DNA of 64,000 nt from Verrucomicrobiota bacterium. GTDB taxonomy: Bacteria > Verrucomicrobiota > Verrucomicrobiia > Opitutales > Opitutaceae. The notes beneath the pieces were generated by a model. That model saw nothing but the letters and a program-made list of their open reading frames with translations. It ran no database searches and was not told the origin of the DNA. The translations under genes and the position numbers were made by a program. Shown here piece after piece: positions 1-64,000 of the stretch. The stretch is from NCBI GenBank assembly GCA_016871755.1, contig VHCJ01000005.1:1-64000 (forward strand), in the 5' to 3' direction. The number at the start of each line of letters is the position of its first letter. Position 1 is the stretch's first letter.

Positions 1-151
1 TGAGGTTCAGGTGCCCGAACTGCTTTCGCCAACGGTGGTACGTCACGTCGGAGATGTTTTTCTCCCGACAGATGTCCACGATGCTCCTGCCCGCATCCAC
101 GTCCCGCAGGATGCGGACTTTCTCCTCCGTACTGTAGCGTTTCCCTTTCAT
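1..151 (-). mobile_element. IS3-family transposase OrfA, partial
   Basis: The minus strand reads from an ATG at 151 to the window edge as a start-intact but 3'-incomplete protein, beginning MKGKRYSTEEKVRILRDVDA and ending in a WRKQFG segment. This is the N-terminal helix-turn-helix of IS3-family OrfA (HTH_8/transposase_8), which binds the element's terminal repeats; OrfB with the DDE catalytic site would lie to the left, outside the window. It reads away from the WYL gene, and that gene lacks its own 5' end, so the element most likely inserted into it. The exact element boundary is not visible because the other terminal repeat is missing. Family assignment is fairly secure; the subgroup is not. 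Confidence 0.8.
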
Positions 152-154
152 GAT

Positions 155-178
155 CTGGGTCCTTTCTGTTGGACCCAG
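155..178. repeat. Perfect 8-bp inverted repeat next to IS orfA start
   Basis: CTGGGTCC (155-162) and GGACCCAG (171-178) form a perfect hairpin with an 8-base spacer, directly upstream of the transposase start. It may be part of the IS end (a structured subterminal region) or a hairpin limiting read-in transcription. The outer end of the element should lie between about 178 and 220, where homology to the WYL protein begins. Confidence 0.4.
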
Positions 179-208
179 ACCGAACCTTCAAGCGGCTCGA
201 ATTTCCGG

Positions 209-929
209 GATCACGTCAGCCCAGCGCGCCATCGAGCAGTATCGAGGAACCCCCTACCACGGCCAGCTGGAGACGGCCTTCGCCAAGCTGCTCGCGCCGC
301 TCGACGAGATGGTCGGCTACGCGCCAACCCGCGACCTGATTTCATTCAAGCTGGTCGCGCCGGCGCTGCACGAGTTGCACGTCTTCGATCTGCTGACCCG
401 CGCCATCACCGAGCAAAACGAAGTCACCTTCGACTACCGCAAGCTCGGCGCGCCCGCGCCAGCGGTGCGCCGCGTCCAGCCGCTCCACCTGACGCACCGC
501 GAGGGTCGCTGGTACCTGATCGCCCAGGACCTCGGCCGCTCGGCCATGCGGACCTTCGCCCTCGGCCGCATCGCCGACGTGACGACAACGGGCAACACGT
601 TCGAGCGGCCGAAGGACTTCTCGGTCGACCGCTACTTCGCCGCCGCGCTCAGCGTGATGAACGGCCGCGAGACGCACCACGTGCGGCTGCGCTTCTCGCC
701 GCTGGCGGCGGACGATGTCCGCGACCGTTTCTTCCACGAGTCGCAGGCGTTCCATCCGCAGCCGGACGGCAGCCTCGACCTCACGCTCACGCTGGCGGAC
801 CTGCTCGAGGTGCAGCGCATCGTCCTGCAGTGGGGCGGCCACGCGGTGGCCCTCGAACCCGCCGAACTGCGCGAGCGCGTGCGTGCCCTCGGCGAGACGC
901 TCGCCCGGAACCACGCCCCCTCCCCCTGA
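209..929 (+). pseudogene. WYL-domain transcriptional regulator, 5'-truncated by IS
   Basis: From about 209 the frame encodes a typical WYL regulator body: a QRAIEQYRGTPYH segment that normally follows the N-terminal winged helix, then the WYL domain (roughly TFDYRKLG through RWYLIAQDLG) and a C-terminal WCX region with the LLEVQRIVLQWG helix near the end. The N-terminal DNA-binding domain of about 70-80 residues is absent. The in-frame ATG at 150 lies inside the IS sequence and adds residues unrelated to the family. WYL proteins are usually ligand-sensing transcription factors, often linked to DNA damage or phage defence. Without its HTH this copy cannot be a normal DNA-binding regulator. The upstream remainder may exist on the far side of the IS. 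Confidence 0.75.
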
Positions 930-966
930 CGGTGCACCGGAAGCGGGCCGCCCGCCCCGGGCCGGC

Positions 967-2364
967 TCAGATGTGGATGGCCTCGCCCACGGTGGCGGCG
1001 GCCGCCTCCATGCTCGCCTCGCTGAGCGTCGGATGCGCGTGGATCGTCTGGTGGATCTCCTCCACCGTCGCCTCGAGCTCCATCGCCAGACCGTACTCGG
1101 CGATCAGCTCGGTCGCTTCGCTGCCGATGATGTGCGCGCCGTAGATTTCGCCGGTCCGCGCATCGCTGATCACCTTCACGAAACCCTCGCTCTCCGCCGA
1201 CGCGACGGCCTTGCCGGACGCGGTGAAGGGGAACTTGCCGACCTTGAAATCGAGCTTCTTCTCCTTCGCGGCGCGCTCCGTGAGACCCGTGCTCGCCACC
1301 TGCGGCTGGCAGTACGTGCAGCCCGGGAACGTGCGCACCCGCTTCGGATGACCGTGGCCGAACATGCCGTTGACGGCATTGACCGCCTCGAAGGTGGCAA
1401 TGTGTGCGAGCCACGGCGGCCCGATGATGTCGCCGGCGGCGTAGATGCCCTTGACCGACGTCTGGTAATCGTCGCCGACCTTCACGTAATTGCGATCGAG
1501 GTCGAGTTTCACCGCCGGACCGAGCAGTCCGTCGACGTTCGCCACCACGCCGATGGCGGACAGCAGGACGTCCGCCTCGACTTCCTGGCGCTGGTCACCC
1601 GTGACCAAATCGACCTTCACGGACGACGCGCCGACGCGGAAGTTCTCGCACTTCGTGCCCGTGAGAATCCGGATCCCCTGCTTCTCCAGCGAACGCTGCA
1701 GCGTCTTGGACACTTCCTCGTCCTCGACGGGCAGAACTGCCGGCAGCATCTCGACCAGCGTCACCTTGGTGCCGAAGGCGTTGTAGAAATACGCGAACTC
1801 GACGCCGATGGCACCCGCGCCGACGATCACGACCGACTTCGGCAACTGCGTGCCGGCGAGGGCCTCGCGCGAGGTCAGCACCCGCTGGCCGTCATACGCC
1901 AGATCCGGGATGCGGCGCATCTTGCAGCCGGTCGCGATGAGGATGTTCTTCCCCTTGAAAAACTTCCCGCGGTGCTCGCCCTCGGTGATGCTGACCATGC
2001 CCGGGGCGGAGACCTGCGCCTTGCCGACGAGGTAGTCGACCTTGTTCTTCCGGAACAGGAACTCGATTCCCTTGGCCATCTGGGAAGCCACCCCACGCGA
2101 CCGCTCCATGACCTTCGCGAAGTCGAACGAGACCTCCTTTGCGCTGAGCCCGTAGATCTCGGCCTTCCGCATCTTCTGGTACAACTCCGCGCTCTTCAGC
2201 AGCGCCTTCGTGGGTATGCAACCCCAGTTCAGACAGGTGCCGCCGGCACGCTCCATCTCGATGCAAACGACTTTCTTGCCCAACTGACCCGCGCGGATTG
2301 CCCCGGCGTAACCCGCCGGTCCACCGCCAATCACGATCAGGTCGTACTCGAGAGATTCAGCCAT
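967..2364 (-). CDS. lpdA: Dihydrolipoamide dehydrogenase (E3)
   Basis: A 465-residue flavoprotein disulfide reductase that reoxidises dihydrolipoamide in 2-oxo-acid dehydrogenase and glycine-cleavage complexes using FAD and NAD+. Seen directly: N-terminal FAD motif GGGPAG (13-18), redox pair CLNWGC (Cys44/Cys49), a second nucleotide-binding motif GAGAIGVEFA mid-protein, the FAD-binding AAGDI segment, and the C-terminal dimer-interface HPTLSE motif with the His444/Glu449 dyad. Length and motif order match E3 rather than glutathione or mercuric reductase. The ATG at 2364 places the FAD motif at the expected distance; longer in-frame extensions upstream lack family sequence. The neighbouring small membrane gene is on the same strand 47 bases upstream, but no E1/E2 genes are nearby, so it probably serves complexes encoded elsewhere. 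Confidence 0.95.
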   Translation of the reverse strand: MAESLEYDLIVIGGGPAGYAGAIRAGQLGKKVVCIEMERAGGTCLNWGCIPTKALLKSAELYQKMRKAEIYGLSAKEVSFDFAKVMERSRGVASQMAKGIEFLFRKNKVDYLVGKAQVSAPGMVSITEGEHRGKFFKGKNILIATGCKMRRIPDLAYDGQRVLTSREALAGTQLPKSVVIVGAGAIGVEFAYFYNAFGTKVTLVEMLPAVLPVEDEEVSKTLQRSLEKQGIRILTGTKCENFRVGASSVKVDLVTGDQRQEVEADVLLSAIGVVANVDGLLGPAVKLDLDRNYVKVGDDYQTSVKGIYAAGDIIGPPWLAHIATFEAVNAVNGMFGHGHPKRVRTFPGCTYCQPQVASTGLTERAAKEKKLDFKVGKFPFTASGKAVASAESEGFVKVISDARTGEIYGAHIIGSEATELIAEYGLAMELEATVEEIHQTIHAHPTLSEASMEAAAATVGEAIHI

Positions 2365-2411
2365 CCAGAGATTTTCGGCCGGGCCGCAAAGCCGGGCAAG
2401 TGGAAAACGGG

Positions 2412-2837
2412 TCAGACGTCGATGACGTCCTGCCCCGGCCCGGCTCCCCGCCGCGGACCCCCGCGCGGCGGCCTCGGCGGGTTCCGCCGGCCAAGCAGCG
2501 AGGACAGGATCAGATTGGTCAGGCTGACGATGACCGAACCGCCCAGCGCGGACCAGAAGCTGGTCACCTCGAAGCCGCCGACGAGGCGACCGACGAAGAG
2601 GAACAACAACGCATTGATCACGAGCATGCCCAGCCCCATGGTGAGCAGGATGAACGGCAGCGTGAACAGCACCAGCAGCGGCCGGAGCACGGCGTTGAAG
2701 AAGCTCAGCAGCAGCACCACCACGAGCAGCGTCGTGGCGGAGTCGTAACGGATCCCGGGAACCAGATGCGACGCCAGCGTGACGCCCAAGGCGAGGATGG
2801 ACCAGCGAACCAGGAGTTGCACCCACGGATGACTCAT
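2412..2837 (-). CDS. Phage-holin-family (YvlD-like) small membrane protein
   Basis: A 141-residue protein with four predicted hydrophobic helices and the pattern of the phage holin family IV/YvlD group: an SHLVPGI segment after the first helix, an FFNAVLRPLL loop, and a G-rich last helix. A proline-, arginine- and glycine-rich hydrophilic tail follows. Despite the family name, chromosomal members are not phage genes; the role is unknown, with envelope-stress links in Bacillus YvlD. The ATG at 2837 begins MSHPWVQ; an in-frame upstream start adds eight residues of no evident value. It is divergent from the glycosyltransferase (39 bases apart) and upstream of lpdA on the same strand. Confidence 0.75.
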   Translation of the reverse strand: MSHPWVQLLVRWSILALGVTLASHLVPGIRYDSATTLLVVVLLLSFFNAVLRPLLVLFTLPFILLTMGLGMLVINALLFLFVGRLVGGFEVTSFWSALGGSVIVSLTNLILSSLLGRRNPPRPPRGGPRRGAGPGQDVIDV

Positions 2838-2875
2838 CGAAGCCGAGTCTGGGGAAAACACCGGCGGTGGGTCGA

Positions 2876-3955
2876 ATGAAAATCCTGCTCATCCAGGACC
2901 ACCTCCGCAGCGGCGGCACCGAGCGCCAGACCTGCCTGCTGGCGAACGCGTTCGCGGCCGCCGGGCATCGGGTCTGCCTCCTCACCTTCCGGCCGGGCGG
3001 GGCCCTTGATGCGACTCCGTCGGCGGCGGTGCACCGCATTTGCCTGCAGCGACCGGACCTCGGTTGGGACTGGTTTGCGCCGGGACTGACGCGGCAGGTC
3101 CGAGCGTTCGCGCCCGACGTTGTCCTGTGCATGGGCCGCATGGCGAACAGTTGGGCGGGTTGGATCGCCCGGCGGGTTCCAGCGGCGAAGGTGATCGCGA
3201 CCGTCCGCACGGGGAAGCCGCTGCCGTGGGCGTACCGCCGCTCCCTTCGGAGCGCCGCGCACGTCGTCGCCAACAGCGCCGAGACCGGTCGCCTCCTCGT
3301 GGAGACCGGCGCCGTGGAGTCCACGCGCCTGAGCGTCATCCCCAACGCGCTGGTCTTCCCGCCGGTCGTCGAGGCCGAGCCCGACCGCCGGGCGGCGCTG
3401 CGCGCGGCGCACGGCGCGGGGCCGGACGTGCGGGTCCTGCTCTGGGTTGGAATGTTCCGTCCGGAGAAGAACCATCGCGCGCTCATCGAGCACGTGGCGA
3501 CCCTGCCCGCCGCAATGCCCTGGCAGTTGTGGCTGGCGGGTGACGGCCCCACCCGCCCGGAGATTGAACGCCTGGCCCACGCGCACGGCGTGATCGACCG
3601 TGTCCGCTTCCTCGGATTCGTCGCGGACCCGACCCCGCTCTACCTCGCGGCGGACCTCGCCGTGATGACCTCTCACCGCGAATCGCTGTCGAATTTCCTC
3701 ATCGAAGCCCATGCGAACGGCCTGCCCTCGCTGGCGTACGCGGCCACGGGCGTGGCGGAGTGCGGCGGCGCGACGGTGCCATTAGACGATGAAGCCGGCT
3801 TCCGGTCACAGCTCCGGCGCTTCGCGGAGGACGCCGCGTGGCGGCGGCGGGAGGGTGCCCGCCTCGCCGCGTTCGCCCGCGAGGAATTCTCGACCGCGCG
3901 GCGCACCGCGGCGTACCTTGACCTCTTTACCCGCCTGACCACCCCCGCAGCATGA
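2876..3955 (+). CDS. GT4-family glycosyltransferase
   Basis: A 359-residue GT-B glycosyltransferase. N-terminal Rossmann domain: MKILLIQDH, then a donor-loop glycine motif SGGTERQ (12-18). C-terminal nucleotide-sugar domain: IPNALV (155-160), VGMFRPEKNH (191-200), and an EX7E signature with Glu269 and Glu277. These are hallmarks of CAZy GT4, which transfer sugars with retention of configuration to cell-surface polysaccharide or lipid acceptors; donor and acceptor cannot be read. The ATG at 2876 was preferred over the in-frame GTG at 2867 because the Rossmann strand starts immediately. The stop overlaps the next gene's start (ATGA), so it is translationally coupled to the DeoR regulator. Confidence 0.85.
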   Translation: MKILLIQDHLRSGGTERQTCLLANAFAAAGHRVCLLTFRPGGALDATPSAAVHRICLQRPDLGWDWFAPGLTRQVRAFAPDVVLCMGRMANSWAGWIARRVPAAKVIATVRTGKPLPWAYRRSLRSAAHVVANSAETGRLLVETGAVESTRLSVIPNALVFPPVVEAEPDRRAALRAAHGAGPDVRVLLWVGMFRPEKNHRALIEHVATLPAAMPWQLWLAGDGPTRPEIERLAHAHGVIDRVRFLGFVADPTPLYLAADLAVMTSHRESLSNFLIEAHANGLPSLAYAATGVAECGGATVPLDDEAGFRSQLRRFAEDAAWRRREGARLAAFAREEFSTARRTAAYLDLFTRLTTPAA

Positions 3956-4785
3956 CGCAGAAGCAGCGAGTCGACCTCATCGAGCAGTACATCCGCGCCC
4001 ATCGCTACGCGGACCTGCACTCGCTCGCCCGCCGGTTCGACACCTCGCTCTCGACCGTGCGGCGGGCGCTGGACGCCCTGGAGGCGCGCGGGATCCTGCG
4101 GCGGCACCACGGCGGCGCGTCGCTGATCGAGACCGACGAGCTGAACCGCGAGTACGACTTCATCGCCCGCGATCAGCGCATGGCGGATGAAAAGTTCGCG
4201 ATCGCCAGCCTCATCGCCGAGCGCGTGGAGCCGGGCATGACGGTGATCCTTGACGGCGGCACCTCCACCTACGCCGTCGCCCGGCTGCTCACGGGCCGCC
4301 GGCTGCAGGTGATCACGAATTCCCTCCCGATCGCGGCCCTCTTCGGCGAGGTGGGATCCGTCGAGACGATCGTGACCGGCGGCTCCGTCTACAGCCGCAT
4401 CGGCGTGCTCGTCGGCCCGCTGTGCGAGCAGTCGCTGGCGAACATCCACGCCGACGTCGCCATCCTCGGCAGCGCCGGCATCACCGCCGCCGGCGTCTGG
4501 AACCACAACGCCCTGATCGTCGCCGCGCAGCGGCGCATGCTCGCGGCGGCCGAACGGTCGTTCTTCGCCCTCGATCACTCCAAGTTCGGGCGCAAGGCCC
4601 TCGCCCTCACCTGCCCCTTCGATGCGCGGATGACGATCGTCACCGATGCGTGCCCGTCTCCGGAGGTGGTCGGCGCAATCGAGACCGCAGGGGCCCGCCT
4701 GACCCTCGCCACGCCGGGGCGGCTTTCCGGCGCCTCCACTCCCGCGCCCCGGAAACCCGTTGCGCCCCGCCGCCATCGCGAATGA
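3952..4785 (+). CDS. DeoR/GlpR-family transcriptional regulator
   Basis: 277 residues: an N-terminal winged helix-turn-helix (about 5-57, with LARRFDTSLSTVRRALDAL and a wing ILRRHHGGA) and a C-terminal DeoRC sugar-phosphate sensor domain (about 75-240) containing ILDGGTSTYAVARLL and VITNSLPIAALF, the ribose-5-phosphate-isomerase-like ligand pocket. DeoR-type proteins repress sugar catabolic operons and are released by a sugar phosphate. No sugar catabolic gene lies beside it; its start overlaps the GT4 gene by four bases and its stop overlaps the DUF502 gene by three, so it may instead link carbohydrate status to envelope genes (inference). The C-terminal 30 residues are proline- and arginine-rich and not conserved. 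Confidence 0.88.
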   Translation: MTQKQRVDLIEQYIRAHRYADLHSLARRFDTSLSTVRRALDALEARGILRRHHGGASLIETDELNREYDFIARDQRMADEKFAIASLIAERVEPGMTVILDGGTSTYAVARLLTGRRLQVITNSLPIAALFGEVGSVETIVTGGSVYSRIGVLVGPLCEQSLANIHADVAILGSAGITAAGVWNHNALIVAAQRRMLAAAERSFFALDHSKFGRKALALTCPFDARMTIVTDACPSPEVVGAIETAGARLTLATPGRLSGASTPAPRKPVAPRRHRE

Positions 4786-5504
4786 ACTCGCCCCTTTCCA
4801 TGTCCAGCCCGCCCTCCACGTTCGCCTCGCTGCGCAACTCGTTCCTCACGGGCCTCGCCCTGCTCGCCCCGCTCGCGGTCACCTACATCGTGTTCGCGTG
4901 GCTCGTCGAGGCCGTGGGCGGGACGTTCCGTCCGCTCTTCTTCTTCGGCCTGCCGAATGCGCTGCGGGACCACCCGAGCCTCCTGATCGCGTGGAACGTG
5001 CTCTCGACGCTCCTCGTCCTCATCCTCGTGACGCTGCTCGGGTACATCTCGCGCTACGTGCTGGGTCGGTTCTTCGGCCACATCGCCGAGCGCTTCGTGC
5101 TCCGCATCCCCGGCGTCAGCACCGTCTACACCACCGTGAAGCAGGTGGTCGCCACCTTCAGCGCGCAGAACCGCAACGTCTTCTCCAAGGTGGTCATGAT
5201 CGAGTTTCCGCGACGGGACATGTGGGTCATCGGCTTCCTGACCAACCGCCACCTCGCGGAACCATCCAGCCGCGCGGGACGGGAGTTGTGGACCGTCTTT
5301 GTGCCGACCACTCCCAATCCCACCAGCGGCTTCCTCGTGATGGTGCCGCGCGAGTCGGTGACCGAACTCGACATGAACGTCGGCGACGGGATGAAGTTGG
5401 TGATCTCCGGCGGCGCAGTGGCGCCGCCCTTCCCCGCCCCGGCGGGGTCCGACGCCGGACCGCCGACGCCGGCCGCGGTCCCGACTTCCGGGCCACAATC
5501 CTAA
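4782..5504 (+). CDS. DUF502 family membrane protein
   Basis: 240 residues with two transmembrane helices (about 20-42 and 66-90) and the DUF502 signature IPGVSTVYTTVKQV (109-122), followed by a soluble domain containing FPRRDMWVIGFLT and FVPTTPNPTSGFLVMVP. The family is widespread in bacteria and plants (COV proteins) with no established biochemical role. The start overlaps the DeoR stop (ATGA at 4782-4785), which supports this ATG over one 18 bases downstream. The last 30 residues are a low-complexity Ala/Pro tail. Confidence 0.85.
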   Translation: MNSPLSMSSPPSTFASLRNSFLTGLALLAPLAVTYIVFAWLVEAVGGTFRPLFFFGLPNALRDHPSLLIAWNVLSTLLVLILVTLLGYISRYVLGRFFGHIAERFVLRIPGVSTVYTTVKQVVATFSAQNRNVFSKVVMIEFPRRDMWVIGFLTNRHLAEPSSRAGRELWTVFVPTTPNPTSGFLVMVPRESVTELDMNVGDGMKLVISGGAVAPPFPAPAGSDAGPPTPAAVPTSGPQS

Positions 5505-5517
5505 CGCGTCCGTCGTC

Positions 5518-6132
5518 GTGCCGCATCCGACGCTGACCACCGATGCGTGGATCCTCGGACACCGTCCGGCCACGGACCGCTTTCGGCCGCTGGTGGCGTT
5601 CTCCGCGGAGCGCGGCCGGCTTGCCCTGTTCCAGCGCCTGAGCCGGAAGGCCGACGCACCGACGCTCGACCTCTTCGACGAGGTGGCGGTCACGGCGGAG
5701 TCCTCCAACCAAGGCCAGAGCTGGTTCATCCGCGACGTCCGCCTGCTGCGGCGCTGCGCCGACATCGGTCGCGATTACGAACGACTCCGCCATGCGTCGG
5801 CTTTCGCCGCACTCGTGGCGCGCAACGAAGCCGGAGCCGAATCGCGCTCCGCCGTTTACCGCCTGCTCGGCGAGGCCTTCACGGCGTTCGCCTCGGCGGC
5901 CCCACCCGCCGTCGTCCGGCTCAAGGCGACCTACCGCCTTGCCCGCGACGAAGGTTACCCGGTCGCGCAACACTGGTTCCCGACGCTGCCGGCCGAGATG
6001 CGGCGGGCCGCCGACCGCCTCCTGCACACGCCGCTGGCCGCGGTCGACGTCGCCGAGTCCGGGGACGCGGAGCGCCTGCTGCAGCGCCTAGAAGACTACC
6101 TCCGTGGCCACACCGACTTGATGGTCGACTGA
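5518..6132 (+). CDS. recO: RecO-like recombination/repair protein
   Basis: 204 residues. The N-terminal 80 or so residues fit the RecO OB-fold (ILGHRPATDRFRPLVAFSAERGRLALFQR, split here as a short strand pattern), and the SWFIRDVRLLRRCADIGRDY stretch matches the RecO helix following the OB domain. RecO anneals SSB-coated single strands and loads RecA with RecR in gap repair. The C-terminal part is short and lacks the Cys4 zinc site of many RecO proteins, so it is a divergent member. Start is a GTG 13 bases after the previous stop; no better in-frame start exists. It is followed four bases later by the nuclease-helicase gene, strengthening a DNA-repair reading. Assignment is by pattern only. 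Confidence 0.6.
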   Translation: MPHPTLTTDAWILGHRPATDRFRPLVAFSAERGRLALFQRLSRKADAPTLDLFDEVAVTAESSNQGQSWFIRDVRLLRRCADIGRDYERLRHASAFAALVARNEAGAESRSAVYRLLGEAFTAFASAAPPAVVRLKATYRLARDEGYPVAQHWFPTLPAEMRRAADRLLHTPLAAVDVAESGDAERLLQRLEDYLRGHTDLMVD

Positions 6133-6136
6133 AGGG

Positions 6137-8530
6137 ATGGGCATGGACTTCGACCTCGACGCCCGCAGCGCCAGCCTCTCGGTCGGCGAACTGGCCGACT
6201 TCGCCGCGGAGCGGGTCGGACGGGCACCGACGTCCTCCGGCCTCTGGCGCGCGCGTGTCGGCACCCAGTGGCACGAGGAATTCCGGCGCCGCGAGGAGGC
6301 CGCCGGGAGTGGCGCGCGCTTTGAGGTGCCGATCCGTGCCACGGTCCTGCACCGGGGCTGGCGCATCACGCTGACCGGCCGCATCGACCAGTGGCTGCCG
6401 GCGGAGCCACCCCGGCCGGCGCGGCTCCGCGAGATCAAGACCATCACTCAGGCGCTGCCGGCCAGCGACGAGAGTCTGCGTGCGGCCTATGCATCGTACG
6501 TGGCTCAGGTCGCGATCTACGCCGCGCTGCGGCGCCTGGAGCCGCAGGGAGGATCCTTCGCCGCCGAGTTGGTCTTCGTCGAGATCAGCACCGGCATCAT
6601 CCAGACGGTCACGCTCGACCAGACCGACGAGGGGCTCCTGACCCGCCGGCTCGAGGAACTCACCGCCTTCCTCGACCACCAGCACCGGAGCCGCGAGCGG
6701 TTGCGCCGACTCCGCGTGCAAGCCCCGTTCGTGGAACTGCGGTCCGGTCAGGCCGAGGCACGGGAGACCCTCGCCGCCGCGTTGGACCGCGCCCGCATCG
6801 TCGCCTTCGAGGCGCCGACCGGCTTCGGCAAGACCGGGATCCTCCTGGAGGCGGCGCTGCAACGGCTCCGGCAAAGCCACCACCGTCGCTTGATTTATCT
6901 CACGAGCAAGGGCACGGGCCAGGTGCAGGTCATGCAGACCCTCGACCGGATGACCGCGCCCCCGGCCGACGACCCTGCGGCCGAACGCCCCGCCGTCTGG
7001 CAGGTGCGGAGCAAGGTCGAGCACTGCGTCAACACCCAGTTCGCCTGCAATGCCCGGGACTGCCGCTACCTTGCCGACCTCGACGCGCGCTGGGCGTCGG
7101 CCGGACTCTCCCGCTTCTACCTGCTGGATCAGCACCCCCGCGATCTGGACTCGCTGCGCGACGCCGGGCGTGACGCGGGCATCTGCCCCTACGAGATCAC
7201 CCGCACCGCACTTGCGTACTGCGAAGTCTGGGTCGGCGACTACAATTACGTGTTCGGCACCGGGACGCGCGTGCTCTTCGAGGAGCAGCCCGGGTTCGAC
7301 CCGGGCCAGACGCTGCTGGTCGTGGACGAGGCGCACAACCTCCCCGGCCGAGCCGCCGAAGCGCGCTCGCTGGCGTTTTCGCTGGAGGAGGCCCAGGCTG
7401 TCCTCTCCGAGCTTGAGCACGTGGAGGCTCCGCGCGCCCTGGTCCGGGCGTGGACCGCGTGGACCCAGTTGCTGGCCACGCTACCGGTCACCGAGGCGGC
7501 TGACCCGGCGCTGGAGGACGATCTTGCCGACGCGGTGCGCCGCATCAGCGAGCAACTGTCCGCCGGGCCGCCGCCGGAACTCCCGCCCGATTTGGGCGAC
7601 CGGCTGTGGAGGCTGCCCGAGATCGACGACTGGTTGCACGACACCGGGATCACGCGGTTGATCTGGAGCGCGAAGCCCGGCGAGTTGCGCCTGACCTGTC
7701 TGGATGCGGCGGGCGCGATCGGGCCCCTGCTGGGTCGCTATGGCGGCGTGATCCTCGCGAGTGCGACCATCGGCGAAGAGGACGACTTTGCCACCGCGCT
7801 TGGGCTGCCGGCAGCCACGGCGACTGACGGTGACGTCCCGCTCATCAAGGTCACGGCCCCAGCCCCGTGGCGCCGGGGTGCCTTCCGGGTTGGCTACGAC
7901 CTGCGCGTCGATACCCGCTTCCGCAACCGCTCCGCCTCCGCGCCCCTCACCGCGGCGACGGTCGCCCGACTCCGGCTGGCCTCACCCACGGCCGTGGCCG
8001 TCTTCTTTCCCAGCTATCGCTACGCCGAAGCCGTGCGGCATGAACTGGAGCGGAACCACCCCGGACTGCGGGTCGCCCTCCAGCCCCGTTCCGGTCCTCT
8101 GGCGGAGCTGCAGGCATGGATCGAGGAGTCGCTGCTGCTCGCCGACGCGCTCTTCCTCGTGCTCGGCTCGAGTTTTGCGGAGGGCGTCGACTTCCTGGGC
8201 GGCCGGGTCACGCATGCGATGGTGGTCGGACCTGCCCTGCCGGAGGTGAACGCCATCCAGCGGGCGCGGCTCGCGTCGCTGACCGCCCTGCCCGCCCCGC
8301 TCGCCTTCCGGCAGGTCTACCAGGTGCCTGGCATGCAGAAGGTGAATCAGGCGCTCGGGCGCCTCGTGCGCGCGCCCGGTCAGCACGCGGTCGTGCTCCT
8401 GCATTGCGAGCGCTTCGCTGAACGCTCCTTCCATGACCTCCTCGCCGCCGAGTACCAGTCCGGCACCCCGCTGTGCACGGCGAGCGAGCTGGACGCGTGG
8501 CTCGCCTTGCCGCCCGCCCCGGCCCGTTGA
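6137..8530 (+). CDS. PD-(D/E)XK nuclease fused to XPD/DinG-type Fe-S helicase
   Basis: 797 residues. N-terminal RecB/Cas4-type nuclease features: His46 in GTQWHEE, Asp84 in GRID, Glu99-x-Lys101 in REIK, and Gln124xxxTyr128 in QVAIY. Then a superfamily-2 helicase: Walker A APTGFGKT (226-233), four cysteines of the XPD-type Fe-S insert (297, 304, 309, 350), DEAH at 397-400, an SATIG motif, and motif VI QALGRLVR. This predicts a 5'-3' helicase coupled to a single-strand nuclease, analogous in logic to Dna2. Plain DinG/XPD proteins lack the N-terminal block. An AAGGG element precedes the ATG directly; the second ATG (6143) is an alternative. It follows recO by four bases, suggesting a shared repair role. 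Confidence 0.88.
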   Translation: MGMDFDLDARSASLSVGELADFAAERVGRAPTSSGLWRARVGTQWHEEFRRREEAAGSGARFEVPIRATVLHRGWRITLTGRIDQWLPAEPPRPARLREIKTITQALPASDESLRAAYASYVAQVAIYAALRRLEPQGGSFAAELVFVEISTGIIQTVTLDQTDEGLLTRRLEELTAFLDHQHRSRERLRRLRVQAPFVELRSGQAEARETLAAALDRARIVAFEAPTGFGKTGILLEAALQRLRQSHHRRLIYLTSKGTGQVQVMQTLDRMTAPPADDPAAERPAVWQVRSKVEHCVNTQFACNARDCRYLADLDARWASAGLSRFYLLDQHPRDLDSLRDAGRDAGICPYEITRTALAYCEVWVGDYNYVFGTGTRVLFEEQPGFDPGQTLLVVDEAHNLPGRAAEARSLAFSLEEAQAVLSELEHVEAPRALVRAWTAWTQLLATLPVTEAADPALEDDLADAVRRISEQLSAGPPPELPPDLGDRLWRLPEIDDWLHDTGITRLIWSAKPGELRLTCLDAAGAIGPLLGRYGGVILASATIGEEDDFATALGLPAATATDGDVPLIKVTAPAPWRRGAFRVGYDLRVDTRFRNRSASAPLTAATVARLRLASPTAVAVFFPSYRYAEAVRHELERNHPGLRVALQPRSGPLAELQAWIEESLLLADALFLVLGSSFAEGVDFLGGRVTHAMVVGPALPEVNAIQRARLASLTALPAPLAFRQVYQVPGMQKVNQALGRLVRAPGQHAVVLLHCERFAERSFHDLLAAEYQSGTPLCTASELDAWLALPPAPAR

Positions 8531-8580
8531 GTGCGCCGAGCGACCCTCCGGAGCATCGCGCCCCGACCTGAACCTCCCCC

Positions 8581-9453
8581 ATGTCCGCGATCGTCAACGT
8601 CTCCGCCTACCGCTTCGTTCCGCTTGACGACCTCGAACGCCGGCGCGACACGCTGCAGGCGCTGGCCGAGGCGAGCGACCTGCGCGGCACCCTCCTGCTC
8701 AGCTCGGAGGGCATCAACCTCTTCGTCGCCGGCACGCGGGAAGGCGTCGATCGGTTCCTCGCGGCGCTCCGAGCCCTCGCACCCTTCACCGATCTGGAGA
8801 CCAAGGAAAGCCCCGCGACGATCCGCCCCTTCCGCCGGCTCCGGGTGAAGGTCAAGCGCGAGATCATCGCATGCGGAGCCCCGGGCATCGATCCGGCCCG
8901 TGATCCGGCGCCCCGGGTTTCGCCGGAGGAACTGCGCGCCTGGCTCGACGCGGGGGAGGACGTGATCCTACTCGACACCCGCAACGACTACGAAGTGCAA
9001 CTCGGCACGTTCCGCCGGGCCCAGCACCTCGCGCTGCGCACCTTCCGTGACCTTCCCGAAGCGGTCACGCGCCTTCCCGCCGCGTGGCAAGCCGCGCGGG
9101 TCGTCACCTTCTGCACCGGGGGCATCCGCTGCGAGAAAGCAGCTCCCCTCCTTCGGAAGGCGGGCTTCGCCGACGTGTACCAACTCGACGGCGGCATCCT
9201 GCGCTACTTCGAGCGCTGCGGCGGTGCGCACTACGACGGGGAATGCTTCGTCTTCGATGAGCGCGTCGGCCTCCTCCCGGATCTCACGCCCAGCGGGGCG
9301 ACGCTCTGCGCACGTTGCCAGCGGCCCATACCGCGCGCGGAGCAGGCAGAGCCGGGCGGGGCGGCACCGGCGGAAGGCTGCCGGGTCTGCCGCGCTGAGC
9401 CGCCGGCGACGCCTCAGCGAAGCCAGCGCGACACCTCGGAGAACACCTGGTAG
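8581..9453 (+). CDS. trhO: tRNA uridine(34) hydroxylase, rhodanese-like
   Basis: 290 residues of the TrhO/YceA family, which uses O2 to make 5-hydroxyuridine at the wobble position of tRNA. N-terminal acylphosphatase-like domain (1-95, with GTLLLSSEGINLFVAG), then a rhodanese domain (115-215) with the active-site loop CTGGIRC whose Cys178 is catalytic, and a C-terminal region with two CxxC pairs (243/246 and 267/270) that may bind a metal. About 50 bases separate it from the helicase gene. Its 3' end overlaps the convergent Nramp gene by 40 bases, so the last 13 codons are read on both strands; the C-terminal tail after the second CxxC is unlikely to be conserved. Confidence 0.9.
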   Translation: MSAIVNVSAYRFVPLDDLERRRDTLQALAEASDLRGTLLLSSEGINLFVAGTREGVDRFLAALRALAPFTDLETKESPATIRPFRRLRVKVKREIIACGAPGIDPARDPAPRVSPEELRAWLDAGEDVILLDTRNDYEVQLGTFRRAQHLALRTFRDLPEAVTRLPAAWQAARVVTFCTGGIRCEKAAPLLRKAGFADVYQLDGGILRYFERCGGAHYDGECFVFDERVGLLPDLTPSGATLCARCQRPIPRAEQAEPGGAAPAEGCRVCRAEPPATPQRSQRDTSENTW

Positions 9454-10778
9454 CCGCCGAGGGCGATCATCGAGGCCACCGCCAGCAGCAGGCAGGCAAG
9501 CGAGTACGGTCCGGCCCGCAGTTCGCGATGCGGCGACGTGAAGTGGAAGTAGATCGCGGCGCCGGCAAGGAACGGGAGCATCAGTCCTTGGGCGATCGCC
9601 CCGATGAAGACCAGTTGCACCGGGTTGCCGAAACCGAGGTAGACCGCCGTGAAGATCGCCGGAAGGAGCACGCAGCTCACCTTGATCCAACGCACCCGGG
9701 CCTCGCTGCTCCGCGGCCGGAATGGCGTGAAGAGCCCGGCCGCATCCACCACAAGCCGAGCGTTCGAGGCCGTGGCGCCGAAGATCGTCGAGTAGAGGAC
9801 GGCGATGGCGCCGACCACGAACATCCACAGACTCCACTCACCGAAGGTTTCGCGGTACATCAGCGACAGCACTTCGATCATCCGCTGGTTCTCCACGAGC
9901 ATTCCCTTCGCGTGCAGGACCGCCGCACCGAGCAGGTAAAAAGCCACCGTGGTGGTCGTGTAGAGCGCGAAGCAGACCCACGCATCGATCTTCATCACCC
10001 GCAGCCAGCCCTGCGCCCGCCGGCGCCATTCCTCCGTGCCATCGTCCTCTCCCACCTTCACGCCATAGCCTTTCTCCAAGCACCAGTACGGGTAGTAAAT
10101 CAACTCCGTCGCCCCGACGCCGATCACCCCGAACGCGCCGAACGCCGTCGCCACGTCCGCCGGCAGGCCGAAGGCAAAACCGCTGACCAACTGCTCGCCC
10201 GTGACGGCGTAGGGCGTGGTCTGCAGGACCGCGACCGCAACCATCGTCCCGACCGTGAAGACGCCCACCATCACCATCGAGGCGGTTTCGACCAAGCGGT
10301 ACCGCCCAAGGACGAGCAGGACGGCGCAGCTCCCGCCGATCGCGATGGCCAGCGCCGGGAGCGGCACGTTGATCCCCCCGAGTCGCAGCGCCGTCGCCGT
10401 GCCGCCGACCATTCCCGCCACCTGCGGCATCACGCAGATGAACATCCCCAGCCACAGCCACAGCAGCCACGAAACGATCAAACGGGGGCCCGGCAGCGAA
10501 TCCATCGCCTGCAGCATCGTCCGGCCGCGCGTGATCGCATAGCGCCCAAACTCAAGCTGCACAAACACCTTCACGAGACAGCCCAGGATGATGAACCACA
10601 GGAGCGTAAAACCCACCTCCGCGCCCAGTTTCGGCGTCACGATCAGTTCCCCGGATCCCACGATGATCGATGAGACGATCAGTCCGGGACCCAGCTGACG
10701 CAGCAGGGGCCGCAACCGGGTGGGCGCCCACTCCGGGGCGGGGGCAAGGCTCGGGGCGGGGTTCGACGGGGTAGTCAT
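9414..10778 (-). CDS. Divergent Nramp-family divalent metal transporter
   Basis: 454 residues with about eleven transmembrane helices and the Nramp (SLC11) fold signature GPGLIVSSIIVGSGELIV in the first helix and GVIGVGATELIYYPYW in the sixth. Canonical Nramps carry DPGN and MPH there to coordinate Mn2+/Fe2+; here the positions read GSGE and ATEL, so the metal site is altered and the substrate is uncertain (Nramp-related carriers of other cations are known). The start at 10778 (MTTPSNP) was chosen because the upstream extension is low-complexity. It lies on the same strand as, and 70 bases downstream of, the metal ABC operon, which supports a metal role and possibly read-through expression. 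Confidence 0.8.
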   Translation of the reverse strand: MTTPSNPAPSLAPAPEWAPTRLRPLLRQLGPGLIVSSIIVGSGELIVTPKLGAEVGFTLLWFIILGCLVKVFVQLEFGRYAITRGRTMLQAMDSLPGPRLIVSWLLWLWLGMFICVMPQVAGMVGGTATALRLGGINVPLPALAIAIGGSCAVLLVLGRYRLVETASMVMVGVFTVGTMVAVAVLQTTPYAVTGEQLVSGFAFGLPADVATAFGAFGVIGVGATELIYYPYWCLEKGYGVKVGEDDGTEEWRRRAQGWLRVMKIDAWVCFALYTTTTVAFYLLGAAVLHAKGMLVENQRMIEVLSLMYRETFGEWSLWMFVVGAIAVLYSTIFGATASNARLVVDAAGLFTPFRPRSSEARVRWIKVSCVLLPAIFTAVYLGFGNPVQLVFIGAIAQGLMLPFLAGAAIYFHFTSPHRELRAGPYSLACLLLAVASMIALGGYQVFSEVSRWLR

Positions 10779-10848
10779 GCGGGGTGGCCGCGCGGCGTTG
10801 AACTCGGAGGCCGGCGGATGCCCCACCCTGCCGGACGCTTCCCTAGGC

Positions 10849-11799
10849 TCAAGAAAGAACCCGGGCGCGTCGCAACCCCTGCGCGATCAGGCCACCCCGC
10901 GGAGCGAACAGCCACGCAAGGGCGAACAGGACCGCCCCCATCACCACGATCGCCGGCGCCAGCGAGCAGTCCAACCAGACCGCCAGACCCACGCCCCACC
11001 ACACGCTCAGGGCCGCGTGCAGCACCGCGAGAAGATGCAGGCGCGGAAGCCGGTCCGTGAGCAGGGTCGCCGTCGCACCCGGCAGGATCAGCATCGCCAC
11101 CACCAGCACCGCGCCAACGGCCTCGAAGGCACTGACCACGACCAGCGAAAGGAGCAGCATCAGGCCGAGGCGCACGGTCCCCACGCGCACACCCGCCGCC
11201 CGCGCGATTCCGGGATCGAATGAACTGACGAGAAGGATGCGGTAACCGATCGCGATCACCCCGACCACCAACGCCAGCACCCCGGCCATCCGGAGCACGG
11301 CCGGCGGTGCCAACGTCCACGCTCCCCAGTGCACCGGGGGCTCAAGAGCGACAAAGAGCAATTCGCCGTTCAGCACACAGTCGGGATCGAGGTCGATCTG
11401 CCCCGCGAAGACCACGGTGAGCAGGACCCCGATGGCAAAGAGCGCCGAGAACACGATCCCGATCGCCGCGTCCTGCTTGAGCGGAGTGCGCGCTTGCAGG
11501 AAATCGATGATCAACGTCGCCCCGAGACCGGAGGCGAGCGCCCCGAGGAACATCGCTCCCGTGTCGCGCCCCCCCGAGACGAGAAACGCGATCACGAGGC
11601 CCGGGAGCACGCTGTGACTCACCGCGTCGCCCATCAGGGCCATGCGGCGGAGGAGCAGGTAGTTGCCGAGCAGCCCGCAGGAGGCCGCGACGCAGAATCC
11701 CATCACGCCGACCCAGCCAAAGGTCTCGCGCTGCTCCGTCCACGGCGCCACGAGGAGCGCGTGGAGATCGAACGCGGGAAGCATCCACTGCCCACTCAT
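10849..11799 (-). CDS. Metal ABC transporter permease (MntC/ZnuB-type)
   Basis: 316 residues, ABC-3 family integral membrane permease with about eight or nine helices and the family signature GLLGNYLLLRRMALMGDAVS followed by HSVLPGL near the N-terminus. It forms the inner-membrane channel for Mn2+, Zn2+ or Fe2+ with the ATPase and binding protein encoded upstream. Last gene of the four-gene operon; its start overlaps the fused permease-regulator stop by four bases. Unlike its partner it has no extra C-terminal domain. Two non-identical permeases in one operon imply a heterodimeric channel. Confidence 0.9.
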   Translation of the reverse strand: MSGQWMLPAFDLHALLVAPWTEQRETFGWVGVMGFCVAASCGLLGNYLLLRRMALMGDAVSHSVLPGLVIAFLVSGGRDTGAMFLGALASGLGATLIIDFLQARTPLKQDAAIGIVFSALFAIGVLLTVVFAGQIDLDPDCVLNGELLFVALEPPVHWGAWTLAPPAVLRMAGVLALVVGVIAIGYRILLVSSFDPGIARAAGVRVGTVRLGLMLLLSLVVVSAFEAVGAVLVVAMLILPGATATLLTDRLPRLHLLAVLHAALSVWWGVGLAVWLDCSLAPAIVVMGAVLFALAWLFAPRGGLIAQGLRRARVLS

Positions 11800-13277
11800 C
11801 GCGCCCGGCCCCCCGGTTCACCCCAGTTGGACCGCTCCAGATCCGCCGCGCTCGGGATCACGCTCCCGTGCGGATCGCGGCGGGCGTGATCCAGCCGACG
11901 CTCCAACTCGCGGACCGCAGCCTCGCCGAGCACGTGTTCGATTTTCTCGGCGTGGTCATGGACATGGTCGGGCGCGAAGTTCGCCGAACGCGTCAGGTAA
12001 AGCTCCCAGAGCCGGTGGTTGCGCACGATCTCGCCCGCGCGCCGTCGCCCCTCGGGGGTGAAGGAGAGGAGATCCCGCTCCAGGCGCGCCATGCCGTGCC
12101 GGTGCAGTTCCGCGCCGAGCGCGCGGACCTCCTCGACGGTCTGCCGGCGCCGCGTCGCCAGTTCCTCCAGCGTGATCCCGGCATGCGCGAAGCCCTCGCG
12201 CTCGGCGACATGGTACATCGACTTCAAGGTGTTCTCGCGCCGGGTCTGACCGACCCCGGCCCGCTGCCGCCAGAACCGGACCAACCACCCTTCGCGGGTG
12301 CCGAAGAGAACCGCGCCGCCGAAGGTCGCGCTCGCGACGAGGACGATGAGCGGGCCGGTCGGAAGACCAGGACCAAGGAACGAAAGAAACGCCCCCCCCA
12401 GACCCGCCACGGCTCCGAGCAGCGCCGCGTACACCAGCAGGCGCGACAGCCGCCGGGTCAGGAGGTACGCCGTCGCAGCCGGCGTCACGAGCAGCGCGGA
12501 CACGAGCACCACCCCGACCGCCTGCAACGCGATCACCACCGACGCGGCGAGCAGGAACATGAACGCGTGGTGCACGAAGGCCGCCGGCAGTCCCTGCGAG
12601 CGGGCAAAGGCGGCGTCGAACGAGACCGCCACCAACTCCTTGTACAGAGCGACGACAAACAGAACCACCACGCCGGCCACGATCGCCATCACCCGCAGGT
12701 CCGCCGGCCCGATCGCCGCCGCCTGGCCAAAGAGGAAATGGGAAAGCCCCGCCGCATTCGCCGCTGGCAGGCGCTGGATGATCGAAAGCAGGCAAAGTCC
12801 GACGGCGAAGAACGAGGCAAGGACGAGGCCCAGTGCGGCGTCCTCCTTGAGCCGCGTCGTCCGGCAGAGCGCCGAGACGAAGGCCGTGCCGACGAGGCCC
12901 GCCACGGTCGCCCCGACTAGGATCGCCACCGGATCGCGGGACATGTTCCACAGGAACCCCGCGGCCACGCCCGGGAGCACCGCGTGCGACAGCGCATCCC
13001 CGACCAGCGCCATGCGCCGCACCACCATGAATCCCCCGAGCAGTCCGCACGTTCCTCCCAGCAGCAGGGTCCCCCAGACGACATGACGCACCGCGGCATC
13101 CTCGAGGCGCAGGAAACGCCAGACCTGCGCCAATCCCTCCCCGTCGGGACCCGCCGGCGCCGCCGCATGAGCCCATGGGAGCAGCAGCGCCGCCGCCAGG
13201 ACCGCCGTCGCAACCCGCGCGGCACCCCACCGGCGCCGCGAGCCCCCTCCACCCCGCGTCTCTCTCCCGGCCTTCAC
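11796..13277 (-). CDS. Metal ABC permease fused to C-terminal DtxR/MntR repressor domain
   Basis: 493 residues. Residues 24-47 look like a signal/anchor helix; 60-325 are an ABC-3 metal permease (GGFMVVRRMALVGDALSHAV at 81-100); 345-475 are a DtxR/MntR-like module: a winged HTH (about 350-412) and a metal-binding, dimerisation part with His421 in NHRLW and the HAEKIEHVL motif (Glu444, Glu447, His448), matching MntR ligands. DtxR-type proteins repress metal-uptake genes when loaded with Mn2+ or Fe2+. The fusion therefore joins transport and sensing in one protein, probably with the regulator facing the cytoplasm. Start and stop overlap the neighbours by four bases each. A stop or frameshift between the two parts is not present. 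Confidence 0.9.
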   Translation of the reverse strand: MKAGRETRGGGGSRRRWGAARVATAVLAAALLLPWAHAAAPAGPDGEGLAQVWRFLRLEDAAVRHVVWGTLLLGGTCGLLGGFMVVRRMALVGDALSHAVLPGVAAGFLWNMSRDPVAILVGATVAGLVGTAFVSALCRTTRLKEDAALGLVLASFFAVGLCLLSIIQRLPAANAAGLSHFLFGQAAAIGPADLRVMAIVAGVVVLFVVALYKELVAVSFDAAFARSQGLPAAFVHHAFMFLLAASVVIALQAVGVVLVSALLVTPAATAYLLTRRLSRLLVYAALLGAVAGLGGAFLSFLGPGLPTGPLIVLVASATFGGAVLFGTREGWLVRFWRQRAGVGQTRRENTLKSMYHVAEREGFAHAGITLEELATRRRQTVEEVRALGAELHRHGMARLERDLLSFTPEGRRRAGEIVRNHRLWELYLTRSANFAPDHVHDHAEKIEHVLGEAAVRELERRLDHARRDPHGSVIPSAADLERSNWGEPGGRAR

Positions 13278-14065
13278 CGCGGTCCTCCCTGCGCCCCGAG
13301 AGCCTGAGCCACTTCGCTGAGCAGGGTGAGCCGCCCGCCATAGGTGCGCTGCAGCAGCTCCGCCGTGAAGACCTCAGCGGTCGGCCCAAACGCGACCACA
13401 TTCAGATTCAGGAGCAGCAGATGATCGAAATACTGCCGCGCCGTCGGCAGATCATGATGAACCACGAAGAGCGTGCAGCCCCGGTCCCGCAGCGTCCGGA
13501 GGACCGACACGATCGACGCCTCCGTCGCGGCATCCACGCCCGCGAACGGTTCATCCATGAAGTAAACCTCCGCCTCCTGCGCGAGCGCCCGCGCGAGGAA
13601 CACCCGCTGCTGCTGGCCACCCGAGAGATTGCTGATCTGGCGATCCGCGTACGGCAGCAGTTCCACCTGCTCCAGACACGCCCGCGCCGCCTCGCGGTCC
13701 GCCCGGGAGGGCCGACGAAAGAGCCCGATGCGCCCGTAACGCCCCATCAGCACCACATCCATCACGCTGACCGGAAAATCCCAGTCGACCGTCTCCCGCT
13801 GCGGCACGTACCCCACCCGCGAGCCGACTTCGCCGAACGGGCGGCCCCAGAAACGCACCCATCCGCCCTGCGTCGGCACCAGCCCCATGCAGGCCTTGAT
13901 CAGCGTCGACTTGCCCGCGCCATTGGGACCGATGATTCCCACCAGTTTTCCCGGCCCGATCGTCAGGTCGACGCCCCACAGCACCGGCTTCCGCCGGTAA
14001 GCGACGGTCAGGTCGTGGATCTCCACCACCGGAGGAGGGACGGGGGACGCAGTCGGGGCATTCAT
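13274..14065 (-). CDS. Metal ABC transporter ATP-binding protein (MntB/ZnuC-type)
   Basis: 263 residues with complete nucleotide-binding domain: Walker A GPNGAGKS (46-53), Q-loop in YVPQRETVDWDFP, signature LSGGQQQR, Walker B YFMDEP, and an H-loop VVHHD. The YVPQRETVDWDFPVSVMDVV region is characteristic of manganese/zinc/iron ABC ATPases. It powers the two permeases encoded downstream. The ATG at 14065 (MNAPTAS) was chosen because preceding in-frame codons are arginine-rich and lie within the binding-protein gene. Gap to the binding-protein stop is 31 bases; the stop overlaps the fused permease start by four bases. Confidence 0.93.
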   Translation of the reverse strand: MNAPTASPVPPPVVEIHDLTVAYRRKPVLWGVDLTIGPGKLVGIIGPNGAGKSTLIKACMGLVPTQGGWVRFWGRPFGEVGSRVGYVPQRETVDWDFPVSVMDVVLMGRYGRIGLFRRPSRADREAARACLEQVELLPYADRQISNLSGGQQQRVFLARALAQEAEVYFMDEPFAGVDAATEASIVSVLRTLRDRGCTLFVVHHDLPTARQYFDHLLLLNLNVVAFGPTAEVFTAELLQRTYGGRLTLLSEVAQALGAQGGPR

Positions 14066-14096
14066 GGCGGTGACGAAAGGAAGCGACGCAGCCGGC

Positions 14097-15026
14097 TCAG
14101 CGCAGGGCGGCGACGAGCGTGCGGACATTGTGCCGCACCATGCCTTCGTACGTGCTGGGATCCAGTCCCTCGGCGGTCTGGCCCGGCGGCCCAAGCGAGT
14201 CCGAGTAGAGTTGTCCCCCGACCCGGATCCCGGCGTCGGCCGCCACGCGCTGGATCGCCTTTGGCGAGACCGAGGACTCCACAAAGATCGCCGGCACCCG
14301 GCGACGAGTCAGGAACTGGGTCAGCTCCGCCATCGCGGACAACGCCGCCTCGCCCACCGTGGAAATCCCCTGCAAGCCCACGACCTCGAAGTGATAGGCG
14401 CGACCGAAGTACCCGAACGCATCGTGACTCGTGACGAGCACCCGCCGCTCGGGCGGGAGCACGGCGAGTGCCTCGCGCACCCAAGCGTCGAGACCGGAGA
14501 GACGCTGCCGCAGGTCGTCGGCCCGCGCCCGGTAGACACCTGTCCCCGCCGGATCGGCCTGACTCAGCGCCCGGACAACCGGCTCGACGCAGTCGCGCCA
14601 CAGCCGGACGTCGAACCACACGTGCGGATCGACGGTCGAAGCCCCCTCTCCCACCTGGCGCAGCTGTGCCGGCGCAAGATCGGCGGTGATCGCGAACACT
14701 CGCTCGCGCCGGGTGCGCAGCCGCTGAAGCACGCCCTCCATGCGCCCCTCGAGGAGCAGACCGTGGAACGCCACCACATCCGCCTCCTGCAACGCCCGGA
14801 GATCCGACGGCGTCGGCTGGTAGGAATGCGGATCCACCCCCGGACCCATCAATGACCGGACGGACACCCGCGGGCCGCCCACCTCGCGGACCAAGTCGGC
14901 GACGAGGGGCGTCGTCGCCACCACCCGCAACGCCACCGCCGCCCCGAGCGGCGTCCCCACCCCCGCCAGCGCCGCCAACAGGACGAGGGCCCGGATCACG
15001 GATGCGACGCGCGCAACGGAGAGCAT
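14097..15026 (-). CDS. Metal ABC transporter substrate-binding protein (TroA/MntA-type)
   Basis: 309 residues with an N-terminal signal helix (about 7-31, cleaved near GAA-VALRVV) and the cluster A-I binding-protein fold: DPHSYQPTPSD with His67, and DPHVWFD with His135, two of the usual four metal ligands; the Asp and Glu ligands lie further on. There is no histidine-rich loop between the two lobes as seen in ZnuA, which argues for Mn2+ or Fe2+ over Zn2+. It delivers metal in the periplasm to the permeases. It is the first gene of the operon, so the DtxR-like operator 44-57 bases upstream would control the whole unit. Confidence 0.92.
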   Translation of the reverse strand: MLSVARVASVIRALVLLAALAGVGTPLGAAVALRVVATTPLVADLVREVGGPRVSVRSLMGPGVDPHSYQPTPSDLRALQEADVVAFHGLLLEGRMEGVLQRLRTRRERVFAITADLAPAQLRQVGEGASTVDPHVWFDVRLWRDCVEPVVRALSQADPAGTGVYRARADDLRQRLSGLDAWVREALAVLPPERRVLVTSHDAFGYFGRAYHFEVVGLQGISTVGEAALSAMAELTQFLTRRRVPAIFVESSVSPKAIQRVAADAGIRVGGQLYSDSLGPPGQTAEGLDPSTYEGMVRHNVRTLVAALR

Positions 15027-15051
15027 GATCAGATCCTAGACACGTCCGAGT

Positions 15052-15081
15052 TTGCCGCAACCAAAAAGATTAGGCTAGACT
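15052..15081 (+). promoter_or_regulatory. Candidate sigma70 promoter for iron permease gene
   Basis: TTGCCG (15052-15057), an 18-base spacer and TAGACT (15076-15081) give a plausible promoter 90 bases upstream of the permease ATG. Its -10 is inside the DtxR-like palindrome. By-eye match only. Confidence 0.35.
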
Positions 15082-15083
15082 AA
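15070..15083. promoter_or_regulatory. DtxR/MntR-like operator palindrome
   Basis: TTAGGCTAGACTAA matches its own reverse complement at 12 of 14 positions and resembles the TTAGGTTAGCCTAA core of DtxR/IdeR boxes. It lies between the divergent metal ABC operon and the iron permease, just downstream of a CATAAT -10-like hexamer on the minus strand (15088-15083) and overlapping a plus-strand -10. Binding of the DtxR domain encoded in the operon would block both promoters (inference). Confidence 0.6.
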
Positions 15084-15170
15084 TTATGGAGTGGAGGGAC
15101 TCCCGCGCCCACTCTGGTCGGCCGCACTCCACCCTTGCCGCCGTGGGGACGCGTGCGAAACTCGCCGCGC

Positions 15171-16865
15171 ATGTCGCAGTCCTTCGCCCGTGCGGTGTTC
15201 GTGCTGACCGCGGTCTTTTTCGCGGCGTTTTTCATCTGGCCGATCTTCCAGATCGTGAAAGGCGGGTTCATGGATGCGGACGGCCGGCTGACCTTGGTGT
15301 ACGTCACCGCGCTGCTGGCGGATCCGGTGTACCGGGAGGGCCTGTTGAATTCATTCCTGCTGACCTGTGCGACCACGAGCTTGGCGCTGCTCATCGCGGT
15401 GCCGCTGGCGCTTGTCGCCGACCGCTATGCGTTTCCGGGGAAGACGCTGCTGACCTCGGTGATCCTGGTGCCGATGCTCCTGCCGCCCTTCGTCGGGGCG
15501 ATCGGCATCAAGCAGATTTTCGGTCAGTACGGAGCATTCAACTCGCTGCTGATCGCCATGGGCGTCCGACCGGAAGGCTGGACCTTCGATTGGTTCGCGC
15601 TGCATCAGTTCTGGGGCATCGCGGTGGTGAATGCGCTCTCGCTCTACCCCATCATTTACCTGAACGCGGTGGCAGCCTTGGCGAACATTGATCCCGCGAT
15701 GGAGGAAGCGGCGTCGAACCTCGGTTGCACGGGCTTCCGGCGGTTCCGCCGGATCACCCTGCCGCTGATGCGGTCCGGGCTCTTCGCGGGCGGCACCATT
15801 GTTTTCATCTGGGGCTTCACCGAGTTGGGCACGCCGTTGGTGTTCGACTACCCGCGCGTCACGAGCGTGCAGATCTTCTATGGGCTGAAAGACATTGGGG
15901 CCAACCCCTTCCCCTTCGCCCTGGTCGCGATCATGCTTTTCGCCACGACCTCGCTTTATGCGGTCGGCAAGGGACTCTTTGGGCGGCAAAGCTACGCGAT
16001 GATGGCGAAGGCCACGGCGGGCGGCGGACCACGGCGACTGTCGCTCGGGCCAGGGCTCCTCTGCACGGCGGCCTTTGGAGGCGTGTTCTTCCTCGCGGTG
16101 CTCCCGCACCTCGGGGTGATTCTCGTAGCGTTCTCCAACGACTGGCACGCCACGGTGGTGCCGGACGCGCTCACCCTGGAGAACTTCCGGCTCGCGCTGG
16201 GGCACGACCTCACCGTGCCGGCGATTGCGAACAGCCTCCGCTTTGCGGCGATCTCGACGGTGATTGACCTGATCCTCGGGGTGGCGATCGCGTACGTGGT
16301 GGTGCGATCGCGGATCCCGGGGCGGCAGGTGCTCGATTTCCTCGCGATGCTGCCGCTGGCGGTGCCCGGCTTGGTTCTCGCCTTCGGGTACCTCGCGATG
16401 GCGCAGGACGGGAAGCTGTTTGGCTTTCTCAATCCCACCCGTGACCCGACGATCCTCCTGATCATCGCCTATTCCGTGCGGCGACTCCCGTACGTCGTCC
16501 GCTCGGCGGCGGCCGGCTTCCAGCAGACCAGCGAGACCCTGGAGGAAGCGGCCCAGAATCTCGGCAGCCCTCCCCTGAAAGCGATGATCCGCATCACGCT
16601 TCCGCTGATCACGGCCAATCTCATTGCCGGCGGATTGCTCGCCTTCTCCTTCGCGATGCTGGAGGTCAGTGACTCCCTTATTCTCGCGCAAAAGCAGGCG
16701 TTCTACCCAATCACGAAGGCGATCCTCGAACTCTTCCAACTCCTCGGCGACGGCAAGTTCATCGCGAGCGCCCTCGGCGTCTGGGCCATGCTCTTCCTCG
16801 GCGTCACGATCGTCAGCCTCAGCCTCCTGCTCGGAAAGCGCCTTGGGGCGATCTTCCGGGTCTAG
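15171..16865 (+). CDS. Iron(III)-type ABC transporter permease, two-domain
   Basis: 564 residues with about twelve helices in two fused BPD_transp_1 halves, each with an EAA loop for docking the ATPase: EEAASNLGCTGFRRFRR and EEAAQNLGSPPLKAMIR. This FbpB/AfuB/ThiP-like architecture moves ferric iron, thiamine or related small solutes. ATG at 15171 (MSQSFA) starts directly before the first helix; an in-frame TTG 36 bases earlier is less likely. No ATPase or binding protein is adjacent. The best partners in the window are the ATPase and binding protein at 59195-61901. Position opposite a DtxR-like operator favours iron over thiamine. Confidence 0.85.
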   Translation: MSQSFARAVFVLTAVFFAAFFIWPIFQIVKGGFMDADGRLTLVYVTALLADPVYREGLLNSFLLTCATTSLALLIAVPLALVADRYAFPGKTLLTSVILVPMLLPPFVGAIGIKQIFGQYGAFNSLLIAMGVRPEGWTFDWFALHQFWGIAVVNALSLYPIIYLNAVAALANIDPAMEEAASNLGCTGFRRFRRITLPLMRSGLFAGGTIVFIWGFTELGTPLVFDYPRVTSVQIFYGLKDIGANPFPFALVAIMLFATTSLYAVGKGLFGRQSYAMMAKATAGGGPRRLSLGPGLLCTAAFGGVFFLAVLPHLGVILVAFSNDWHATVVPDALTLENFRLALGHDLTVPAIANSLRFAAISTVIDLILGVAIAYVVVRSRIPGRQVLDFLAMLPLAVPGLVLAFGYLAMAQDGKLFGFLNPTRDPTILLIIAYSVRRLPYVVRSAAAGFQQTSETLEEAAQNLGSPPLKAMIRITLPLITANLIAGGLLAFSFAMLEVSDSLILAQKQAFYPITKAILELFQLLGDGKFIASALGVWAMLFLGVTIVSLSLLLGKRLGAIFRV

Positions 16866-16880
16866 CCGGGGACGCGCCGC

Positions 16881-17777
16881 ATGCCGCGCCTGCTGCTCGT
16901 CTCGCTGGTCTGGGCGCTGTCGTTCGGGCTGATCAAGCAGGAATTGGCCGGGCTCGACCCGGTGGCCGTCGCCACGCTGCGCCTCGCGCTCGCCGCCGTG
17001 CTGTTCACGCCGTGGCTGCGCTGGCCGGCGGCGGGGGCCGGTGCCGCAGGAACGTTCATCGCGATCGGGGCCGTCCAGTTCGGCGTCATGTACGCAACGT
17101 ACCTCGCGGCGTTCCGCCACCTCGCGGCCCATGAGGTGGCGCTCCTGACCGTGCTCACCCCGCTTTACCTCGCCCTGATTGAGAGCGCAGTCGACCGGCG
17201 GTGGCGGCTGCGTTGGATTGCCGCCGCGCTCCTCGCCGTCGCGGGCGCGGCGGTGGCGATCTGGAGCGACCGACCGCTGGGGACGAAGCTGACCGGACTG
17301 GTGCTGGTCCAAGCCTCCAACCTCTGCTTCGCGCTTGGCCAGGTGGCGTACCGCCGGGCCTTTCCCCGGTTCGCCGGCACGGTGACGGACCGGAACGCCT
17401 TCGCGTGGCTGATGCTCGGCGGCCTGCTCGCGACCGCCCTGTTGTCCGGGGTCACGACGGACTGGTCAGCGTTCTCGCCGACGCTCCGGCAGTTCGGCGT
17501 GATTGGCTATCTTGGGGCGGTCGCGACCGCGCTCGGCTTCTTTCTCTGGGCGCAGGGATCGGTGCAGGTCAACGCCGGCGTGCTTGCGGCCTTCAACAAC
17601 GCGAAGGTCCCGTTGGGCGTGGCCTGTTCCCTCGTGGTCTTTGGCGAAAGTGCCTCGCTCGGGCAACTCGCGCTCAGCTTCGTGCTCCTCGCGGGCGCGG
17701 TGGCGCTGGCGGCCGCCGGAGCGCGGCGCGACGACGCAGCGGGATCCGGCGACCGGACGCGGCGTGGAGGGCGCTGA
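16881..17777 (+). CDS. DMT-superfamily (EamA) transporter
   Basis: 298 residues, ten hydrophobic helices in two EamA repeats (about 1-135 and 145-285), with the repeat feature YLAAFRHLAAHEVALLTVL-like helix in the first half and LGFFLWAQGSVQVNAG in the second. EamA carriers export or import amino acids, nucleotides or sugars; substrate cannot be deduced. It begins 15 bases after the iron permease and may be cotranscribed. A low-complexity Arg/Asp tail ends the protein. Confidence 0.85.
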   Translation: MPRLLLVSLVWALSFGLIKQELAGLDPVAVATLRLALAAVLFTPWLRWPAAGAGAAGTFIAIGAVQFGVMYATYLAAFRHLAAHEVALLTVLTPLYLALIESAVDRRWRLRWIAAALLAVAGAAVAIWSDRPLGTKLTGLVLVQASNLCFALGQVAYRRAFPRFAGTVTDRNAFAWLMLGGLLATALLSGVTTDWSAFSPTLRQFGVIGYLGAVATALGFFLWAQGSVQVNAGVLAAFNNAKVPLGVACSLVVFGESASLGQLALSFVLLAGAVALAAAGARRDDAAGSGDRTRRGGR

Positions 17778-17807
17778 CGCCTCGCACCGGAGGCGCAGCC
17801 GCATCGA

Positions 17808-18452
17808 CTACTCCAGACCGAGACGCCGCAGCACCTCCGGCGGCGGGCCGTCGAAGGTCGCCAACGGCACGTTGCCGACATAACCTGCGTCCCGGGCACC
17901 CTCGGGGGTGGTGAAGAAACCGCTGGCAGTCAGATCGCGGAAACGGCGGAAGAAGTGGGATGGCTCGTGCAGCGGCGAGTCCGCCGGCGCGACACGGCAG
18001 ATGTCGTCACAGATCGCCGTCTTCTGAGCGAGGGAGAGCTCGACGAAGCCCCGCTGGAAGCGACGCTGGCTCTCGCCGTCGATCCACTCAAGACCGCCGA
18101 GGATGCGGGGGCGATCGGCGGCTTGGGCGGGGTACGGGGCGCTGATCCACTCGTCGATGAAATCCTGCACCTTGAGGTCGCCGGCGCTCGGGACGGAGCC
18201 CTCCCCCGGGATGATCACATCGCACAGCGCGGTCGCGGTCCGGCGCTGGTGGTCGTTGAACGACAGCGGCCAGAGTTCGCCGGGTTGGTAGGAACGCACC
18301 AGGTCGGGATCCGACCCGTAGCCCCGGGCGGCGGGCCGAGCCTCACCCTGCGCGAGGGCGGCCCGTTCCGTCACCATCAGGGCGGCCGTGCCCGCCATCA
18401 TCCACTTCAGAGCAGCGCGCCGGTCGAGGCGGCCGGAGTCAGGACCATTCAT
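17808..18452 (-). CDS. Gluconate 2-dehydrogenase subunit 3-like protein, Tat signal
   Basis: 214 residues with a twin-arginine type N-terminus (RRAALKWMMAG, then a hydrophobic stretch and an ALA cleavage-like site) followed by the gluconate dehydrogenase subunit 3 domain: HQRRTATALCDVIIPGEG and the VQDFIDEW and FVELSLAQK blocks. In known enzymes this small subunit accompanies a GMC-type FAD subunit and helps export it through Tat. Here it follows the GMC gene after a single base (TGA-C-ATG), so the two should form one periplasmic complex. No cytochrome c subunit gene is present beside them. Confidence 0.85.
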   Translation of the reverse strand: MNGPDSGRLDRRAALKWMMAGTAALMVTERAALAQGEARPAARGYGSDPDLVRSYQPGELWPLSFNDHQRRTATALCDVIIPGEGSVPSAGDLKVQDFIDEWISAPYPAQAADRPRILGGLEWIDGESQRRFQRGFVELSLAQKTAICDDICRVAPADSPLHEPSHFFRRFRDLTASGFFTTPEGARDAGYVGNVPLATFDGPPPEVLRRLGLE

Positions 18453-18453
18453 G

Positions 18454-20256
18454 TCAAAGGTTCCCCTTTCGCATTTCCTCAAGCATGTAATCGGCCGCCC
18501 GCCAGGCCAGCGCCATGATCGTGAGCGTCGGGTTCTTGTCCGCGTTCGAGCAGAACGGGGCTCCATCGGTGAGGAAGAGATTCGGCACGTCCCAGGTCTG
18601 GCACCACTGGTTCGTGACCGACTTCCGGCGATCGCTGCCCATGATGGCTCCGCCCACCTCGTGGATGATGCTGCCGGGCGCCTCGATGGCGGCCGCGCCG
18701 TCCTTGGACGGCTGCCGGGTCAGGCGGCCGCCGAGCGCGCTGATCAGGTCCGCGAACGTGCGCTCCATGTGCTGGGCCTGCTTCAACTCGTGCTCGGACC
18801 ACTTCCAGTGGAAGCGCAGGACGGGCACGCCCCACTTGTCCTTGACGACCGGGTCGAGGTCACAGAACGAATCCTCGTTCGGAATCATTTCCCCGCGGCC
18901 GGCGAACCCGACGAACGAACCGTAGTAGCGGCGGACGTCCTCCTTGAAGCGCTTGCCGTAGGAGCCGCCGGTGAGCCACTCCAACCCGTCGAACATTGGG
19001 GCGGCCGGGAGGTGGCGACCGGTCTGGAACTCGACGTGATAGCCGCGGGCGAAGTCGAGCTTCCCGGCGTGCTGCTCCTGATAGAGCCACCACGGGACGT
19101 AGACGTGGCCGCCACCGGCGCCGTCCTCATTGTGCAGCGGCAGGCCCTCGAGCGCCGGGATCTGGCCGCCGAGGCGGCCGCCCACCGTATCCATGATGTA
19201 CTTACCGACGCGACCGCTGGAATTCGCGACCCCGCTCGGGTAGCGGGGCGAGCGCGAGTTCAGGAGCACGCGCACCGACTCACAGGCACTGGCCGCGAGG
19301 ACCACCACGCGGGCCCGGACCTCGAGTTCGCGGTTCCGGCGACGATCGATAAAACGCACGCCCTGCGCCTTGCCGGCGTCGTCCATCAACACCTCCCGCG
19401 CCATCGCGTCGGGAAGAATGTCGAGATTGCCGGAGGCGAGGGCCGGCGGGAGATGCACCGTGGTCGACTGGTAATTCGCCCGGGTCGAGCAACCACGGAC
19501 GCAGTTCGTGGCCCAGAAGCAGGCGGCCCGCTCGTCCATGGACTTCGCCAGGATCCGTTGGGCCCGCGGGTTGTTGGGATGCAGTCGGGCGGGAATCGTC
19601 TTCGAATCCTGCCGCACGCTGAGCACGGCGCGGTGAATCGGGATGACCGGCAGACCCAGCTTCTTCGCGTGCTTCCGCGTGTACTGTTCGCCGGCCCGGG
19701 CCTTGGGCGGAGGCAACAGCACGCCGGGCGAGGAGTTCGGCGTGTTCTCCAACCCTTCGTTGGATCCGTACACGCCGATCAGCATCTCCACCCGATCGTA
19801 GTACTCCGCGAGATCCTCGTAGTTGAGCGGCCAGTCGAAGCCCAACCCATCGCGGCTGTACGGCTTGAAGTCATACGGACCATTGCGCAGCGAGATGCGA
19901 CCCCAGTGATTGGTGCGACCTCCCATCATCCGCGCGCGCCACCATTCGAAACGCCGAGCCGGATCCTTGGAAGCCAAGGTGTAAGGTTCACCCTCGATCT
20001 TCCATCCGCCATCCACCGTCGCATCGTAGAACCCAAAGAACTTGTCGGGCGTGCTCGCCCCGCGCAGGGGCGCCCGGGAATGATCCTGAAACATCGGGGT
20101 CTCGCTCTGGGGATCGTAGTAACGGCCCGCCTCGAGCATCAGGACCTTCACGCCCTCCATCGCGAGCGTGTAGGCCGTCTGCCCGCCCGCGGCACCCGAT
20201 CCGACCACGATCACATCATACTGGGACTGAAGCTGTTCCGGGGAGATATAGGGCAT
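18454..20256 (-). CDS. GMC-family FAD oxidoreductase (catalytic subunit)
   Basis: 600 residues. FAD motif GSGAAG (19-24) and the ADP-binding LEAGRYYD; mid-protein GGRTNHWG and CSTRANYQS segments; C-terminal GMC block with HEVGGAIMG and NADKNPTLTIMALAWRAAD, containing the His/Asn catalytic pair. Such enzymes oxidise sugars, polyols or aldonic acids; the exact substrate is unknown. It has no signal peptide of its own, and the next gene encodes a Tat-signal partner, so hitchhiker export is likely. The ATG at 20256 (MPYISPEQL) sits just before the dinucleotide fold and is preceded on the coding strand by only weak ribosome-binding sequence. Confidence 0.9.
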   Translation of the reverse strand: MPYISPEQLQSQYDVIVVGSGAAGGQTAYTLAMEGVKVLMLEAGRYYDPQSETPMFQDHSRAPLRGASTPDKFFGFYDATVDGGWKIEGEPYTLASKDPARRFEWWRARMMGGRTNHWGRISLRNGPYDFKPYSRDGLGFDWPLNYEDLAEYYDRVEMLIGVYGSNEGLENTPNSSPGVLLPPPKARAGEQYTRKHAKKLGLPVIPIHRAVLSVRQDSKTIPARLHPNNPRAQRILAKSMDERAACFWATNCVRGCSTRANYQSTTVHLPPALASGNLDILPDAMAREVLMDDAGKAQGVRFIDRRRNRELEVRARVVVLAASACESVRVLLNSRSPRYPSGVANSSGRVGKYIMDTVGGRLGGQIPALEGLPLHNEDGAGGGHVYVPWWLYQEQHAGKLDFARGYHVEFQTGRHLPAAPMFDGLEWLTGGSYGKRFKEDVRRYYGSFVGFAGRGEMIPNEDSFCDLDPVVKDKWGVPVLRFHWKWSEHELKQAQHMERTFADLISALGGRLTRQPSKDGAAAIEAPGSIIHEVGGAIMGSDRRKSVTNQWCQTWDVPNLFLTDGAPFCSNADKNPTLTIMALAWRAADYMLEEMRKGNL

Positions 20257-20434
20257 GGAGGGAGAAAGGATAAGAAAGAGGGTTGCAACGACCCGGAAAT
20301 CGACCGAAACAGAGAGGACGCCACAAGTCCAGCGCCCTGTGGTGTCGAGGCCGGGGTCTCCCGCCAAGTCTATGTGACTGCGGGGGTTTCAGGTCCGTTT
20401 GGGATGCGCTGATGCGTTTCCCGCCCTTTTCGAC

Positions 20435-20809
20435 ATGTCCAAAGCCACACCTCCTCAGTCCCCTGAGGTCCCCTTGGTGCGTCGTTCCGGATCCGGACCT
20501 TCCGGCGTTCTGGTGATCGATGACGAAGCGCTGATCTGCAATCTGGTGAGCTGAGAGGGCGGCGAGTGCGAGATCATCCGCCAAGGGGCGCCGGACGGGC
20601 TCCTCCATCATGGCGAGCATTACGGCGAGGCGGAACTCCTGTCCGCCCGGCCGTTCTCCGTCGACATCCTCACCCGGAGACCCACCCGGATCCTCGTGGT
20701 TCCCCGCAGCGAGTTCCTCCGCTTCGTCACGCACAACCACGGCGTCGCCATGTCCCTCGAGCGGCTCGCGTCGCAGCGCCTCAAGCGACCGGTGTTTCCG
20801 GTGGCCTGA
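20435..20809 (+). pseudogene. Cyclic-nucleotide-binding (CRP-like) domain protein with in-frame TGA
   Basis: One frame runs from ATG 20435 to a TGA at 20807-20809, interrupted only by TGA at 20552-20554. The first 39 codons end in GVLVIDDEALICNLVS; after the stop the frame resumes EGGECEIIRQGAPDG and HHGEHYGEAELLS, then RILVVPRSEFLRF. Together these read as a single cNMP-binding beta-roll with the GEAELL phosphate-binding cassette, without a C-terminal HTH. The frame is otherwise open and protein-like on both sides, so this is a single nonsense change or a base-calling error. Selenocysteine is unlikely. It precedes ubiE by 56 bases. Confidence 0.6.
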
Positions 20810-20865
20810 GCGCCTCACCGCTCCGGAGTTGCCTCGCCGGGCAATTCCCATTCGGTTGGTCCTTC

Positions 20866-21591
20866 ATGCCTGATCCGACCGCCGTCCACTCCATGTTCGC
20901 CCGCATCGCGCGGCGGTACGACTTGGCGAACCGACTCCTCAGTGGCGGCGTGGACGTCTGGTGGCGCCGGCGGCTCGTCCGCGCCGTGGCTCACACCCAT
21001 CCGCAGAGCGTGCTCGATCTCGCCACCGGGAGCGGCGATGTCGCCTTCGCCCTGAGCCGCAGGCTGCCAGCGTCGACCGCGATCATCGGCATGGACTTCT
21101 GCCAGCCCATGCTCGACGAGGCGGAGATCAAGAAGTCAACCGCCGGCGGCGCCTACGCCAACGTCGCCTTCCAACAGGGCGATGGACTCGCCCTTCCCCT
21201 CGAGACAGCGCGCTTCGATGCGCTCACGATCGCCTTCGGCCTCCGCAACATGGCGGACCGCGCGCGCGCCCTCGCTGAGATGCGTCGCGTCCTCAAGCCG
21301 AACGGACACCTCTTCATCCTCGAATTCTCGCAGCCCTACCGCTGGTTCCGGCCCGTCTACTCGCTGTACCTCCGCCACCTCCTGCCACGCCTCGCCGCCC
21401 TTGTCACCGGCGATCGCCACGCCTACGATTACCTCGGCGTCTCCGTGGAAGGATTCCCTCCCTGCCCCGCCCTGACGAACGAGCTCCGTACCGCCGGCTT
21501 CCGTCGGGTCACGGCCCATCGTCTGACGCTCGGGATCGTCGCCCTCCACCACGCCACGGACTCCGGAAACGCCCAAGCCGCCGCGGCCTAG
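20866..21591 (+). CDS. ubiE: Demethylmenaquinone methyltransferase
   Basis: 241 residues, class I SAM methyltransferase of the UbiE/MenG family, which methylates demethylmenaquinol in the last menaquinone step (and ubiquinone intermediates where present). Seen: SAM loop VLDLATGSGDVAF (49-61), IAFGLRNMADRARALAEM characteristic of UbiE, LKPNGHLFILEFSQP, and a C-terminal LTLGIVALHHA block. The N-terminal MFARIARRYDLANRLLSGG matches the family start, supporting the ATG at 20866. The quinone would serve as electron acceptor for membrane dehydrogenases. Confidence 0.93.
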   Translation: MPDPTAVHSMFARIARRYDLANRLLSGGVDVWWRRRLVRAVAHTHPQSVLDLATGSGDVAFALSRRLPASTAIIGMDFCQPMLDEAEIKKSTAGGAYANVAFQQGDGLALPLETARFDALTIAFGLRNMADRARALAEMRRVLKPNGHLFILEFSQPYRWFRPVYSLYLRHLLPRLAALVTGDRHAYDYLGVSVEGFPPCPALTNELRTAGFRRVTAHRLTLGIVALHHATDSGNAQAAAA

Positions 21592-21622
21592 GCTCGCGCG
21601 CCGGGGTCTCCTCGTTCTCCAC

Positions 21623-21943
21623 TCAGGCGAACGACTTGCCGCACCCGCAGGTGCTCTGGGCATTGGGATTTCGAATCTCGAACCCCTTGCCCTGCAGGCC
21701 GTCGTCAAAATCGACGCTTGATCCGCTCAGATAGGCCAGACTGGTGGAATCCATGAGGATCGATACGCCCTCGCTGACCAGCACCTGATCGTCCGCCTTG
21801 GGGAGGTCGAACGACATCCCATACTGAAAACCGGAACATCCTCCCGACTCCACGAAAACCCGCAGCAATCGCCCCTCCCCGGCGCCCTGCTCGGCTTGGA
21901 GCACGCGGACCTGCGCAGCCGCCCTTGGAGTCAGCGAAATCAT
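21623..21943 (-). CDS. erpA: Iron-sulfur cluster insertion protein, A-type (ErpA/IscA)
   Basis: 106 residues, HesB/IscA family A-type carrier that delivers Fe-S clusters to apoproteins. The three cluster-ligand cysteines are present: Cys36 in GGCSGFQY and Cys99/Cys101 in CGCGKSF. FEIRNPNAQSTCGCG at the C-terminus is diagnostic. It is convergent with ubiE. Upstream on its strand lies a perfect TTGACA (21977-21972), but any -10 would be only a few bases from the ATG, implying a leaderless transcript if used (low certainty). Distinguishing ErpA from IscA is by similarity only. Confidence 0.9.
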   Translation of the reverse strand: MISLTPRAAAQVRVLQAEQGAGEGRLLRVFVESGGCSGFQYGMSFDLPKADDQVLVSEGVSILMDSTSLAYLSGSSVDFDDGLQGKGFEIRNPNAQSTCGCGKSFA

Positions 21944-22141
21944 GCCTCACCGCTACGCCTCACCCGCCCGCTGTCAACCCGGACCGCGCATGAAGCAGAT
22001 TCCGTGCTAGGAAGGCTTTCTCCGCTTGCCTCACTTCCTTCCGCCGATTGTTCTACCCTCGAATGTCCCGCGCCCCCTGTCGCCCATCGTCCTTGAGGGG
22101 ACCGACCTACACCGCCGCCACCGGCGCGCGGTGAACCGCCC

Positions 22142-23635
22142 ATGGCCGGCACCGGATTCAGTCAAGACTTGCGCCAGCGCCAGGCCCAGTCGCTGGTCCT
22201 GGCCCCCCAACTGCGGCATTCGCTGAAGATCCTGCAGGTTGCAGCCCTCGACCTGCGCTCGGTCATCCAGGAGGAACTCCAGGCCAATCCCACGCTGGAG
22301 GAACTCCCGATGGAGGGACCCAGCCTCGACGGGGAACCCGCCGAGTCGGGCGGGGACGAGGGACTGGAACCGGAGGAACGTGAGCCGCTCGGGCCGTCCG
22401 ACTCCAACGAAACCGGGCGCGAACCGATGGATTTTTCGAAGGAATTCGAGATCCTCACCAAGCTGGATGAGGACTGGCGCACGCACCTGAACCAAGCGGG
22501 CGGACAGCCCTACACCGGCGAGGACGCCGAGCGCCGACAGCACTTCTTTGACTCCCTCGTCTCGGAGACGTCCCTCCAGGAGCACTTGATGCGGCAGGCC
22601 AAGATGGCCGACCTCTCGCCCACCGCCCTGCGGGCGATGGAGCACCTCGTGGGCAGCCTCGATGACCGCGGCTTCCTGACCCAATCCCCCTCCGACGTCG
22701 CGCTCCAGGCGCTCCTCCCGCTCGACGACGTCCAAACCGCCTTGCGCGTGCTCCGGGGCTTCGAGCCCGCTGGGATCGGCGCCACCGATCTCACCGAGTG
22801 CCTGCTCCTGCAATTGCAGGCCAAGGGCCGTTCGGACTCGCTCGCGGCCCGCATCATCCGCGATCACTTCAACCTGTTGACCCGGCGCCGGATCCCCGAC
22901 ATCGCCCGCAAGCTGGGCGTGCACACGGACGACGTGCAGGAGGTGATTGAGGAGGTCGGGATGCTCGACCCCGCCCCCGGTCGCCGCTTCGCCGAGGACA
23001 CCAACCGGGTCGTCGCGCCCGACGTGACGGTGGAGGAGGATCGGGGCGAGTGGAAGATCACCCTGAACAGCGACTACATTCCCCGCCTGCGTCTCTCCAG
23101 CACGTACAAGGAGATGATCGCCAAGGGGAGTCTTTCGCGGTCGGAGCGCGACTACATCCGCGAACAGATGCGCTCCGGCAAGTTCCTGATCAACTCGATC
23201 GAGCAGCGGCAGCAGACGATTGAACGCATCACCCGCGAGATCGTCCGGGTGCAGGAGGAGTTCTTCCGCGAGGGTGTCGCGAAACTGCGGCCGCTGACCA
23301 TGACCCAGATCGCGGACGCCGTGGGGGTCCATGAAACCACCGTGAGCCGGGCGATCGCCAACAAGTTCATCCAGACGCCGCACGGCGTGTTCGAGATGAA
23401 GTTCTTCTTCACCCCGGGCTACCAGTCACAGGCCGGCGAATCCGTCTCGAACACCAGCGTGAAGGAAATGATCGGGGAACTGATCGAGTTGGAGGACCGA
23501 AGCCACCCGCTGAGCGACCAGGAACTCGTCGCCAAGCTGCAGGATAAGGGAATCAAGATCGCGCGGCGCACGGTCGCGAAGTACCGCGAGGAACTGGGGT
23601 TGCTGCCCAGCACCCTGCGCCGCGACTACACCTGA
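22142..23635 (+). CDS. rpoN: RNA polymerase sigma-54 factor
   Basis: 497 residues with all sigma-54 regions: glutamine/leucine-rich region I (about 8-55, LAPQLRHSLKILQVAALDL), an acidic region II (about 56-130), the core-binding domain, a helix-turn-helix with MTQIADAVGVHETTVSRAI, and the invariant RpoN box ARRTVAKYRE at 474-483. It recognises -24/-12 promoters and needs AAA+ activators, none of which are encoded here. No enhancer-binding protein or hpf/ptsN neighbours, unlike proteobacterial rpoN loci. Its stop is four bases from the convergent tsaD stop. Confidence 0.96.
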   Translation: MAGTGFSQDLRQRQAQSLVLAPQLRHSLKILQVAALDLRSVIQEELQANPTLEELPMEGPSLDGEPAESGGDEGLEPEEREPLGPSDSNETGREPMDFSKEFEILTKLDEDWRTHLNQAGGQPYTGEDAERRQHFFDSLVSETSLQEHLMRQAKMADLSPTALRAMEHLVGSLDDRGFLTQSPSDVALQALLPLDDVQTALRVLRGFEPAGIGATDLTECLLLQLQAKGRSDSLAARIIRDHFNLLTRRRIPDIARKLGVHTDDVQEVIEEVGMLDPAPGRRFAEDTNRVVAPDVTVEEDRGEWKITLNSDYIPRLRLSSTYKEMIAKGSLSRSERDYIREQMRSGKFLINSIEQRQQTIERITREIVRVQEEFFREGVAKLRPLTMTQIADAVGVHETTVSRAIANKFIQTPHGVFEMKFFFTPGYQSQAGESVSNTSVKEMIGELIELEDRSHPLSDQELVAKLQDKGIKIARRTVAKYREELGLLPSTLRRDYT

Positions 23636-23639
23636 AGGT

Positions 23640-24698
23640 TCAGGCCGAGGCGGGACGCGCCGGCGATTCCGCCAGTGCCAGCCCCGGATGGATGCTCAGT
23701 TCGGGCAGCGGTGAGGGTCGGGCTTCCGGATCGCACGCTGCCGCAAAGGCAATCATCCCGGCGTTGTCACCGGTATGCTCAGGTCGCGCCGTCAGCAGCG
23801 GCACGCCGTGCCGCCGGGCCAGGTCGGCGAACGCCGCACGCAGACGGCGGTTGTTTGCGACGCCACCCGACAGACCGAGGCTCCGAAACTCGCCCGCCGC
23901 CAGCGCGGCCTCCGTCTTGCGCACCAGCGCACCGATGACCGCCTCCTGGTAGCTCGCGCAAAGGTCACCGCGCCGCGCCTCGATTTCACCCGGGGCCATC
24001 CGCTCCAGACGGTACCGCAGGCTCGTCTTCAAGCCGGAGAAGCTGAATTCCAGTTCGCTCCGGGCGCCTAGTCCGCGCGGGAAATCGAACGCCGCCGGGT
24101 TGCCTCGCTGGGCCTCACGTTCCACCAACGGGCCGCCCGGATACCCGAGGCCAAGGAGCTTGGCACCCTTGTCCAGCGCCTCACCCGCGGCATCGTCGCG
24201 GGTACCCGCGATCTCCTCGATCCGCCGGTCCGCTCTGATCCGCAGAAGCAGGGTGTTGCCACCGGACACGATCAGTCCGAGGTGCGGGGCGAGGCCGCGC
24301 CAGCGCGCCTCGAAGGTCTCCGGGGCCGCCGCGTGCTCCGGGATGAAGGGAGAATAAGCGTGGGCGCGCAGGTGGTTGACCCCCACGAGGGGACAGCGCC
24401 ACGCGAACGCCAGCGCCTTCGCCGCCGCCACGCCGATGGCCAGACAACCCGCAAGACCCGGGCCATGGGTCACCGCCACCTGGGTTACCGCCCGAAATCC
24501 ATCCGACGCCTTCCCCGCTTCGCGCAGGAGGGGTGCCACCCAGCGCAGATGCTCGCGCGTCGCGAGGTCCGGGACCACGCCGCCGTAACCCGCGTGGAGC
24601 GCGACTTGGCTCCGGATCCACTCGCCGGCCAGGCCCCGGGCCGGATCGAACAGCGCCACCGCCGTCTCGTCGCAGGAGCTTTCGAGCGCCAGAATCAC
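23640..24698 (-). CDS. tsaD: tRNA N6-threonylcarbamoyladenosine transferase catalytic subunit
   Basis: 352 residues, Kae1/Qri7/TsaD family, which transfers threonylcarbamoyl to A37 of ANN-decoding tRNAs with TsaB and TsaE. N-terminal MILALESSCDETAVAL, metal-binding VNHLRAHAY (His109, His113), GGNTLLL, DKGAKLLGLGYPGG, and SGGVANNRRLR are all family signatures. The GTG at 24698 is preferred because it overlaps the ctpA stop (GTGA) and places the family's first residues at the start; a longer reading from 24743 lies inside ctpA. Confidence 0.94.
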   Translation of the reverse strand: MILALESSCDETAVALFDPARGLAGEWIRSQVALHAGYGGVVPDLATREHLRWVAPLLREAGKASDGFRAVTQVAVTHGPGLAGCLAIGVAAAKALAFAWRCPLVGVNHLRAHAYSPFIPEHAAAPETFEARWRGLAPHLGLIVSGGNTLLLRIRADRRIEEIAGTRDDAAGEALDKGAKLLGLGYPGGPLVEREAQRGNPAAFDFPRGLGARSELEFSFSGLKTSLRYRLERMAPGEIEARRGDLCASYQEAVIGALVRKTEAALAAGEFRSLGLSGGVANNRRLRAAFADLARRHGVPLLTARPEHTGDNAGMIAFAAACDPEARPSPLPELSIHPGLALAESPARPASA

Positions 24699-25999
24699 CG
24701 CGCCCCCCCCCGCCCGGCTGCCGGGGGCTGCCGCCGATCCCACGCGAGCAACCCGTCCATCACCTCCCGGGCGGTCGCGAGTTGACGATCCTCGACCGGG
24801 TCGAAGCCGAACCGTTCCCGAAAGTCCGCCGGATCGCTCACGTCACTGCGACTCCGCTGCAGCCGGAGTCGCGCATCCTCCTCGGGCGTCATCACGACCT
24901 CCACCTGCGGCTCGATCCCGCGCTCGTGGATGGTCACGCCGCTCGGCGTGTAGTAGCGCGCCGTGGTCAAGCGAACGGCTTCACCGTTCTTCAACGGAAA
25001 GATCGATTGCACCGATCCCTTGCCGAACGAGCGCTCGCCGACCAGCACCGCCCGGCCGGTGTCCTTGAGGGCTCCCGACACGATCTCCGCCGCGCTGGCC
25101 GTTCCCGCGTTGATCAGCACCACCACCGGCGCGTCAAAGGGAAGTCGCCGCGAGCGGGAGCGGAACTCCTCGCGCTTCCCCGGCGCCCGGCCCTGCGTGT
25201 AGACGATTAACTCACCGGCGGGAAAAAAGGGTTCCGCCACGTCCACGGCAGCGTCGAGCAGGCCGCCCGGATTGTTGCGGAGATCGAGAATCAGGCCCTT
25301 CACCCCCTCCCGGCTCAGGCGACCAAGCGTGGCGCGGAATTCCTCGCCCGTCCGCTCGGAAAACTGCGTCAGCTGCAAATAGCCGATGCCGCCGGGGAGC
25401 ACCCGCGCGTCCCGGACGCTGTCGATGCGAATGATTTCACGGGTCAGCCGGAAGTCCGCCTCGCGCTGGGTCGAGGGCCGGAAGAGCCGGACGGTGACGT
25501 CGGTCCCCGGACGGCCACGGAGGCGACTGATCACGTCGCTCATCGAGGCCTTGCCCAGTTCCTCGCCATCCACGGCCACGATCGTGTCGCCGCGCTGAAT
25601 GCCGGCGCGGTCTCCCGGCGTCCCGGCGATCGGTGCGATCACGACGACCTTCTCCTTGCGCACCTCCACCTGAATGCCGATGCCGCCGAACTCGGCGTTC
25701 ATGTCCTCCTCCAACTCGCGATACTCCTTTGCCTCGAGAAAGTCGGAGTGCGGATCGAGCGACGTGACCAAGCCGTGCAACGCACTCTTCGACAACGCGC
25801 CGTAGGCCGCCTTGTCGCCGTCGACGTAGTTCTCCGCCACCAACTCCATGACCTCGCGCACGTCGTTGGCGGCGCGGTCCAGCGCCCGGTTGGGCCAAAG
25901 GCCCCAGCCGGCGGCGGTCTGGATGACCGTGAATGCCACCAAGGACCCGCAGAGGGCCCCGGCAGCGAGAGGAAGCGCGCGACGCAGCATCACCCTCAA
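24695..25999 (-). CDS. ctpA: Carboxyl-terminal processing protease, S41 family
   Basis: 434 residues: N-terminal signal/anchor helix (about 8-30), PDZ domain (about 103-185, with AGIQRGDTIVAVDG), and S41 protease core with the Ser/Lys dyad Ser302 (NAGTASAAEI) and Lys327 (ERSFGKGSVQ). Ctp proteases trim or degrade periplasmic and lipoprotein substrates from their C-termini. The stop overlaps the GTG of tsaD. The last codons run over a nine-base G tract on the coding strand, a slippage-prone site. It is divergent from the methyltransferase, 69 bases apart. Confidence 0.93.
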   Translation of the reverse strand: MRVMLRRALPLAAGALCGSLVAFTVIQTAAGWGLWPNRALDRAANDVREVMELVAENYVDGDKAAYGALSKSALHGLVTSLDPHSDFLEAKEYRELEEDMNAEFGGIGIQVEVRKEKVVVIAPIAGTPGDRAGIQRGDTIVAVDGEELGKASMSDVISRLRGRPGTDVTVRLFRPSTQREADFRLTREIIRIDSVRDARVLPGGIGYLQLTQFSERTGEEFRATLGRLSREGVKGLILDLRNNPGGLLDAAVDVAEPFFPAGELIVYTQGRAPGKREEFRSRSRRLPFDAPVVVLINAGTASAAEIVSGALKDTGRAVLVGERSFGKGSVQSIFPLKNGEAVRLTTARYYTPSGVTIHERGIEPQVEVVMTPEEDARLRLQRSRSDVSDPADFRERFGFDPVEDRQLATAREVMDGLLAWDRRQPPAAGRGGAR

Positions 26000-26068
26000 G
26001 CGTGCGGATGCGTCGCGGATTGTAAATGGGGACCGTCCTTCCCAGCCTCATTCTTCTTCCCTCCCGCA

Positions 26069-27094
26069 ATGCCCGAGCGTACCGTCCCCTCTCCCGCGTT
26101 CCGCGAGGCGTTCGTTGCCCGCGCCGACCGGCGCGGAGCGGTGCGATTCGATCACTTCGTCGCCCTCGCTCTCTACGATCCGCGCTGCGGTTACTACGCG
26201 GCCAACCGCCGGCGGGTGGGGCGCGAACCGGGCACCGACTTCTTTACCAACACATCGTCCGGCCCCCTCTTTGGCGAATTGATCGCAGCGGCCTGCACCG
26301 AGGTGCTCGGACGCGATCCTGGCTCTTTCACCTTCGTCGAAATCGGTGCTGAACCCGGCCGTTCGATTCTCCGCGACGTCTCGCATCCTTTCCGCTCCAG
26401 CGAGGCGCGCTCATTGGGCGCTTCGCTCGACCTGACCGGCGAGTTGATTGTTTTCTCAAACGAGTTGCTCGACGCGCAGCCGTTCCGGCGTTTCGTGGTG
26501 CGGGAGGGTGGCTGGATCGAGCGCGGCGTCGGCCTCGACGGCGATCAGTTGACGGAGGTCGACTGGGGGGAGGCGGTGGAGCCGTGGCTGCCTCCGCCTG
26601 GGCCGGAGGGCAGTCAGTTTGATGCGCCGCGGGCGGCGGCGGAACTCGTCGCGAGGCTCGGGCGAAGTCCGTGGCAAGGCCTCTTCATCGCGGTCGATTA
26701 CGGCAAGTCGTTCCGGCAGTTGGCGGACGACACCCCGGCCGGCACCGCACGGGCCTATTGGCGCCATGCGCAGCACAACGATCTCCTCGATCGACCGGGA
26801 GAGCAGGATCTGACCGTGCACGTCTGCTGGGACTGGATCGAGGAGGCCTTGGTCGCGAATGGGTTTACCACCCCACGGCTTGAGTCGCAGGAATCCTTCC
26901 TCATGCACCATGCCGGGACCGTGATCGAACGGGTGCTGCGCGATGACGGCGGGCGGCGCGGGCCACGCAGCCGGGCGCTCCTGCAGTTGCTCCACCCCGG
27001 AAACATGGGTCAGGCCTTTCAGGTCATGTGGGCGCGGCGCAGCACAGATTGCCCTTGCACCGCCCCGGAGGCCCCCCGTAGTCTGACCGTTTAA
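26069..27094 (+). CDS. MidA/NDUFAF7-like SAM-dependent methyltransferase
   Basis: 341 residues of the COG1565 family. N-terminal FDHFVALALYDPRCGYYA and TDFFTNTSSGPLFGELIA are the characteristic MidA entry segment, followed by a SAM-binding VEIGAEPGRSI motif (the usual GAG reads GAEPG here) and VFSNELLDAQPF, then LFIAVDYGKS. Mitochondrial members methylate an arginine of complex I subunit NDUFS2; bacterial substrates are unknown. The ATG at 26069 is followed by MPERTVPSPAF. It ends 11 bases before rpmB, so the rpmB promoter would lie within its 3' end. Confidence 0.8.
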   Translation: MPERTVPSPAFREAFVARADRRGAVRFDHFVALALYDPRCGYYAANRRRVGREPGTDFFTNTSSGPLFGELIAAACTEVLGRDPGSFTFVEIGAEPGRSILRDVSHPFRSSEARSLGASLDLTGELIVFSNELLDAQPFRRFVVREGGWIERGVGLDGDQLTEVDWGEAVEPWLPPPGPEGSQFDAPRAAAELVARLGRSPWQGLFIAVDYGKSFRQLADDTPAGTARAYWRHAQHNDLLDRPGEQDLTVHVCWDWIEEALVANGFTTPRLESQESFLMHHAGTVIERVLRDDGGRRGPRSRALLQLLHPGNMGQAFQVMWARRSTDCPCTAPEAPRSLTV

Positions 27095-27105
27095 CCCATT
27101 CCATC

Positions 27106-27336
27106 ATGGCCCGCATCTGTGCAATCACTGGCAAGCGTCCCGTCAAAGGCTCCCGCATCAACCGCAAGGGGCAGAGCAAGAAGAGCGGGGGCATCGGCAC
27201 GCACGTCACCAGCATCACGCCGCGCAAGTTCCGTCCGAACCTGCAGCGCATCCGCATCCGCACCGCGAACGGCGGCACGAAGCGCGTCCTCGTCTCGGTC
27301 AAGGCCATCAAGGCCGGCCTCGTCGAGAAGGTCTGA
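27106..27336 (+). CDS. rpmB: Large ribosomal subunit protein bL28
   Basis: 76 residues, beginning MARICAITGKRPVKGSRINR, the standard bL28 N-terminus (cysteine plus TGK), with the conserved RRFxPNLQ-like segment read here as KFRPNLQRIRIRTANG. Structural protein near the 50S exit region. The length fits the short form of the family. A weak promoter-like pair lies just upstream, and a strong intrinsic terminator follows 30 bases after the stop, so it is probably a monocistronic unit. No rpmG follows. Confidence 0.97.
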   Translation: MARICAITGKRPVKGSRINRKGQSKKSGGIGTHVTSITPRKFRPNLQRIRIRTANGGTKRVLVSVKAIKAGLVEKV

Positions 27337-27366
27337 TCCTTCCCCGGACACCCTCCCCTTCCACCA

Positions 27367-27391
27367 GCCCGCGCCTGCCGCGGGCTTTTTT
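27367..27391 (+). terminator. Intrinsic terminator after rpmB
   Basis: GCCCGCG (27367-27373), a five-base loop, CGCGGGC (27379-27385) and six Ts (27386-27391) make a textbook rho-independent terminator 30 bases after the bL28 stop. Confidence 0.9.
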
Positions 27392-27575
27392 GTGCCCGGA
27401 TCCTTCCGGAATCGGCGCGGACCAAGGGCCGTGAATCGCCGGGGGGCTGACGCGCGTCGCGGTTACCCCCCGCAGCCTCCACCGTTTGACGACTACCGCT
27501 CCTGATTCCGGATGCCGTTCCCGTTTCCGGGTGATGCGCCTCGTTCGGCGACCGCAGATGCCCCGGCTACCGTGC

Positions 27576-28826
27576 CTAGAGGGCGCGGAACACGATGGCC
27601 GCGTTCTGCCCGCCGAAGCCGAGATTATTGCTCAGCACCACGCGGGCCGGGAGAGCGCGGGCTTGGTTGGGAACGTAGTCGAGGTCGCACTCCGGATCCG
27701 GTTCGTGCAGATTGATGGTCGGCGCGACCATGCCGGACTGGATCGTCTTGACGGAAATGATGCTCTCGATCCCGCCGGCGGCGCCGAGCAGGTGTCCGGT
27801 CATCGACTTGGTCGAACTGACCGCCAAACGGCGGGCACGGTCGCCGAAGACCCGCTTGATCGCGAGGGTCTCAAACTTGTCGTTGTAGGGCGTGCTGGTG
27901 CCGTGGGCATTCACGTAGTCCACGTCCGTCGGCGCCACGGCCGCGGAGGCCAGCGCACGGCGCATCGCCATGGACAGCCCCTTCCCTTCCGGGTCCGGCT
28001 GCGTGATGTGGAACGCGTCGGCCGTGGCGGCGTAGCCCGACAGTTCACAGTAAATCCGCGCCCCGCGGGCCCGGGCGTGCGCCAAGGATTCCAGGACGAG
28101 CACGCCGGCGCCTTCACCCATGATGAAACCGTCGCGGCCCAGCGCAAACGGGCGACACGCGGTGGCCGGATCGTCGTTGCGCGTGCTCATCGCCTTCATC
28201 GAGCAGAAACTCGCGTAGGCGAACGGAGTGATCGCCGCCTCCGCGCCGCCCGCCACCATGACGTCCGCATCGCGGCGGCGGATCATCTGCATCGCCTCAC
28301 CCAGCGCGTGCGTCGCCGTCGCGCAGGCCGAAACCACCCCGAAGTTGGGGCCGCGCGCTCCCAGCGCAATCGCCACCAGCCCCGAACACATGTTTCCAAT
28401 CAGCGCGGGAATCGTGAAGGGGGAGACCTTGCGCGGACCACCCTCCATCAGACGCTTGTGCTGGGTCTCGAACGTCGCCATGCCACCGATGCCCGACCCG
28501 ATCACGACGCCAATCCGATCCGGATCGACGCGCTCCGGGGTCAATCCCGAGTCGGCATACGCCTGCTTCGCCGCCACGAAACCGAAGTGCGTGTAGCGAT
28601 CGTTGCGCCGGACCTCCTTCGGATCCATATGGTCGTCCGGGTTCCAGTTGCGCACCTCGGCCCCGATCTGACTGGAATACAGGGAGGCATCGAACTGCGT
28701 GATCCGGTCGATCCCGTTGCGGCCGGCGAGCAATGCGGCCCAGAAGGCATCGACCGTCTGCCCGAGACCATGAACGACGCCGAGGCCCGTGACGACGACG
28801 CGCTGGGAATCTGGAAGCGAGGACAT
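27576..28826 (-). CDS. fabF: 3-oxoacyl-ACP synthase II
   Basis: 416 residues, KAS II condensing enzyme for chain elongation of fatty acids. Catalytic Cys168 (SACATATHALGE), His308 (NAHGTSTPYND), Lys340 and His345 (STKSMTGHLLGAAGG) all present. The ATG at 28826 (MSSLPDSQRVVVTGLG) gives the standard N-terminus although the usual VVTPLG reads VVHGLG. It is the last gene of a fabG-acpP-fabF order on the minus strand; gap to acpP is 111 bases. Some Opitutaceae relatives carry several KAS paralogues. Confidence 0.95.
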   Translation of the reverse strand: MSSLPDSQRVVVTGLGVVHGLGQTVDAFWAALLAGRNGIDRITQFDASLYSSQIGAEVRNWNPDDHMDPKEVRRNDRYTHFGFVAAKQAYADSGLTPERVDPDRIGVVIGSGIGGMATFETQHKRLMEGGPRKVSPFTIPALIGNMCSGLVAIALGARGPNFGVVSACATATHALGEAMQMIRRRDADVMVAGGAEAAITPFAYASFCSMKAMSTRNDDPATACRPFALGRDGFIMGEGAGVLVLESLAHARARGARIYCELSGYAATADAFHITQPDPEGKGLSMAMRRALASAAVAPTDVDYVNAHGTSTPYNDKFETLAIKRVFGDRARRLAVSSTKSMTGHLLGAAGGIESIISVKTIQSGMVAPTINLHEPDPECDLDYVPNQARALPARVVLSNNLGFGGQNAAIVFRAL

Positions 28827-28937
28827 GGGACCGGGAACAGGAGCGAATTTCAGGAAGCGACGCAACTGCGGCGCGGGGAACGAAAAAGGCGCCCGGCCGC
28901 GGAGCGACAGGACGCCTTGGAAATCCGGGGGCGCAGC

Positions 28938-29201
28938 TTACTTGGCTGCCGCCTTCGCCTTGATGTACTCGATCACCTGACCGACGCTCTGGAGCTTCTC
29001 CGCGTCGGACTCCGGGATCTCTCCCTTGATCTCGTCCTTGAACTCCTCCTCGAAGGCCATGATGAGCTCGACCGTGTCGAGCGAGTCCGCACCGAGATCG
29101 TCGAGGAACGAGGCTTGGGGCGTGATCTGCTCCTCGTTGACGTTCAGCTGGTTGACGATGATCTCTTTGACGCGCTGTTCGATGGTTTTTTGGTCGGCCA
29201 T
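28938..29201 (-). CDS. acpP: Acyl carrier protein
   Basis: 87 residues, a helical acidic protein with the phosphopantetheine attachment Ser40 in [19 protein letters not shown]. It carries acyl chains in fatty-acid synthesis. The C-terminal tail AKAAAK is a common ACP ending in this kind of organism. It sits between fabG and fabF, 25 bases after fabG. Confidence 0.97.
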
Positions 29202-29226
29202 GGGGAGAAGCGTGAATCCGGAGGCT

Positions 29227-29967
29227 TCACATCGCCATCCCGCCGTCAACGGTAAAAACTTGACCCGTAATGTAACCGGCTTCCTCGGAACAGAGGAAGG
29301 CTGCCATCGCCGCAACGTCCGCCGCCTCGCCGAAGCGCTGCATGGGGATGACTGACTGGGCGGCCTTCTGGACGTCCTCGGACAGGACGGCGGTCATGTC
29401 CGTGCGGATGAACCCCGGCGCCACCACGTTCGCCGTCACGTTCCGGCGCGCGAACTCCTTCGCCACCGACTTCGTGAAGGCGATCATGCCGCCCTTGGCC
29501 GCGGCGTAGTTCGCCTGGCCGGCGTTGCCCACCAGCCCGACCACCGAGGCGATGCTCACGATGCGGCCATAGCGGGCCCGGCACATCGGCCAGCCGATCG
29601 CCTTCGTCCAGTGAAAGCAGCTGGTCAGGTTGGTCTGAATCACCGCATTCCAATCCTCCTCCGACATCCGCGCCAAGAGGCCGTCGCGGGTGATGCCCGC
29701 GTTGTTCACGAGGATGTCGATCTTCCCCTCCTCCGCGAGCAGGAGCGCGGCGGCCTTGGCCACCGCCTGGCCGTCCGCCACGTCCACGGCGAGCGCCCGC
29801 GCCGCGCCCCCGGCCGCCGTGATGGCCGAGGCCACCGCGCCGCAGGACGATTCCGACTTGGAGACGCAGATGACCTTCACGCCGTGGCGGCCAAGCGTCT
29901 CGGCGATGGCTTTTCCGATGCCGCGGCCGGCACCGGTGACGACGGCGGTACGTTGATTGAAGGTCAT
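29227..29967 (-). CDS. fabG: 3-oxoacyl-ACP reductase
   Basis: 246 residues of the short-chain dehydrogenase family; reduces 3-oxoacyl-ACP with NADPH. NADP motif [10 protein letters not shown] (11-20), NNAG (88-91), and catalytic Ser141, Tyr154, Lys158 ([20 protein letters not shown]). C-terminal [12 protein letters not shown] is typical FabG. Start taken at 29967 (MTFNQ); an ATG two codons earlier at 29973 (MPMTFNQ) is equally possible. First gene of the fabG-acpP-fabF unit. Confidence 0.94.
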
Positions 29968-30035
29968 GGGCATAAAGGGAAAGGAGTGATGAACGGGGAA
30001 ATTCGCCGCGCCGCAGAGCGCCGAAAGGGCGGGCT

Positions 30036-31199
30036 TCAGTAGACGTCGCGCTGGTAGCGCTTGTCCTTCTTCATCTGCTTGACGTAGTCCGCCGCCTGCT
30101 CCGGCGACATCCCGCCTTGCGCGGCAATGATTTCGTGCAGGGCGAGGTCCACGTCCTTGGCCATCCGCTTGGCATCGCCGCAGACGAAGAACGCCGCGCC
30201 ACCGCGGATCCAACTCCACAGCTCCGCCGCCTGCTCACGCATCCGGTCCTGCACGTAAACTTTGGCGGCTTGGTCGCGCGACCACGCCAGATCGAGGCGC
30301 TGCAGCTTGCCGCGCGCCTGCCAGTCGGCCCACTCCTCCTCGTACAGAAAATCCGTCGCCCGACGCTGGTCGCCGAAGAAAAGCCAGTTCCGCCCCGTCG
30401 CTCCGCTCGCCGCACGATCCTGCACGAAGGCGCGGAAGGGCGCGATCCCGGTGCCCGGGCCCACCATGATGCAGTCGCGCGCCCCGTCCTCCGGGGGACC
30501 GAAGTGCGAGTGCGACACGAACACCGGGGTCGGTGTCTCGCCAGCAACCACACGGTCGGCGAGGAACGTCGAACACACGCCGTGGCGCTCGCGGCCGTTC
30601 GTACGGTAGCGGACGATCGCCACGGTCAGGTGGATCTCCTCAGGATACAGGCGCGGTGACGAGGCAATGGAGTAGAGCCGCGGCATGAGCTTGCGGAGGT
30701 GGTCGACCAGTTCCTGCGGCGTCAGTCGGGCGCTGGGAAACTCCGCCAGAAGATCCGCGTACTCGTGCTCCCCCAGGAACGCCTCCAAGGCCTCCTTGGC
30801 CTCCGGCACCAACAGGGCCGCCAGCCGCGCTTTCTCCGCCGGGTCCGTCGCCCGGCCCGCCAGCGTCTCCACGATCTTCCGCGTCGGACCAGCAAGCGCG
30901 AGTCGGCGGGTCAGCGCCTCCCGCAACGCCATCGGCGCCGCCGCCTTCGGCAGCAGCACGGGCTCCTCGCCCGTGACACCGAGGTGGGAAAGGATCTCCG
31001 CCACGTCCTGGGACCGACTCGTCGCGAAGATGCCGAGCGAGTCGCCCGCCTTGTACGAGAGCCCGCTGCCCGCCAGGCCCACCACGAAGTGCCGGGTCTC
31101 CTTGCCGGATCCAGCACCACTCAGGAGACGGTTCTCCGACACGAGAGCCGGAAAAGGATGGTCCTTGCCAAAAGCGGAGGGGACGGCGGGGCCGGACAT
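30036..31199 (-). CDS. CPR-type FAD/NADPH reductase (sulfite reductase flavoprotein-like), no flavodoxin domain
   Basis: 387 residues matching the FAD-binding and NADP-binding parts of sulfite reductase flavoprotein/cytochrome P450 reductase: RLYSIASSP for FAD, GVCSTFLADRV, the nucleotide loop MVGPGTGIAPFRAFVQDR, and WLFFGDQRRATDFLY. The N-terminal FMN-binding flavodoxin domain (about 150-200 residues) of CysJ is absent. It likely passes electrons from NADPH to a separate partner such as a sulfite reductase haemoprotein or a flavodoxin. Start at 31199 (MSGPAVPS) precedes family sequence closely; an in-frame ATG at 31304 would add 35 residues. Divergent from mnmA. Confidence 0.85.
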   Translation of the reverse strand: MSGPAVPSAFGKDHPFPALVSENRLLSGAGSGKETRHFVVGLAGSGLSYKAGDSLGIFATSRSQDVAEILSHLGVTGEEPVLLPKAAAPMALREALTRRLALAGPTRKIVETLAGRATDPAEKARLAALLVPEAKEALEAFLGEHEYADLLAEFPSARLTPQELVDHLRKLMPRLYSIASSPRLYPEEIHLTVAIVRYRTNGRERHGVCSTFLADRVVAGETPTPVFVSHSHFGPPEDGARDCIMVGPGTGIAPFRAFVQDRAASGATGRNWLFFGDQRRATDFLYEEEWADWQARGKLQRLDLAWSRDQAAKVYVQDRMREQAAELWSWIRGGAAFFVCGDAKRMAKDVDLALHEIIAAQGGMSPEQAADYVKQMKKDKRYQRDVY

Positions 31200-31338
31200 G
31201 ACGGGCCGAGTCAGCGGGGGTCCGGAACGCCGCGCAAGGTCGTTTTTCGTCGCCCGCGCAAGGGTGACCTGAGGGCGGTCGGGGGGTGGACCGGACCCCG
31301 CCATTGACAACTCCGGTCCCCCGACCGTCGTTTCCCGC

Positions 31339-32427
31339 ATGTCCTCGCCGTCATCGGAACGCCTTCTCGTCGCCCTGTCCGGCGGCGTGGACAGCGCCGT
31401 CGCCGCCCTCCTGCTTAAGCGGCAGGGCTTCGACGTGGCCGCGGCGTACATGAAAAACTGGATCAACGAGGACGGCATCATCGGGGACTGCCCTTGGGAA
31501 CAGGACATCGCGGACGCCCGGGCCGTGGCCGAGCGGATTGGGATCGACTTTCAGGTGGTCAACCTGATGCGCGATTACCGCTCGCACGTGGTCGACTACC
31601 TGCTCGACGAGTATGCCCGCGGACTCACGCCGAACCCGGACGTGATGTGCAATCGGGAGATCAAATTCGGCGTCTTCCGGCGCTGGGCGAAGGACCACGG
31701 CTTCGCGGCCGTCGCCACCGGCCACTACGCGCAGCGCCGCGCCTCCGCTGAGCGGGGCTGGGAGTTGTGGGAGGGGGCCGACCCAAACAAGGACCAGTCC
31801 TACTTCCTTGCCCTGTTGTCGCAGGAACAACTCGGCGACGCGCGCTTTCCCATCGGGCACCTCGAAAAACCCGCGCTCCGCGGCCTCGCCCGCGAGGCGG
31901 GCCTGCCCAACGCGGACAAGAAGGACAGCCAAGGCATCTGCTTCATTGGGCAGGTCCGCATGCAGGACTTTCTCCGGGCCTACGTGCCGGACCGTCCCGG
32001 CCCGATCGTTCGGGCGGAGGATGGACGCCGACTCGGGACCCACCTCGGGCTGCACTACTACACGCTCGGGCAGCGTCGCGGGATCCGGATCCCGTCGAAC
32101 ACCGACGGGAAAGCCTACGTGGTCGTCGGCAAACGCGCCGAGGATCACGCGCTGCTCGTCGCTTTCGAGGATCCCGAGGCCCCGGGGCTCTTCACCGACC
32201 GGGTGCGCGTCCGGAACCTCCAGTGGCTGGGTCCGGCCCCGACCGCACCACTCGCCTTGGAAGGGCGCGTGCGGTACCGCGATCCCCGGGTGGCGTTGCA
32301 GGTGACTCCGGAATCGGGAGGGTTCGGCGAAGTGCGTTTCGATCGGCCGCAGCGCGGCCTCGCCCGGGGTCAGGTCCTCGCCCTCTACCAAGGGCAAAGG
32401 CTGGTCGGCGGCGGCATCTACTCCTAA
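31339..32427 (+). CDS. mnmA: tRNA-specific 2-thiouridylase
   Basis: 362 residues, adds the 2-thio group to U34 of Lys, Glu and Gln tRNAs. PP-loop SGGVDSA (14-20), catalytic Cys104 in [13 protein letters not shown] and Cys201 in QGICFIG, and the [13 protein letters not shown] segment are all present. The protein is complete. Its start is 140 bases from the divergent reductase start; no obvious operon partner follows within 228 bases. Confidence 0.96.
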
Positions 32428-32655
32428 GCCGTCAACCGGCAGTCGGAGGCGGAGTGGCGAGGCGAGCGGACGAGCGCATTTCAGCGGCGACAGACCGAGG
32501 CAGACACGGAGGGTGCTTCGACGGGAGAGCGCCTCTGAGGGGTGCCACCCGATCGCCTCGCTGTGACCCGATCGACCGCAGGCTTACGGCTCAGGCGGCG
32601 GGGAAGACACTTTCCGCTGGCGCTCCCGCAGGTTCGACACACGCTGCGGATTCCC

Positions 32656-35600
32656 ATGATTGCCCGGATGTTCCTTCGACTCGTCGCCGGCCTCGCTTTG
32701 GCCGCGCCCACCCTCCTTTTCGCCGCATCGGCCGATGCCGGCGACACGCGACTCCTCCGCTTCCCGGCGACCAACGGGAGGGAGATCGTCTTCTCCTACG
32801 CGGGGCAGCTCTACTCCGTTCCCGTCGCCGGCGGTGTGGCCCGCCGCCTCACCGATGGCCCCGGTTACGCGATCTTCCCGCGCTTTTCGCCGGACGGCAC
32901 GACGCTGGCCTTCACCGCGCAGTACGACGGCAACACCGAAGTCTATCGCATGCCCGCGGCGGGCGGAACGCCGAAGCGCCTGACTTTCTCGGCTGCGCTG
33001 TCCCGCGACGACCTCGCCGACCGCATGGGGCCGAACAACGTCGTCATGGGCTGGCGCAACACCGCACCCGAGATCGTCTTCCGCTCGCGGGCCCGCTCGT
33101 TCAACCCATTCATCGGTGAACTGCTGACCGTCGGGCCCGACGCCGAAGTGCCGACGCAACTCCCGGTCCCGCGGGGCGGCTTCGTCTCGTTCTCACCCGA
33201 CGACTCCCGCATCGCCTACAACCGCATCTTCCGCGAGTTCCGCACGTGGAAGAACTACCGGGGCGGCATGGCCGACGACATCTGGATCTACGACCTCAAG
33301 TCCGGGGCCCTAGAGAACATCACGCAGAACGACGCCCAAGACATCTTTCCGATGTGGGCGCCGAACAACCGCATCTACTTCGTCTCCGAGCGCACCGGCC
33401 GCGGCAACCTCTTCGTGTATGACCTCGCGACCAAGACCACCCGGCAACTCACCCAGTTCACTGCGTTCGACGTGAAATTCCCGTCGCTCGGTCCCGGCAC
33501 CATCGTCTTTGAGCAGGCCGGTCAGCTGTGGCAGCTCGACCTCAAGAGCGAGCGCGCCGCCGCGGTCCCAATCCTCGTGCAAGAGGATCTCGTCACGCGG
33601 CGCCCCTCGCTCCAATCCGTCGCCCGCTGGGTCCAGAGCGTGGACCTCTCGCCCGACGGCCAGCGGGCCACCGTCGTGGCGCGCGGCGATGTGTTCACCG
33701 TCCCGGCGAAGAACGGACCCACCCGCAATCTCACCCAGACGCCGGGCATCCACGAGCGCAGCGCGACGTGGTCGCCGGATGGTCGCTGGGTGGCCTACTT
33801 GTCGGACGCCTCCGGGGAGTTCGAACTCTACGTGCAGGCGCAGGACGGCAGGACCCCGGCGACGAAGCTCACGAGCGACGCCGACACCTACTACTTCCTG
33901 CCCCGGTGGTCGCCGGATTCCAAGCAACTGGCGTGGGCCGACCGCCTCTCGCGCCTGCGCGTCATCGACGTCGACTCAAAGCAGGTCACATCCGTCGCCA
34001 CCAATCCATCCGGGCTCATCCGCGACTTCGCGTGGTCGCCCGACTCGCAGTGGATCACCTGGACGCGCGAGCACCTGCAGACGCCCTCCCAGGTCATGAT
34101 CACCCACGTCGCGAAGGGCGACACGGTCGCCGTCACCGACGGTTGGTACGATGCGAACAGCCCGCGCTTTTCCGACGACGGCAAGTGGCTCACGTTCGCC
34201 TCGGGGCGCGACTTCAACCCGATCTACTCGGACACCGAGTGGAATCACGCTTACCAGAACATGGAGCGCATCTACCTGGTCGCGCTGGCCAAATCCACCC
34301 CGTCGCCCTTTGCGCCGCGCAGCGATGAGGTCTCGGTGAGCGCCGCGCCAGCTCCGGGCAAGGCCGCGGACGGCGACGCGGAAAAACCGGAAAAGCCGGA
34401 GCGCAAGTCCGAAGGCGCCCCCAAGGTCCCCTCCCCGGCCCCGACCGTCATCGACTCCGAGGGCCTAGCGGAGCGCATCGTCGCGCTCCCCATCGCGCCC
34501 TCAAACTACGGCCCGGCGCGCTTGATCGGCGATCGGGTCTTCTACCGCCGTCGCCCGGGCGGCCCGGTGACGGGCGGCGGCGGTGGCGAGGGCTTCGGGG
34601 CGGGCGTTGCCTCGCGCTCCGTCGTCGCCTTCTATCACCTCAAGGACCGCAAGGAGACCGAGGTCATCAACGCCGATGTCTTCGAAATCAGCGCGAACGG
34701 AAAGCGGGCTTTGGTGCGCGTGGGACGCGATTGGTCGATCGCCGACCTTCCCGCCGGTCGCCTGGAGTTGAAACCCGAGAACCGACTCGATTTCGCAGCG
34801 GTCGAGGCGGTGGTCGATCGTCCCGCAGAGTGGGCCCAGATGTTCAACGAGAGCTGGCGGCAGATGCGTGACTTCTTCTACGCCCCGAACCTCCACGGCG
34901 TCGCCTGGCCCGAGCAGCAGCGCAAATACGCCGCGCTCCTTCCGCACGTCGCCACGCGCAACGACCTGACGTACCTCATCGGCGAGTTGATCGGCGAACT
35001 GCGCGCCGGGCACGCGTACGTCTCCGGTGGCGACCGCGTGGAGGCGCCACGCCAGCCCACCGGCCTGCTCGGCGCCCAGGTCTCCCGCGACCCTGAGTCC
35101 CGCGCGTACCGCATCGACCGGATCCTGAAGGGCCAGAACTGGCAGACCCGTACGCGCTCACCGCTCACTGAACTCGGCGTCAACGTGCGCGAGGGCGAGT
35201 TCATCCTCGCGGTCAACGGGCGCCCCGTCGCGCAGCTCGAGAACCTCTACGCCGCGCTCGTGGGCACCGTCGGACGTCAGGTCACGCTCCGGGTCAATGA
35301 CCAGCCCAGGGAGGGGGGCGCCCGCGACGTCACCGTGGTGCCGATCGCCGATGAGAGTCCCCTGTACTACCATGCCTGGGTGGAGAAGAACATCGCCCAC
35401 GTCACCGCCCGCAGCGACGGGAAGGTGGGTTACCTGCACATCCCCGACATGGTAGTACAGGGGCTCAACGCCTTTGTCCGCCGCTTCTACCCGCAACTCG
35501 ATAAAGCAGCGCTCGTGATCGACGTCCGTGGCAACGGCGGCGGCAACGTGTCGCCGATGATCATCGAACGCCTCCGTCGCGAGGTCGCGATGATCGACCT

Positions 35601-36021
35601 GCGGAGGAATGGTCAGCCCGTGCCCGATCCGCGCGAGCAAGTGGTGGGGCCCAAGGTCACGTTGCTCAACGAATACTCCGCCTCCGATGGCGACCTGTTC
35701 CCGTACCGCTTCCGCGATGCCGGACTCGGGAAGCTCGTCGGCAAGCGCTCCTGGGGCGGCGTCATCGGCATCGCCGGAACCCTGCCGTTCATGGACGGAG
35801 GCGAGTTGAATCGTCCCGAGTTCGCCACCTACGCGAAGGATGGCAGCGCGTGGATCATCGAGGGACACGGCGTCGATCCGGACATCGTCGTGGACAACGA
35901 CCCCGCCCGCGAATTCCGCGGCGAGGACCAGCAACTCGACAAGGCGATCGACGTGATTCTCGAGGAACTGCGCAGCCGTCCGACCTCGCTCCCCGGCCCG
36001 CCGCCCTGGCCGGTCAAGTGA
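32656..36021 (+). CDS. Tricorn-type protease, S41 family
   Basis: 1121 residues with a signal peptide (about 1-24, cleaved near ADA-GDT). Two beta-propellers: TolB/WD40-like repeats across about 25-330 (FSPDGTTLAFTAQ-type blades) and about 330-660, then a C1 helical domain, PDZ domain (about 830-905), and a C2 S41 core with NEYSASDGDLFPYRF, whose Ser1010 is the probable nucleophile. Tricorn peptidases degrade oligopeptides threaded through the propeller. A proline/lysine-rich linker with alternating KP/EK residues at about 575-600 separates the propellers from the catalytic half. It overlaps the convergent hisC end by eight bases. Export makes it a periplasmic or secreted enzyme. Confidence 0.9.
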   Translation: MIARMFLRLVAGLALAAPTLLFAASADAGDTRLLRFPATNGREIVFSYAGQLYSVPVAGGVARRLTDGPGYAIFPRFSPDGTTLAFTAQYDGNTEVYRMPAAGGTPKRLTFSAALSRDDLADRMGPNNVVMGWRNTAPEIVFRSRARSFNPFIGELLTVGPDAEVPTQLPVPRGGFVSFSPDDSRIAYNRIFREFRTWKNYRGGMADDIWIYDLKSGALENITQNDAQDIFPMWAPNNRIYFVSERTGRGNLFVYDLATKTTRQLTQFTAFDVKFPSLGPGTIVFEQAGQLWQLDLKSERAAAVPILVQEDLVTRRPSLQSVARWVQSVDLSPDGQRATVVARGDVFTVPAKNGPTRNLTQTPGIHERSATWSPDGRWVAYLSDASGEFELYVQAQDGRTPATKLTSDADTYYFLPRWSPDSKQLAWADRLSRLRVIDVDSKQVTSVATNPSGLIRDFAWSPDSQWITWTREHLQTPSQVMITHVAKGDTVAVTDGWYDANSPRFSDDGKWLTFASGRDFNPIYSDTEWNHAYQNMERIYLVALAKSTPSPFAPRSDEVSVSAAPAPGKAADGDAEKPEKPERKSEGAPKVPSPAPTVIDSEGLAERIVALPIAPSNYGPARLIGDRVFYRRRPGGPVTGGGGGEGFGAGVASRSVVAFYHLKDRKETEVINADVFEISANGKRALVRVGRDWSIADLPAGRLELKPENRLDFAAVEAVVDRPAEWAQMFNESWRQMRDFFYAPNLHGVAWPEQQRKYAALLPHVATRNDLTYLIGELIGELRAGHAYVSGGDRVEAPRQPTGLLGAQVSRDPESRAYRIDRILKGQNWQTRTRSPLTELGVNVREGEFILAVNGRPVAQLENLYAALVGTVGRQVTLRVNDQPREGGARDVTVVPIADESPLYYHAWVEKNIAHVTARSDGKVGYLHIPDMVVQGLNAFVRRFYPQLDKAALVIDVRGNGGGNVSPMIIERLRREVAMIDLRRNGQPVPDPREQVVGPKVTLLNEYSASDGDLFPYRFRDAGLGKLVGKRSWGGVIGIAGTLPFMDGGELNRPEFATYAKDGSAWIIEGHGVDPDIVVDNDPAREFRGEDQQLDKAIDVILEELRSRPTSLPGPPPWPVK

Positions 36022-37132
36022 CCGGCCGGGCCCGGTCGCCGCGGGCCAGCCAGCGTTCGAGCTCCGCGAGCAGACGGTCGTTCTGCTCGCGGGTGCCGAC
36101 GGTGATGCGGATGTATGACGGCAGGCCGTAGGAGGCCACCGGCCGGACGATCACTCCCTTCCCCTGCAACTCCGCGAAGGCGCCCGCCCCGTCGCCGACC
36201 TCCGCCAGGAGGAAGTTCGCCGCGCTCGCCACGGTCGGCACCCCCAGCCGCGCCAGACCGGCTTCAAGTTGGGCGAGCCCCGCCCGGTTGTCCCGCCGGC
36301 AGCGTTCGGCGAACGCCGTGTCGTCGAGTGCGGCGAGCGCGGCCGCCTGTCCGATGGCGTTCACGTTGAAGGGCTGCCGGACCCGGCCAAGCAATCGGAC
36401 CATCTCCACCGAACCGTACCCGTAGCCCACCCGCAGCGCCGCGAGGCCATGGATCTTCGAAAAGGTCCGCAGACAAAGAATCTTCCGACCCTCCGCGATC
36501 AGCGGCCGCATATCCGGGCCGTTCTCGACGTACTCCGCATAGGCTTCATCGAAGACGAGCACCACGTGATCCGGCAGACCGCGGGCGAAGCGGACCAGAT
36601 CGTCCGCGGCATTGGCGACCCCGGTGGGATTGTTCGGACTCGCCACGAACACCAGCTTGGTTCGCGGCGTGACGGCCGCCGACATCCGCTCCAGATCGTG
36701 GCCAAAATCCCGCAGCGGCACCTCCACCGCCCGCGCCGCGAAGAGCAGCGTGACCAGTTTGTAGACAATGAAGGCGGGTGCACCCATGACCACGTCATCG
36801 CCCGGGCGCAGGAACACATGGCCGAGCAACTCAAGGATCTCGTTTGAGCCGTTGCCCACGACGAACTGGTCCGGTGCCAGACTCCACTCCCGGGCCAACC
36901 GCTGCCGCAGGGCGTAGCAACCGCCATCCGGATAGAGCTGCCCCTGCTCAAGGGCGGCGTGGGCCGCCGCGAGGGCCCGCGGCGAAGGGCCGAAGGGATT
37001 CTCGTTGGACGCCAGCTTGATGATCCCGCGCGGGTCAAGACCCAGTTCGCGCGCCACGTCATCGATCGGCTTTCCCGGTTCGTACGCCGGCTGGGACAGG
37101 ACCGAGGGATTGACGAGGGACGAAAGCTCCAT
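36014..37132 (-). CDS. hisC: Histidinol-phosphate aminotransferase
   Basis: 372 residues, class I/II PLP aminotransferase of the HisC group. LASNENPFGPS (40-50), ASPNNPTG (164-171), FDEAYAEY (194-201), and PLP lysine Lys226 in RTFSKIHGLAALRVGY. It converts imidazole-acetol phosphate to histidinol phosphate; relatives act in aromatic amino-acid synthesis, so substrate is inferred. The ATG at 37132 (MELSSLVN) is placed just before the family N-terminus; longer readings are arginine-rich. No other his gene is nearby. Overlaps the tricorn gene by eight bases at the 3' ends. Confidence 0.9.
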   Translation of the reverse strand: MELSSLVNPSVLSQPAYEPGKPIDDVARELGLDPRGIIKLASNENPFGPSPRALAAAHAALEQGQLYPDGGCYALRQRLAREWSLAPDQFVVGNGSNEILELLGHVFLRPGDDVVMGAPAFIVYKLVTLLFAARAVEVPLRDFGHDLERMSAAVTPRTKLVFVASPNNPTGVANAADDLVRFARGLPDHVVLVFDEAYAEYVENGPDMRPLIAEGRKILCLRTFSKIHGLAALRVGYGYGSVEMVRLLGRVRQPFNVNAIGQAAALAALDDTAFAERCRRDNRAGLAQLEAGLARLGVPTVASAANFLLAEVGDGAGAFAELQGKGVIVRPVASYGLPSYIRITVGTREQNDRLLAELERWLARGDRARPVT

Positions 37133-37247
37133 GCGCGCAGCGAACACGAATCGACCGGCCGGCAAAAGCCCGAAATCGCTCCGTCCATGCGGCAGCGCGA
37201 TCCCCCTCACGGACCACCTCAGCGTCCGCGCCTCCTCGCTCCGCCAC

Positions 37248-38603
37248 TCAGCGGGCGCGCCCCTGACGACGCCAGAAGCCAACCGGGCGATCGCCCTCGC
37301 GATAAATCTCGCACCACAGATAGTGCGAGCGAAGCGAGCGGTCGATCGCCTCCCAACGCTCCTTGGACTCACGCTCCCGATAGAACAAAACGTAATCGAT
37401 CTTCTCCGCGGCCATCCACCCGCCGGCCGCCGGGTCCTGTCCATCGAACACCGCCTCGAGACGGCGACGGCGGTGCGGCACGTCCTCCGGGAATCCGCGC
37501 CACAGCGAGGAATAGCCATCCCAGCCCAGCCACATGCCGTGGCCGGCGTGGAGCGGCAGGCTGACCAACGCCAGTTCGCCGTCGGCCCGCGGATCCTGAG
37601 CCACCACGCCGCGGGGCTCGACGCGCAGGCGCTCAAGCATGATCTTGTTCTCGCGCCGCACCGTGAGGAAGGCATCTCCCTCAAGGCGACCGGTGGAGGG
37701 AGACCGCGCATCGCGCCAGTGGATCCACAGGTCGCGCGCGTACGCACAGGGCAGCAGGCAAGCGATCAGCGCCGCGATCTTCGGCCAGCGGCGCCGCGAG
37801 GAGCAGCAGCGCGCTCGCGATCCACGGCCACGCCTTCAGGACCGTGTTGAAACGATTGTCCGAGCCGCCGTAGGAGTCGTCGACGAACACGAGTTCCACC
37901 AGCACCAGCGCGGCCGCGCCGAGGATCGAAATCCGCCGCACGGTGCGATCGCCCGAGAGGAACCCGGCCGACAGGAGCAGCAGGGTCGGTCCGAGCAGGA
38001 TCAGGAAGAACAGCGGCGGTGTGCCCTCCTCCAACGGAACCCACGCGAACCGGAGCGACTGCCGCGCGGCCTCCAGGGTGAACTCGGAGAGAAAGCCCCA
38101 CGCAAGGAGCCAGACGGCGAACGCTCCGGCCGCAACGGCGGCCAGCAGGGTCCGCCACGACACCCGCCCCCACTCGATCCACGCCGCGATCGCGAGCGCG
38201 TGCAACGGAAGCGCCCAGGCATTCGCGAGCACCGTCCACGTGAGGGTCGCCCCCACCAGCACCGCGTAGCGGCGCTGTCCCGAGGCCCGCCACGCTGCGC
38301 CGGCGGCGACCGCCAAGCCCAGGAGCGCGTAGCTTGAGAGCGGAGCATGAAAATCCCCGAGGAGGATCGAGTACGCGAGCGGTTCGTACGGCAGGCTCAG
38401 GCGCGGGAACGCCGCGGCGTAGGCCTGCAGCGCCGTACCCAGCGAGCCACCGTCATCGGGACGGTGCCGAAGAGGAAAATGCGCTCCCACGGCCGCTCGC
38501 CCTCGATCAACCACGGCGCGAGGAGCGTGACCCCGCTGCCGCCGATCAGCAGCGAGAGCCAGACGATGACCGTGGCCCTCGTCGGCGGTGTGAATGTGGG
38601 CAA
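37248..38603 (-). pseudogene. DUF2298/YYY-type polytopic membrane protein, frameshifted and 5'-truncated
   Basis: The minus strand encodes C-terminal and middle parts of a large multi-pass DUF2298 protein in three pieces. The 5'-most piece (38603 to about 38455) reads hydrophobic and ends IFLFGTVP; the frame then shifts and continues DDGGSLGTALQAYAAAF through ILLGDFHAPLSS and FVDDSYGGSDNRFNTVLKAW, the hallmark block; a second shift near 37780-37800 moves to a frame reading CAYARDLWIHWRDARS to the stop at 37248 (VGFWRRQGRAR). Several hydrophobic helices are seen. The family is unassigned in function. About half the normal N-terminus is missing, abutting the plus-strand gene. Two shifts may be real decay or base errors. 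Confidence 0.7.
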
Positions 38604-39660
38604 GGCCCTCGCGGATTATCCGACGGCGTATGAGAACTTTGCCGGCGGCGCGGATGCCAAGGAGGTCTACCGCTCCATCATCGCCCCTCCGCCCGAGGAC
38701 GAGAGTGGCCTCGCGATCAGCGAGGATCCCATCGTCGCCTCCCGCCGCATGTACAACCGTGCCGGGTTGGTCGTCACCGTCTCGGAGGACGGGCACGGCA
38801 ATCCGGTGGTGAACGTCGGTACCTCCTCGAATCCGACCGCCTACAACAGCACCATCGCAGCCGATCTCGATCTCATCATCCCTCCGGCTGAGCGGCGCAA
38901 AGATGTCTTCGACAAGCGCGAGCAGCGCAACATGAAGATGACGACCCTTGACGTGGGTGCGCTGACCACGGCGCTGGCCTCCAACACCGCCCTTGCTTCC
39001 GCCTACAATGGGTTGATCTACATCCACGACGCGGCCGCCGGAATCCGCGGACCGGGTGACGGCGCGGGCATCCGTCTCACGAATGGTGCCACCACTCCGG
39101 CACTGACTGATGCCGATGGCCAGCCGAAGGGCTTCGCTGTGGTTTCGAACAACGCCCTCTACATCCAGGGCGACTACAATACGGCCTCCATCACCCACGG
39201 CGGCACCACCCGCAACAATCCCGCCGTCCTCATGGGTGATGCCGTAACCGTCCTGTCCGAGGGGTGGAATGACGACAACTCCGCCTTAACCGTTGATGTT
39301 CGCCGCGCTGTGCCGGCCCCAGGAAGCAGCGAAATCACCCTGAACGCCGGCATTCTCACCGGCAATACGCCCCCGGGGACATCCCCTCCCACCAACAGCG
39401 GTGGCGTGCAAAACCTGGTTCGGCTCTTGGAAGACTGGTCCGGGTACCGCGTCACCATCAGCGGGTCGATGGGACAACGCTTCGCCTCGAAGTACATGAA
39501 CTCCGAGTTCCGCGGCCCATCCAATCCCCTTCCGGACGAAGACTTGGTCTACTGGATCCCGGACGAGCGGCGCCGGAACTTCGACCGTGACCTGGCGCGC
39601 CGTCCGCCCGTTTGGACTCCGACCACAACCGAGTTCAACCGGGGCGATTTCTTCACCTAG
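38566..39660 (+). pseudogene. PilX-like/pilin-associated protein, 5'-truncated
   Basis: From about 38570 to the stop at 39660 the frame is protein-like and resembles the C-terminal half of large Verrucomicrobia proteins sometimes labelled PilX-like or type IV pilus assembly associated: VNVGKALADYPTAYENFAGG, RRMYNRAGLVVTV, NNALYIQGDYNT, AVLMGDAVTVLSEGWNDD. No N-terminal prepilin-type helix is present; upstream in-frame codons are antisense of the DUF2298 gene, not homologous. ATG 38566 is only the first Met at the boundary. If translated it would be a cytosolic fragment. Family match is from memory of pattern and is moderate. Confidence 0.55.
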
Positions 39661-39703
39661 TAAGCCAGCGGTTCAGCGGACCCGCTTCAGGCGGCACCGC
39701 GCT

Positions 39704-41005
39704 TCACTCCCGCTCGCCGAGAATGGCCCGGACTTCACCCCGGGTCCGAGCCAACTCGACCCGACTCAGATTGTACTGGTAGATCGCTTCGTTCAGATTG
39801 TCGCTCGCGAGAGCCAGTCGGTTCTGCGCATCGACAATCTCCCGGTTGTCCGCCACGCCCTGCTCGAAGCGACGCTGGGCCAGTTGCAACTCTTCAAGCG
39901 AGAGTGCAAGGCTCTTCTCCGCCACGCCGACTTGGGCATGCCGCGAGCGCGCGTCCTGATGCGCCAGCCGCACCTCTCCGGCGATCTGCAACTCCAACTG
40001 CCGCAGCCGGAATTCCTGCGAACGCAGCAGCGATCGCGCCTGCCGCTCGCCGCTGCGTTGTCGCTGGCCGTCGAACACCGGTACCGACAGGGCCACGCCC
40101 GCCGACCATGCCACCTGATCGTCCTTCGCGAACACCTCCGTGTTCGCCAGCCCATAGTCCCCGGTCAGCGAAAGTGCGCCATACCGCTCCCAGCGCACCG
40201 CCCGCAGGCTCTCCGCGGTCTGCTCGAGTTGCCGCTGCGCCCGCAGGTAATCCGCCCGTCGCTCGAAGAGGGTTCGCTCACCCGCCGAGGCAAAGGGTGC
40301 CTCCTCGGTCCGTCGCACCGCGAAGTCAACCAGGCGCAACGGCGCACCGGCCTCGAGGTCCAACAACCGCTTCAACCGCAGTTCGCTCTCGTACACCACG
40401 GTGTCCTGCTGCAGCCGCGCCTGCTCAGCCAGGGCGAGTTGTGACTCCGCCCGGGTGATGTCGATCTGCGTCGCCACCCCCGCCGCCACCTGGTTTTGCG
40501 CCAGCGTCAGGAGTTCACGGCCCCGGCGGACATTGGCCTCCAGGACCTCGATGCGCTTCACGTTGCGAAGATGCGCAAAGAACGTCTGTGCCACCGTTGC
40601 GAGGATGGTCTGGATTGTCTGCTGCACATCCAGCCGCGCCACCTCCACTCCGACCTGTGCCGCCCGATACTGCGCAATCTGCTGCGGACTGAGGAGCGCG
40701 AGCGATGCGGTCATGCGGACATCCGACCGGTTGGACGGGTGACCGGCTGCCTTGGCCGTGGATGAAATCAGCGGGCTCTCGGACCGACGCCGCTGGACCG
40801 CCGCGCCCACCGCCGGCAGCAGGTCTGACCGCTGGACGAGGGCGACCTCCAGCGCCTGCTCGAAGCCCTCCCGGCTGAGGAGAACGTTGACGTTGACCCG
40901 CTCGACCGCCGCCAGCGCGTCCTCCAGCGCCAGCGAGCCGGGCTCCTCGGCTCGAAGGGGAACGAGCAGAATCACACCAACGAGGAGGAGCCGCGGCCAA
41001 CGCAT
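39704..41005 (-). CDS. TolC-family outer-membrane efflux protein
   Basis: 433 residues with signal peptide (about 1-20, [20 protein letters not shown]) and the two-repeat OEP architecture of long coiled helices: [20 protein letters not shown] in the first repeat and [20 protein letters not shown] in the second, the latter a TolC hallmark. It forms a trimeric channel for type I secretion or RND/ABC efflux. No membrane-fusion or pump gene is adjacent. It is convergent with the truncated PilX-like gene (43 bases) and divergent from nadE across 218 bases. Start 41005 chosen for the signal peptide; longer frames upstream are unlike the family. Confidence 0.88.
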
Positions 41006-41164
41006 GGCCAAGGCTCCCCCTGACGGCCCGCGGGCGCAAGTCCGGTGTTCCGGCTTCCGCACGGCCAGCGACCGCTCCAGCATCACCGGTCCACGGGAGC
41101 AAACCTCGGGAGTCGGACCTTGGCGCGCGCCGGGTCCGAAGACCTCGGGCACGAGCCTCGGGAG

Positions 41165-41192
41165 TTGTTCTTTTCCGCCCAAGCCCTATTGT
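41165..41192 (+). promoter_or_regulatory. Possible sigma70 promoter of nadE
   Basis: TTGTTC (41165-41170), a 16-base spacer and TATTGT (41187-41192), 31 bases before the nadE ATG. Moderate hexamer matches, by eye. Confidence 0.3.
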
Positions 41193-41223
41193 CGGGCGTT
41201 CGCATCCTGTCGACCGTCGTTCC

Positions 41224-42864
41224 ATGCGCATCGGACTCGCCCAACTGAACACCACCGTCGGTGACCTCGCCGGCAACCGCCGCCGGATCATCGCCGCCTA
41301 CGAGACGCTGGTCCGGGCTGGCGCTGAGCTCGTCGTCTTTCCCGAACTGGTCACCTGCGGCTACCCTCCCCGCGACCTGCTCTTCAAGCGCAGCTTCGTC
41401 TCCGATGTTGAGGCCTCGCTGGCGCTGATTGCGCAATCCGTCGGTCCCGTGCCGGCCCTGATCGGGACGGTCGAGCGCAACCCGTCCACTGAGGGACGGC
41501 GGTGCGTCAACGCCGCCGCCTGGTGCGTCGACGGGGCGGTGCGTGGCTCCGCCCAGAAATGCCTCCTCCCGACCTACGACGTGTTCGACGAGGACCGCTA
41601 CTTTGAACCGGCAGCCACCCCGACGACCTTCACGCTCGGCCCGCGCCGAATCGGCGTCACCATCTGCGAGGACATCTGGACGGACCCGCGCTTTACGACG
41701 CGTCAGCTCTACCGGGTCGATCCCCTCCGGCACCTCGCGGGACAGCGGCTTGATCTCATGGTGAACCTCTCGGCGAGTCCGTGGCATCACGAGAAGGACG
41801 GGATCCGCCAGGCGCTGGTCACCGACGCCAGCCGACTGCTCGCGTGCCCGGTCGCCTACGTGAACGCCGTCGGCGGCAACGACGAACTGGTCTTCGACGG
41901 GCGCAGCCTCGTGGCCCATCCGGACGGCCGCATCGCGGCCGGCCTGACGGCGTTTCGCGAGGACACGCGGGTCGTGGACCTGGGGGAGTCCGCGCCGCAC
42001 CTCGATCCCTCGTTCCCGTCCGGTGGCCTCGCCGACATCCACGCCGCACTCGTGCTCGGCCTGCGGGATTACGCCCACAAGAGCGGTTTCCGCCGCGCCC
42101 TCGTCGCGCTCTCCGGCGGCATCGACTCCGCCGTCGTGGCGGAGATCGCCGTCGCCGCGCTGGGCCGGGAGAACGTGATCGGCGTCTCGCTGCCCTCCGC
42201 GATTTCCTCCCAGCACTCGCGGGACGACGCCCGCATCCTCGCCGAGAACCTGGAAATCCGCTTCGAAACGATCGGCATCGCCGAGGCCGTCGGGGCCTGC
42301 GAGACGGCCCTCGGCCCAGTGTTCGCCGGGCGCCCCCGCGACGTGACGGAGGAGAACATCCAGGCCCGCATCCGCGGCGTCGTGATGATGGCGCTCTCCA
42401 ACAAGTTCGGATCCCTCCTCCTGACCACCGGGAACAAGAGCGAAGTCGCCGTCGGCTACTGCACCCTCTACGGCGACATGTGCGGCGGACTCGCCGTGAT
42501 CAGCGATGTCTTCAAGACTCAGGTCTACGCGCTCGCTCACTGGATCAACCGCGACCGCGAGGTCATCCCCCGCAACACCATCGAGAAACCGCCGAGCGCG
42601 GAATTGCGCCCGGGGCAAACGGATCAGGACAGCCTCCCGCCCTATGACGTGCTCGACGACATCCTCAAAGGCTACGTCGAGGAGGGACTCTCCCGCCGTG
42701 ACCTCATCGAACGCGGGTTTGCGGCCGCGACCGTCGAGGACGTGGTCCGCAAGGTCGATCTCAACGAATACAAGCGGAAGCAGGCCGCGCCGGGCCTGCG
42801 GATCACCCCCCTCGCATTCGGGGTGGGGCGCCGCATTCCGATCGTGCAAAAATACGTTTCCTGA
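41224..42864 (+). CDS. nadE: Glutamine-dependent NAD+ synthetase
   Basis: 546 residues, two-domain enzyme amidating nicotinate adenine dinucleotide with glutamine-derived ammonia. N-terminal nitrilase domain with Glu41 ([15 protein letters not shown]), Lys112 ([13 protein letters not shown]) and Cys148 (TICEDIW); C-terminal ATP-PPi domain with SGGIDSA (297-303) and [11 protein letters not shown]. All catalytic residues are visible. It ends 18 bases before hemL, so the two may be cotranscribed. Confidence 0.96.
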
Positions 42865-42882
42865 GTCCGTTTGAGTGTCGAC

Positions 42883-44157
42883 ATGACGTCCACTGATCTC
42901 TTCGCCCGCGCCCGCCAGTTGATTCCCGGAGGCGTGAACTCGCCCGTCCGGGCCTTCCGCTCCGTCGGCGGCGCCCCCTTCTTCGTCACGTCAGCCCAAG
43001 GTGCGACCCTGACCACCGTCGACGGCCGCACGCTGATCGACTTCGTCTGCACCTGGGGACCGGCCATCCACGGCCACAACCACCCTGCGGTCCGCGATGC
43101 CATTGCCGCCGCCCTCGACCGCGGCACCTCGTTCGGCACGCCCAATCCGCTGGAGGTGGAGATGGCCGAGTCCATCACGCGCTTCGTTCCCTCCATTCGA
43201 AAAGTGCGCCTGTGCAACAGCGGCACCGAGGCGACGATGTCCGCGATCCGGCTGGCGCGAGGTTTCACCGGGCGGGACAAGATCATCAAGTTCTCCGGCT
43301 GCTACCATGGGCACTCCGACTCGCTCCTGATCAAGGCCGGCTCGGGCGCGCTGACCCACGGAAACCCCGACAGCGCCGGCGTCCCCGCGTCCTTCGCGCG
43401 CGAAACGATCGTCCTCCCCTACAATGATGCCGCCGCGGTCGAAGCCGCCTTCGCCGCCCATCCCGGTGAAATCGCCGCGGTGATTGTCGAGCCCTACCCG
43501 GCCAACGTGGGACTGATCCTGCCCCTCCCCGGCTACCTCGCCGCCCTGCGGGCTGCCTGCACGCGCGCCGGCGCGCTCCTGATTTTCGACGAGGTCATGA
43601 CCGGCTTCCGACTCGCCAAGGGCGGCGTGCAGGAGATCGAGGGCATCACTCCGGACCTGACGACCTTGGGGAAGATCATCGGCGGCGGTCTCCCCGTCGG
43701 GGCGTTTGGCGGCCGCGCCGAGATCATGGACCACCTCGCGCCACTCGGTCCGGTTTACCAGGCGGGCACTCTGAGCGGCAATCCGCTCGCGATGGCAGCC
43801 GGACTCGCCGCCCTGCGTCTGCTGGAGGAGGGCGATCCGTACCCGCGTCTCGCCGCCCTCGGTCAGCAGGTGCGCGACACCCTGCTCGAGGCTACGCGCC
43901 AGAAAGGCCTGCCCGCCCAGGTGCCCCAGACGGGGTCCATGTTCTGCCTCTATTTCTCCCCCAAGCCCGTGCACGCCTACGCGGATGCCCTCCAGTCGGA
44001 CGCGGTCTTGTTCGGTCGTTTCTTCCATGCCTGCCTCGCGCGCGATGTCTACCTGCCGCCCAGCGCCTACGAGGCCTGCTTCCTCAGCACCGCCCATGAG
44101 GGCGCCATGATCGATCGGGCCTGCGAGCGCATGCGCGACGCAATTCTCTCGCTCTGA
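42883..44157 (+). CDS. hemL: Glutamate-1-semialdehyde 2,1-aminomutase
   Basis: 424 residues, PLP-dependent enzyme making 5-aminolevulinate from glutamate-1-semialdehyde (C5 haem pathway). Signature [12 protein letters not shown] near the start, FDEVMTGFR, and PLP lysine Lys264 in [16 protein letters not shown]. Start ATG 42883 follows the family; in-frame TTG 12 bases earlier is less likely. Lies between nadE and the S55 peptidase with eight-base spacing to the latter. Confidence 0.96.
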
Positions 44158-44165
44158 CGCGAGCC

Positions 44166-45971
44166 ATGCTCCCCCTCCGCCCGCCCTCCTTCATCCGAGT
44201 CCACGCTTCGCGTCTCTCCTGGGCGTGTCTCGGACTGGTGCTCGCGCTCGCGGCGCCGCTTGCCGACGCCCGTTCACCGGATGGACCGCCGCTGCCACTG
44301 GCGGAGGTGGCCAGCGGAGACCGAGGCGAGGTGTGGACGGTCTTTCAAGGGACCACGCCGGAAGCCTTCACCGTGGAGGTCACCGGGATCATCCGCAACG
44401 CGCTCGGCCCGGGCAAGTCCCTCATCCTTTGCCGCCTCACGGATCCGCGGGTTCAAGCCATGGGGGCCGTGGCCGGCATGAGTGGCAGCCCCCTCTACAT
44501 CCGCGGCCGCCTCGCCGGTGCGCTCAGCTACCAGGTGCAACGCTTCGAGACCGTGCGCTACGCCGGCTTCACCCCCGTCGCGGACCTCGAGGAAGTGGCG
44601 CTCCGCATGAGCGATTTGCCGCTGGTTCCCATTCCGCTTGAGGCGACCGGATCCGCACCCGCGCCCGCCACCCCGCGCACCGCCGGCGCGGACCTCGTTT
44701 CGCTCCAACCCGTCACGCCCGTGTTCACGCTGTCGGGACTCGCACCGTCGGTGGCCGAGCGCTTCGCGCCGGAACTGCGCGCCCTTGGACTCGCCGCGAC
44801 CGCCCTCGGCGGATCCAACGCCGGGTCGAATGCGCCGTCCCCTCAGCTCCCCGCCGCCCTCAATCCCGGGGACGCCGTGGCGGTGGCACTCGCCGTGGGT
44901 GACATCACAATCGCCGGCACCGGCACCGTGTCGCGCGTGGACGGGCGCCGGATCACCGCGTTCGGCCACCCCATGCTCGGGATTGGCGACGTTGCCCTGC
45001 CTCTCTGTGCCTCGGAAATCGTCGCGATCCTGCCGTCGAACCTGAACTCGATGAAGGTCTCGAACACCGGACCGGTCATCGGCACGCTGCTTCAAGACCG
45101 CCTCTCCGCCGTCGCCGGCGAACTCGGCCCCGGACCCCGACTCATCCCCGTCGAGGTCGAGACGCCGCAGCGCGCGCTGCGCTTCGCGGTGGCGCGCCAT
45201 CCCCAACTCGCGCCGCTCGCCACCGCGATGGGCGTGACGCAGGCGATTCAGGGTTCCAACGACGCCGGCTTCGCCGAGGGCTTCCGTGTCATCACCCGTG
45301 TCGACTACCCCGGCCAGAAGCCCCTCGAACTCGCGATGCTCTACCCGGGCCCGCAGGGCTTCGCCGCCGGGCTGGAGGAGTTCCTCCAGAAACTCAACGC
45401 CTGCCTCCAAAATCCCTTCGAGCGCACCTTTCCCGATGCAGTCCGGATCCGGATCGAGCGACTCCGCCAGCGCCCGTGGGCCTACCTCGATCACGTCCAG
45501 CCGTCCTCCACCCGGCCGCGTGAGGGCGAGACGGTCTCGATCCTTCTCGACGGACGGGACCATCAGGACGGGACGCTGGAGGCGACCGCGACGCTGGTCG
45601 CGCCGGCGGCCTGGGTGGGACGCACCCTCGAACTCGTGGTGCTCAACGGCCGGGACCTCGACCGCGCCACCGGCCAGGCCGCCTCCCTGAGCGCGAGCGA
45701 CGTTCGCAGCTTCTCCAGTTATCTGGAGGGGCTCCGCTCCTTCCGCCGACCCGACGGGTTGTACGTCGCCGTGCTTGAGCGCACCTCCGCCGTGCTCGAC
45801 CAGAACGAGCGGTTTGCCGGCGCGCCGGCCTCGATCGAGCGCATCACCCAAGGCAATCTCGACTCGCGCTTCGGGCGGCAGGATCTCGCGACGGTCCTCT
45901 GGGAGGAGCACGTCATGCCCGACCGCCTGATCAGCGCGCAGATTCGCCGGTCGTTCACGGTGACCGACTAG
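44166..45971 (+). CDS. SpoIVB-type S55 peptidase domain protein
   Basis: 601 residues with an N-terminal hydrophobic signal segment (about 16-36). The S55 block contains GMSGSPLYI with candidate nucleophile Ser108, and ITAFGHPMLGIGD further on, both hallmarks of SpoIVB S55 peptidases. In Bacillus SpoIVB signals across the spore membranes; this organism shows no sporulation genes, so the role here is different and unknown, perhaps envelope signalling or processing. The C-terminal third is not recognised. Followed 36 bases later by a large secreted propeller-like protein, forming a likely pair. Confidence 0.8.
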   Translation: MLPLRPPSFIRVHASRLSWACLGLVLALAAPLADARSPDGPPLPLAEVASGDRGEVWTVFQGTTPEAFTVEVTGIIRNALGPGKSLILCRLTDPRVQAMGAVAGMSGSPLYIRGRLAGALSYQVQRFETVRYAGFTPVADLEEVALRMSDLPLVPIPLEATGSAPAPATPRTAGADLVSLQPVTPVFTLSGLAPSVAERFAPELRALGLAATALGGSNAGSNAPSPQLPAALNPGDAVAVALAVGDITIAGTGTVSRVDGRRITAFGHPMLGIGDVALPLCASEIVAILPSNLNSMKVSNTGPVIGTLLQDRLSAVAGELGPGPRLIPVEVETPQRALRFAVARHPQLAPLATAMGVTQAIQGSNDAGFAEGFRVITRVDYPGQKPLELAMLYPGPQGFAAGLEEFLQKLNACLQNPFERTFPDAVRIRIERLRQRPWAYLDHVQPSSTRPREGETVSILLDGRDHQDGTLEATATLVAPAAWVGRTLELVVLNGRDLDRATGQAASLSASDVRSFSSYLEGLRSFRRPDGLYVAVLERTSAVLDQNERFAGAPASIERITQGNLDSRFGRQDLATVLWEEHVMPDRLISAQIRRSFTVTD

Positions 45972-46007
45972 CCCGGTTCCCGTTCCCGGCGGACCACCCT
46001 TTTTCCC

Positions 46008-48269
46008 ATGCGTCCCTCACGACCGACGTCGCTGTTCGCCCTTCTCGGCCTCTTCGCTTCTGCCTCCGCTTTCCTGCGGGCCGATCCGCTCTCGAAGTCG
46101 ACCGACGTCGATTTCTATCGCGACACCCCCAGCCGCAACCTGAAGGGACTCGCGACCCGATCGGACGGGCGCATCGTGGCCGGACCCTCCGTGGCGGACC
46201 TCACGGGCGCTCCGGTGAAGGAGATCCTCTGGTCCCTCGCGCCGTCCGGCACCGACCGCTGGCTGGTCGGGTCCGGACCCGAGGGCCGGATCCTCGCCCT
46301 CACGGTCGACGTGCCGAGCCGAGGCTTCCGCCTTCAGCCGGTGGCGGATCTCGACGACACCCAGGTGTTCGCGGTCCTGCCGCTGACCGGCGATCGCATC
46401 CTCGCCGGGACGGGCGGTCAGGGCGGACTGACGCTTGTCGAAGGCGACCGCCCGGTCGCGCGGGTGATCCTCCCCGTCGACAGCGTATTGGACCTCCTGG
46501 CGCTGGATGAAGGCACCGTGCTTGCCGCCACCGGCAACCCCGGGCGCATCTATCGCGTCGATCTCGCGGCCCTTGCCCGCGCCGGGCTTTCCGCCGACCG
46601 GGTCTCGGACCCCGCGGCCCTTGCGGCCAAGGGAATTTCGACGTGGGGTGAAGTCCGCGACCGCAACGTCCGTCGTCTCGCCCGCCGGGCGGACGGCGCG
46701 ATCCTCGCCGGTTCGGCGCCCAAGGGAAACCTCTACGCCTTCGCCGCCGAGGGCGGCAGTCCAACCCTGATCGTCGAGAACCGCGACGCGGAGATCACCG
46801 ACCTCCTCACCCTCCCATCGGGCGACGTCTACGCGACGGCGATCTTTTCGCCCGGCAGCGCCTCCAGCCGGATCAGTCGGCCGTCCCCGAATGCACCGGC
46901 CGACAAGGATGCCCTGCCTGCTCCCCCACCGACGGAGGCGCCGACGCCGGAGCGCTTTGGCGGGCGCAGCAGCCTGATCTGGCTGCCGGCGGGAGGCGGC
47001 TTCCCGGAGACCCTGGCCGCGCGCGCCGGCGTGGCGTTCTACCGCGTCCTGAAGCGCGGCAACGTGCTGCTCATCGCGGCGGGCGAGCAGGGCGAGTTGG
47101 TCGGCTATGATCTCGTCGAACGCCGCTCCCTCACCCTCGCCGGCAGCGCCTCCGCGCAGCTCAACGCCCTCGTCCCATTCGGGGAGAATCGGTTCCTCGC
47201 CCTGCGCAACAACGCTCCGGGGTTTGCGCTCATCGACTTCGCCGCCAGCGAGCGACGGGAACTGGAGACCCGGCGCATCGACCTCGGTGCCCCTGCGACG
47301 CTCGGCGCGCTGCGATTCGATCGCCTGCGCGGAATCGCGGAACCGGACATCGGTGTCAGCCTGCGCACCAGCTTCGGCAGCGACGAGATTGAAGGATGGT
47401 CCGCGTGGGCCGCCGCCCCCGGCGCGGACGGGGCGTGGCGCGCCGCGCCCACCCTCCGCGGTCGCTACACCCGCCTCCGCCTCACCCTCCCGTCCCAACT
47501 GCCGGCCGACTTCGCGATCGACCGCGCCACGCTCCACCACCTGCCCCAGAATCGCCGACCGGTGCTGACCGACTTCCGTCTCTTCTCCCCGAATCTCGCC
47601 CTGCTGCCCGGCGCCCAACCACCGCCGCCCGTGAGCACCACCCTCGGGCAGATGTTGAATCAGCCCAAGGACAACGCCGAGGAGAAGCGCCGGGCGCCGC
47701 TCCTCAACTCACCCATCGTCCCCGCCCCGGGCATGCAACTGGCCTACTGGGCGATCAGCGACGGAGACTCCGACACCGTGGTCGCGACGTTCTCGATCCG
47801 GCGTGAGGGGGATCAGGCGTGGACGGACGTCGCCGTCGACTCCTCCCAGCCCTACGCGCAGTTTGACACGAGCGCCCTGCCCGACGGTCTCTACTTCACC
47901 CGACTGGCCGTGCGCGAGACAGCGCCCCGACCCGCGGCCGAGCGGCTCTCCGTCACGTTCGAAACCGACGACCTTCGCGTCGACCGCACGCCGCCCGCCG
48001 TGCTCGAGGCATCGGCTGTGCTCTCCGCCGATGTGCTGACCGTGAGCGTGCGGGGCCGGGACGCCCTTTCCCTGCTGGAGGGCGCGGAATTCCGCTTCAA
48101 CCACGGAGTCGAGCGCACGGTGGAACAGCCGGCAGACGGCATCCGCGACGGTCGGGAGGAACGCTTCGTGCTCGAGATTCCCCGGGCGGAAATCGCCGGC
48201 GCGACGTCGGTCGAAGTCTCGTTCTACGACGCTGCGTTCAACCGCGCCTCCGTCCGCCTGAGCTGGTGA
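46008..48269 (+). CDS. Secreted propeller-like protein, unknown function
   Basis: 753 residues with signal peptide (about 1-25, ASAFLRA). Residues 30-400 consist of repeated short strands with glycine turns (WLVGSGPEGRILAL, VLAATGNPGRIYRVD, ILAGSAPKGNLYAF), consistent with a beta-propeller. A low-complexity Pro/Ala segment at about 298-318 and a C-terminal beta-sandwich-like part (about 440-753) follow. No catalytic motif is seen. Gene order with the S55 peptidase suggests the two proteins act together outside the cytoplasm (inference). Confidence 0.6.
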   Translation: MRPSRPTSLFALLGLFASASAFLRADPLSKSTDVDFYRDTPSRNLKGLATRSDGRIVAGPSVADLTGAPVKEILWSLAPSGTDRWLVGSGPEGRILALTVDVPSRGFRLQPVADLDDTQVFAVLPLTGDRILAGTGGQGGLTLVEGDRPVARVILPVDSVLDLLALDEGTVLAATGNPGRIYRVDLAALARAGLSADRVSDPAALAAKGISTWGEVRDRNVRRLARRADGAILAGSAPKGNLYAFAAEGGSPTLIVENRDAEITDLLTLPSGDVYATAIFSPGSASSRISRPSPNAPADKDALPAPPPTEAPTPERFGGRSSLIWLPAGGGFPETLAARAGVAFYRVLKRGNVLLIAAGEQGELVGYDLVERRSLTLAGSASAQLNALVPFGENRFLALRNNAPGFALIDFAASERRELETRRIDLGAPATLGALRFDRLRGIAEPDIGVSLRTSFGSDEIEGWSAWAAAPGADGAWRAAPTLRGRYTRLRLTLPSQLPADFAIDRATLHHLPQNRRPVLTDFRLFSPNLALLPGAQPPPPVSTTLGQMLNQPKDNAEEKRRAPLLNSPIVPAPGMQLAYWAISDGDSDTVVATFSIRREGDQAWTDVAVDSSQPYAQFDTSALPDGLYFTRLAVRETAPRPAAERLSVTFETDDLRVDRTPPAVLEASAVLSADVLTVSVRGRDALSLLEGAEFRFNHGVERTVEQPADGIRDGREERFVLEIPRAEIAGATSVEVSFYDAAFNRASVRLSW

Positions 48270-48275
48270 CCCGCG

Positions 48276-49220
48276 TCAGGCGCGGGGGTGGGCACGGTCG
48301 TAGACCTCGCGGAGCCGCGCGCCGCTGACGTGGGTGTAAATCTGCGTGGTGGCCAACCGCGAATGTCCGAGCAGTTCCTGCACGACGCGCAGGTCCGCAC
48401 CGGCGTTCAAGAGGTGCGTGGCGTAGCTGTGGCGGAGCGTGTGGGGTGAGGCATCCGCCGGAAGGCCCGCCGCCGCGAGGTAGCGCTTGAGGAGGGACTG
48501 CACGTCCCGCGCCGTCATCGCTTGATCCCCGGGTCGGACGAGCACCCGCGCCGTCGCCGCCGCGCCCCGGCGCGGGCCATCCCGCAACGTCCGGAGGAGG
48601 ACCATCGCACCCTCCCCGAGGGGGCACACCCGTTCCTTGCCTCCCTTGCCGACGATGCGGGCGACGCCGGAGCCGTCCTCGACCTGCGCGAACGTCAGCG
48701 CGACCAGTTCGCTCACGCGCAGACCCCCGCCGTAGAGCAACTCCAGCAAGAGGAGGTCGCGCTGCGCCGTGAACCCATCGATCGCGCCCTCCGCGAGCAG
48801 ACGCCCAGGGGCCTCGAGGAGACGCTGCATCTGCTCCTCCGACAGGAACCGCGGCAGGCGGCGCTCGAGCCGCGGAAGCGGCAGGGCGACGAAGGGGTTC
48901 GTCCGCAACCGGCCCTGCCGCTGCCAGTAGCGGTAAAGGGCGCGCAGGCCGGACACGCGTGCGTGCACGGTGCGGCGGTCGAGTCGGCGCTGCGACTCGA
49001 TGACAAAGTCCCTCGCCTCGCGGGACGTGAGCGCGGCGAGCTCGGCCTGCGACTTCCCCGCCCCGCGCAGCCACACCACCAGGTCCACCAACGACTGCCG
49101 GTAGTTCCGCAGCGTGTAGGCGGAATACCGACGTTCCTTGCGGAGAAAGTCCGCGAATGGCGTCCACCACGCCGCCGCGACGTCCGGCGGCAGCTCAGCG
49201 GCCCGAGTTTGCGCGCACAC
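48276..49220 (-). CDS. xerC: Tyrosine recombinase XerC-like
   Basis: 314 residues, integrase SAM-like N-terminal domain (about 16-105) and tyrosine recombinase catalytic domain with Arg168 (YGGGLRVSEL), Lys192/195 (GKGGKERVCPL), His260 and Arg263 (HTLRHSYATHLLNAG), His286 (LLGHSRLATTQ) and nucleophile Tyr295. Length and motifs match chromosomal XerC/XerD that resolve dimers at dif rather than phage integrases. The GTG at 49220 lies 26 bases inside the mazG 3' end. No dif site was recognised in the window. Confidence 0.9.
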   Translation of the reverse strand: MCAQTRAAELPPDVAAAWWTPFADFLRKERRYSAYTLRNYRQSLVDLVVWLRGAGKSQAELAALTSREARDFVIESQRRLDRRTVHARVSGLRALYRYWQRQGRLRTNPFVALPLPRLERRLPRFLSEEQMQRLLEAPGRLLAEGAIDGFTAQRDLLLLELLYGGGLRVSELVALTFAQVEDGSGVARIVGKGGKERVCPLGEGAMVLLRTLRDGPRRGAAATARVLVRPGDQAMTARDVQSLLKRYLAAAGLPADASPHTLRHSYATHLLNAGADLRVVQELLGHSRLATTQIYTHVSGARLREVYDRAHPRA

Positions 49221-49875
49221 GGACTTCGACCTCCTGCATGACCTGTCCGGTCCGGCGACGCAACGCCCCTTCCGGGTCAAGCCCCCGCTCCCGGGCAGCC
49301 GCCGCGAGCTCGAACAACCGGTCTCCCAAGGTGGCGTCATCCAGCTCGCGGGCCAGCGCCGCGACGCGGTCCCGGTCCACCACGCCGGCCACCGGAAGGT
49401 TTCCCTTGTTCACCTGCTTCCACACCGCCTCCGCGAGCATCAACGCCGGGAGTCGCGGGGGAAGCTCCTTGAAGACCGCAGCCGACGGCGCGGCGCCCGC
49501 CGCCGCCTTCTCCCGCGCCTTGATCTTCTCCCACGTCTCGATGACCTCACCCGCCGTGCCCAGACGGTCGGCCTCGCCGAAGACGTGAGGATGCCGTCGC
49601 ACCAGTTTCTCGTTCACCTCCCGCGCCACGTCCTCCAGCGTGAAGTGCCCGCCCTCCTGCGCCAGCTGGGCATGGAAAACGACCTGAATCAGGACATCGC
49701 CCAGTTCCTCGCGCATGTGCGGGAAGTCGAGCCGGTCGATCGTTTCGATGAGTTCGCTCACCTCGTCGATGAGGCAGCGGACCAGCGAAGCATGCGTCTG
49801 CTCCTGATCCCACGGGCATCCGCCGGGGCCCCGCAGCCGGGCAATCGTCGCCCGCAGGTCATCCATGGCACTCAT
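49195..49875 (-). CDS. mazG: Nucleoside triphosphate pyrophosphohydrolase MazG
   Basis: 226 residues with the MazG all-alpha NTP pyrophosphatase domain: GCPWDQEQTH, the metal-binding EVSELIE (38-44) and EELGDVL (56-62). A second, weaker MazG-like repeat occupies the C-terminal half (WKQVNKGNLP onward), as in the E. coli tandem form. It hydrolyses NTPs to NMP plus pyrophosphate, countering aberrant nucleotides. Start 49875 (MSAMDDL); next ATG at 49866. Overlaps xerC by 26 bases. Confidence 0.92.
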   Translation of the reverse strand: MSAMDDLRATIARLRGPGGCPWDQEQTHASLVRCLIDEVSELIETIDRLDFPHMREELGDVLIQVVFHAQLAQEGGHFTLEDVAREVNEKLVRRHPHVFGEADRLGTAGEVIETWEKIKAREKAAAGAAPSAAVFKELPPRLPALMLAEAVWKQVNKGNLPVAGVVDRDRVAALARELDDATLGDRLFELAAAARERGLDPEGALRRRTGQVMQEVEVRVRANSGR

Positions 49876-49979
49876 GGCCCCTGCGTAGTCCAGAGGCCCC
49901 CGGGACGCACGCACAATCCACCGCTCTGGCGGAGGCGAATTCCGCTCTCGTTTTCATCCCCGCCCTGTGTTTTCTACCG

Positions 49980-50783
49980 ATGCACATGGGCGACAAGCTT
50001 GACGAAATCATGGCGTGGAAGCGGAGGGAGATCGCCGCCTCGATCCGGGCCGTTGACCTCGGCGAACTGAGGGCGCTGCGGCAAAGCCGGTCGGCGCCGC
50101 CGTCCTTCGCCGCCGCCCTCCGCCCGGTGGGCGGCGGCCTCGGGATCATCGCGGAAATCAAGCGGCGCTCCCCGTCCGCCGGAGCGATCGCGGACGTCTC
50201 CGCCGTCGGTCAGGCGGAGCGGTACCGCGCTGCCGGCGCCAGCGCCCTCTCGGTGCTCACGGACCGCGAGTACTTTGGCGGTTCGCTCGACGATCTGCGC
50301 GCGGTCACGGAGCACTTCCGCACCACGCCACCCGCCCTGCCCTGCCTGCGCAAGGACTTCATGGTGCACCCGATTCAGGTGCGCGAGGCCCTCGAATCGG
50401 GGGCGAGCGCGATCCTCATCATCGTCCGCGCCCTCGGTGACCCGGAAATCGCCGCGCTGGCGGCGGCGGCCGACGCCGCCGGGCTGGATGCGCTGTTCGA
50501 GATTCACCGGCAGGACGAGTTGCGGCGCGCCCTCGACCACGGAGCGCGCATCCTCGGCGTCAACAACCGCGATCTCGCGGTCTTCCGCACCGACCTCGGG
50601 CTGAGCGAATCCCTGATCCCCCGCTTCCCGCCCGGCGTGATTGCCGTGAGTGAAAGTGGCATCGCGACGCCGGCCGACGCCGCCCGCGTCCGGCGCGCCG
50701 GCGCCCACGCCATACTCTGCGGCGAGGCGCTCATGCGCGCTCCCGATCCCGCCGCCCTGATTGCCTCGTTCCGCTCCGCCTGA
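49980..50783 (+). CDS. trpC: Indole-3-glycerol phosphate synthase
   Basis: 267 residues, TIM-barrel enzyme closing the indole ring in tryptophan synthesis. Signature IIAEIKRRSPSAGAI (about 56-70), LRKDFMVHPIQV, ILGVNNRDL and VSESGI are present. Standalone, not fused to TrpF. Its last base is shared with the ATG of rsmA (TGATG), implying translational coupling of unrelated functions. No other trp gene nearby. Confidence 0.96.
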   Translation: MHMGDKLDEIMAWKRREIAASIRAVDLGELRALRQSRSAPPSFAAALRPVGGGLGIIAEIKRRSPSAGAIADVSAVGQAERYRAAGASALSVLTDREYFGGSLDDLRAVTEHFRTTPPALPCLRKDFMVHPIQVREALESGASAILIIVRALGDPEIAALAAAADAAGLDALFEIHRQDELRRALDHGARILGVNNRDLAVFRTDLGLSESLIPRFPPGVIAVSESGIATPADAARVRRAGAHAILCGEALMRAPDPAALIASFRSA

Positions 50784-51616
50784 TGCCGCTCTCCCCGTCT
50801 GAGACGCGGGCGCTGCTGGCCCGGATCAACCACTTCCCCCGCCGCGCGCTGGGGCAGAACTTCCTCGTCGACGGCAACATCGTCCGGAAGTCGCTTGAAC
50901 TCGCCGACGTGCGCCCGGGCGATACCGTCGTCGAGATCGGGCCCGGTCTCGGCACGCTGACGGAGGCCCTGCTGGAAGCCGGTGCCACCGTCTGGGCGGT
51001 GGAGCGCGATGCGCGGTTGGCGCAGCACCTCCGCGACACCGTGACGCCGCGGTTTCCCCAGACCCTGCACCTGACCGAAGGCGATGCTCTGGAGTTTCCT
51101 CTCGCGGGCTGGACCGCGGGCGAACCGACCCATCCAAGCCCGGTCAAGATCGTCGCCAACCTGCCTTACGCAATTTCGACGCCGTGGATGGACGCGGTGC
51201 TCGGCGGTCCTCTGCCGGAGCGCATGGTGCTGATGTTGCAGAAGGAAGCGGCGGACCGCTATGCCGCGCCCCCGGGATCAAAGACCTTTGGAGCGATCTC
51301 GATCTTCCTCCAGTCCGCCTACGCCGCTGCGCCCGGCCATCCCGTCGCGGCGACCTGTTTTCATCCCCGCCCGGAGGTGGACAGCTGCCTGCTGAACCTG
51401 CACCGGCTGCCTGAGCCGTTCATTTTCCCCCGCGCGACCCGCGACCTGATCCGCGAGGTGTTCCAGCACCGGCGCAAGCAACTCGGGGCCCTGCTGCGCG
51501 GCCGCCTTCCCGACGACGGCCGACGCTGGCTCGAGACGGCGGCCATCGACCCGCGGGCGCGCCCGGAGCAGGTCCCCGTCCGCGCCTGGCAGCAGCTTCC
51601 CGCAGCGTCGGCTTGA
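50783..51616 (+). CDS. rsmA: 16S rRNA dimethyladenosine transferase
   Basis: 277 residues, KsgA/RsmA family that dimethylates two adenines in the 3' hairpin of 16S rRNA. LGQNFLVDGNIVRK (23-36), SAM loop VEIGPGLGTLTEALL (50-64) and catalytic NLPY at 126-129 are present. Coupled to trpC by a one-base overlap. A small stem (CGGCTT/AAGCCG) around the stop has no T run. Confidence 0.95.
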   Translation: MPLSPSETRALLARINHFPRRALGQNFLVDGNIVRKSLELADVRPGDTVVEIGPGLGTLTEALLEAGATVWAVERDARLAQHLRDTVTPRFPQTLHLTEGDALEFPLAGWTAGEPTHPSPVKIVANLPYAISTPWMDAVLGGPLPERMVLMLQKEAADRYAAPPGSKTFGAISIFLQSAYAAAPGHPVAATCFHPRPEVDSCLLNLHRLPEPFIFPRATRDLIREVFQHRRKQLGALLRGRLPDDGRRWLETAAIDPRARPEQVPVRAWQQLPAASA

Positions 51617-51652
51617 AAAGCCGCCAGCCCTGCGCAGACTCTGCGCTTCCCC

Positions 51653-52339
51653 ATGCGCCTGAGTCACCTCGCCGTTCCGCTCGCCGCCCTCGCCCTGTCC
51701 ACCGCCTCGCTGTCGGCCCAGACCAGAATCGTCGGTCGGGTCGACGGCAGCCAGTACATCTCACCGACCGGTGCCTATCGAATCACGATCCCGGTGCTTC
51801 CTGAACTCGGCGGACGGATCGTGGACACCCCAGAAGTGGTGACCTTCGAGGACGACTTCAACGTCCACGCCAGCCTCGCGTGCTTCAAGATGGATGCCAC
51901 GCAGCGCTGGGAACACGAAACTCGCGGGCGCCGGGATTATCTCATCTGGTTCTTCACGAATTTCGTTCAGCGCGACTTCCAAGCCCGGTTCCCCGAGTCG
52001 CGGGTGGAAAGCGCAAAGTTCATTCCCGGCATGGAGGACGGCACCCTCCTGACGTGCAATCTGCTGCCCGACGGCACGATGTTCGCGAACCGTCCCAGCT
52101 TCAGCGCGACCGGCGAGGTCTTCGTGGCCAAGCGGGGGAACGTCCTCTTTGTCCGCGACGGCCATGTCTACGTGCTGAGCATGGAACTGGCGGAGCGCGC
52201 CCTCGAGCGCCGCACCTACAGCAAGACCACGGAGGAAGAGGATGAGTTGCTCCGCCGGCGCCTCCTTGAATTGTACGGACGGATCACCTTCACCTCGACT
52301 CCGGCGCCTGCCCCGGTGTCGGCGCCTCCGGCCCCGTGA
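51653..52339 (+). CDS. Secreted protein of unknown function
   Basis: 228 residues with a clear signal peptide (about 1-22, ending SLSAQ). The mature part is mixed alpha/beta with no recognised motif; a recurring feature is an N-terminal strand pair ending in PTGAYRITIPVLPELGG and a long acidic/basic helix near 195-212. The C-terminus is a Pro/Ala tail. Its stop overlaps the GTG of the isoaspartyl peptidase by four bases, so the pair is likely one unit. Similar short envelope proteins occur in Verrucomicrobiota; no function known. Confidence 0.6.
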   Translation: MRLSHLAVPLAALALSTASLSAQTRIVGRVDGSQYISPTGAYRITIPVLPELGGRIVDTPEVVTFEDDFNVHASLACFKMDATQRWEHETRGRRDYLIWFFTNFVQRDFQARFPESRVESAKFIPGMEDGTLLTCNLLPDGTMFANRPSFSATGEVFVAKRGNVLFVRDGHVYVLSMELAERALERRTYSKTTEEEDELLRRRLLELYGRITFTSTPAPAPVSAPPAP

Positions 52340-53412
52340 TTCGGCTCACCCGTCGCGCCGCGCTCGGCCTCGGACTTTTCCTCGCTGTCTTCACCGTGCC
52401 GCCAAGCGCCGCGAAGGAAGCCGCGCCCTTCGGCCTCGCGGTCCATGGCGGCGCGGGGGTGATCGTGCGCGCAGAGATGACCCCGGATGCCGAGGCCGCG
52501 TACCGCGCGGCGCTCCAAGCCGCGCTTGATGCCGGCTATCGCGTGCTTGAGACCGGAGGTTCGGCGACCGACGCCGTCATCGCCGCGATCCAACTCCTCG
52601 AAGACAATCCGCTCTTCAACGCCGGCAAGGGCGCGGTCCTGACCCACGACGGAATCTGTGAGCTGGATGCCTCGATCATGGAAGGTCGGGACCGCCGCGC
52701 CGGCGCGGTCGCGGGCGTGCGGTACACGCGTCATCCCATCGCCCTCGCCCGGGCAGTGATGGACCAGTCGCCTCACGTGATGCTCGTCGGGGAAGGAGCC
52801 GAGCGCTTCGCGGACTCCCTCGGCTTCGAGCGCGTGCCCAACGAGTACTTCCAAACCGAACGTCGCCGCCAGCAACTGGAACGCGCGAAGCAACGCGATG
52901 AAGCCGCCGCGCGGGCGGCCGGGGGCCCGGGCGCCCACGCATCGAGCGCCGACGAGTTTTCCATTCCCGACCTTGCGTTCGACGCGGAGCGCAAGTGGGG
53001 GACGGTCGGGGCCGTTGCGCTCGATCGCTCCGGCAACCTTGCTGCCGGCGCCTCAACGGGCGGCATGACGAACAAACGCTTCGGCCGCGTCGGCGACTCC
53101 CCGATCATCGGGGCCGGCAACTACGCCGACAACCGCACCTGCGCCGTGAGTGCCACCGGCCACGGCGAGTATTTCATCCGGGTCGGCGTCGCTCATTCCA
53201 TCGCGGCGCGCATGGCGCACGCCAAGGAATCGGTCCACACCGCCGCGGCGGCCGCCATCGCGGACGTCGCCGCGCTCGGCGGCACCGGGGGCGTGATCGC
53301 GTTGACCCGGGAGGGAGCGGTCGCCATGCCCTTCAACACCCCGGGCATGTACCGCGGCCTTCGTTTCTCGGACGGTCGCTCGCAGGTCGACATCTTCGGA
53401 GCGAGCCCCTGA
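52336..53412 (+). CDS. iaaA: Isoaspartyl peptidase / L-asparaginase (Ntn hydrolase)
   Basis: 358 residues. N-terminal signal-like helix (about 5-25) is followed by [30 protein letters not shown] and [13 protein letters not shown], then the autocleavage/catalytic Thr223 in [30 protein letters not shown] and GAGNYADN. Plant-type asparaginases self-cleave before this Thr and remove isoaspartyl residues or free asparagine. A charged Ala-rich linker precedes the Thr as expected. The N-terminal helix would make this enzyme periplasmic. Start GTG 52336 overlaps the upstream stop (GTGA). Confidence 0.92.
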
Positions 53413-53474
53413 GCGCCGCCGCGGCGACGATTCAGGCCTTTACAGGCGGAGCCGCGAAGCTAGGCTTCCCAATC

Positions 53475-53732
53475 ATGACCTCCGCGTCGCTTCTCGCCGT
53501 CTTCGGCCTCGGTGGGCCCGAGCTGCTCCTCATCCTCGCCGTCGTCCTCCTGCTTTTCGGGGCCAAGAAGCTGCCGGAACTGGCCAAGGGACTCGGTCGC
53601 TCGGTCAAGGAATTCAAGAAGGCCACCAACGAAGCCGAGGAAGACGAGCAGTCCGCCAAACCGGCCCCGGCCCCGGTTGCCAATGCCGAGGCCAAAAAGC
53701 CGGAGTCGACAACGTCCACGTCGACCCCATAA
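53475..53732 (+). CDS. tatA: Twin-arginine translocase subunit TatA/E
   Basis: 85 residues: one transmembrane helix (about 13-28, ending [12 protein letters not shown]), the amphipathic helix [11 protein letters not shown], and an acidic/Pro-rich tail. This is the pore-forming subunit of the Tat pathway; TatC is not encoded in this window. Tat-dependent cargo in the window includes the GMC partner protein. ATG 53475 follows a weak ribosome-binding region. Confidence 0.92.
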
Positions 53733-53745
53733 TTCGACTTACTCC

Positions 53746-53787
53746 GAGCTAAAGCAAGCAGACTGCAGCCCTGCCGGCGCTTAGCTC
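53746..53787. repeat. Inverted repeat downstream of tatA
   Basis: GAGCTAA (53746-53752) and TTAGCTC (53781-53787) form a seven-base stem with a long loop, nearly extended by AGC/GC. No T run follows, so terminator function is doubtful. Confidence 0.35.
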
Positions 53788-53807
53788 TGCGGGTAAGGAC
53801 AGATCGC

Positions 53808-53837
53808 TTGACGATCTTCCCAATCTCCCCGTAAAGT
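53808..53837 (+). promoter_or_regulatory. Candidate promoter of rpmF-plsX-fabH
   Basis: TTGACG (53808-53813), an 18-base spacer and TAAAGT (53832-53837) precede rpmF by 53 bases. The -10 overlaps an inverted repeat GTAAAG-N5-CTTTAC (53831-53847), a possible operator. By-eye match. Confidence 0.45.
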
Positions 53838-53847
53838 CTACCTTTAC
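53831..53847. repeat. Inverted repeat overlapping the rpmF promoter -10
   Basis: Perfect six-base arms GTAAAG and CTTTAC with a five-base spacer. Its position over the -10 and start region suggests a repressor site, but it could be chance. Confidence 0.3.
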
Positions 53848-53890
53848 TCACAAGACGGCCCCTTGTCGTGACGAGGTGTCCTTTCCCATC

Positions 53891-54070
53891 ATGGCCAATC
53901 CGAAACGCAAGCAATCGAAACGCCGCAGCGCCAACCGTCGTGCTGCCAACGCCTTCAAGGCCCCTGAACTCGCCCGCGATCCGAGCGACGGTTCCGCCTG
54001 CCGCCCGCACCGCGTCAACCCCAAGTCAGGAACCTACCGGGGTCGTCAGGTCTTGAGCGTCGAGGTCTGA
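53891..54070 (+). CDS. rpmF: Large ribosomal subunit protein bL32
   Basis: 59 residues, MANPKRKQSKRRSANRRA start and a basic tail typical of bL32; one Cys (SACRPHRVNP) remains of the usual zinc-binding set, so the protein is the cysteine-poor form. Encoded immediately before plsX and fabH, the classical arrangement linking ribosome and lipid synthesis. 31 bases separate it from plsX. Confidence 0.94.
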   Translation: MANPKRKQSKRRSANRRAANAFKAPELARDPSDGSACRPHRVNPKSGTYRGRQVLSVEV

Positions 54071-54101
54071 GCGACCTCACGCACCCCTTTCTCCCCCCCC
54101 A

Positions 54102-55163
54102 ATGGACTCTCCGGCTGGAGTTCCAGCGCGGATCGCGGTCGACGCGATGGGGGGCGATCTTGGTCCGTCGGAGGTTGTCGAGGCTCTGGCCCTCGCGTTC
54201 GCGGAGTTTTCCGATCTCTGCCCGATCACGATCGTTGGAAACCGTGACGTCCTGGAACCACTGCTCGCCGCTCGCGGGCTCAGCCCGCACCCGAGACTCA
54301 TCGTCCATCATGCCGCCGAAACGGTGCTGCCGACGGACGAAGTGATGACCGCACTCAAGCGCAAGCGAGACGCTTCGATGCTGCGCGCCATCGAACTGGT
54401 GAAGGAGGGGTCCGCCGCAGCCGTAGTCAGTACGGGCAACACCAAGATTCTGGTCGCCGCCGGCACGCTGAAGCTTCGCACGCTGCAAGGCATCGAGCGC
54501 CCCGCGCTCGCTCCCGTCATCCCGCGCGACCAGGGCCACTTCATCCTGATCGACGCCGGGGCCAACACCGATTGCCGGCCCGAGCATCTGGTCCACAACG
54601 CCATCCTCGGCAAGCACTACTGCCAATTGGAACTGGGAGTGGAGAATCCCCGCATCGGTCTCCTCACGATCGGCACGGAGGAGGGCAAGGGCAACGGATT
54701 GGTCAACGCGACCCACGAGGCGCTCAAGCGGCTGGGCCCCTTGGTGAACTACGTCGGTCCCATCGAAGGATTCCAGATTTTCTCCAATCACGTGGACGTC
54801 GTTGTCTGTGACGGCTTCACCGGAAACATCTGCCTGAAGAGTTGGGAATCGATGTCCAAGTTCTTCCGCAATGAACTGCGGACCCAGTTGTCCGCCAGTC
54901 CGGTGCGTCGCCTCGGGGCTTGGCTCGCGCGGGGAGCGTTTCTGGGGCTGAAGCAACGCATCCAACCCGAGCGTTACGGCGGAGCCCCGCTGCTCGGTCT
55001 TCGCGGCATGGTCATCAAGGCGCACGGCTCCGCCAATCGCTTCTCGCTCAAGAACGCCATCCATGACGCCAGCGAGCTCGTGCGGATCGACCTGAACCAC
55101 CGGATCGAGGCCGATGTTGCGCGCGCCCAGGAGGCGCTCACGGCCGAGGTCGCCCGCGCCTAG
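54102..55163 (+). CDS. plsX: Phosphate acyltransferase PlsX
   Basis: 353 residues, converts acyl-ACP to acyl-phosphate for phospholipid synthesis. N-terminal IAVDAMGGDLGPSEVVEA (12-29), VSTGNT, and a GADTVGGAPLLG-like segment read here as PERYGGAPLLGLRG. Part of rpmF-plsX-fabH. Start ATG 54102 is in phase with the family N-terminus. Confidence 0.96.
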   Translation: MDSPAGVPARIAVDAMGGDLGPSEVVEALALAFAEFSDLCPITIVGNRDVLEPLLAARGLSPHPRLIVHHAAETVLPTDEVMTALKRKRDASMLRAIELVKEGSAAAVVSTGNTKILVAAGTLKLRTLQGIERPALAPVIPRDQGHFILIDAGANTDCRPEHLVHNAILGKHYCQLELGVENPRIGLLTIGTEEGKGNGLVNATHEALKRLGPLVNYVGPIEGFQIFSNHVDVVVCDGFTGNICLKSWESMSKFFRNELRTQLSASPVRRLGAWLARGAFLGLKQRIQPERYGGAPLLGLRGMVIKAHGSANRFSLKNAIHDASELVRIDLNHRIEADVARAQEALTAEVARA

Positions 55164-55196
55164 GCTCGGCCCCCTTCGCCGAGCTCCAAAGACTGA

Positions 55197-56174
55197 ATGG
55201 CCTCCCCGCCCATCGCGATTCTCGGCACCGGCGCCCATGCGCCCAGCCGCATCCTCACGAACGAGGAACTGGCCCAGCGCGTCGACACCTCTCACGAGTG
55301 GATCGTGAGCCGCACCGGGATCCGCGAGCGCCGCGTCGCCGAGCCCGGCCAGACCACAGCCGACCTCGCCAGCGCCGCCGCCGCCGAGGCCCTCGCCAAC
55401 GCCGGGCTCGCACCTGCGGACATCGATCTGCTGATCCTTGCCACGGTCACGCCGGATCTCGACATGCCCGCCACGGCGTGCCTCGTGCAGCAGCGACTGG
55501 GGATCCCCTCCGGCGCGGCATGCTTCGACGTCAACGCCGCCTGCACCGGTTTCCTGTATGGCTTGGACGTGGCGTGGTCGATGCTCTCCTCCGGTCGCTA
55601 CCGCCATGCCCTCGTGATCGGGGCGGAACGGCTGTCCTCGGTCCTCGACTGGGAGGATCGCACGACCTGCGTCCTCTTCGGCGACGGCGCCGGGGCGGCG
55701 GTCCTCGGGCCCGCCCGGCGTCCCGGGGCGGCGATCCTCGCCTCCCGTCTCCACACCGTGGCCGGCACCTCCGACCTCCTCCACATCCCCGGCCCCAGTT
55801 ACTCGCTGGAGCCCGCGGAGCACCGCCGGGTGATCCGGATGAAGGGCAAGGAAGTCTTCAAGCTGGCGGTGCGTGCCATGGAAGACGTCGCCCGGGAATT
55901 ACTGGAACAACAGCGCATCTCCGGCGATCAGATCGACTGCATCATCCCCCACCAGGCCAACCAGCGGATCATCGACGCGATCGCGCAGTACCTGCAGCTT
56001 CCCTTGGACCGTTTCTTCATCAACCTCGACCGCTACGGCAACACCTCCGCAGCCTCCATTCCCATCGCCCTGCACGAGGCCCGGACTCAGGGCCGGGTGC
56101 AGCCCGGCCAGCTGGTTCTGCTGGTGGCGTTCGGGGCGGGCTTGACGTACGGGGGGGCGCTGGTTCGCTGGTAA
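55197..56174 (+). CDS. fabH: 3-oxoacyl-ACP synthase III
   Basis: 325 residues; condenses acetyl-CoA with malonyl-ACP to start fatty-acid synthesis. Catalytic Cys116 (VNAACTGFLYGLD), His in IIPHQANQRIIDA and Asn in YGNTSAASIP are present. Encoded 33 bases after plsX. A C-terminal GAGLTYGGALVRW matches the family end. Confidence 0.96.
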   Translation: MASPPIAILGTGAHAPSRILTNEELAQRVDTSHEWIVSRTGIRERRVAEPGQTTADLASAAAAEALANAGLAPADIDLLILATVTPDLDMPATACLVQQRLGIPSGAACFDVNAACTGFLYGLDVAWSMLSSGRYRHALVIGAERLSSVLDWEDRTTCVLFGDGAGAAVLGPARRPGAAILASRLHTVAGTSDLLHIPGPSYSLEPAEHRRVIRMKGKEVFKLAVRAMEDVARELLEQQRISGDQIDCIIPHQANQRIIDAIAQYLQLPLDRFFINLDRYGNTSAASIPIALHEARTQGRVQPGQLVLLVAFGAGLTYGGALVRW

Positions 56175-56185
56175 GTTCTTCCGCC

Positions 56186-57226
56186 ATGCTGCTTCCGCCC
56201 GTCCACGCCTTCCGCGCGAATTGCCTCATCTTGCTCGGTGCGCTCCTCGCCGGCGGTTCCCTCCGCGCCGAGTTGGTTTGGTCGCCTGGGACCGGCTGGA
56301 GGATTGAAGGCGGAGTGCTCTCCGGACTCATGGGCGACGACGCCCGCAAGGCCACCGAGCTGATGAACAAGGCGCGGCAATCGGAGGAGCGCCGCGACCT
56401 CGGCAGCGCCGCGAAGGCCTACGAGAGCGTCGGCAAGCGCTACGGCAATTCCGTCTTTGCGCCGGAAGCCTACTACCGCGCCGCCCGCATGCGCCTCGAT
56501 CGGCGGCAGTACTTCAAGGCCTACGAGAATTTCCAGCAGGTGCTCACCCGCTATCCGAGCTACGGTCGCTTCACCGAGATCGTCGGTGAGCAGTACCGCA
56601 TCGCCAGCGCACTGCTCGACGGCGCCCGCAACCGCATCTGGGGCGTCATCCCTGGCTTTCCCAACCGGGAAAAGGCCATCGAGTTCTTCGAGATCCTCAT
56701 CGCGACCGCCCCCTACAGCGACTACGCTCCCCTCGCCCTCATGAATGTCGCCCGTGCCCACCAGAGGCTGGGCAACGACGAGGAGGCCATCGACGCGCTC
56801 GACCGGATGATCAACATCTACCCGCAGAGCCTCCTGGCGCCCGACGCCTACATCAAGCTGGCGCAGACGCACGCCTCGCTCGTGGAGGGAGCGAACTACG
56901 ATCAGGGCTCCACCAAGGAGGCGATCACGTACTTTGAGGATTTCATGATCCTGTTCCCGAGCGACTCGAACGTCGGCTCGGCCGAGAAGGGCCTCGCCCA
57001 GATGAAGGAGGTGCTCGCGGAGAGCAAGATGCGCATCGCCGACTTCTACTTCTACAAGCGCTCGAACTACCAGGCGGCCCGGGTGTTCTACAACGAGGCC
57101 ATCACCGTGTATCCGGACTCGGCGATCGCGGCCAAGGCCCGCGATCAGCTCGTCAAGGTCGAGGCGGCGGCCACCGCGGCCGGTGCCGCCGGCAAGCCCG
57201 CCCAGAAGCGCTTCCTGTTCTTCTGA
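56186..57226 (+). CDS. BamD-like outer-membrane assembly lipoprotein-type TPR protein
   Basis: 346 residues with a signal segment (about 8-28) but no clear lipobox; TPR repeats throughout (for example YYRAARMRLDRRQYFKAYEN and AHQRLGNDEEAIDALDRMI) matching the BamD/YfiO fold, which coordinates outer-membrane beta-barrel insertion. Only 11 bases after fabH. The following gene encodes an LptE-like lipoprotein, so the region builds envelope. BamD assignment is by TPR pattern and context. Confidence 0.75.
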   Translation: MLLPPVHAFRANCLILLGALLAGGSLRAELVWSPGTGWRIEGGVLSGLMGDDARKATELMNKARQSEERRDLGSAAKAYESVGKRYGNSVFAPEAYYRAARMRLDRRQYFKAYENFQQVLTRYPSYGRFTEIVGEQYRIASALLDGARNRIWGVIPGFPNREKAIEFFEILIATAPYSDYAPLALMNVARAHQRLGNDEEAIDALDRMINIYPQSLLAPDAYIKLAQTHASLVEGANYDQGSTKEAITYFEDFMILFPSDSNVGSAEKGLAQMKEVLAESKMRIADFYFYKRSNYQAARVFYNEAITVYPDSAIAAKARDQLVKVEAAATAAGAAGKPAQKRFLFF

Positions 57227-57257
57227 GGCACCCGCCCGGCGGCGCTGCCTCCCCACG

Positions 57258-57809
57258 ATGCCGCGGTTCCACGCCTTGCGTCCCCTCTTTCGGCTGCTTC
57301 TGGCGTTGGCTGCACTGGCGCTTTTCGGCTGCTCCCACTACCACGTCGGCAGCGGAGGCACCCTCGCCTTCTCCACCCTCTACGTCGCCCCGGTGCGCGA
57401 TGACGCCGCCCTGCCGCAGGCGGCGGTGCTGGTCACCTCCCAGATCCGCGAACGCCTTCTCCGGGACGGCCGGGTGCGGCTCGTCGACACGCCCGCCGAG
57501 GCCGAGGCGACCCTCCAGGTCACCCTCGTGACCTACGACCGCGGCGTGGCCACGACCCGGCCCAACGACACCGGACTCGCCCGCAAGCTGGAACTCTCCC
57601 TCGCCGCTGAGGCCACGCTGCGTAATGCCCGCAGCGGGGCGGAGTGGTTCAGCCGCCGTCCGCTCATCGTCCGGCGCCAGGCCTTCACCGACGGGCCGGG
57701 AACCGCCGATGCCTTCGGCAACCAAGGGCAGGCCGAGCGCCAGACCTTCGTCCTCCTCGCCTCCGCCATCGCCGAGGCCGCCGCCGCCGCCGCGCTCGAC
57801 GTCTGGTAG
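57258..57809 (+). CDS. lptE: LptE-like LPS-assembly lipoprotein
   Basis: 183 residues with lipoprotein signal: hydrophobic helix (about 9-24) and a lipobox LFGC placing lipidated Cys25. The mature domain starts HYHVGSGGTLAF and has alternating strands and one helix with the LptE pattern (YVAPVRDDAALPQA, ATLQVTLVTYDRGVA). LptE plugs the LptD barrel to insert lipopolysaccharide. Follows the BamD-like gene by 31 bases. Assignment moderate because LptE is weakly conserved. Confidence 0.7.
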   Translation: MPRFHALRPLFRLLLALAALALFGCSHYHVGSGGTLAFSTLYVAPVRDDAALPQAAVLVTSQIRERLLRDGRVRLVDTPAEAEATLQVTLVTYDRGVATTRPNDTGLARKLELSLAAEATLRNARSGAEWFSRRPLIVRRQAFTDGPGTADAFGNQGQAERQTFVLLASAIAEAAAAAALDVW

Positions 57810-57862
57810 CCGCGCCCGGAAAAAACTGGCCTCAACCGGGCTTTCGGCGTGAATCGTCGGTC

Positions 57863-58534
57863 GTGAGACCGCACCCGCCGCTCCTTGCGCCCTCCCTGCT
57901 GGCCGGCAACCATGCGCATCTGGCGGCCAGCGCCGAGGCCGTCGCCCGGGCTGGGGCCTCCTGGCTCCACATCGACATCATGGACGGGCATTTCGTGCCC
58001 AACCTCACCTTCGGGCCGCAGACCGTCGCCGCGCTCCGACCCGGGTCCCCGCTCTTTTTCGACACGCATTTGATGCTCGCGGAGCCCCACCGCTACCTCG
58101 AGCCGTTCGCCAAGGCGGGTTCCAACCTGATCAGCATCCATATCGAGCCCGACTACGACCACCGGGCGGCTCTCGCCCGCATCCGTGAACTGGGCTGCCA
58201 GTGCGGCATCGTCCTGAATCCGGGGACGCCCGCCGCGGCGATCGAACCGCTGCTCTCGGCCGTCGATCTCGTCCTCGTCATGACCGTGCAGCCCGGCTTC
58301 GGTGGACAATCCTTCCGGTCGGACGTACTGCCGAAGTTGGAGCAGATCAACGCATGGCGGCTCACTCGCGGATTGACCTTCCGACTCGAAGTCGACGGCG
58401 GCATCGACCTCGAGACCGGAGAACGGTGTCACTCCGCCGGGGCCGATACCTTCGTGGCCGGCACGTCTTTTTTCCGGGCAGCCGACCAAGCCGGATTCGC
58501 CGCCCGCGTCTCCGCGTGGAGCAGGAGGGAGTGA
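57863..58534 (+). CDS. rpe: Ribulose-phosphate 3-epimerase
   Basis: 223 residues, TIM-barrel epimerase of the pentose phosphate pathway. Metal-binding His36, Asp38 in HIDIMDGHFVPN, MTVQPGFGGQSF, and EVDGGI are present. GTG start at 57863 puts LAPSLLAGN near the N-terminus; no ATG fits. Two bases separate its stop from the next gene. Confidence 0.95.
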   Translation: MRPHPPLLAPSLLAGNHAHLAASAEAVARAGASWLHIDIMDGHFVPNLTFGPQTVAALRPGSPLFFDTHLMLAEPHRYLEPFAKAGSNLISIHIEPDYDHRAALARIRELGCQCGIVLNPGTPAAAIEPLLSAVDLVLVMTVQPGFGGQSFRSDVLPKLEQINAWRLTRGLTFRLEVDGGIDLETGERCHSAGADTFVAGTSFFRAADQAGFAARVSAWSRRE

Positions 58535-58536
58535 CG

Positions 58537-59058
58537 ATGCTCACCGCGCTCGAAGCCCTCAGCTACGTGGTGACTGTCGTCGGCCTCCCCTTCGCCCTCT
58601 GGGTGTTCATGCAGGAACAGCGCAAGGAACGGGAGAAGGACGACGAAGAGATCTACCTGGAGCTGGCGGACGACTACGAATCCTTCCTGAAACTCACGCT
58701 CAAGCACGCCGATCTCCGCCTGCTCGCCCCGCCCGACCAACAGCCCGCGTACACCGACGAGCAGCGGGAACGGAAGCACGTGCTCTTCGAAATCCTGATC
58801 GCCCAATTCGAGCGCGCCTACATTCTCGTCTACGAACAGACCATGTCCCATCAGGCCGCCCGCCTATGGCAGACGTGGGACGACTACATCCGGTCCTGGT
58901 GTCGCCGGAGCGACTTCCGCGCCGCGCTGGATAAACTGCTTGAAGGCGAGGACGCCGACTTCCAGGGCTACATCCGCACCATCGCCGCCGAGGAGGCGGC
59001 CCGGACCGTGCGGCCGTCCGAGTCCGCCGCGAACCCCGAGCCACCCCACCAAGGCTGA
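58537..59058 (+). CDS. Membrane-anchored protein of unknown function
   Basis: 173 residues, one N-terminal transmembrane helix (about 5-25, VVTVVGLPFALWVFM) followed by a charged, helical cytoplasmic domain with pattern LADDYESFLKLTLKHADLRL and RKHVLFEILIAQFERAYILVYE. A GGAGGGAG ribosome-binding site precedes the ATG. No catalytic motif. The C-terminus carries short acidic Ala/Ser/Pro sequence. Directly after rpe (two bases) and convergent with the iron-binding protein gene. I do not recognise the family. Confidence 0.6.
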   Translation: MLTALEALSYVVTVVGLPFALWVFMQEQRKEREKDDEEIYLELADDYESFLKLTLKHADLRLLAPPDQQPAYTDEQRERKHVLFEILIAQFERAYILVYEQTMSHQAARLWQTWDDYIRSWCRRSDFRAALDKLLEGEDADFQGYIRTIAAEEAARTVRPSESAANPEPPHQG

Positions 59059-59194
59059 TCTGGACCGTGCGGCCGACTCACCGCCCAAGCATACGCGGGA
59101 GCGGTTCGCGGGTTTCCGCGCGAGACCAGGCGCAGGCGCCACGATTCCACGCTGAGCGTGGCCCGCGGGCGAACCGCGCCCGCGTCCGTCGAGC

Positions 59195-60820
59195 CTAGGG
59201 TGACTCGCCGCGGGCGATCCGCTCCGCCCGCTCGTAGCGCGCGCGGAACTCCCGACCCAGGCGGCTGCCGAGTTGCACCTCGTCCACCTTGTTGCGCGAC
59301 TGCAGGGCGCGGCGGATGGTGCCGCCCGCCTCCGCGTAGGCAACCGGTTCCAAGTCCTGCAGGACGGCGAGCGCAGCGGCCCGGCGCTCCGGCGGGGCCG
59401 CGAGGATGGCCGTCCACGCGCGCGTCAACTCGGTGTGCGGATCGAGGCACATCACGCGGATGATGAACGCCATCTCGCGGAAGAGCCCGCCGGTCCACGC
59501 CGCCCGGTAGACCAGGGGATCGTTGGACTCGAACGGGCGATCGTCCGGATCGCTGCGAACCGCCTTCCACTCGGAGTGCCCGTAGAAGTCCCGGCGCACG
59601 GGCAGGCGCCGCAGGGCGAAGCGCTCGGGGCCGCCCGGAGCGCCGACCCGGAAGTTCCAGAGTTTCTGACCTTCGATCGAGAGAACGTAGTCGATGAACG
59701 CCTCCGCCACGGGCCGGTTCGGCGCGCCTCGCAGCAGGGCGATCGGATCCACCGAGCTGACGGTTCCGCCGACCGGAGACACGTAGCCCACCCGATCGCT
59801 GCCGTCGCGGCGGCGCACCGCCTCCTCCTGCTGGCGCCCGTAGAAGTCGATGCACAGGCCGATCGCGCAGTTGCCGGTCGCCACATCGATCGGCGGTTTC
59901 TGCGAGGTATCCGTGAAGTAGCGCGCGTTTGCCCCCGCGAGTTGAATCAGCCGCAGGCCCGCCTTCCAACCCTCAGTCACGGCCTCGCCTTCCCGCTCGG
60001 CGGCGGAAACACTTGGCTTCTCCCGCTCCAGTTCGTGGAGCCGTCGCTGCATCTGCTGCTGAATGATGTTCTCGAAGGCCTTCGCGATCGACCCGCTCTT
60101 CGTCGGGTCCGCCAGTGCGACCTCCCCCCGCAGCCGCGGGTCCGCCAAATCCTCCCACCGCGTCGGTTCGCCCGGAAAGCCCAGACGCCGCAGCGATTCC
60201 CGGTTGAACACCATCCCGTAGGCGCTGAGGACGGTCCCGATCCAGCGTCCGTCGCGATCCCAGTACTCTTCGCCAGCAAAGGTTTGGGGGATGACCGCGT
60301 CGGTGAACCACTCCGGATGGCGGCGCAGCACGCCCGAGTCGACGATCCGCCCGGCCTGAGCCTGCCGGATGAAGTCGAACGTCCCGCCCCCGAAGAACAC
60401 GTCGATGCCGCAGCCAAGATTTGACTCAAGGAACAGGCGGCGTGCCTCCAAAACCTCCGCCGGAGCATCGCTGCCCAGTCGGTGGCTCGTGAATCCGCTC
60501 TGGAGCGCGAGGCTCCAGGGCCGCCCCAGCTTGCGCGACCAATGGTTCTGGAACGCGGTCGCGTACTCGCCCTCAAGGAAGCGCGCGATCTCGCTCGTGC
60601 CACCGATCACGCGCCAGTCAATGAAGACATTCTTCCCCGTCCGCTCCCGGTACCAATGGCGGAAGCCGCGGGCGTACTCATGCCGGATCGCCTCGTTGTG
60701 CGGGGTGATGATCACCAGCGTCTCGTCCACGCGGCCCCGCTCCGCCTTGGGGGGACGCAGCACGAAGGGCAGGGCCACCGTCGCCGCCAGCACCGCCACG
60801 ATCAAGGCCCGTTTCCACAT
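59195..60820 (-). CDS. ABC transporter extracellular solute-binding protein (iron-type)
   Basis: 541 residues with an N-terminal signal/anchor (about 1-23) and the type 1/6 binding-protein fold for iron or similar small solutes: LVIITPHNEAIRHEYARGF near the start, ADPTKSGSI and GTVSSVDPIALLRGAPNRP in the hinge, EAFIDYVLS near the end. It probably delivers Fe3+ or a related substrate to a FbpB-type permease. It follows the ATPase gene by 13 bases on the same strand. The permease is not adjacent. Confidence 0.8.
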   Translation of the reverse strand: MWKRALIVAVLAATVALPFVLRPPKAERGRVDETLVIITPHNEAIRHEYARGFRHWYRERTGKNVFIDWRVIGGTSEIARFLEGEYATAFQNHWSRKLGRPWSLALQSGFTSHRLGSDAPAEVLEARRLFLESNLGCGIDVFFGGGTFDFIRQAQAGRIVDSGVLRRHPEWFTDAVIPQTFAGEEYWDRDGRWIGTVLSAYGMVFNRESLRRLGFPGEPTRWEDLADPRLRGEVALADPTKSGSIAKAFENIIQQQMQRRLHELEREKPSVSAAEREGEAVTEGWKAGLRLIQLAGANARYFTDTSQKPPIDVATGNCAIGLCIDFYGRQQEEAVRRRDGSDRVGYVSPVGGTVSSVDPIALLRGAPNRPVAEAFIDYVLSIEGQKLWNFRVGAPGGPERFALRRLPVRRDFYGHSEWKAVRSDPDDRPFESNDPLVYRAAWTGGLFREMAFIIRVMCLDPHTELTRAWTAILAAPPERRAAALAVLQDLEPVAYAEAGGTIRRALQSRNKVDEVQLGSRLGREFRARYERAERIARGESP

Positions 60821-60833
60821 GGAGGCAGGCCGC

Positions 60834-61901
60834 TCAGGCGGTCAGGATCACCACGTCCTCCGGCGCAACCGAGGCATACAGGTCGGCGGCGGAATTCCCG
60901 AGGTGCCGGGGATTGAGCTCGTAGACCTTCAGGAGCGTGTCGCCGACCCGGAAGTCGTACTGCGCAATCTCGCCGAGGTACGTCGAACCGCCGATCCGGC
61001 CACGCACGCCGTTCCGCTCGGGCATGCGCTCGCTGAGGGTCCAACACTCCGGTCGGATGGACACCGTGACGCTAGCCCCAACAGCTGGCGGGGAGAGCGG
61101 GTCTCCCAGCAGTCCGGTAAAGACGCCCACCGGGGTGTCGACCACCACCGAGTCGCCGGTCAAGGCACGCACCGTGCCAGCGAGGAAGTCCGTGTCGCCG
61201 ATGAAGTTCGCCACCGTCTTCCGCCGGGGGCGCCGGTACACCTCGCGCGGTGAGCCCACCTGCAGGATGTGACCGCTCTCCAGGATCGCCATGCGTTCAG
61301 AGATCGAAAGCGCCTCCTTCTGGTCGTGCGTCACGTAAACCGTCGTCAACCGGAACTCCTTGCAGACGCGGCGGATCTCCGAGCGCATCTCAAGGCGGAG
61401 TTTGGCGTCGAGGTTGGACAACGGTTCATCGAGGAGCAGGCACCGCGGTCGCACCACGAGGGCGCGGGCCAGCGCCACGCGCTGCTGCTGACCGCCTGAA
61501 AGCTGGTTGGGCTTGCGCTCTGCGTACGCCGACATCCGCACGGACTCCAGCGCCTCCCCCACCCGCTTGCGGATCTCCGCCGCCGGCACCTTGCGCTCCT
61601 CCAGTCCAAAGGCCACATTCGCCGCCACCGTGAGGTGCGGCCAGAGCGCGTAGCTCTGGAACATCATTCCGGTGTTGCGCTTGTGCGGCGGGAGTTTCGT
61701 CACCTCTTCGTCACCGAAGAAGATGCGGCCCTCGTCCGGGATGTAGAAGCCCGCGATGCTGCGCAGGAGCGTGGTCTTGCCGCAACCGCTCGGCCCAAGC
61801 AGGAAGAACAACTCCCCCGCCTCCACCCGGAGATCCAGTCCGTGCAGGGCAACCGCCGAGCCGAAGCGCTTGGTGAGATTCTCGATGCGGATCGCGATCA
61901 T
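60834..61901 (-). CDS. ABC transporter ATP-binding protein (iron/FbpC-type)
   Basis: 355 residues: Walker A GPSGCGKT (36-43), Q-loop Gln82, signature LSGGQQQRVALARAL, LLLDEPLSNLDAKLR, and H-loop THDQKEAL, then a C-terminal TOBE regulatory domain (about 265-350). This subclass powers FbpABC/PotA-like importers. ATG 61901 (MIAIRIENL) is closest to the domain start. Downstream gene is the binding protein; best matching permease is at 15171. Confidence 0.9.
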   Translation of the reverse strand: MIAIRIENLTKRFGSAVALHGLDLRVEAGELFFLLGPSGCGKTTLLRSIAGFYIPDEGRIFFGDEEVTKLPPHKRNTGMMFQSYALWPHLTVAANVAFGLEERKVPAAEIRKRVGEALESVRMSAYAERKPNQLSGGQQQRVALARALVVRPRCLLLDEPLSNLDAKLRLEMRSEIRRVCKEFRLTTVYVTHDQKEALSISERMAILESGHILQVGSPREVYRRPRRKTVANFIGDTDFLAGTVRALTGDSVVVDTPVGVFTGLLGDPLSPPAVGASVTVSIRPECWTLSERMPERNGVRGRIGGSTYLGEIAQYDFRVGDTLLKVYELNPRHLGNSAADLYASVAPEDVVILTA

Positions 61902-62020
61902 GCAGTCGGTCAGGGACGCCGCGAGGCAAGGTTCGCCCAGGAGGCGAGTCAAAGGAAATAACCGCCGCACCCGCCGGACCACGCTTGCCCGCCGCGACGC
62001 CGCTGGATTCACTCCGCCCC

Positions 62021-62596
62021 ATGTCCGCCCGCCCGCTCCCGCCCGCGCACGCCGACCTCGAGACCGTCCTCGTCAGCGCCACCGCCATCCGCCGGCGCCT
62101 GAAGCGGCTCGGCGCCGAAATCAGCCGCGTGTACGGCAAGGAGGAGATCACGGTGGTCGCCATCATCAACGGCGCCATCCTCTTCACCGCCGACCTGCTG
62201 CGCGAGATTCCCAATCCGGTCCGCCTCGACTGCATCCGCGTCTCAAGCTACCGCAACGCGACGCGCTCGCACGCGCGGCCCAAGCTCCTGCAAAATCTCA
62301 CGCTCGATCTCGCCAACCGCCACGTCCTCCTGATCGACGACATCCTCGACACCGGCAAGACGCTGTCGCTCGTCGTGGAGCTAATCCGCAAGCAGGATCC
62401 CGCCAGCGTGAAGGTGTGCGTGCTGCTCGACAAGCGTGGGAGGCGCGAGGTGCCGTTCGAAGCCGACTTCGTCGGCTTCTCCATTCCCGACACCTTCGTC
62501 GTGGGCTACGGGCTCGATTTCGCGGAACGCTACCGCAACCTGCCGTGCATCGGGGTGCTCAAGCCCCAGCACCAGAATCCGCCGGAGTGGGCGTAG
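62021..62596 (+). CDS. hpt: Hypoxanthine phosphoribosyltransferase
   Basis: 191 residues, PRTase salvaging hypoxanthine or guanine. PRPP motif VLLIDDILDTGKT (102-114), VAIINGAILFTADL, and a C-terminal PEWA end. ATG 62021 chosen over an in-frame TTG 36 bases earlier. It is divergent from the ABC ATPase gene. Confidence 0.93.
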   Translation: MSARPLPPAHADLETVLVSATAIRRRLKRLGAEISRVYGKEEITVVAIINGAILFTADLLREIPNPVRLDCIRVSSYRNATRSHARPKLLQNLTLDLANRHVLLIDDILDTGKTLSLVVELIRKQDPASVKVCVLLDKRGRREVPFEADFVGFSIPDTFVVGYGLDFAERYRNLPCIGVLKPQHQNPPEWA

Positions 62597-62719
62597 GCCG
62601 CCGGATGCCCCGGGTCCGTTCCCACGGTTGGGCGCACCGATCGCCCGCCGGAGGGGTCCCGTAGCCAAGACCCGTGCGATGACCGAGTTCGGCGGGCGCG
62701 TGCACAACGGCCGCGAACG

Positions 62720-64000
62720 CTAGGTCCGTCGGCCTCGCCCCCGGCCGCGGCCGTTGGCTGGCCGGGGCGTGGCCCGCGCCATCTTCCGCACGTCCCCGCT
62801 GCGCAGGGCATCGATTTGGTCCCGGAGCAGCGCCGCCCGCTCGAACTCGAGCTTCCCAGCCGCCTCGGTCATGTCGGCCTCCAACTCGGCGATCACCGCC
62901 GCCACGTCCTCCATGCCCGTCTCCGCCGCCACCGTCTCGCCTGCGGATTCATCCGCGCCAGGCGCCTGCCCGAGGCTGGCCTGAGCCGCACGCTTCACCG
63001 AGCGCGGCACGATGCCGTGTTCGCGGTTGTAGTCCATCTGCCTCGCCCGTCGTCGGCCCGTGACGTCGATCGTCCGTCGGATCGATTGCGTCATCACGTC
63101 CGCATAGAAAATCACCCGGCCCGCCTCGTGCCGCGCCGCGCGGCCTGCCGTCTGGATCAGCGAGGTCTCACTGCGCAGAAAGCCTTCCTTGTCCGCATCG
63201 AGGATCGTGACGAGCGCGACCTCCGGCAGATCGAGGCCCTCCCGCAGCAGATTGATCCCGATCAGGACATCGAAGTGACCGAGCCGCAGGTTGCGCAGGA
63301 TCTCCACCCGCTCGATCGCATCGATGTCGCTGTGCAGGTACTCCACCCGCAACCCCGCTTCCCGCATGAAGCTGGTGAGGTCCTCCGAAAGGCGCTTCGT
63401 CAGCGTCGTCACGAGGACGCGCTCCCCGGCCGCCACCGCCTTCCGCGCCTCGCCGATCAGATCCTCCACCTGCCCTTTTGTCGGGCGCACGCTGATCTCC
63501 GGATCGAGCAGGCCGGTCGGGCGGATCACCTGCTCCGCCACCACGGTCGACCAGCCCAACTCCAAGGGCGCCGGGGTCGCGGAGACGAAGACGGTCTGAC
63601 CCGTGATCCGCCGAAACTCCTCGAAGCTCTGGGGCCGGTTCTCCAGCGCGGACGGCAGCCGGAATCCAAAGTCCACCAGCACCTGCTTCCGCGCCCGATC
63701 GCCGTTGAACATGCCCCCGATCTGCGGGAGCGTGACGTGGCTCTCATCGATCATCAGGAGAAAGTCCGGCGGAAAGAAATCGATCAGGCAGAACGGCCGG
63801 GAGCCCGGGCTGCGGCCCGCGAGGTGCATCGAGTAATTCTCGATCCCGTTGCAGAAACCCATTTCCTGCAGCATCTCGAGGTCGTAGTTGGTGCGCATGC
63901 GCACCCGCTGCGCCTCAAGGTACTTGCCCTGCGACTCGAACTCCGCCACCCGCGCATCGAGTTCCTTCCGGATCCCCGCCACCGCGCCCTCCAGCTTGCC
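62720..64000 (-). CDS. uvrB: Excinuclease ABC subunit B, 3' part (partial at window edge)
   Basis: The frame runs off the right edge; about 426 C-terminal residues are visible. UvrB helicase segments: LMIDESHVTLPQIGGM, VSATPAPLELG (normally SATPGPYE), LTKRLSEDLTSFM, GINLLREGLDLPEVALV, and a C-terminal UVR domain for UvrC contact (about the last 60 residues, LEFERAALLRDQIDALR). It verifies DNA damage in nucleotide-excision repair. The Arg/Gly-rich tail is not conserved. Confidence 0.96.
   Translation of the reverse strand, partial: GKLEGAVAGIRKELDARVAEFESQGKYLEAQRVRMRTNYDLEMLQEMGFCNGIENYSMHLAGRSPGSRPFCLIDFFPPDFLLMIDESHVTLPQIGGMFNGDRARKQVLVDFGFRLPSALENRPQSFEEFRRITGQTVFVSATPAPLELGWSTVVAEQVIRPTGLLDPEISVRPTKGQVEDLIGEARKAVAAGERVLVTTLTKRLSEDLTSFMREAGLRVEYLHSDIDAIERVEILRNLRLGHFDVLIGINLLREGLDLPEVALVTILDADKEGFLRSETSLIQTAGRAARHEAGRVIFYADVMTQSIRRTIDVTGRRRARQMDYNREHGIVPRSVKRAAQASLGQAPGADESAGETVAAETGMEDVAAVIAELEADMTEAAGKLEFERAALLRDQIDALRSGDVRKMARATPRPANGRGRGRGRRT

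Follow-up and report, generated by a model that had tools for sequence, protein, structure and literature searches.

A DtxR-type domain fused to an ABC-3 metal permease in Verrucomicrobiota, a candidate sensor on the membrane subunit of an importer

A permease-DtxR fusion, YtgCR, has been studied in Chlamydia since 2011-2012. According to PMC5599777 and PMC7755916, YtgCR is cleaved and its DtxR-type part binds DNA in a metal-dependent manner, the metal being iron in the account of PMC5599777. The released part, YtgR, is described as the only iron-dependent regulator identified in Chlamydia (excerpts of PMC6504234 and PMC5599777), and PMC5599777, citing Thompson 2012, gives 11 phyla in which permease-repressor fusions are reported. 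Since YtgCR is established and the fusions are spread over these phyla, a permease-DtxR fusion as such is not new. An earlier reading of the DNA presented here, made from the letters alone (hereafter the sequence-only reading), had called the mechanism of such fusions largely unstudied, which is too strong in view of the work on YtgCR and the DNA binding of its released domain (PMC5599777). The ABC importers MetNI and ModBC carry an extra cytosolic domain, able to dimerise, that binds the transported substrate and brings about feedback inhibition (excerpts of PMC10710835). Our searches of the open-licence literature found no transport-regulating role for a permease-DtxR fusion. Relative to that literature, and as far as these searches show, what is new here is the lost reading helix of the fused domain, an operator that tracks a separate MntR, and the presence of the domain on both permeases of some importers.

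The fused gene and its importer operon

The window analysed here is a stretch of 64,000 nucleotides from a Verrucomicrobiota bacterium. It contains an operon on the minus strand in the order substrate-binding protein (SBP), ATPase, permease-DtxR fusion and second permease, the fusion being the third gene. The features are:

15070..15083, no strand assigned: predicted operator TTAGGCTAGACTAA, upstream of the substrate-binding protein gene
14097..15026, minus strand: importer substrate-binding protein, ZnuA-type (PF01297 ZnuA)
13274..14065, minus strand: importer ATPase, start predicted (PF00005)
11796..13277, minus strand: fused gene, ABC-3 metal permease plus DtxR-type domain, 493 aa, GTG start
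12309..13094, minus strand: ABC-3 permease part, residues 62-323 (PF00950, E 1.6e-66; PsaBC 7kyp_F, Z 35.6)
12198..12287, minus strand: continuous helix, residues 331-360, that leads from behind the final membrane helix into helix 1 of the DtxR domain and carries N349 (AlphaFold2, block pLDDT >90)
11835..12257, minus strand: DtxR-type domain, residues 341-481 (structure matches 8pw0, Z 18.7, and 1bi2, Z 18.3)
12093..12140, minus strand: recognition-helix position, residues 380-395, with an acidic, variable sequence unlike that of DtxR (comparison with MntR and IdeR-type proteins)
11853..12059, minus strand: metal-binding/dimerisation core, residues 407-475 (PF02742 Fe_dep_repr_C, E 2.3e-22; conservation)
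10849..11799, minus strand: second ABC-3 permease, unfused (PF00950)
9414-10826: Nramp-like gene, after the second permease

By Pfam, the operon holds a permease, an ATPase and a ZnuA-type SBP, the makeup of a cluster A-I / ABC-3 importer; the best NCBIfam match of the ATPase is the MntA-like NF053840, below cut-off. The stop of the fused gene and the start of the second permease overlap in an ATGA at 11796-11799. The open reading frame at 11796-13277 is uninterrupted and combines PF00950 with PF02742, so an importer subunit and a DtxR-type domain do lie in one polypeptide, as the sequence-only reading had it. Both domains are present in all 53 aligned members (Pfam, window included), and 72 of 80 related loci have an uncut reading frame with at least 303 codons ahead of the helix-1 motif. 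The fusion is therefore no artefact, and we regard it as confirmed.

The C-terminal part has at least 533 relatives in a scan of named genomes; of the best 80 of these, which were used here, 79 are titled Verrucomicrobiota or members of Verrucomicrobiota. Genome searches covered the phylum of the window: a full-length relative was found in 11 of 61 genomes of the family (window genome counted), and a match through both parts in 26 of the 194 genomes of a draw from the phylum. On viral contigs, 71 stretches matched a pattern and none of them encoded a relative. The second permease follows the fusion in 75 of 76 testable loci, and all four importer genes are present in 53 of 77 loci (53 of the 61 where the DNA stretch is long enough). 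Both the fusion and the gene order SBP, ATPase, fused permease, second permease are those of Chlamydia ytgABCD. This likeness, with the cleavage and DNA binding reported for Chlamydia (PMC5599777, PMC7755916), speaks for the possibility that here, too, cleavage frees the DtxR domain from the permease to work as a soluble, metal-dependent repressor of the operon that encodes it.

The AlphaFold2 model of the fused protein, built from 53 sequences, has a mean pLDDT of 85.6 and nine membrane helices, as read from its helix list. Residues 48-346 match PsaBC (7kyp; Z 35.6, rmsd 3.3, 285 aligned) and residues 342-482 match the Mn repressor DR2539 (8pw0; Z 18.7, rmsd 2.2, 135 aligned) and DtxR (1bi2; Z 18.3). 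The permease thus resembles PsaBC-type Mn importers (7kyo, 7kyp) in fold and sequence (30% identity), whereas the matched PsaBC chain, of about 290 residues, has no DtxR domain. Averaged over the 53 sequences, the sum of Lys and Arg is 14.7 in the five loops assigned inside (78 positions), of which the C-terminal stretch itself contributes 5.9, against 5.5 in the five assigned outside (74 positions). From this excess the C-terminal domain is most likely cytosolic, and the positive-inside count agrees with the cytoplasmic C-terminus on which the sequence-only reading depended. That reading proposed a membrane-tethered domain that binds the operator directly and couples the state of the transporter to transcription, for which a cytoplasmic C-terminus is favourable.

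The junction between the two parts is modelled as a confident continuous helix with no loose linker, which argues against both release and tethered binding; yet the size of the Chlamydia product, about 28-30 kDa, points to a cleavage site further upstream. An internal translation start that would yield a free domain was judged unlikely as a general mechanism. Within the 24 codons up to the helix-1 motif, some ATG, GTG or TTG occurs in 56 of 77 loci, an ATG in 15 of 77 and a start codon with an SD-like motif in 4 of 77; between codons 325 and 349 of the window gene, TTG 332 is the only possible start.

Metal core and recognition helix of the fused domain

We compared 40 fused domains with 40 paired standalone MntRs (39 genomes plus the window genome; the 40 standalone regions draw on 39 of 43 genomes, none coming from G334, G353, G368 or G376) and with 24 IdeR-type standalones, 12 of 36 IdeR-type loci having failed the extraction pattern. 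The metal-site residues of the fused protein are N349, H421, E425, H440, E444, E447 and H448, which correspond to the ligands of both DtxR metal sites. All are kept in 40 of 40 fused domains except E444, which is kept in 37 and is Asp in the other three. We also considered that the site might be damaged, as the MntR ligands D8 and E11 are replaced here by N349 and K352, and rejected this: the 24 IdeR-type standalones carry Asp or Asn at position 349 and Lys at 352. An IdeR-type protein thus normally has residues such as N349 and K352, and the metal site appears complete, with predicted ligands of both DtxR sites. The sequence-only reading had thus placed His421, Glu444, Glu447 and His448 correctly and was right that the site is intact, near-invariant as it is, but the site is of the IdeR/SloR/DtxR type and not of the B. 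subtilis MntR type.

Within the fused domain, conservation is highest in the alpha4-alpha6 metal/dimer region. Mean column identity in the metal/dimer core is 0.77-0.78 for fused domains, 0.48 for standalone MntRs and 0.65 for IdeR-type proteins, and the near-invariant alpha4 stretch, VRNHRLWELYLT, extends past the ligands. In the recognition helix, the values are 0.35, 0.56 and 0.63, respectively. The contrast between helix and core, fused against standalone MntR, is significant in a column permutation (p 5e-5), although unusually strong selection on the fused core could explain part of it. The residue aligned to DtxR T40 (E383 in the window protein) is Glu or Asp in 37 of 40 fused domains and Ser or Thr in all 40 MntRs and all 24 IdeR-type proteins. 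The mean charge of the first turn of the helix is -1.80 in fused domains, +0.33 in MntRs and +0.04 in IdeR-type proteins; that of the wing is -1.20 in fused domains and +1.45 in MntRs. At E 0.01, Pfam detects the DtxR DNA-binding domain PF01325 in none of the 53 fused members, window included. Both PF01325 and PF02742 are present in 44 of 44 standalone MntRs, each of which comes from a genome that also has a fused gene.

The fused domain is therefore like IdeR, SloR and DtxR in its metal/dimer domain, with the ligands of both sites, and in fold (Z 15-18), but it differs in its acidic and variable recognition helix, in the undetected PF01325 and in having no third domain after the dimer core, the reading frame ending at 493. 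Of the winged HTH announced by the sequence-only reading, the fold stands in the model and the family signature does not. The completeness of that winged-helix fold in the window protein counts against a loss of DNA reading; it favours release as a repressor, as an intact metal site favours tethered binding. The acidic, poorly conserved recognition helix argues against both. In Chlamydia, by contrast, YtgR is cleaved and binds DNA (excerpts of PMC5599777), whereas the recognition helix of the Verrucomicrobiota proteins is degenerate, YtgCR being compared here by its description.

Kept ligands together with the lost conservation of the DNA reader would also fit a passive buffer or chaperone that takes up imported metal and has no regulatory role. 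The whole fold, the near-invariant alpha4 stretch and the rigid helix leading into the membrane part would argue instead for an allosteric role, and we consider a passive buffer very unlikely.

The operator and the standalone MntR

The genome of the window encodes a standalone MntR (G000:C10:71065-71259) with PF02742 and PF01325, a recognition helix SQASVTTM and what we take to be all six MntR ligands. A separate mntR, which the sequence-only reading had suggested looking for, is thus present, which speaks against release and tethered binding alike, and this sets the genome apart from Chlamydia, where YtgR is the only identified regulator in the excerpts cited above. A second PF02742 gene occurs in 11 of 11 fused genomes of the family and a standalone DtxR-family gene in 43 of 50 fused genomes behind the named loci (50 of the 80 loci, near-copies and cut loci left out); one genome is apparently in both sets. 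Of the seven genomes in which no standalone gene was detected, one is a single-cell genome and one is only 1.5 Mb. In 12 of the 80 loci the standalone MntR lies on the same DNA stretch as the fused operon; in one of these, L133, it is cut by the contig end, and in L096/L097 it lies inside the cluster on the other strand.

The region 15060-15090, where the sequence-only reading expected DNA binding, does hold a DtxR/MntR-type operator, predicted at 15070-15083. The pattern TTAG-N6-CTAA has this one match in the window against 0.01 expected, and the window genome, of 3.67 Mb, contains the narrower pattern TTAGNCNNGNCTAA at two positions. No sigma-70-like promoter was found at 14900-15250. We examined 400 bases upstream of the SBP gene in 52 loci, leaving out those where the SBP start could not be placed or the upstream DNA was missing. 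A class A operator was found in 31, window included, a class B site (for example GTTCG-N6-CAAAC) in six and a class C site (TGTAGC-N4-GCTACA) in four, that of L097 lying just inside the estimated gene start; for class A, letter shuffles gave 0.18 on average and at most 2. The remaining 11 of 52 had no operator of classes A, B or C in these 400 bases, which counts against the sensor reading. The presence of an operator upstream of the operon speaks for release of the domain as a repressor and for DNA binding while tethered.

Among 25 genomes, class A pairs with a standalone MntR helix xQASV (19 genomes) or APPSV (one), class B with GQPSV (2 of 2) and class C with [ST]HVTV (3 of 3), while fused helix starts such as TLDEA and TLEDV recur across operator classes. 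In 27 genomes, operator distance correlates with the distance between standalone MntR recognition helices (r 0.52, p 0.0004) and not with that between fused ones (r -0.03, p 0.60); controlled for permease distance, the values are 0.54 (p 0.0002) and -0.04 (p 0.65). The covariation holds with pattern sites only (p 0.0002, n=25 genomes), with permeases less than 80% identical (p 0.0016, n=17), without class B (p 0.0002) and without L129 (p 0.0004). Without class C, which comprises three genomes, it falls to p 0.08, and this counts against the sensor reading. L109 (class B by pattern, helix RPSV) and L128 (no class, palindrome picked by eye) are in the 27-genome test and out of the 25-genome test.

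Two genomes with a class A operator, L093 and L129, have two standalone MntRs each, one QASVT and one HVTV. In L093 the QASVT protein is the adjacent one and the HVTV protein lies elsewhere; this genome was left out of the 27- and 25-genome tests since the aligned standalone was not the adjacent one. For L129 the QASVT protein was used, its HVTV-type second copy, L196, having been dropped before these tests and the conservation analysis. When both genomes are scored by their HVTV MntRs, L196 replacing the QASVT protein and L093 being added, the correlation given permease distance is r 0.37 (p 0.002, n=28) and the fused helix gives p 0.72. Four QASVT-type genomes have no exact site, three of them being near-A by score and L120 not, and no operator site was found in the HVTV genome L074. 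The family also provided 20 unfused stretches for comparison: two carry class A before the SBP gene, with a QASVT MntR elsewhere in the genome, and in one a class C site lies next to an HVTV MntR; the other 17 have no class A or C site, and an SBP gene was not detected in 4 of the 20. These exceptions, like the genomes with two MntRs and the seven in which no standalone gene was detected, count against the sensor reading.

These results suggest that the fused domain no longer reads DNA, and that a sensor built into the pump is more likely; transcription of the operon is most likely under a separate MntR acting at 15070-15083. An operator class that tracks the standalone helix, and not the fused one, argues against release, which is the main rival to the sensor reading and which we hold to be unlikely, though deserving of real weight. 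The proposal that the tethered domain reads the operator is not supported by the same comparison: besides the evidence that it shares with release, it demands that one operator reach the membrane, and we rate it the least probable of the readings.

Possible role and origin of the fused domain

The explanation that we favour, with somewhat better than even confidence, is that the protein is half of a Mn/Fe-type ABC importer with a cytosolic DtxR-type metal sensor that is no longer a DNA reader, and that a separate MntR controls the genes, the fused domain probably exerting feedback inhibition. When a DtxR-type protein binds metal, its helix-1/HTH part shifts relative to the dimer core. Here helix 1 runs on from the membrane part, so a shift of this kind could be passed to the permease. 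The fused domain would sense cytosolic metal; once loaded, it would shift its helix 1, continuous with the helix leaving the membrane, and this shift would make the importer slower or lock it, by a feedback (trans-)inhibition like that of MetNI and ModBC, with transcription of the importer operon left to the MntR at 15070-15083. The likeness to these importers lies in an extra cytosolic domain able to dimerise. Their domain binds its ligand, while metal binding of the domain in the window is predicted, and theirs sits on the ATPase subunit (excerpts of PMC10710835), whereas the present one is on the membrane subunit and derived from a repressor.

If this explanation is true, two proteins descended from one family would respond to one and the same metal, MntR at the promoter and the fused domain at the pump, and Mn/Fe import would be under both slow and fast control. 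This would be an ABC-3 metal importer with a built-in sensor on its membrane subunit, a transcription factor turned transporter regulator. It would also raise the questions of whether the DNA-binding role was kept or regained in Chlamydia YtgCR, and whether YtgR has a second function while still on the permease. The fact that YtgR, in a homologous arrangement, binds DNA once released (excerpts of PMC5599777) counts against the sensor reading.

A further possibility is sequestration: by pairing with the standalone MntR, or with the domain of another transporter, the tethered domain would affect gene control indirectly. It is favoured by the alpha4-alpha6 region being the best-conserved part of the fused domain and by the usual presence of a standalone protein. 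However, in the tree (a thinned set of 78 rows, with few columns and an arbitrary root) standalone MntR and fused domain are on distant branches, so hetero-pairing is not expected, and sequestration appears decidedly unlikely.

In the same tree, 41 fused domains form one clade (support 100/99) in two parts, one of second-permease domains (99/91) and one of first-permease domains (98/91), sorted into first and second by gene order. The phylum draw yielded distant fused permeases (E about 1e-100 to 1e-119); 18 loci were hand-picked from its best matches, which is not a random sample, and 17 of them are of the divergent kind. Nine of these 17 loci have a DtxR-type domain at the end of the second permease as well. 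This domain keeps D349, H421, E425, H440, E444, E447 and H448 in 9 of 9, and its HTH is degenerate, some copies lacking part of it; such copies, with part of the HTH gone and all ligands kept, argue further against DNA reading by a tethered domain. Since both membrane subunits carry the domain in part of the divergent branch, a sensor heterodimer would form there inside a single transporter. We give an even chance to the following history in Verrucomicrobiota: a metal ABC importer acquired a DtxR repressor in a single event, and the repressor then lost the helix that reads DNA, retained the metal/dimer core and turned into an intrinsic feedback valve on the membrane subunit, with part of the divergent branch carrying one on both subunits. 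In the divergent first-permease domain, H421, E425, E447 and H448 are present in 17 of 17, and positions 440 and 444 are Asp in all 17. Of the 18 hand-picked loci, 11 have a standalone DtxR-family gene on the same stretch of DNA, each with Ser or Thr at 383.

Conserved residues at the former recognition helix

R377 (window numbering) is conserved in 39 of the 40 fused domains of the main set and in 16 of the 17 DtxR-type domains carried by the first permeases of the divergent branch (L262-L278), and many of these divergent domains show a conserved R-S/T-W-S/T motif where the former recognition helix begins. The arginine may serve a structural or docking role.

Genes flanking the metal operon

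9414-10826, minus strand: Nramp-family metal transporter (NF037982, 138 bits)
15168-16865, plus strand: double BPD_transp_1 permease (its best NCBIfam matches, none of which reaches the cut-off, are to tungstate-, phosphonate- and molybdate-type families)

The Nramp-family gene is the immediate 3' neighbour of the ABC metal operon, and an Nramp match near the fused operon was found in just one of the 77 related loci counted. At the other end, the double permease gene and the metal operon are divergently oriented, with the predicted operator lying within their common intergenic region.

Further matches in the window genome and doubtful record labels

The narrower operator pattern, TTAGNCNNGNCTAA, has just one further site in the window genome (L255, G000:C29:25922-25935), which lies 5 bases upstream of a small ORF that we take to be antitoxin-like; the next ORF is presumably PIN-like. 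An additional ABC-3 permease match is present at G000:C12:66189-67160, with an in-frame TGA inside the matched span.

Among the related loci, L113 is of Verrucomicrobiota type and lies inside a MAG record titled Klebsiella pneumoniae, which is probably a mislabelled bin. Several records whose titles name Akkermansia muciniphila or Chthoniobacter flavus likewise appear doubtful.
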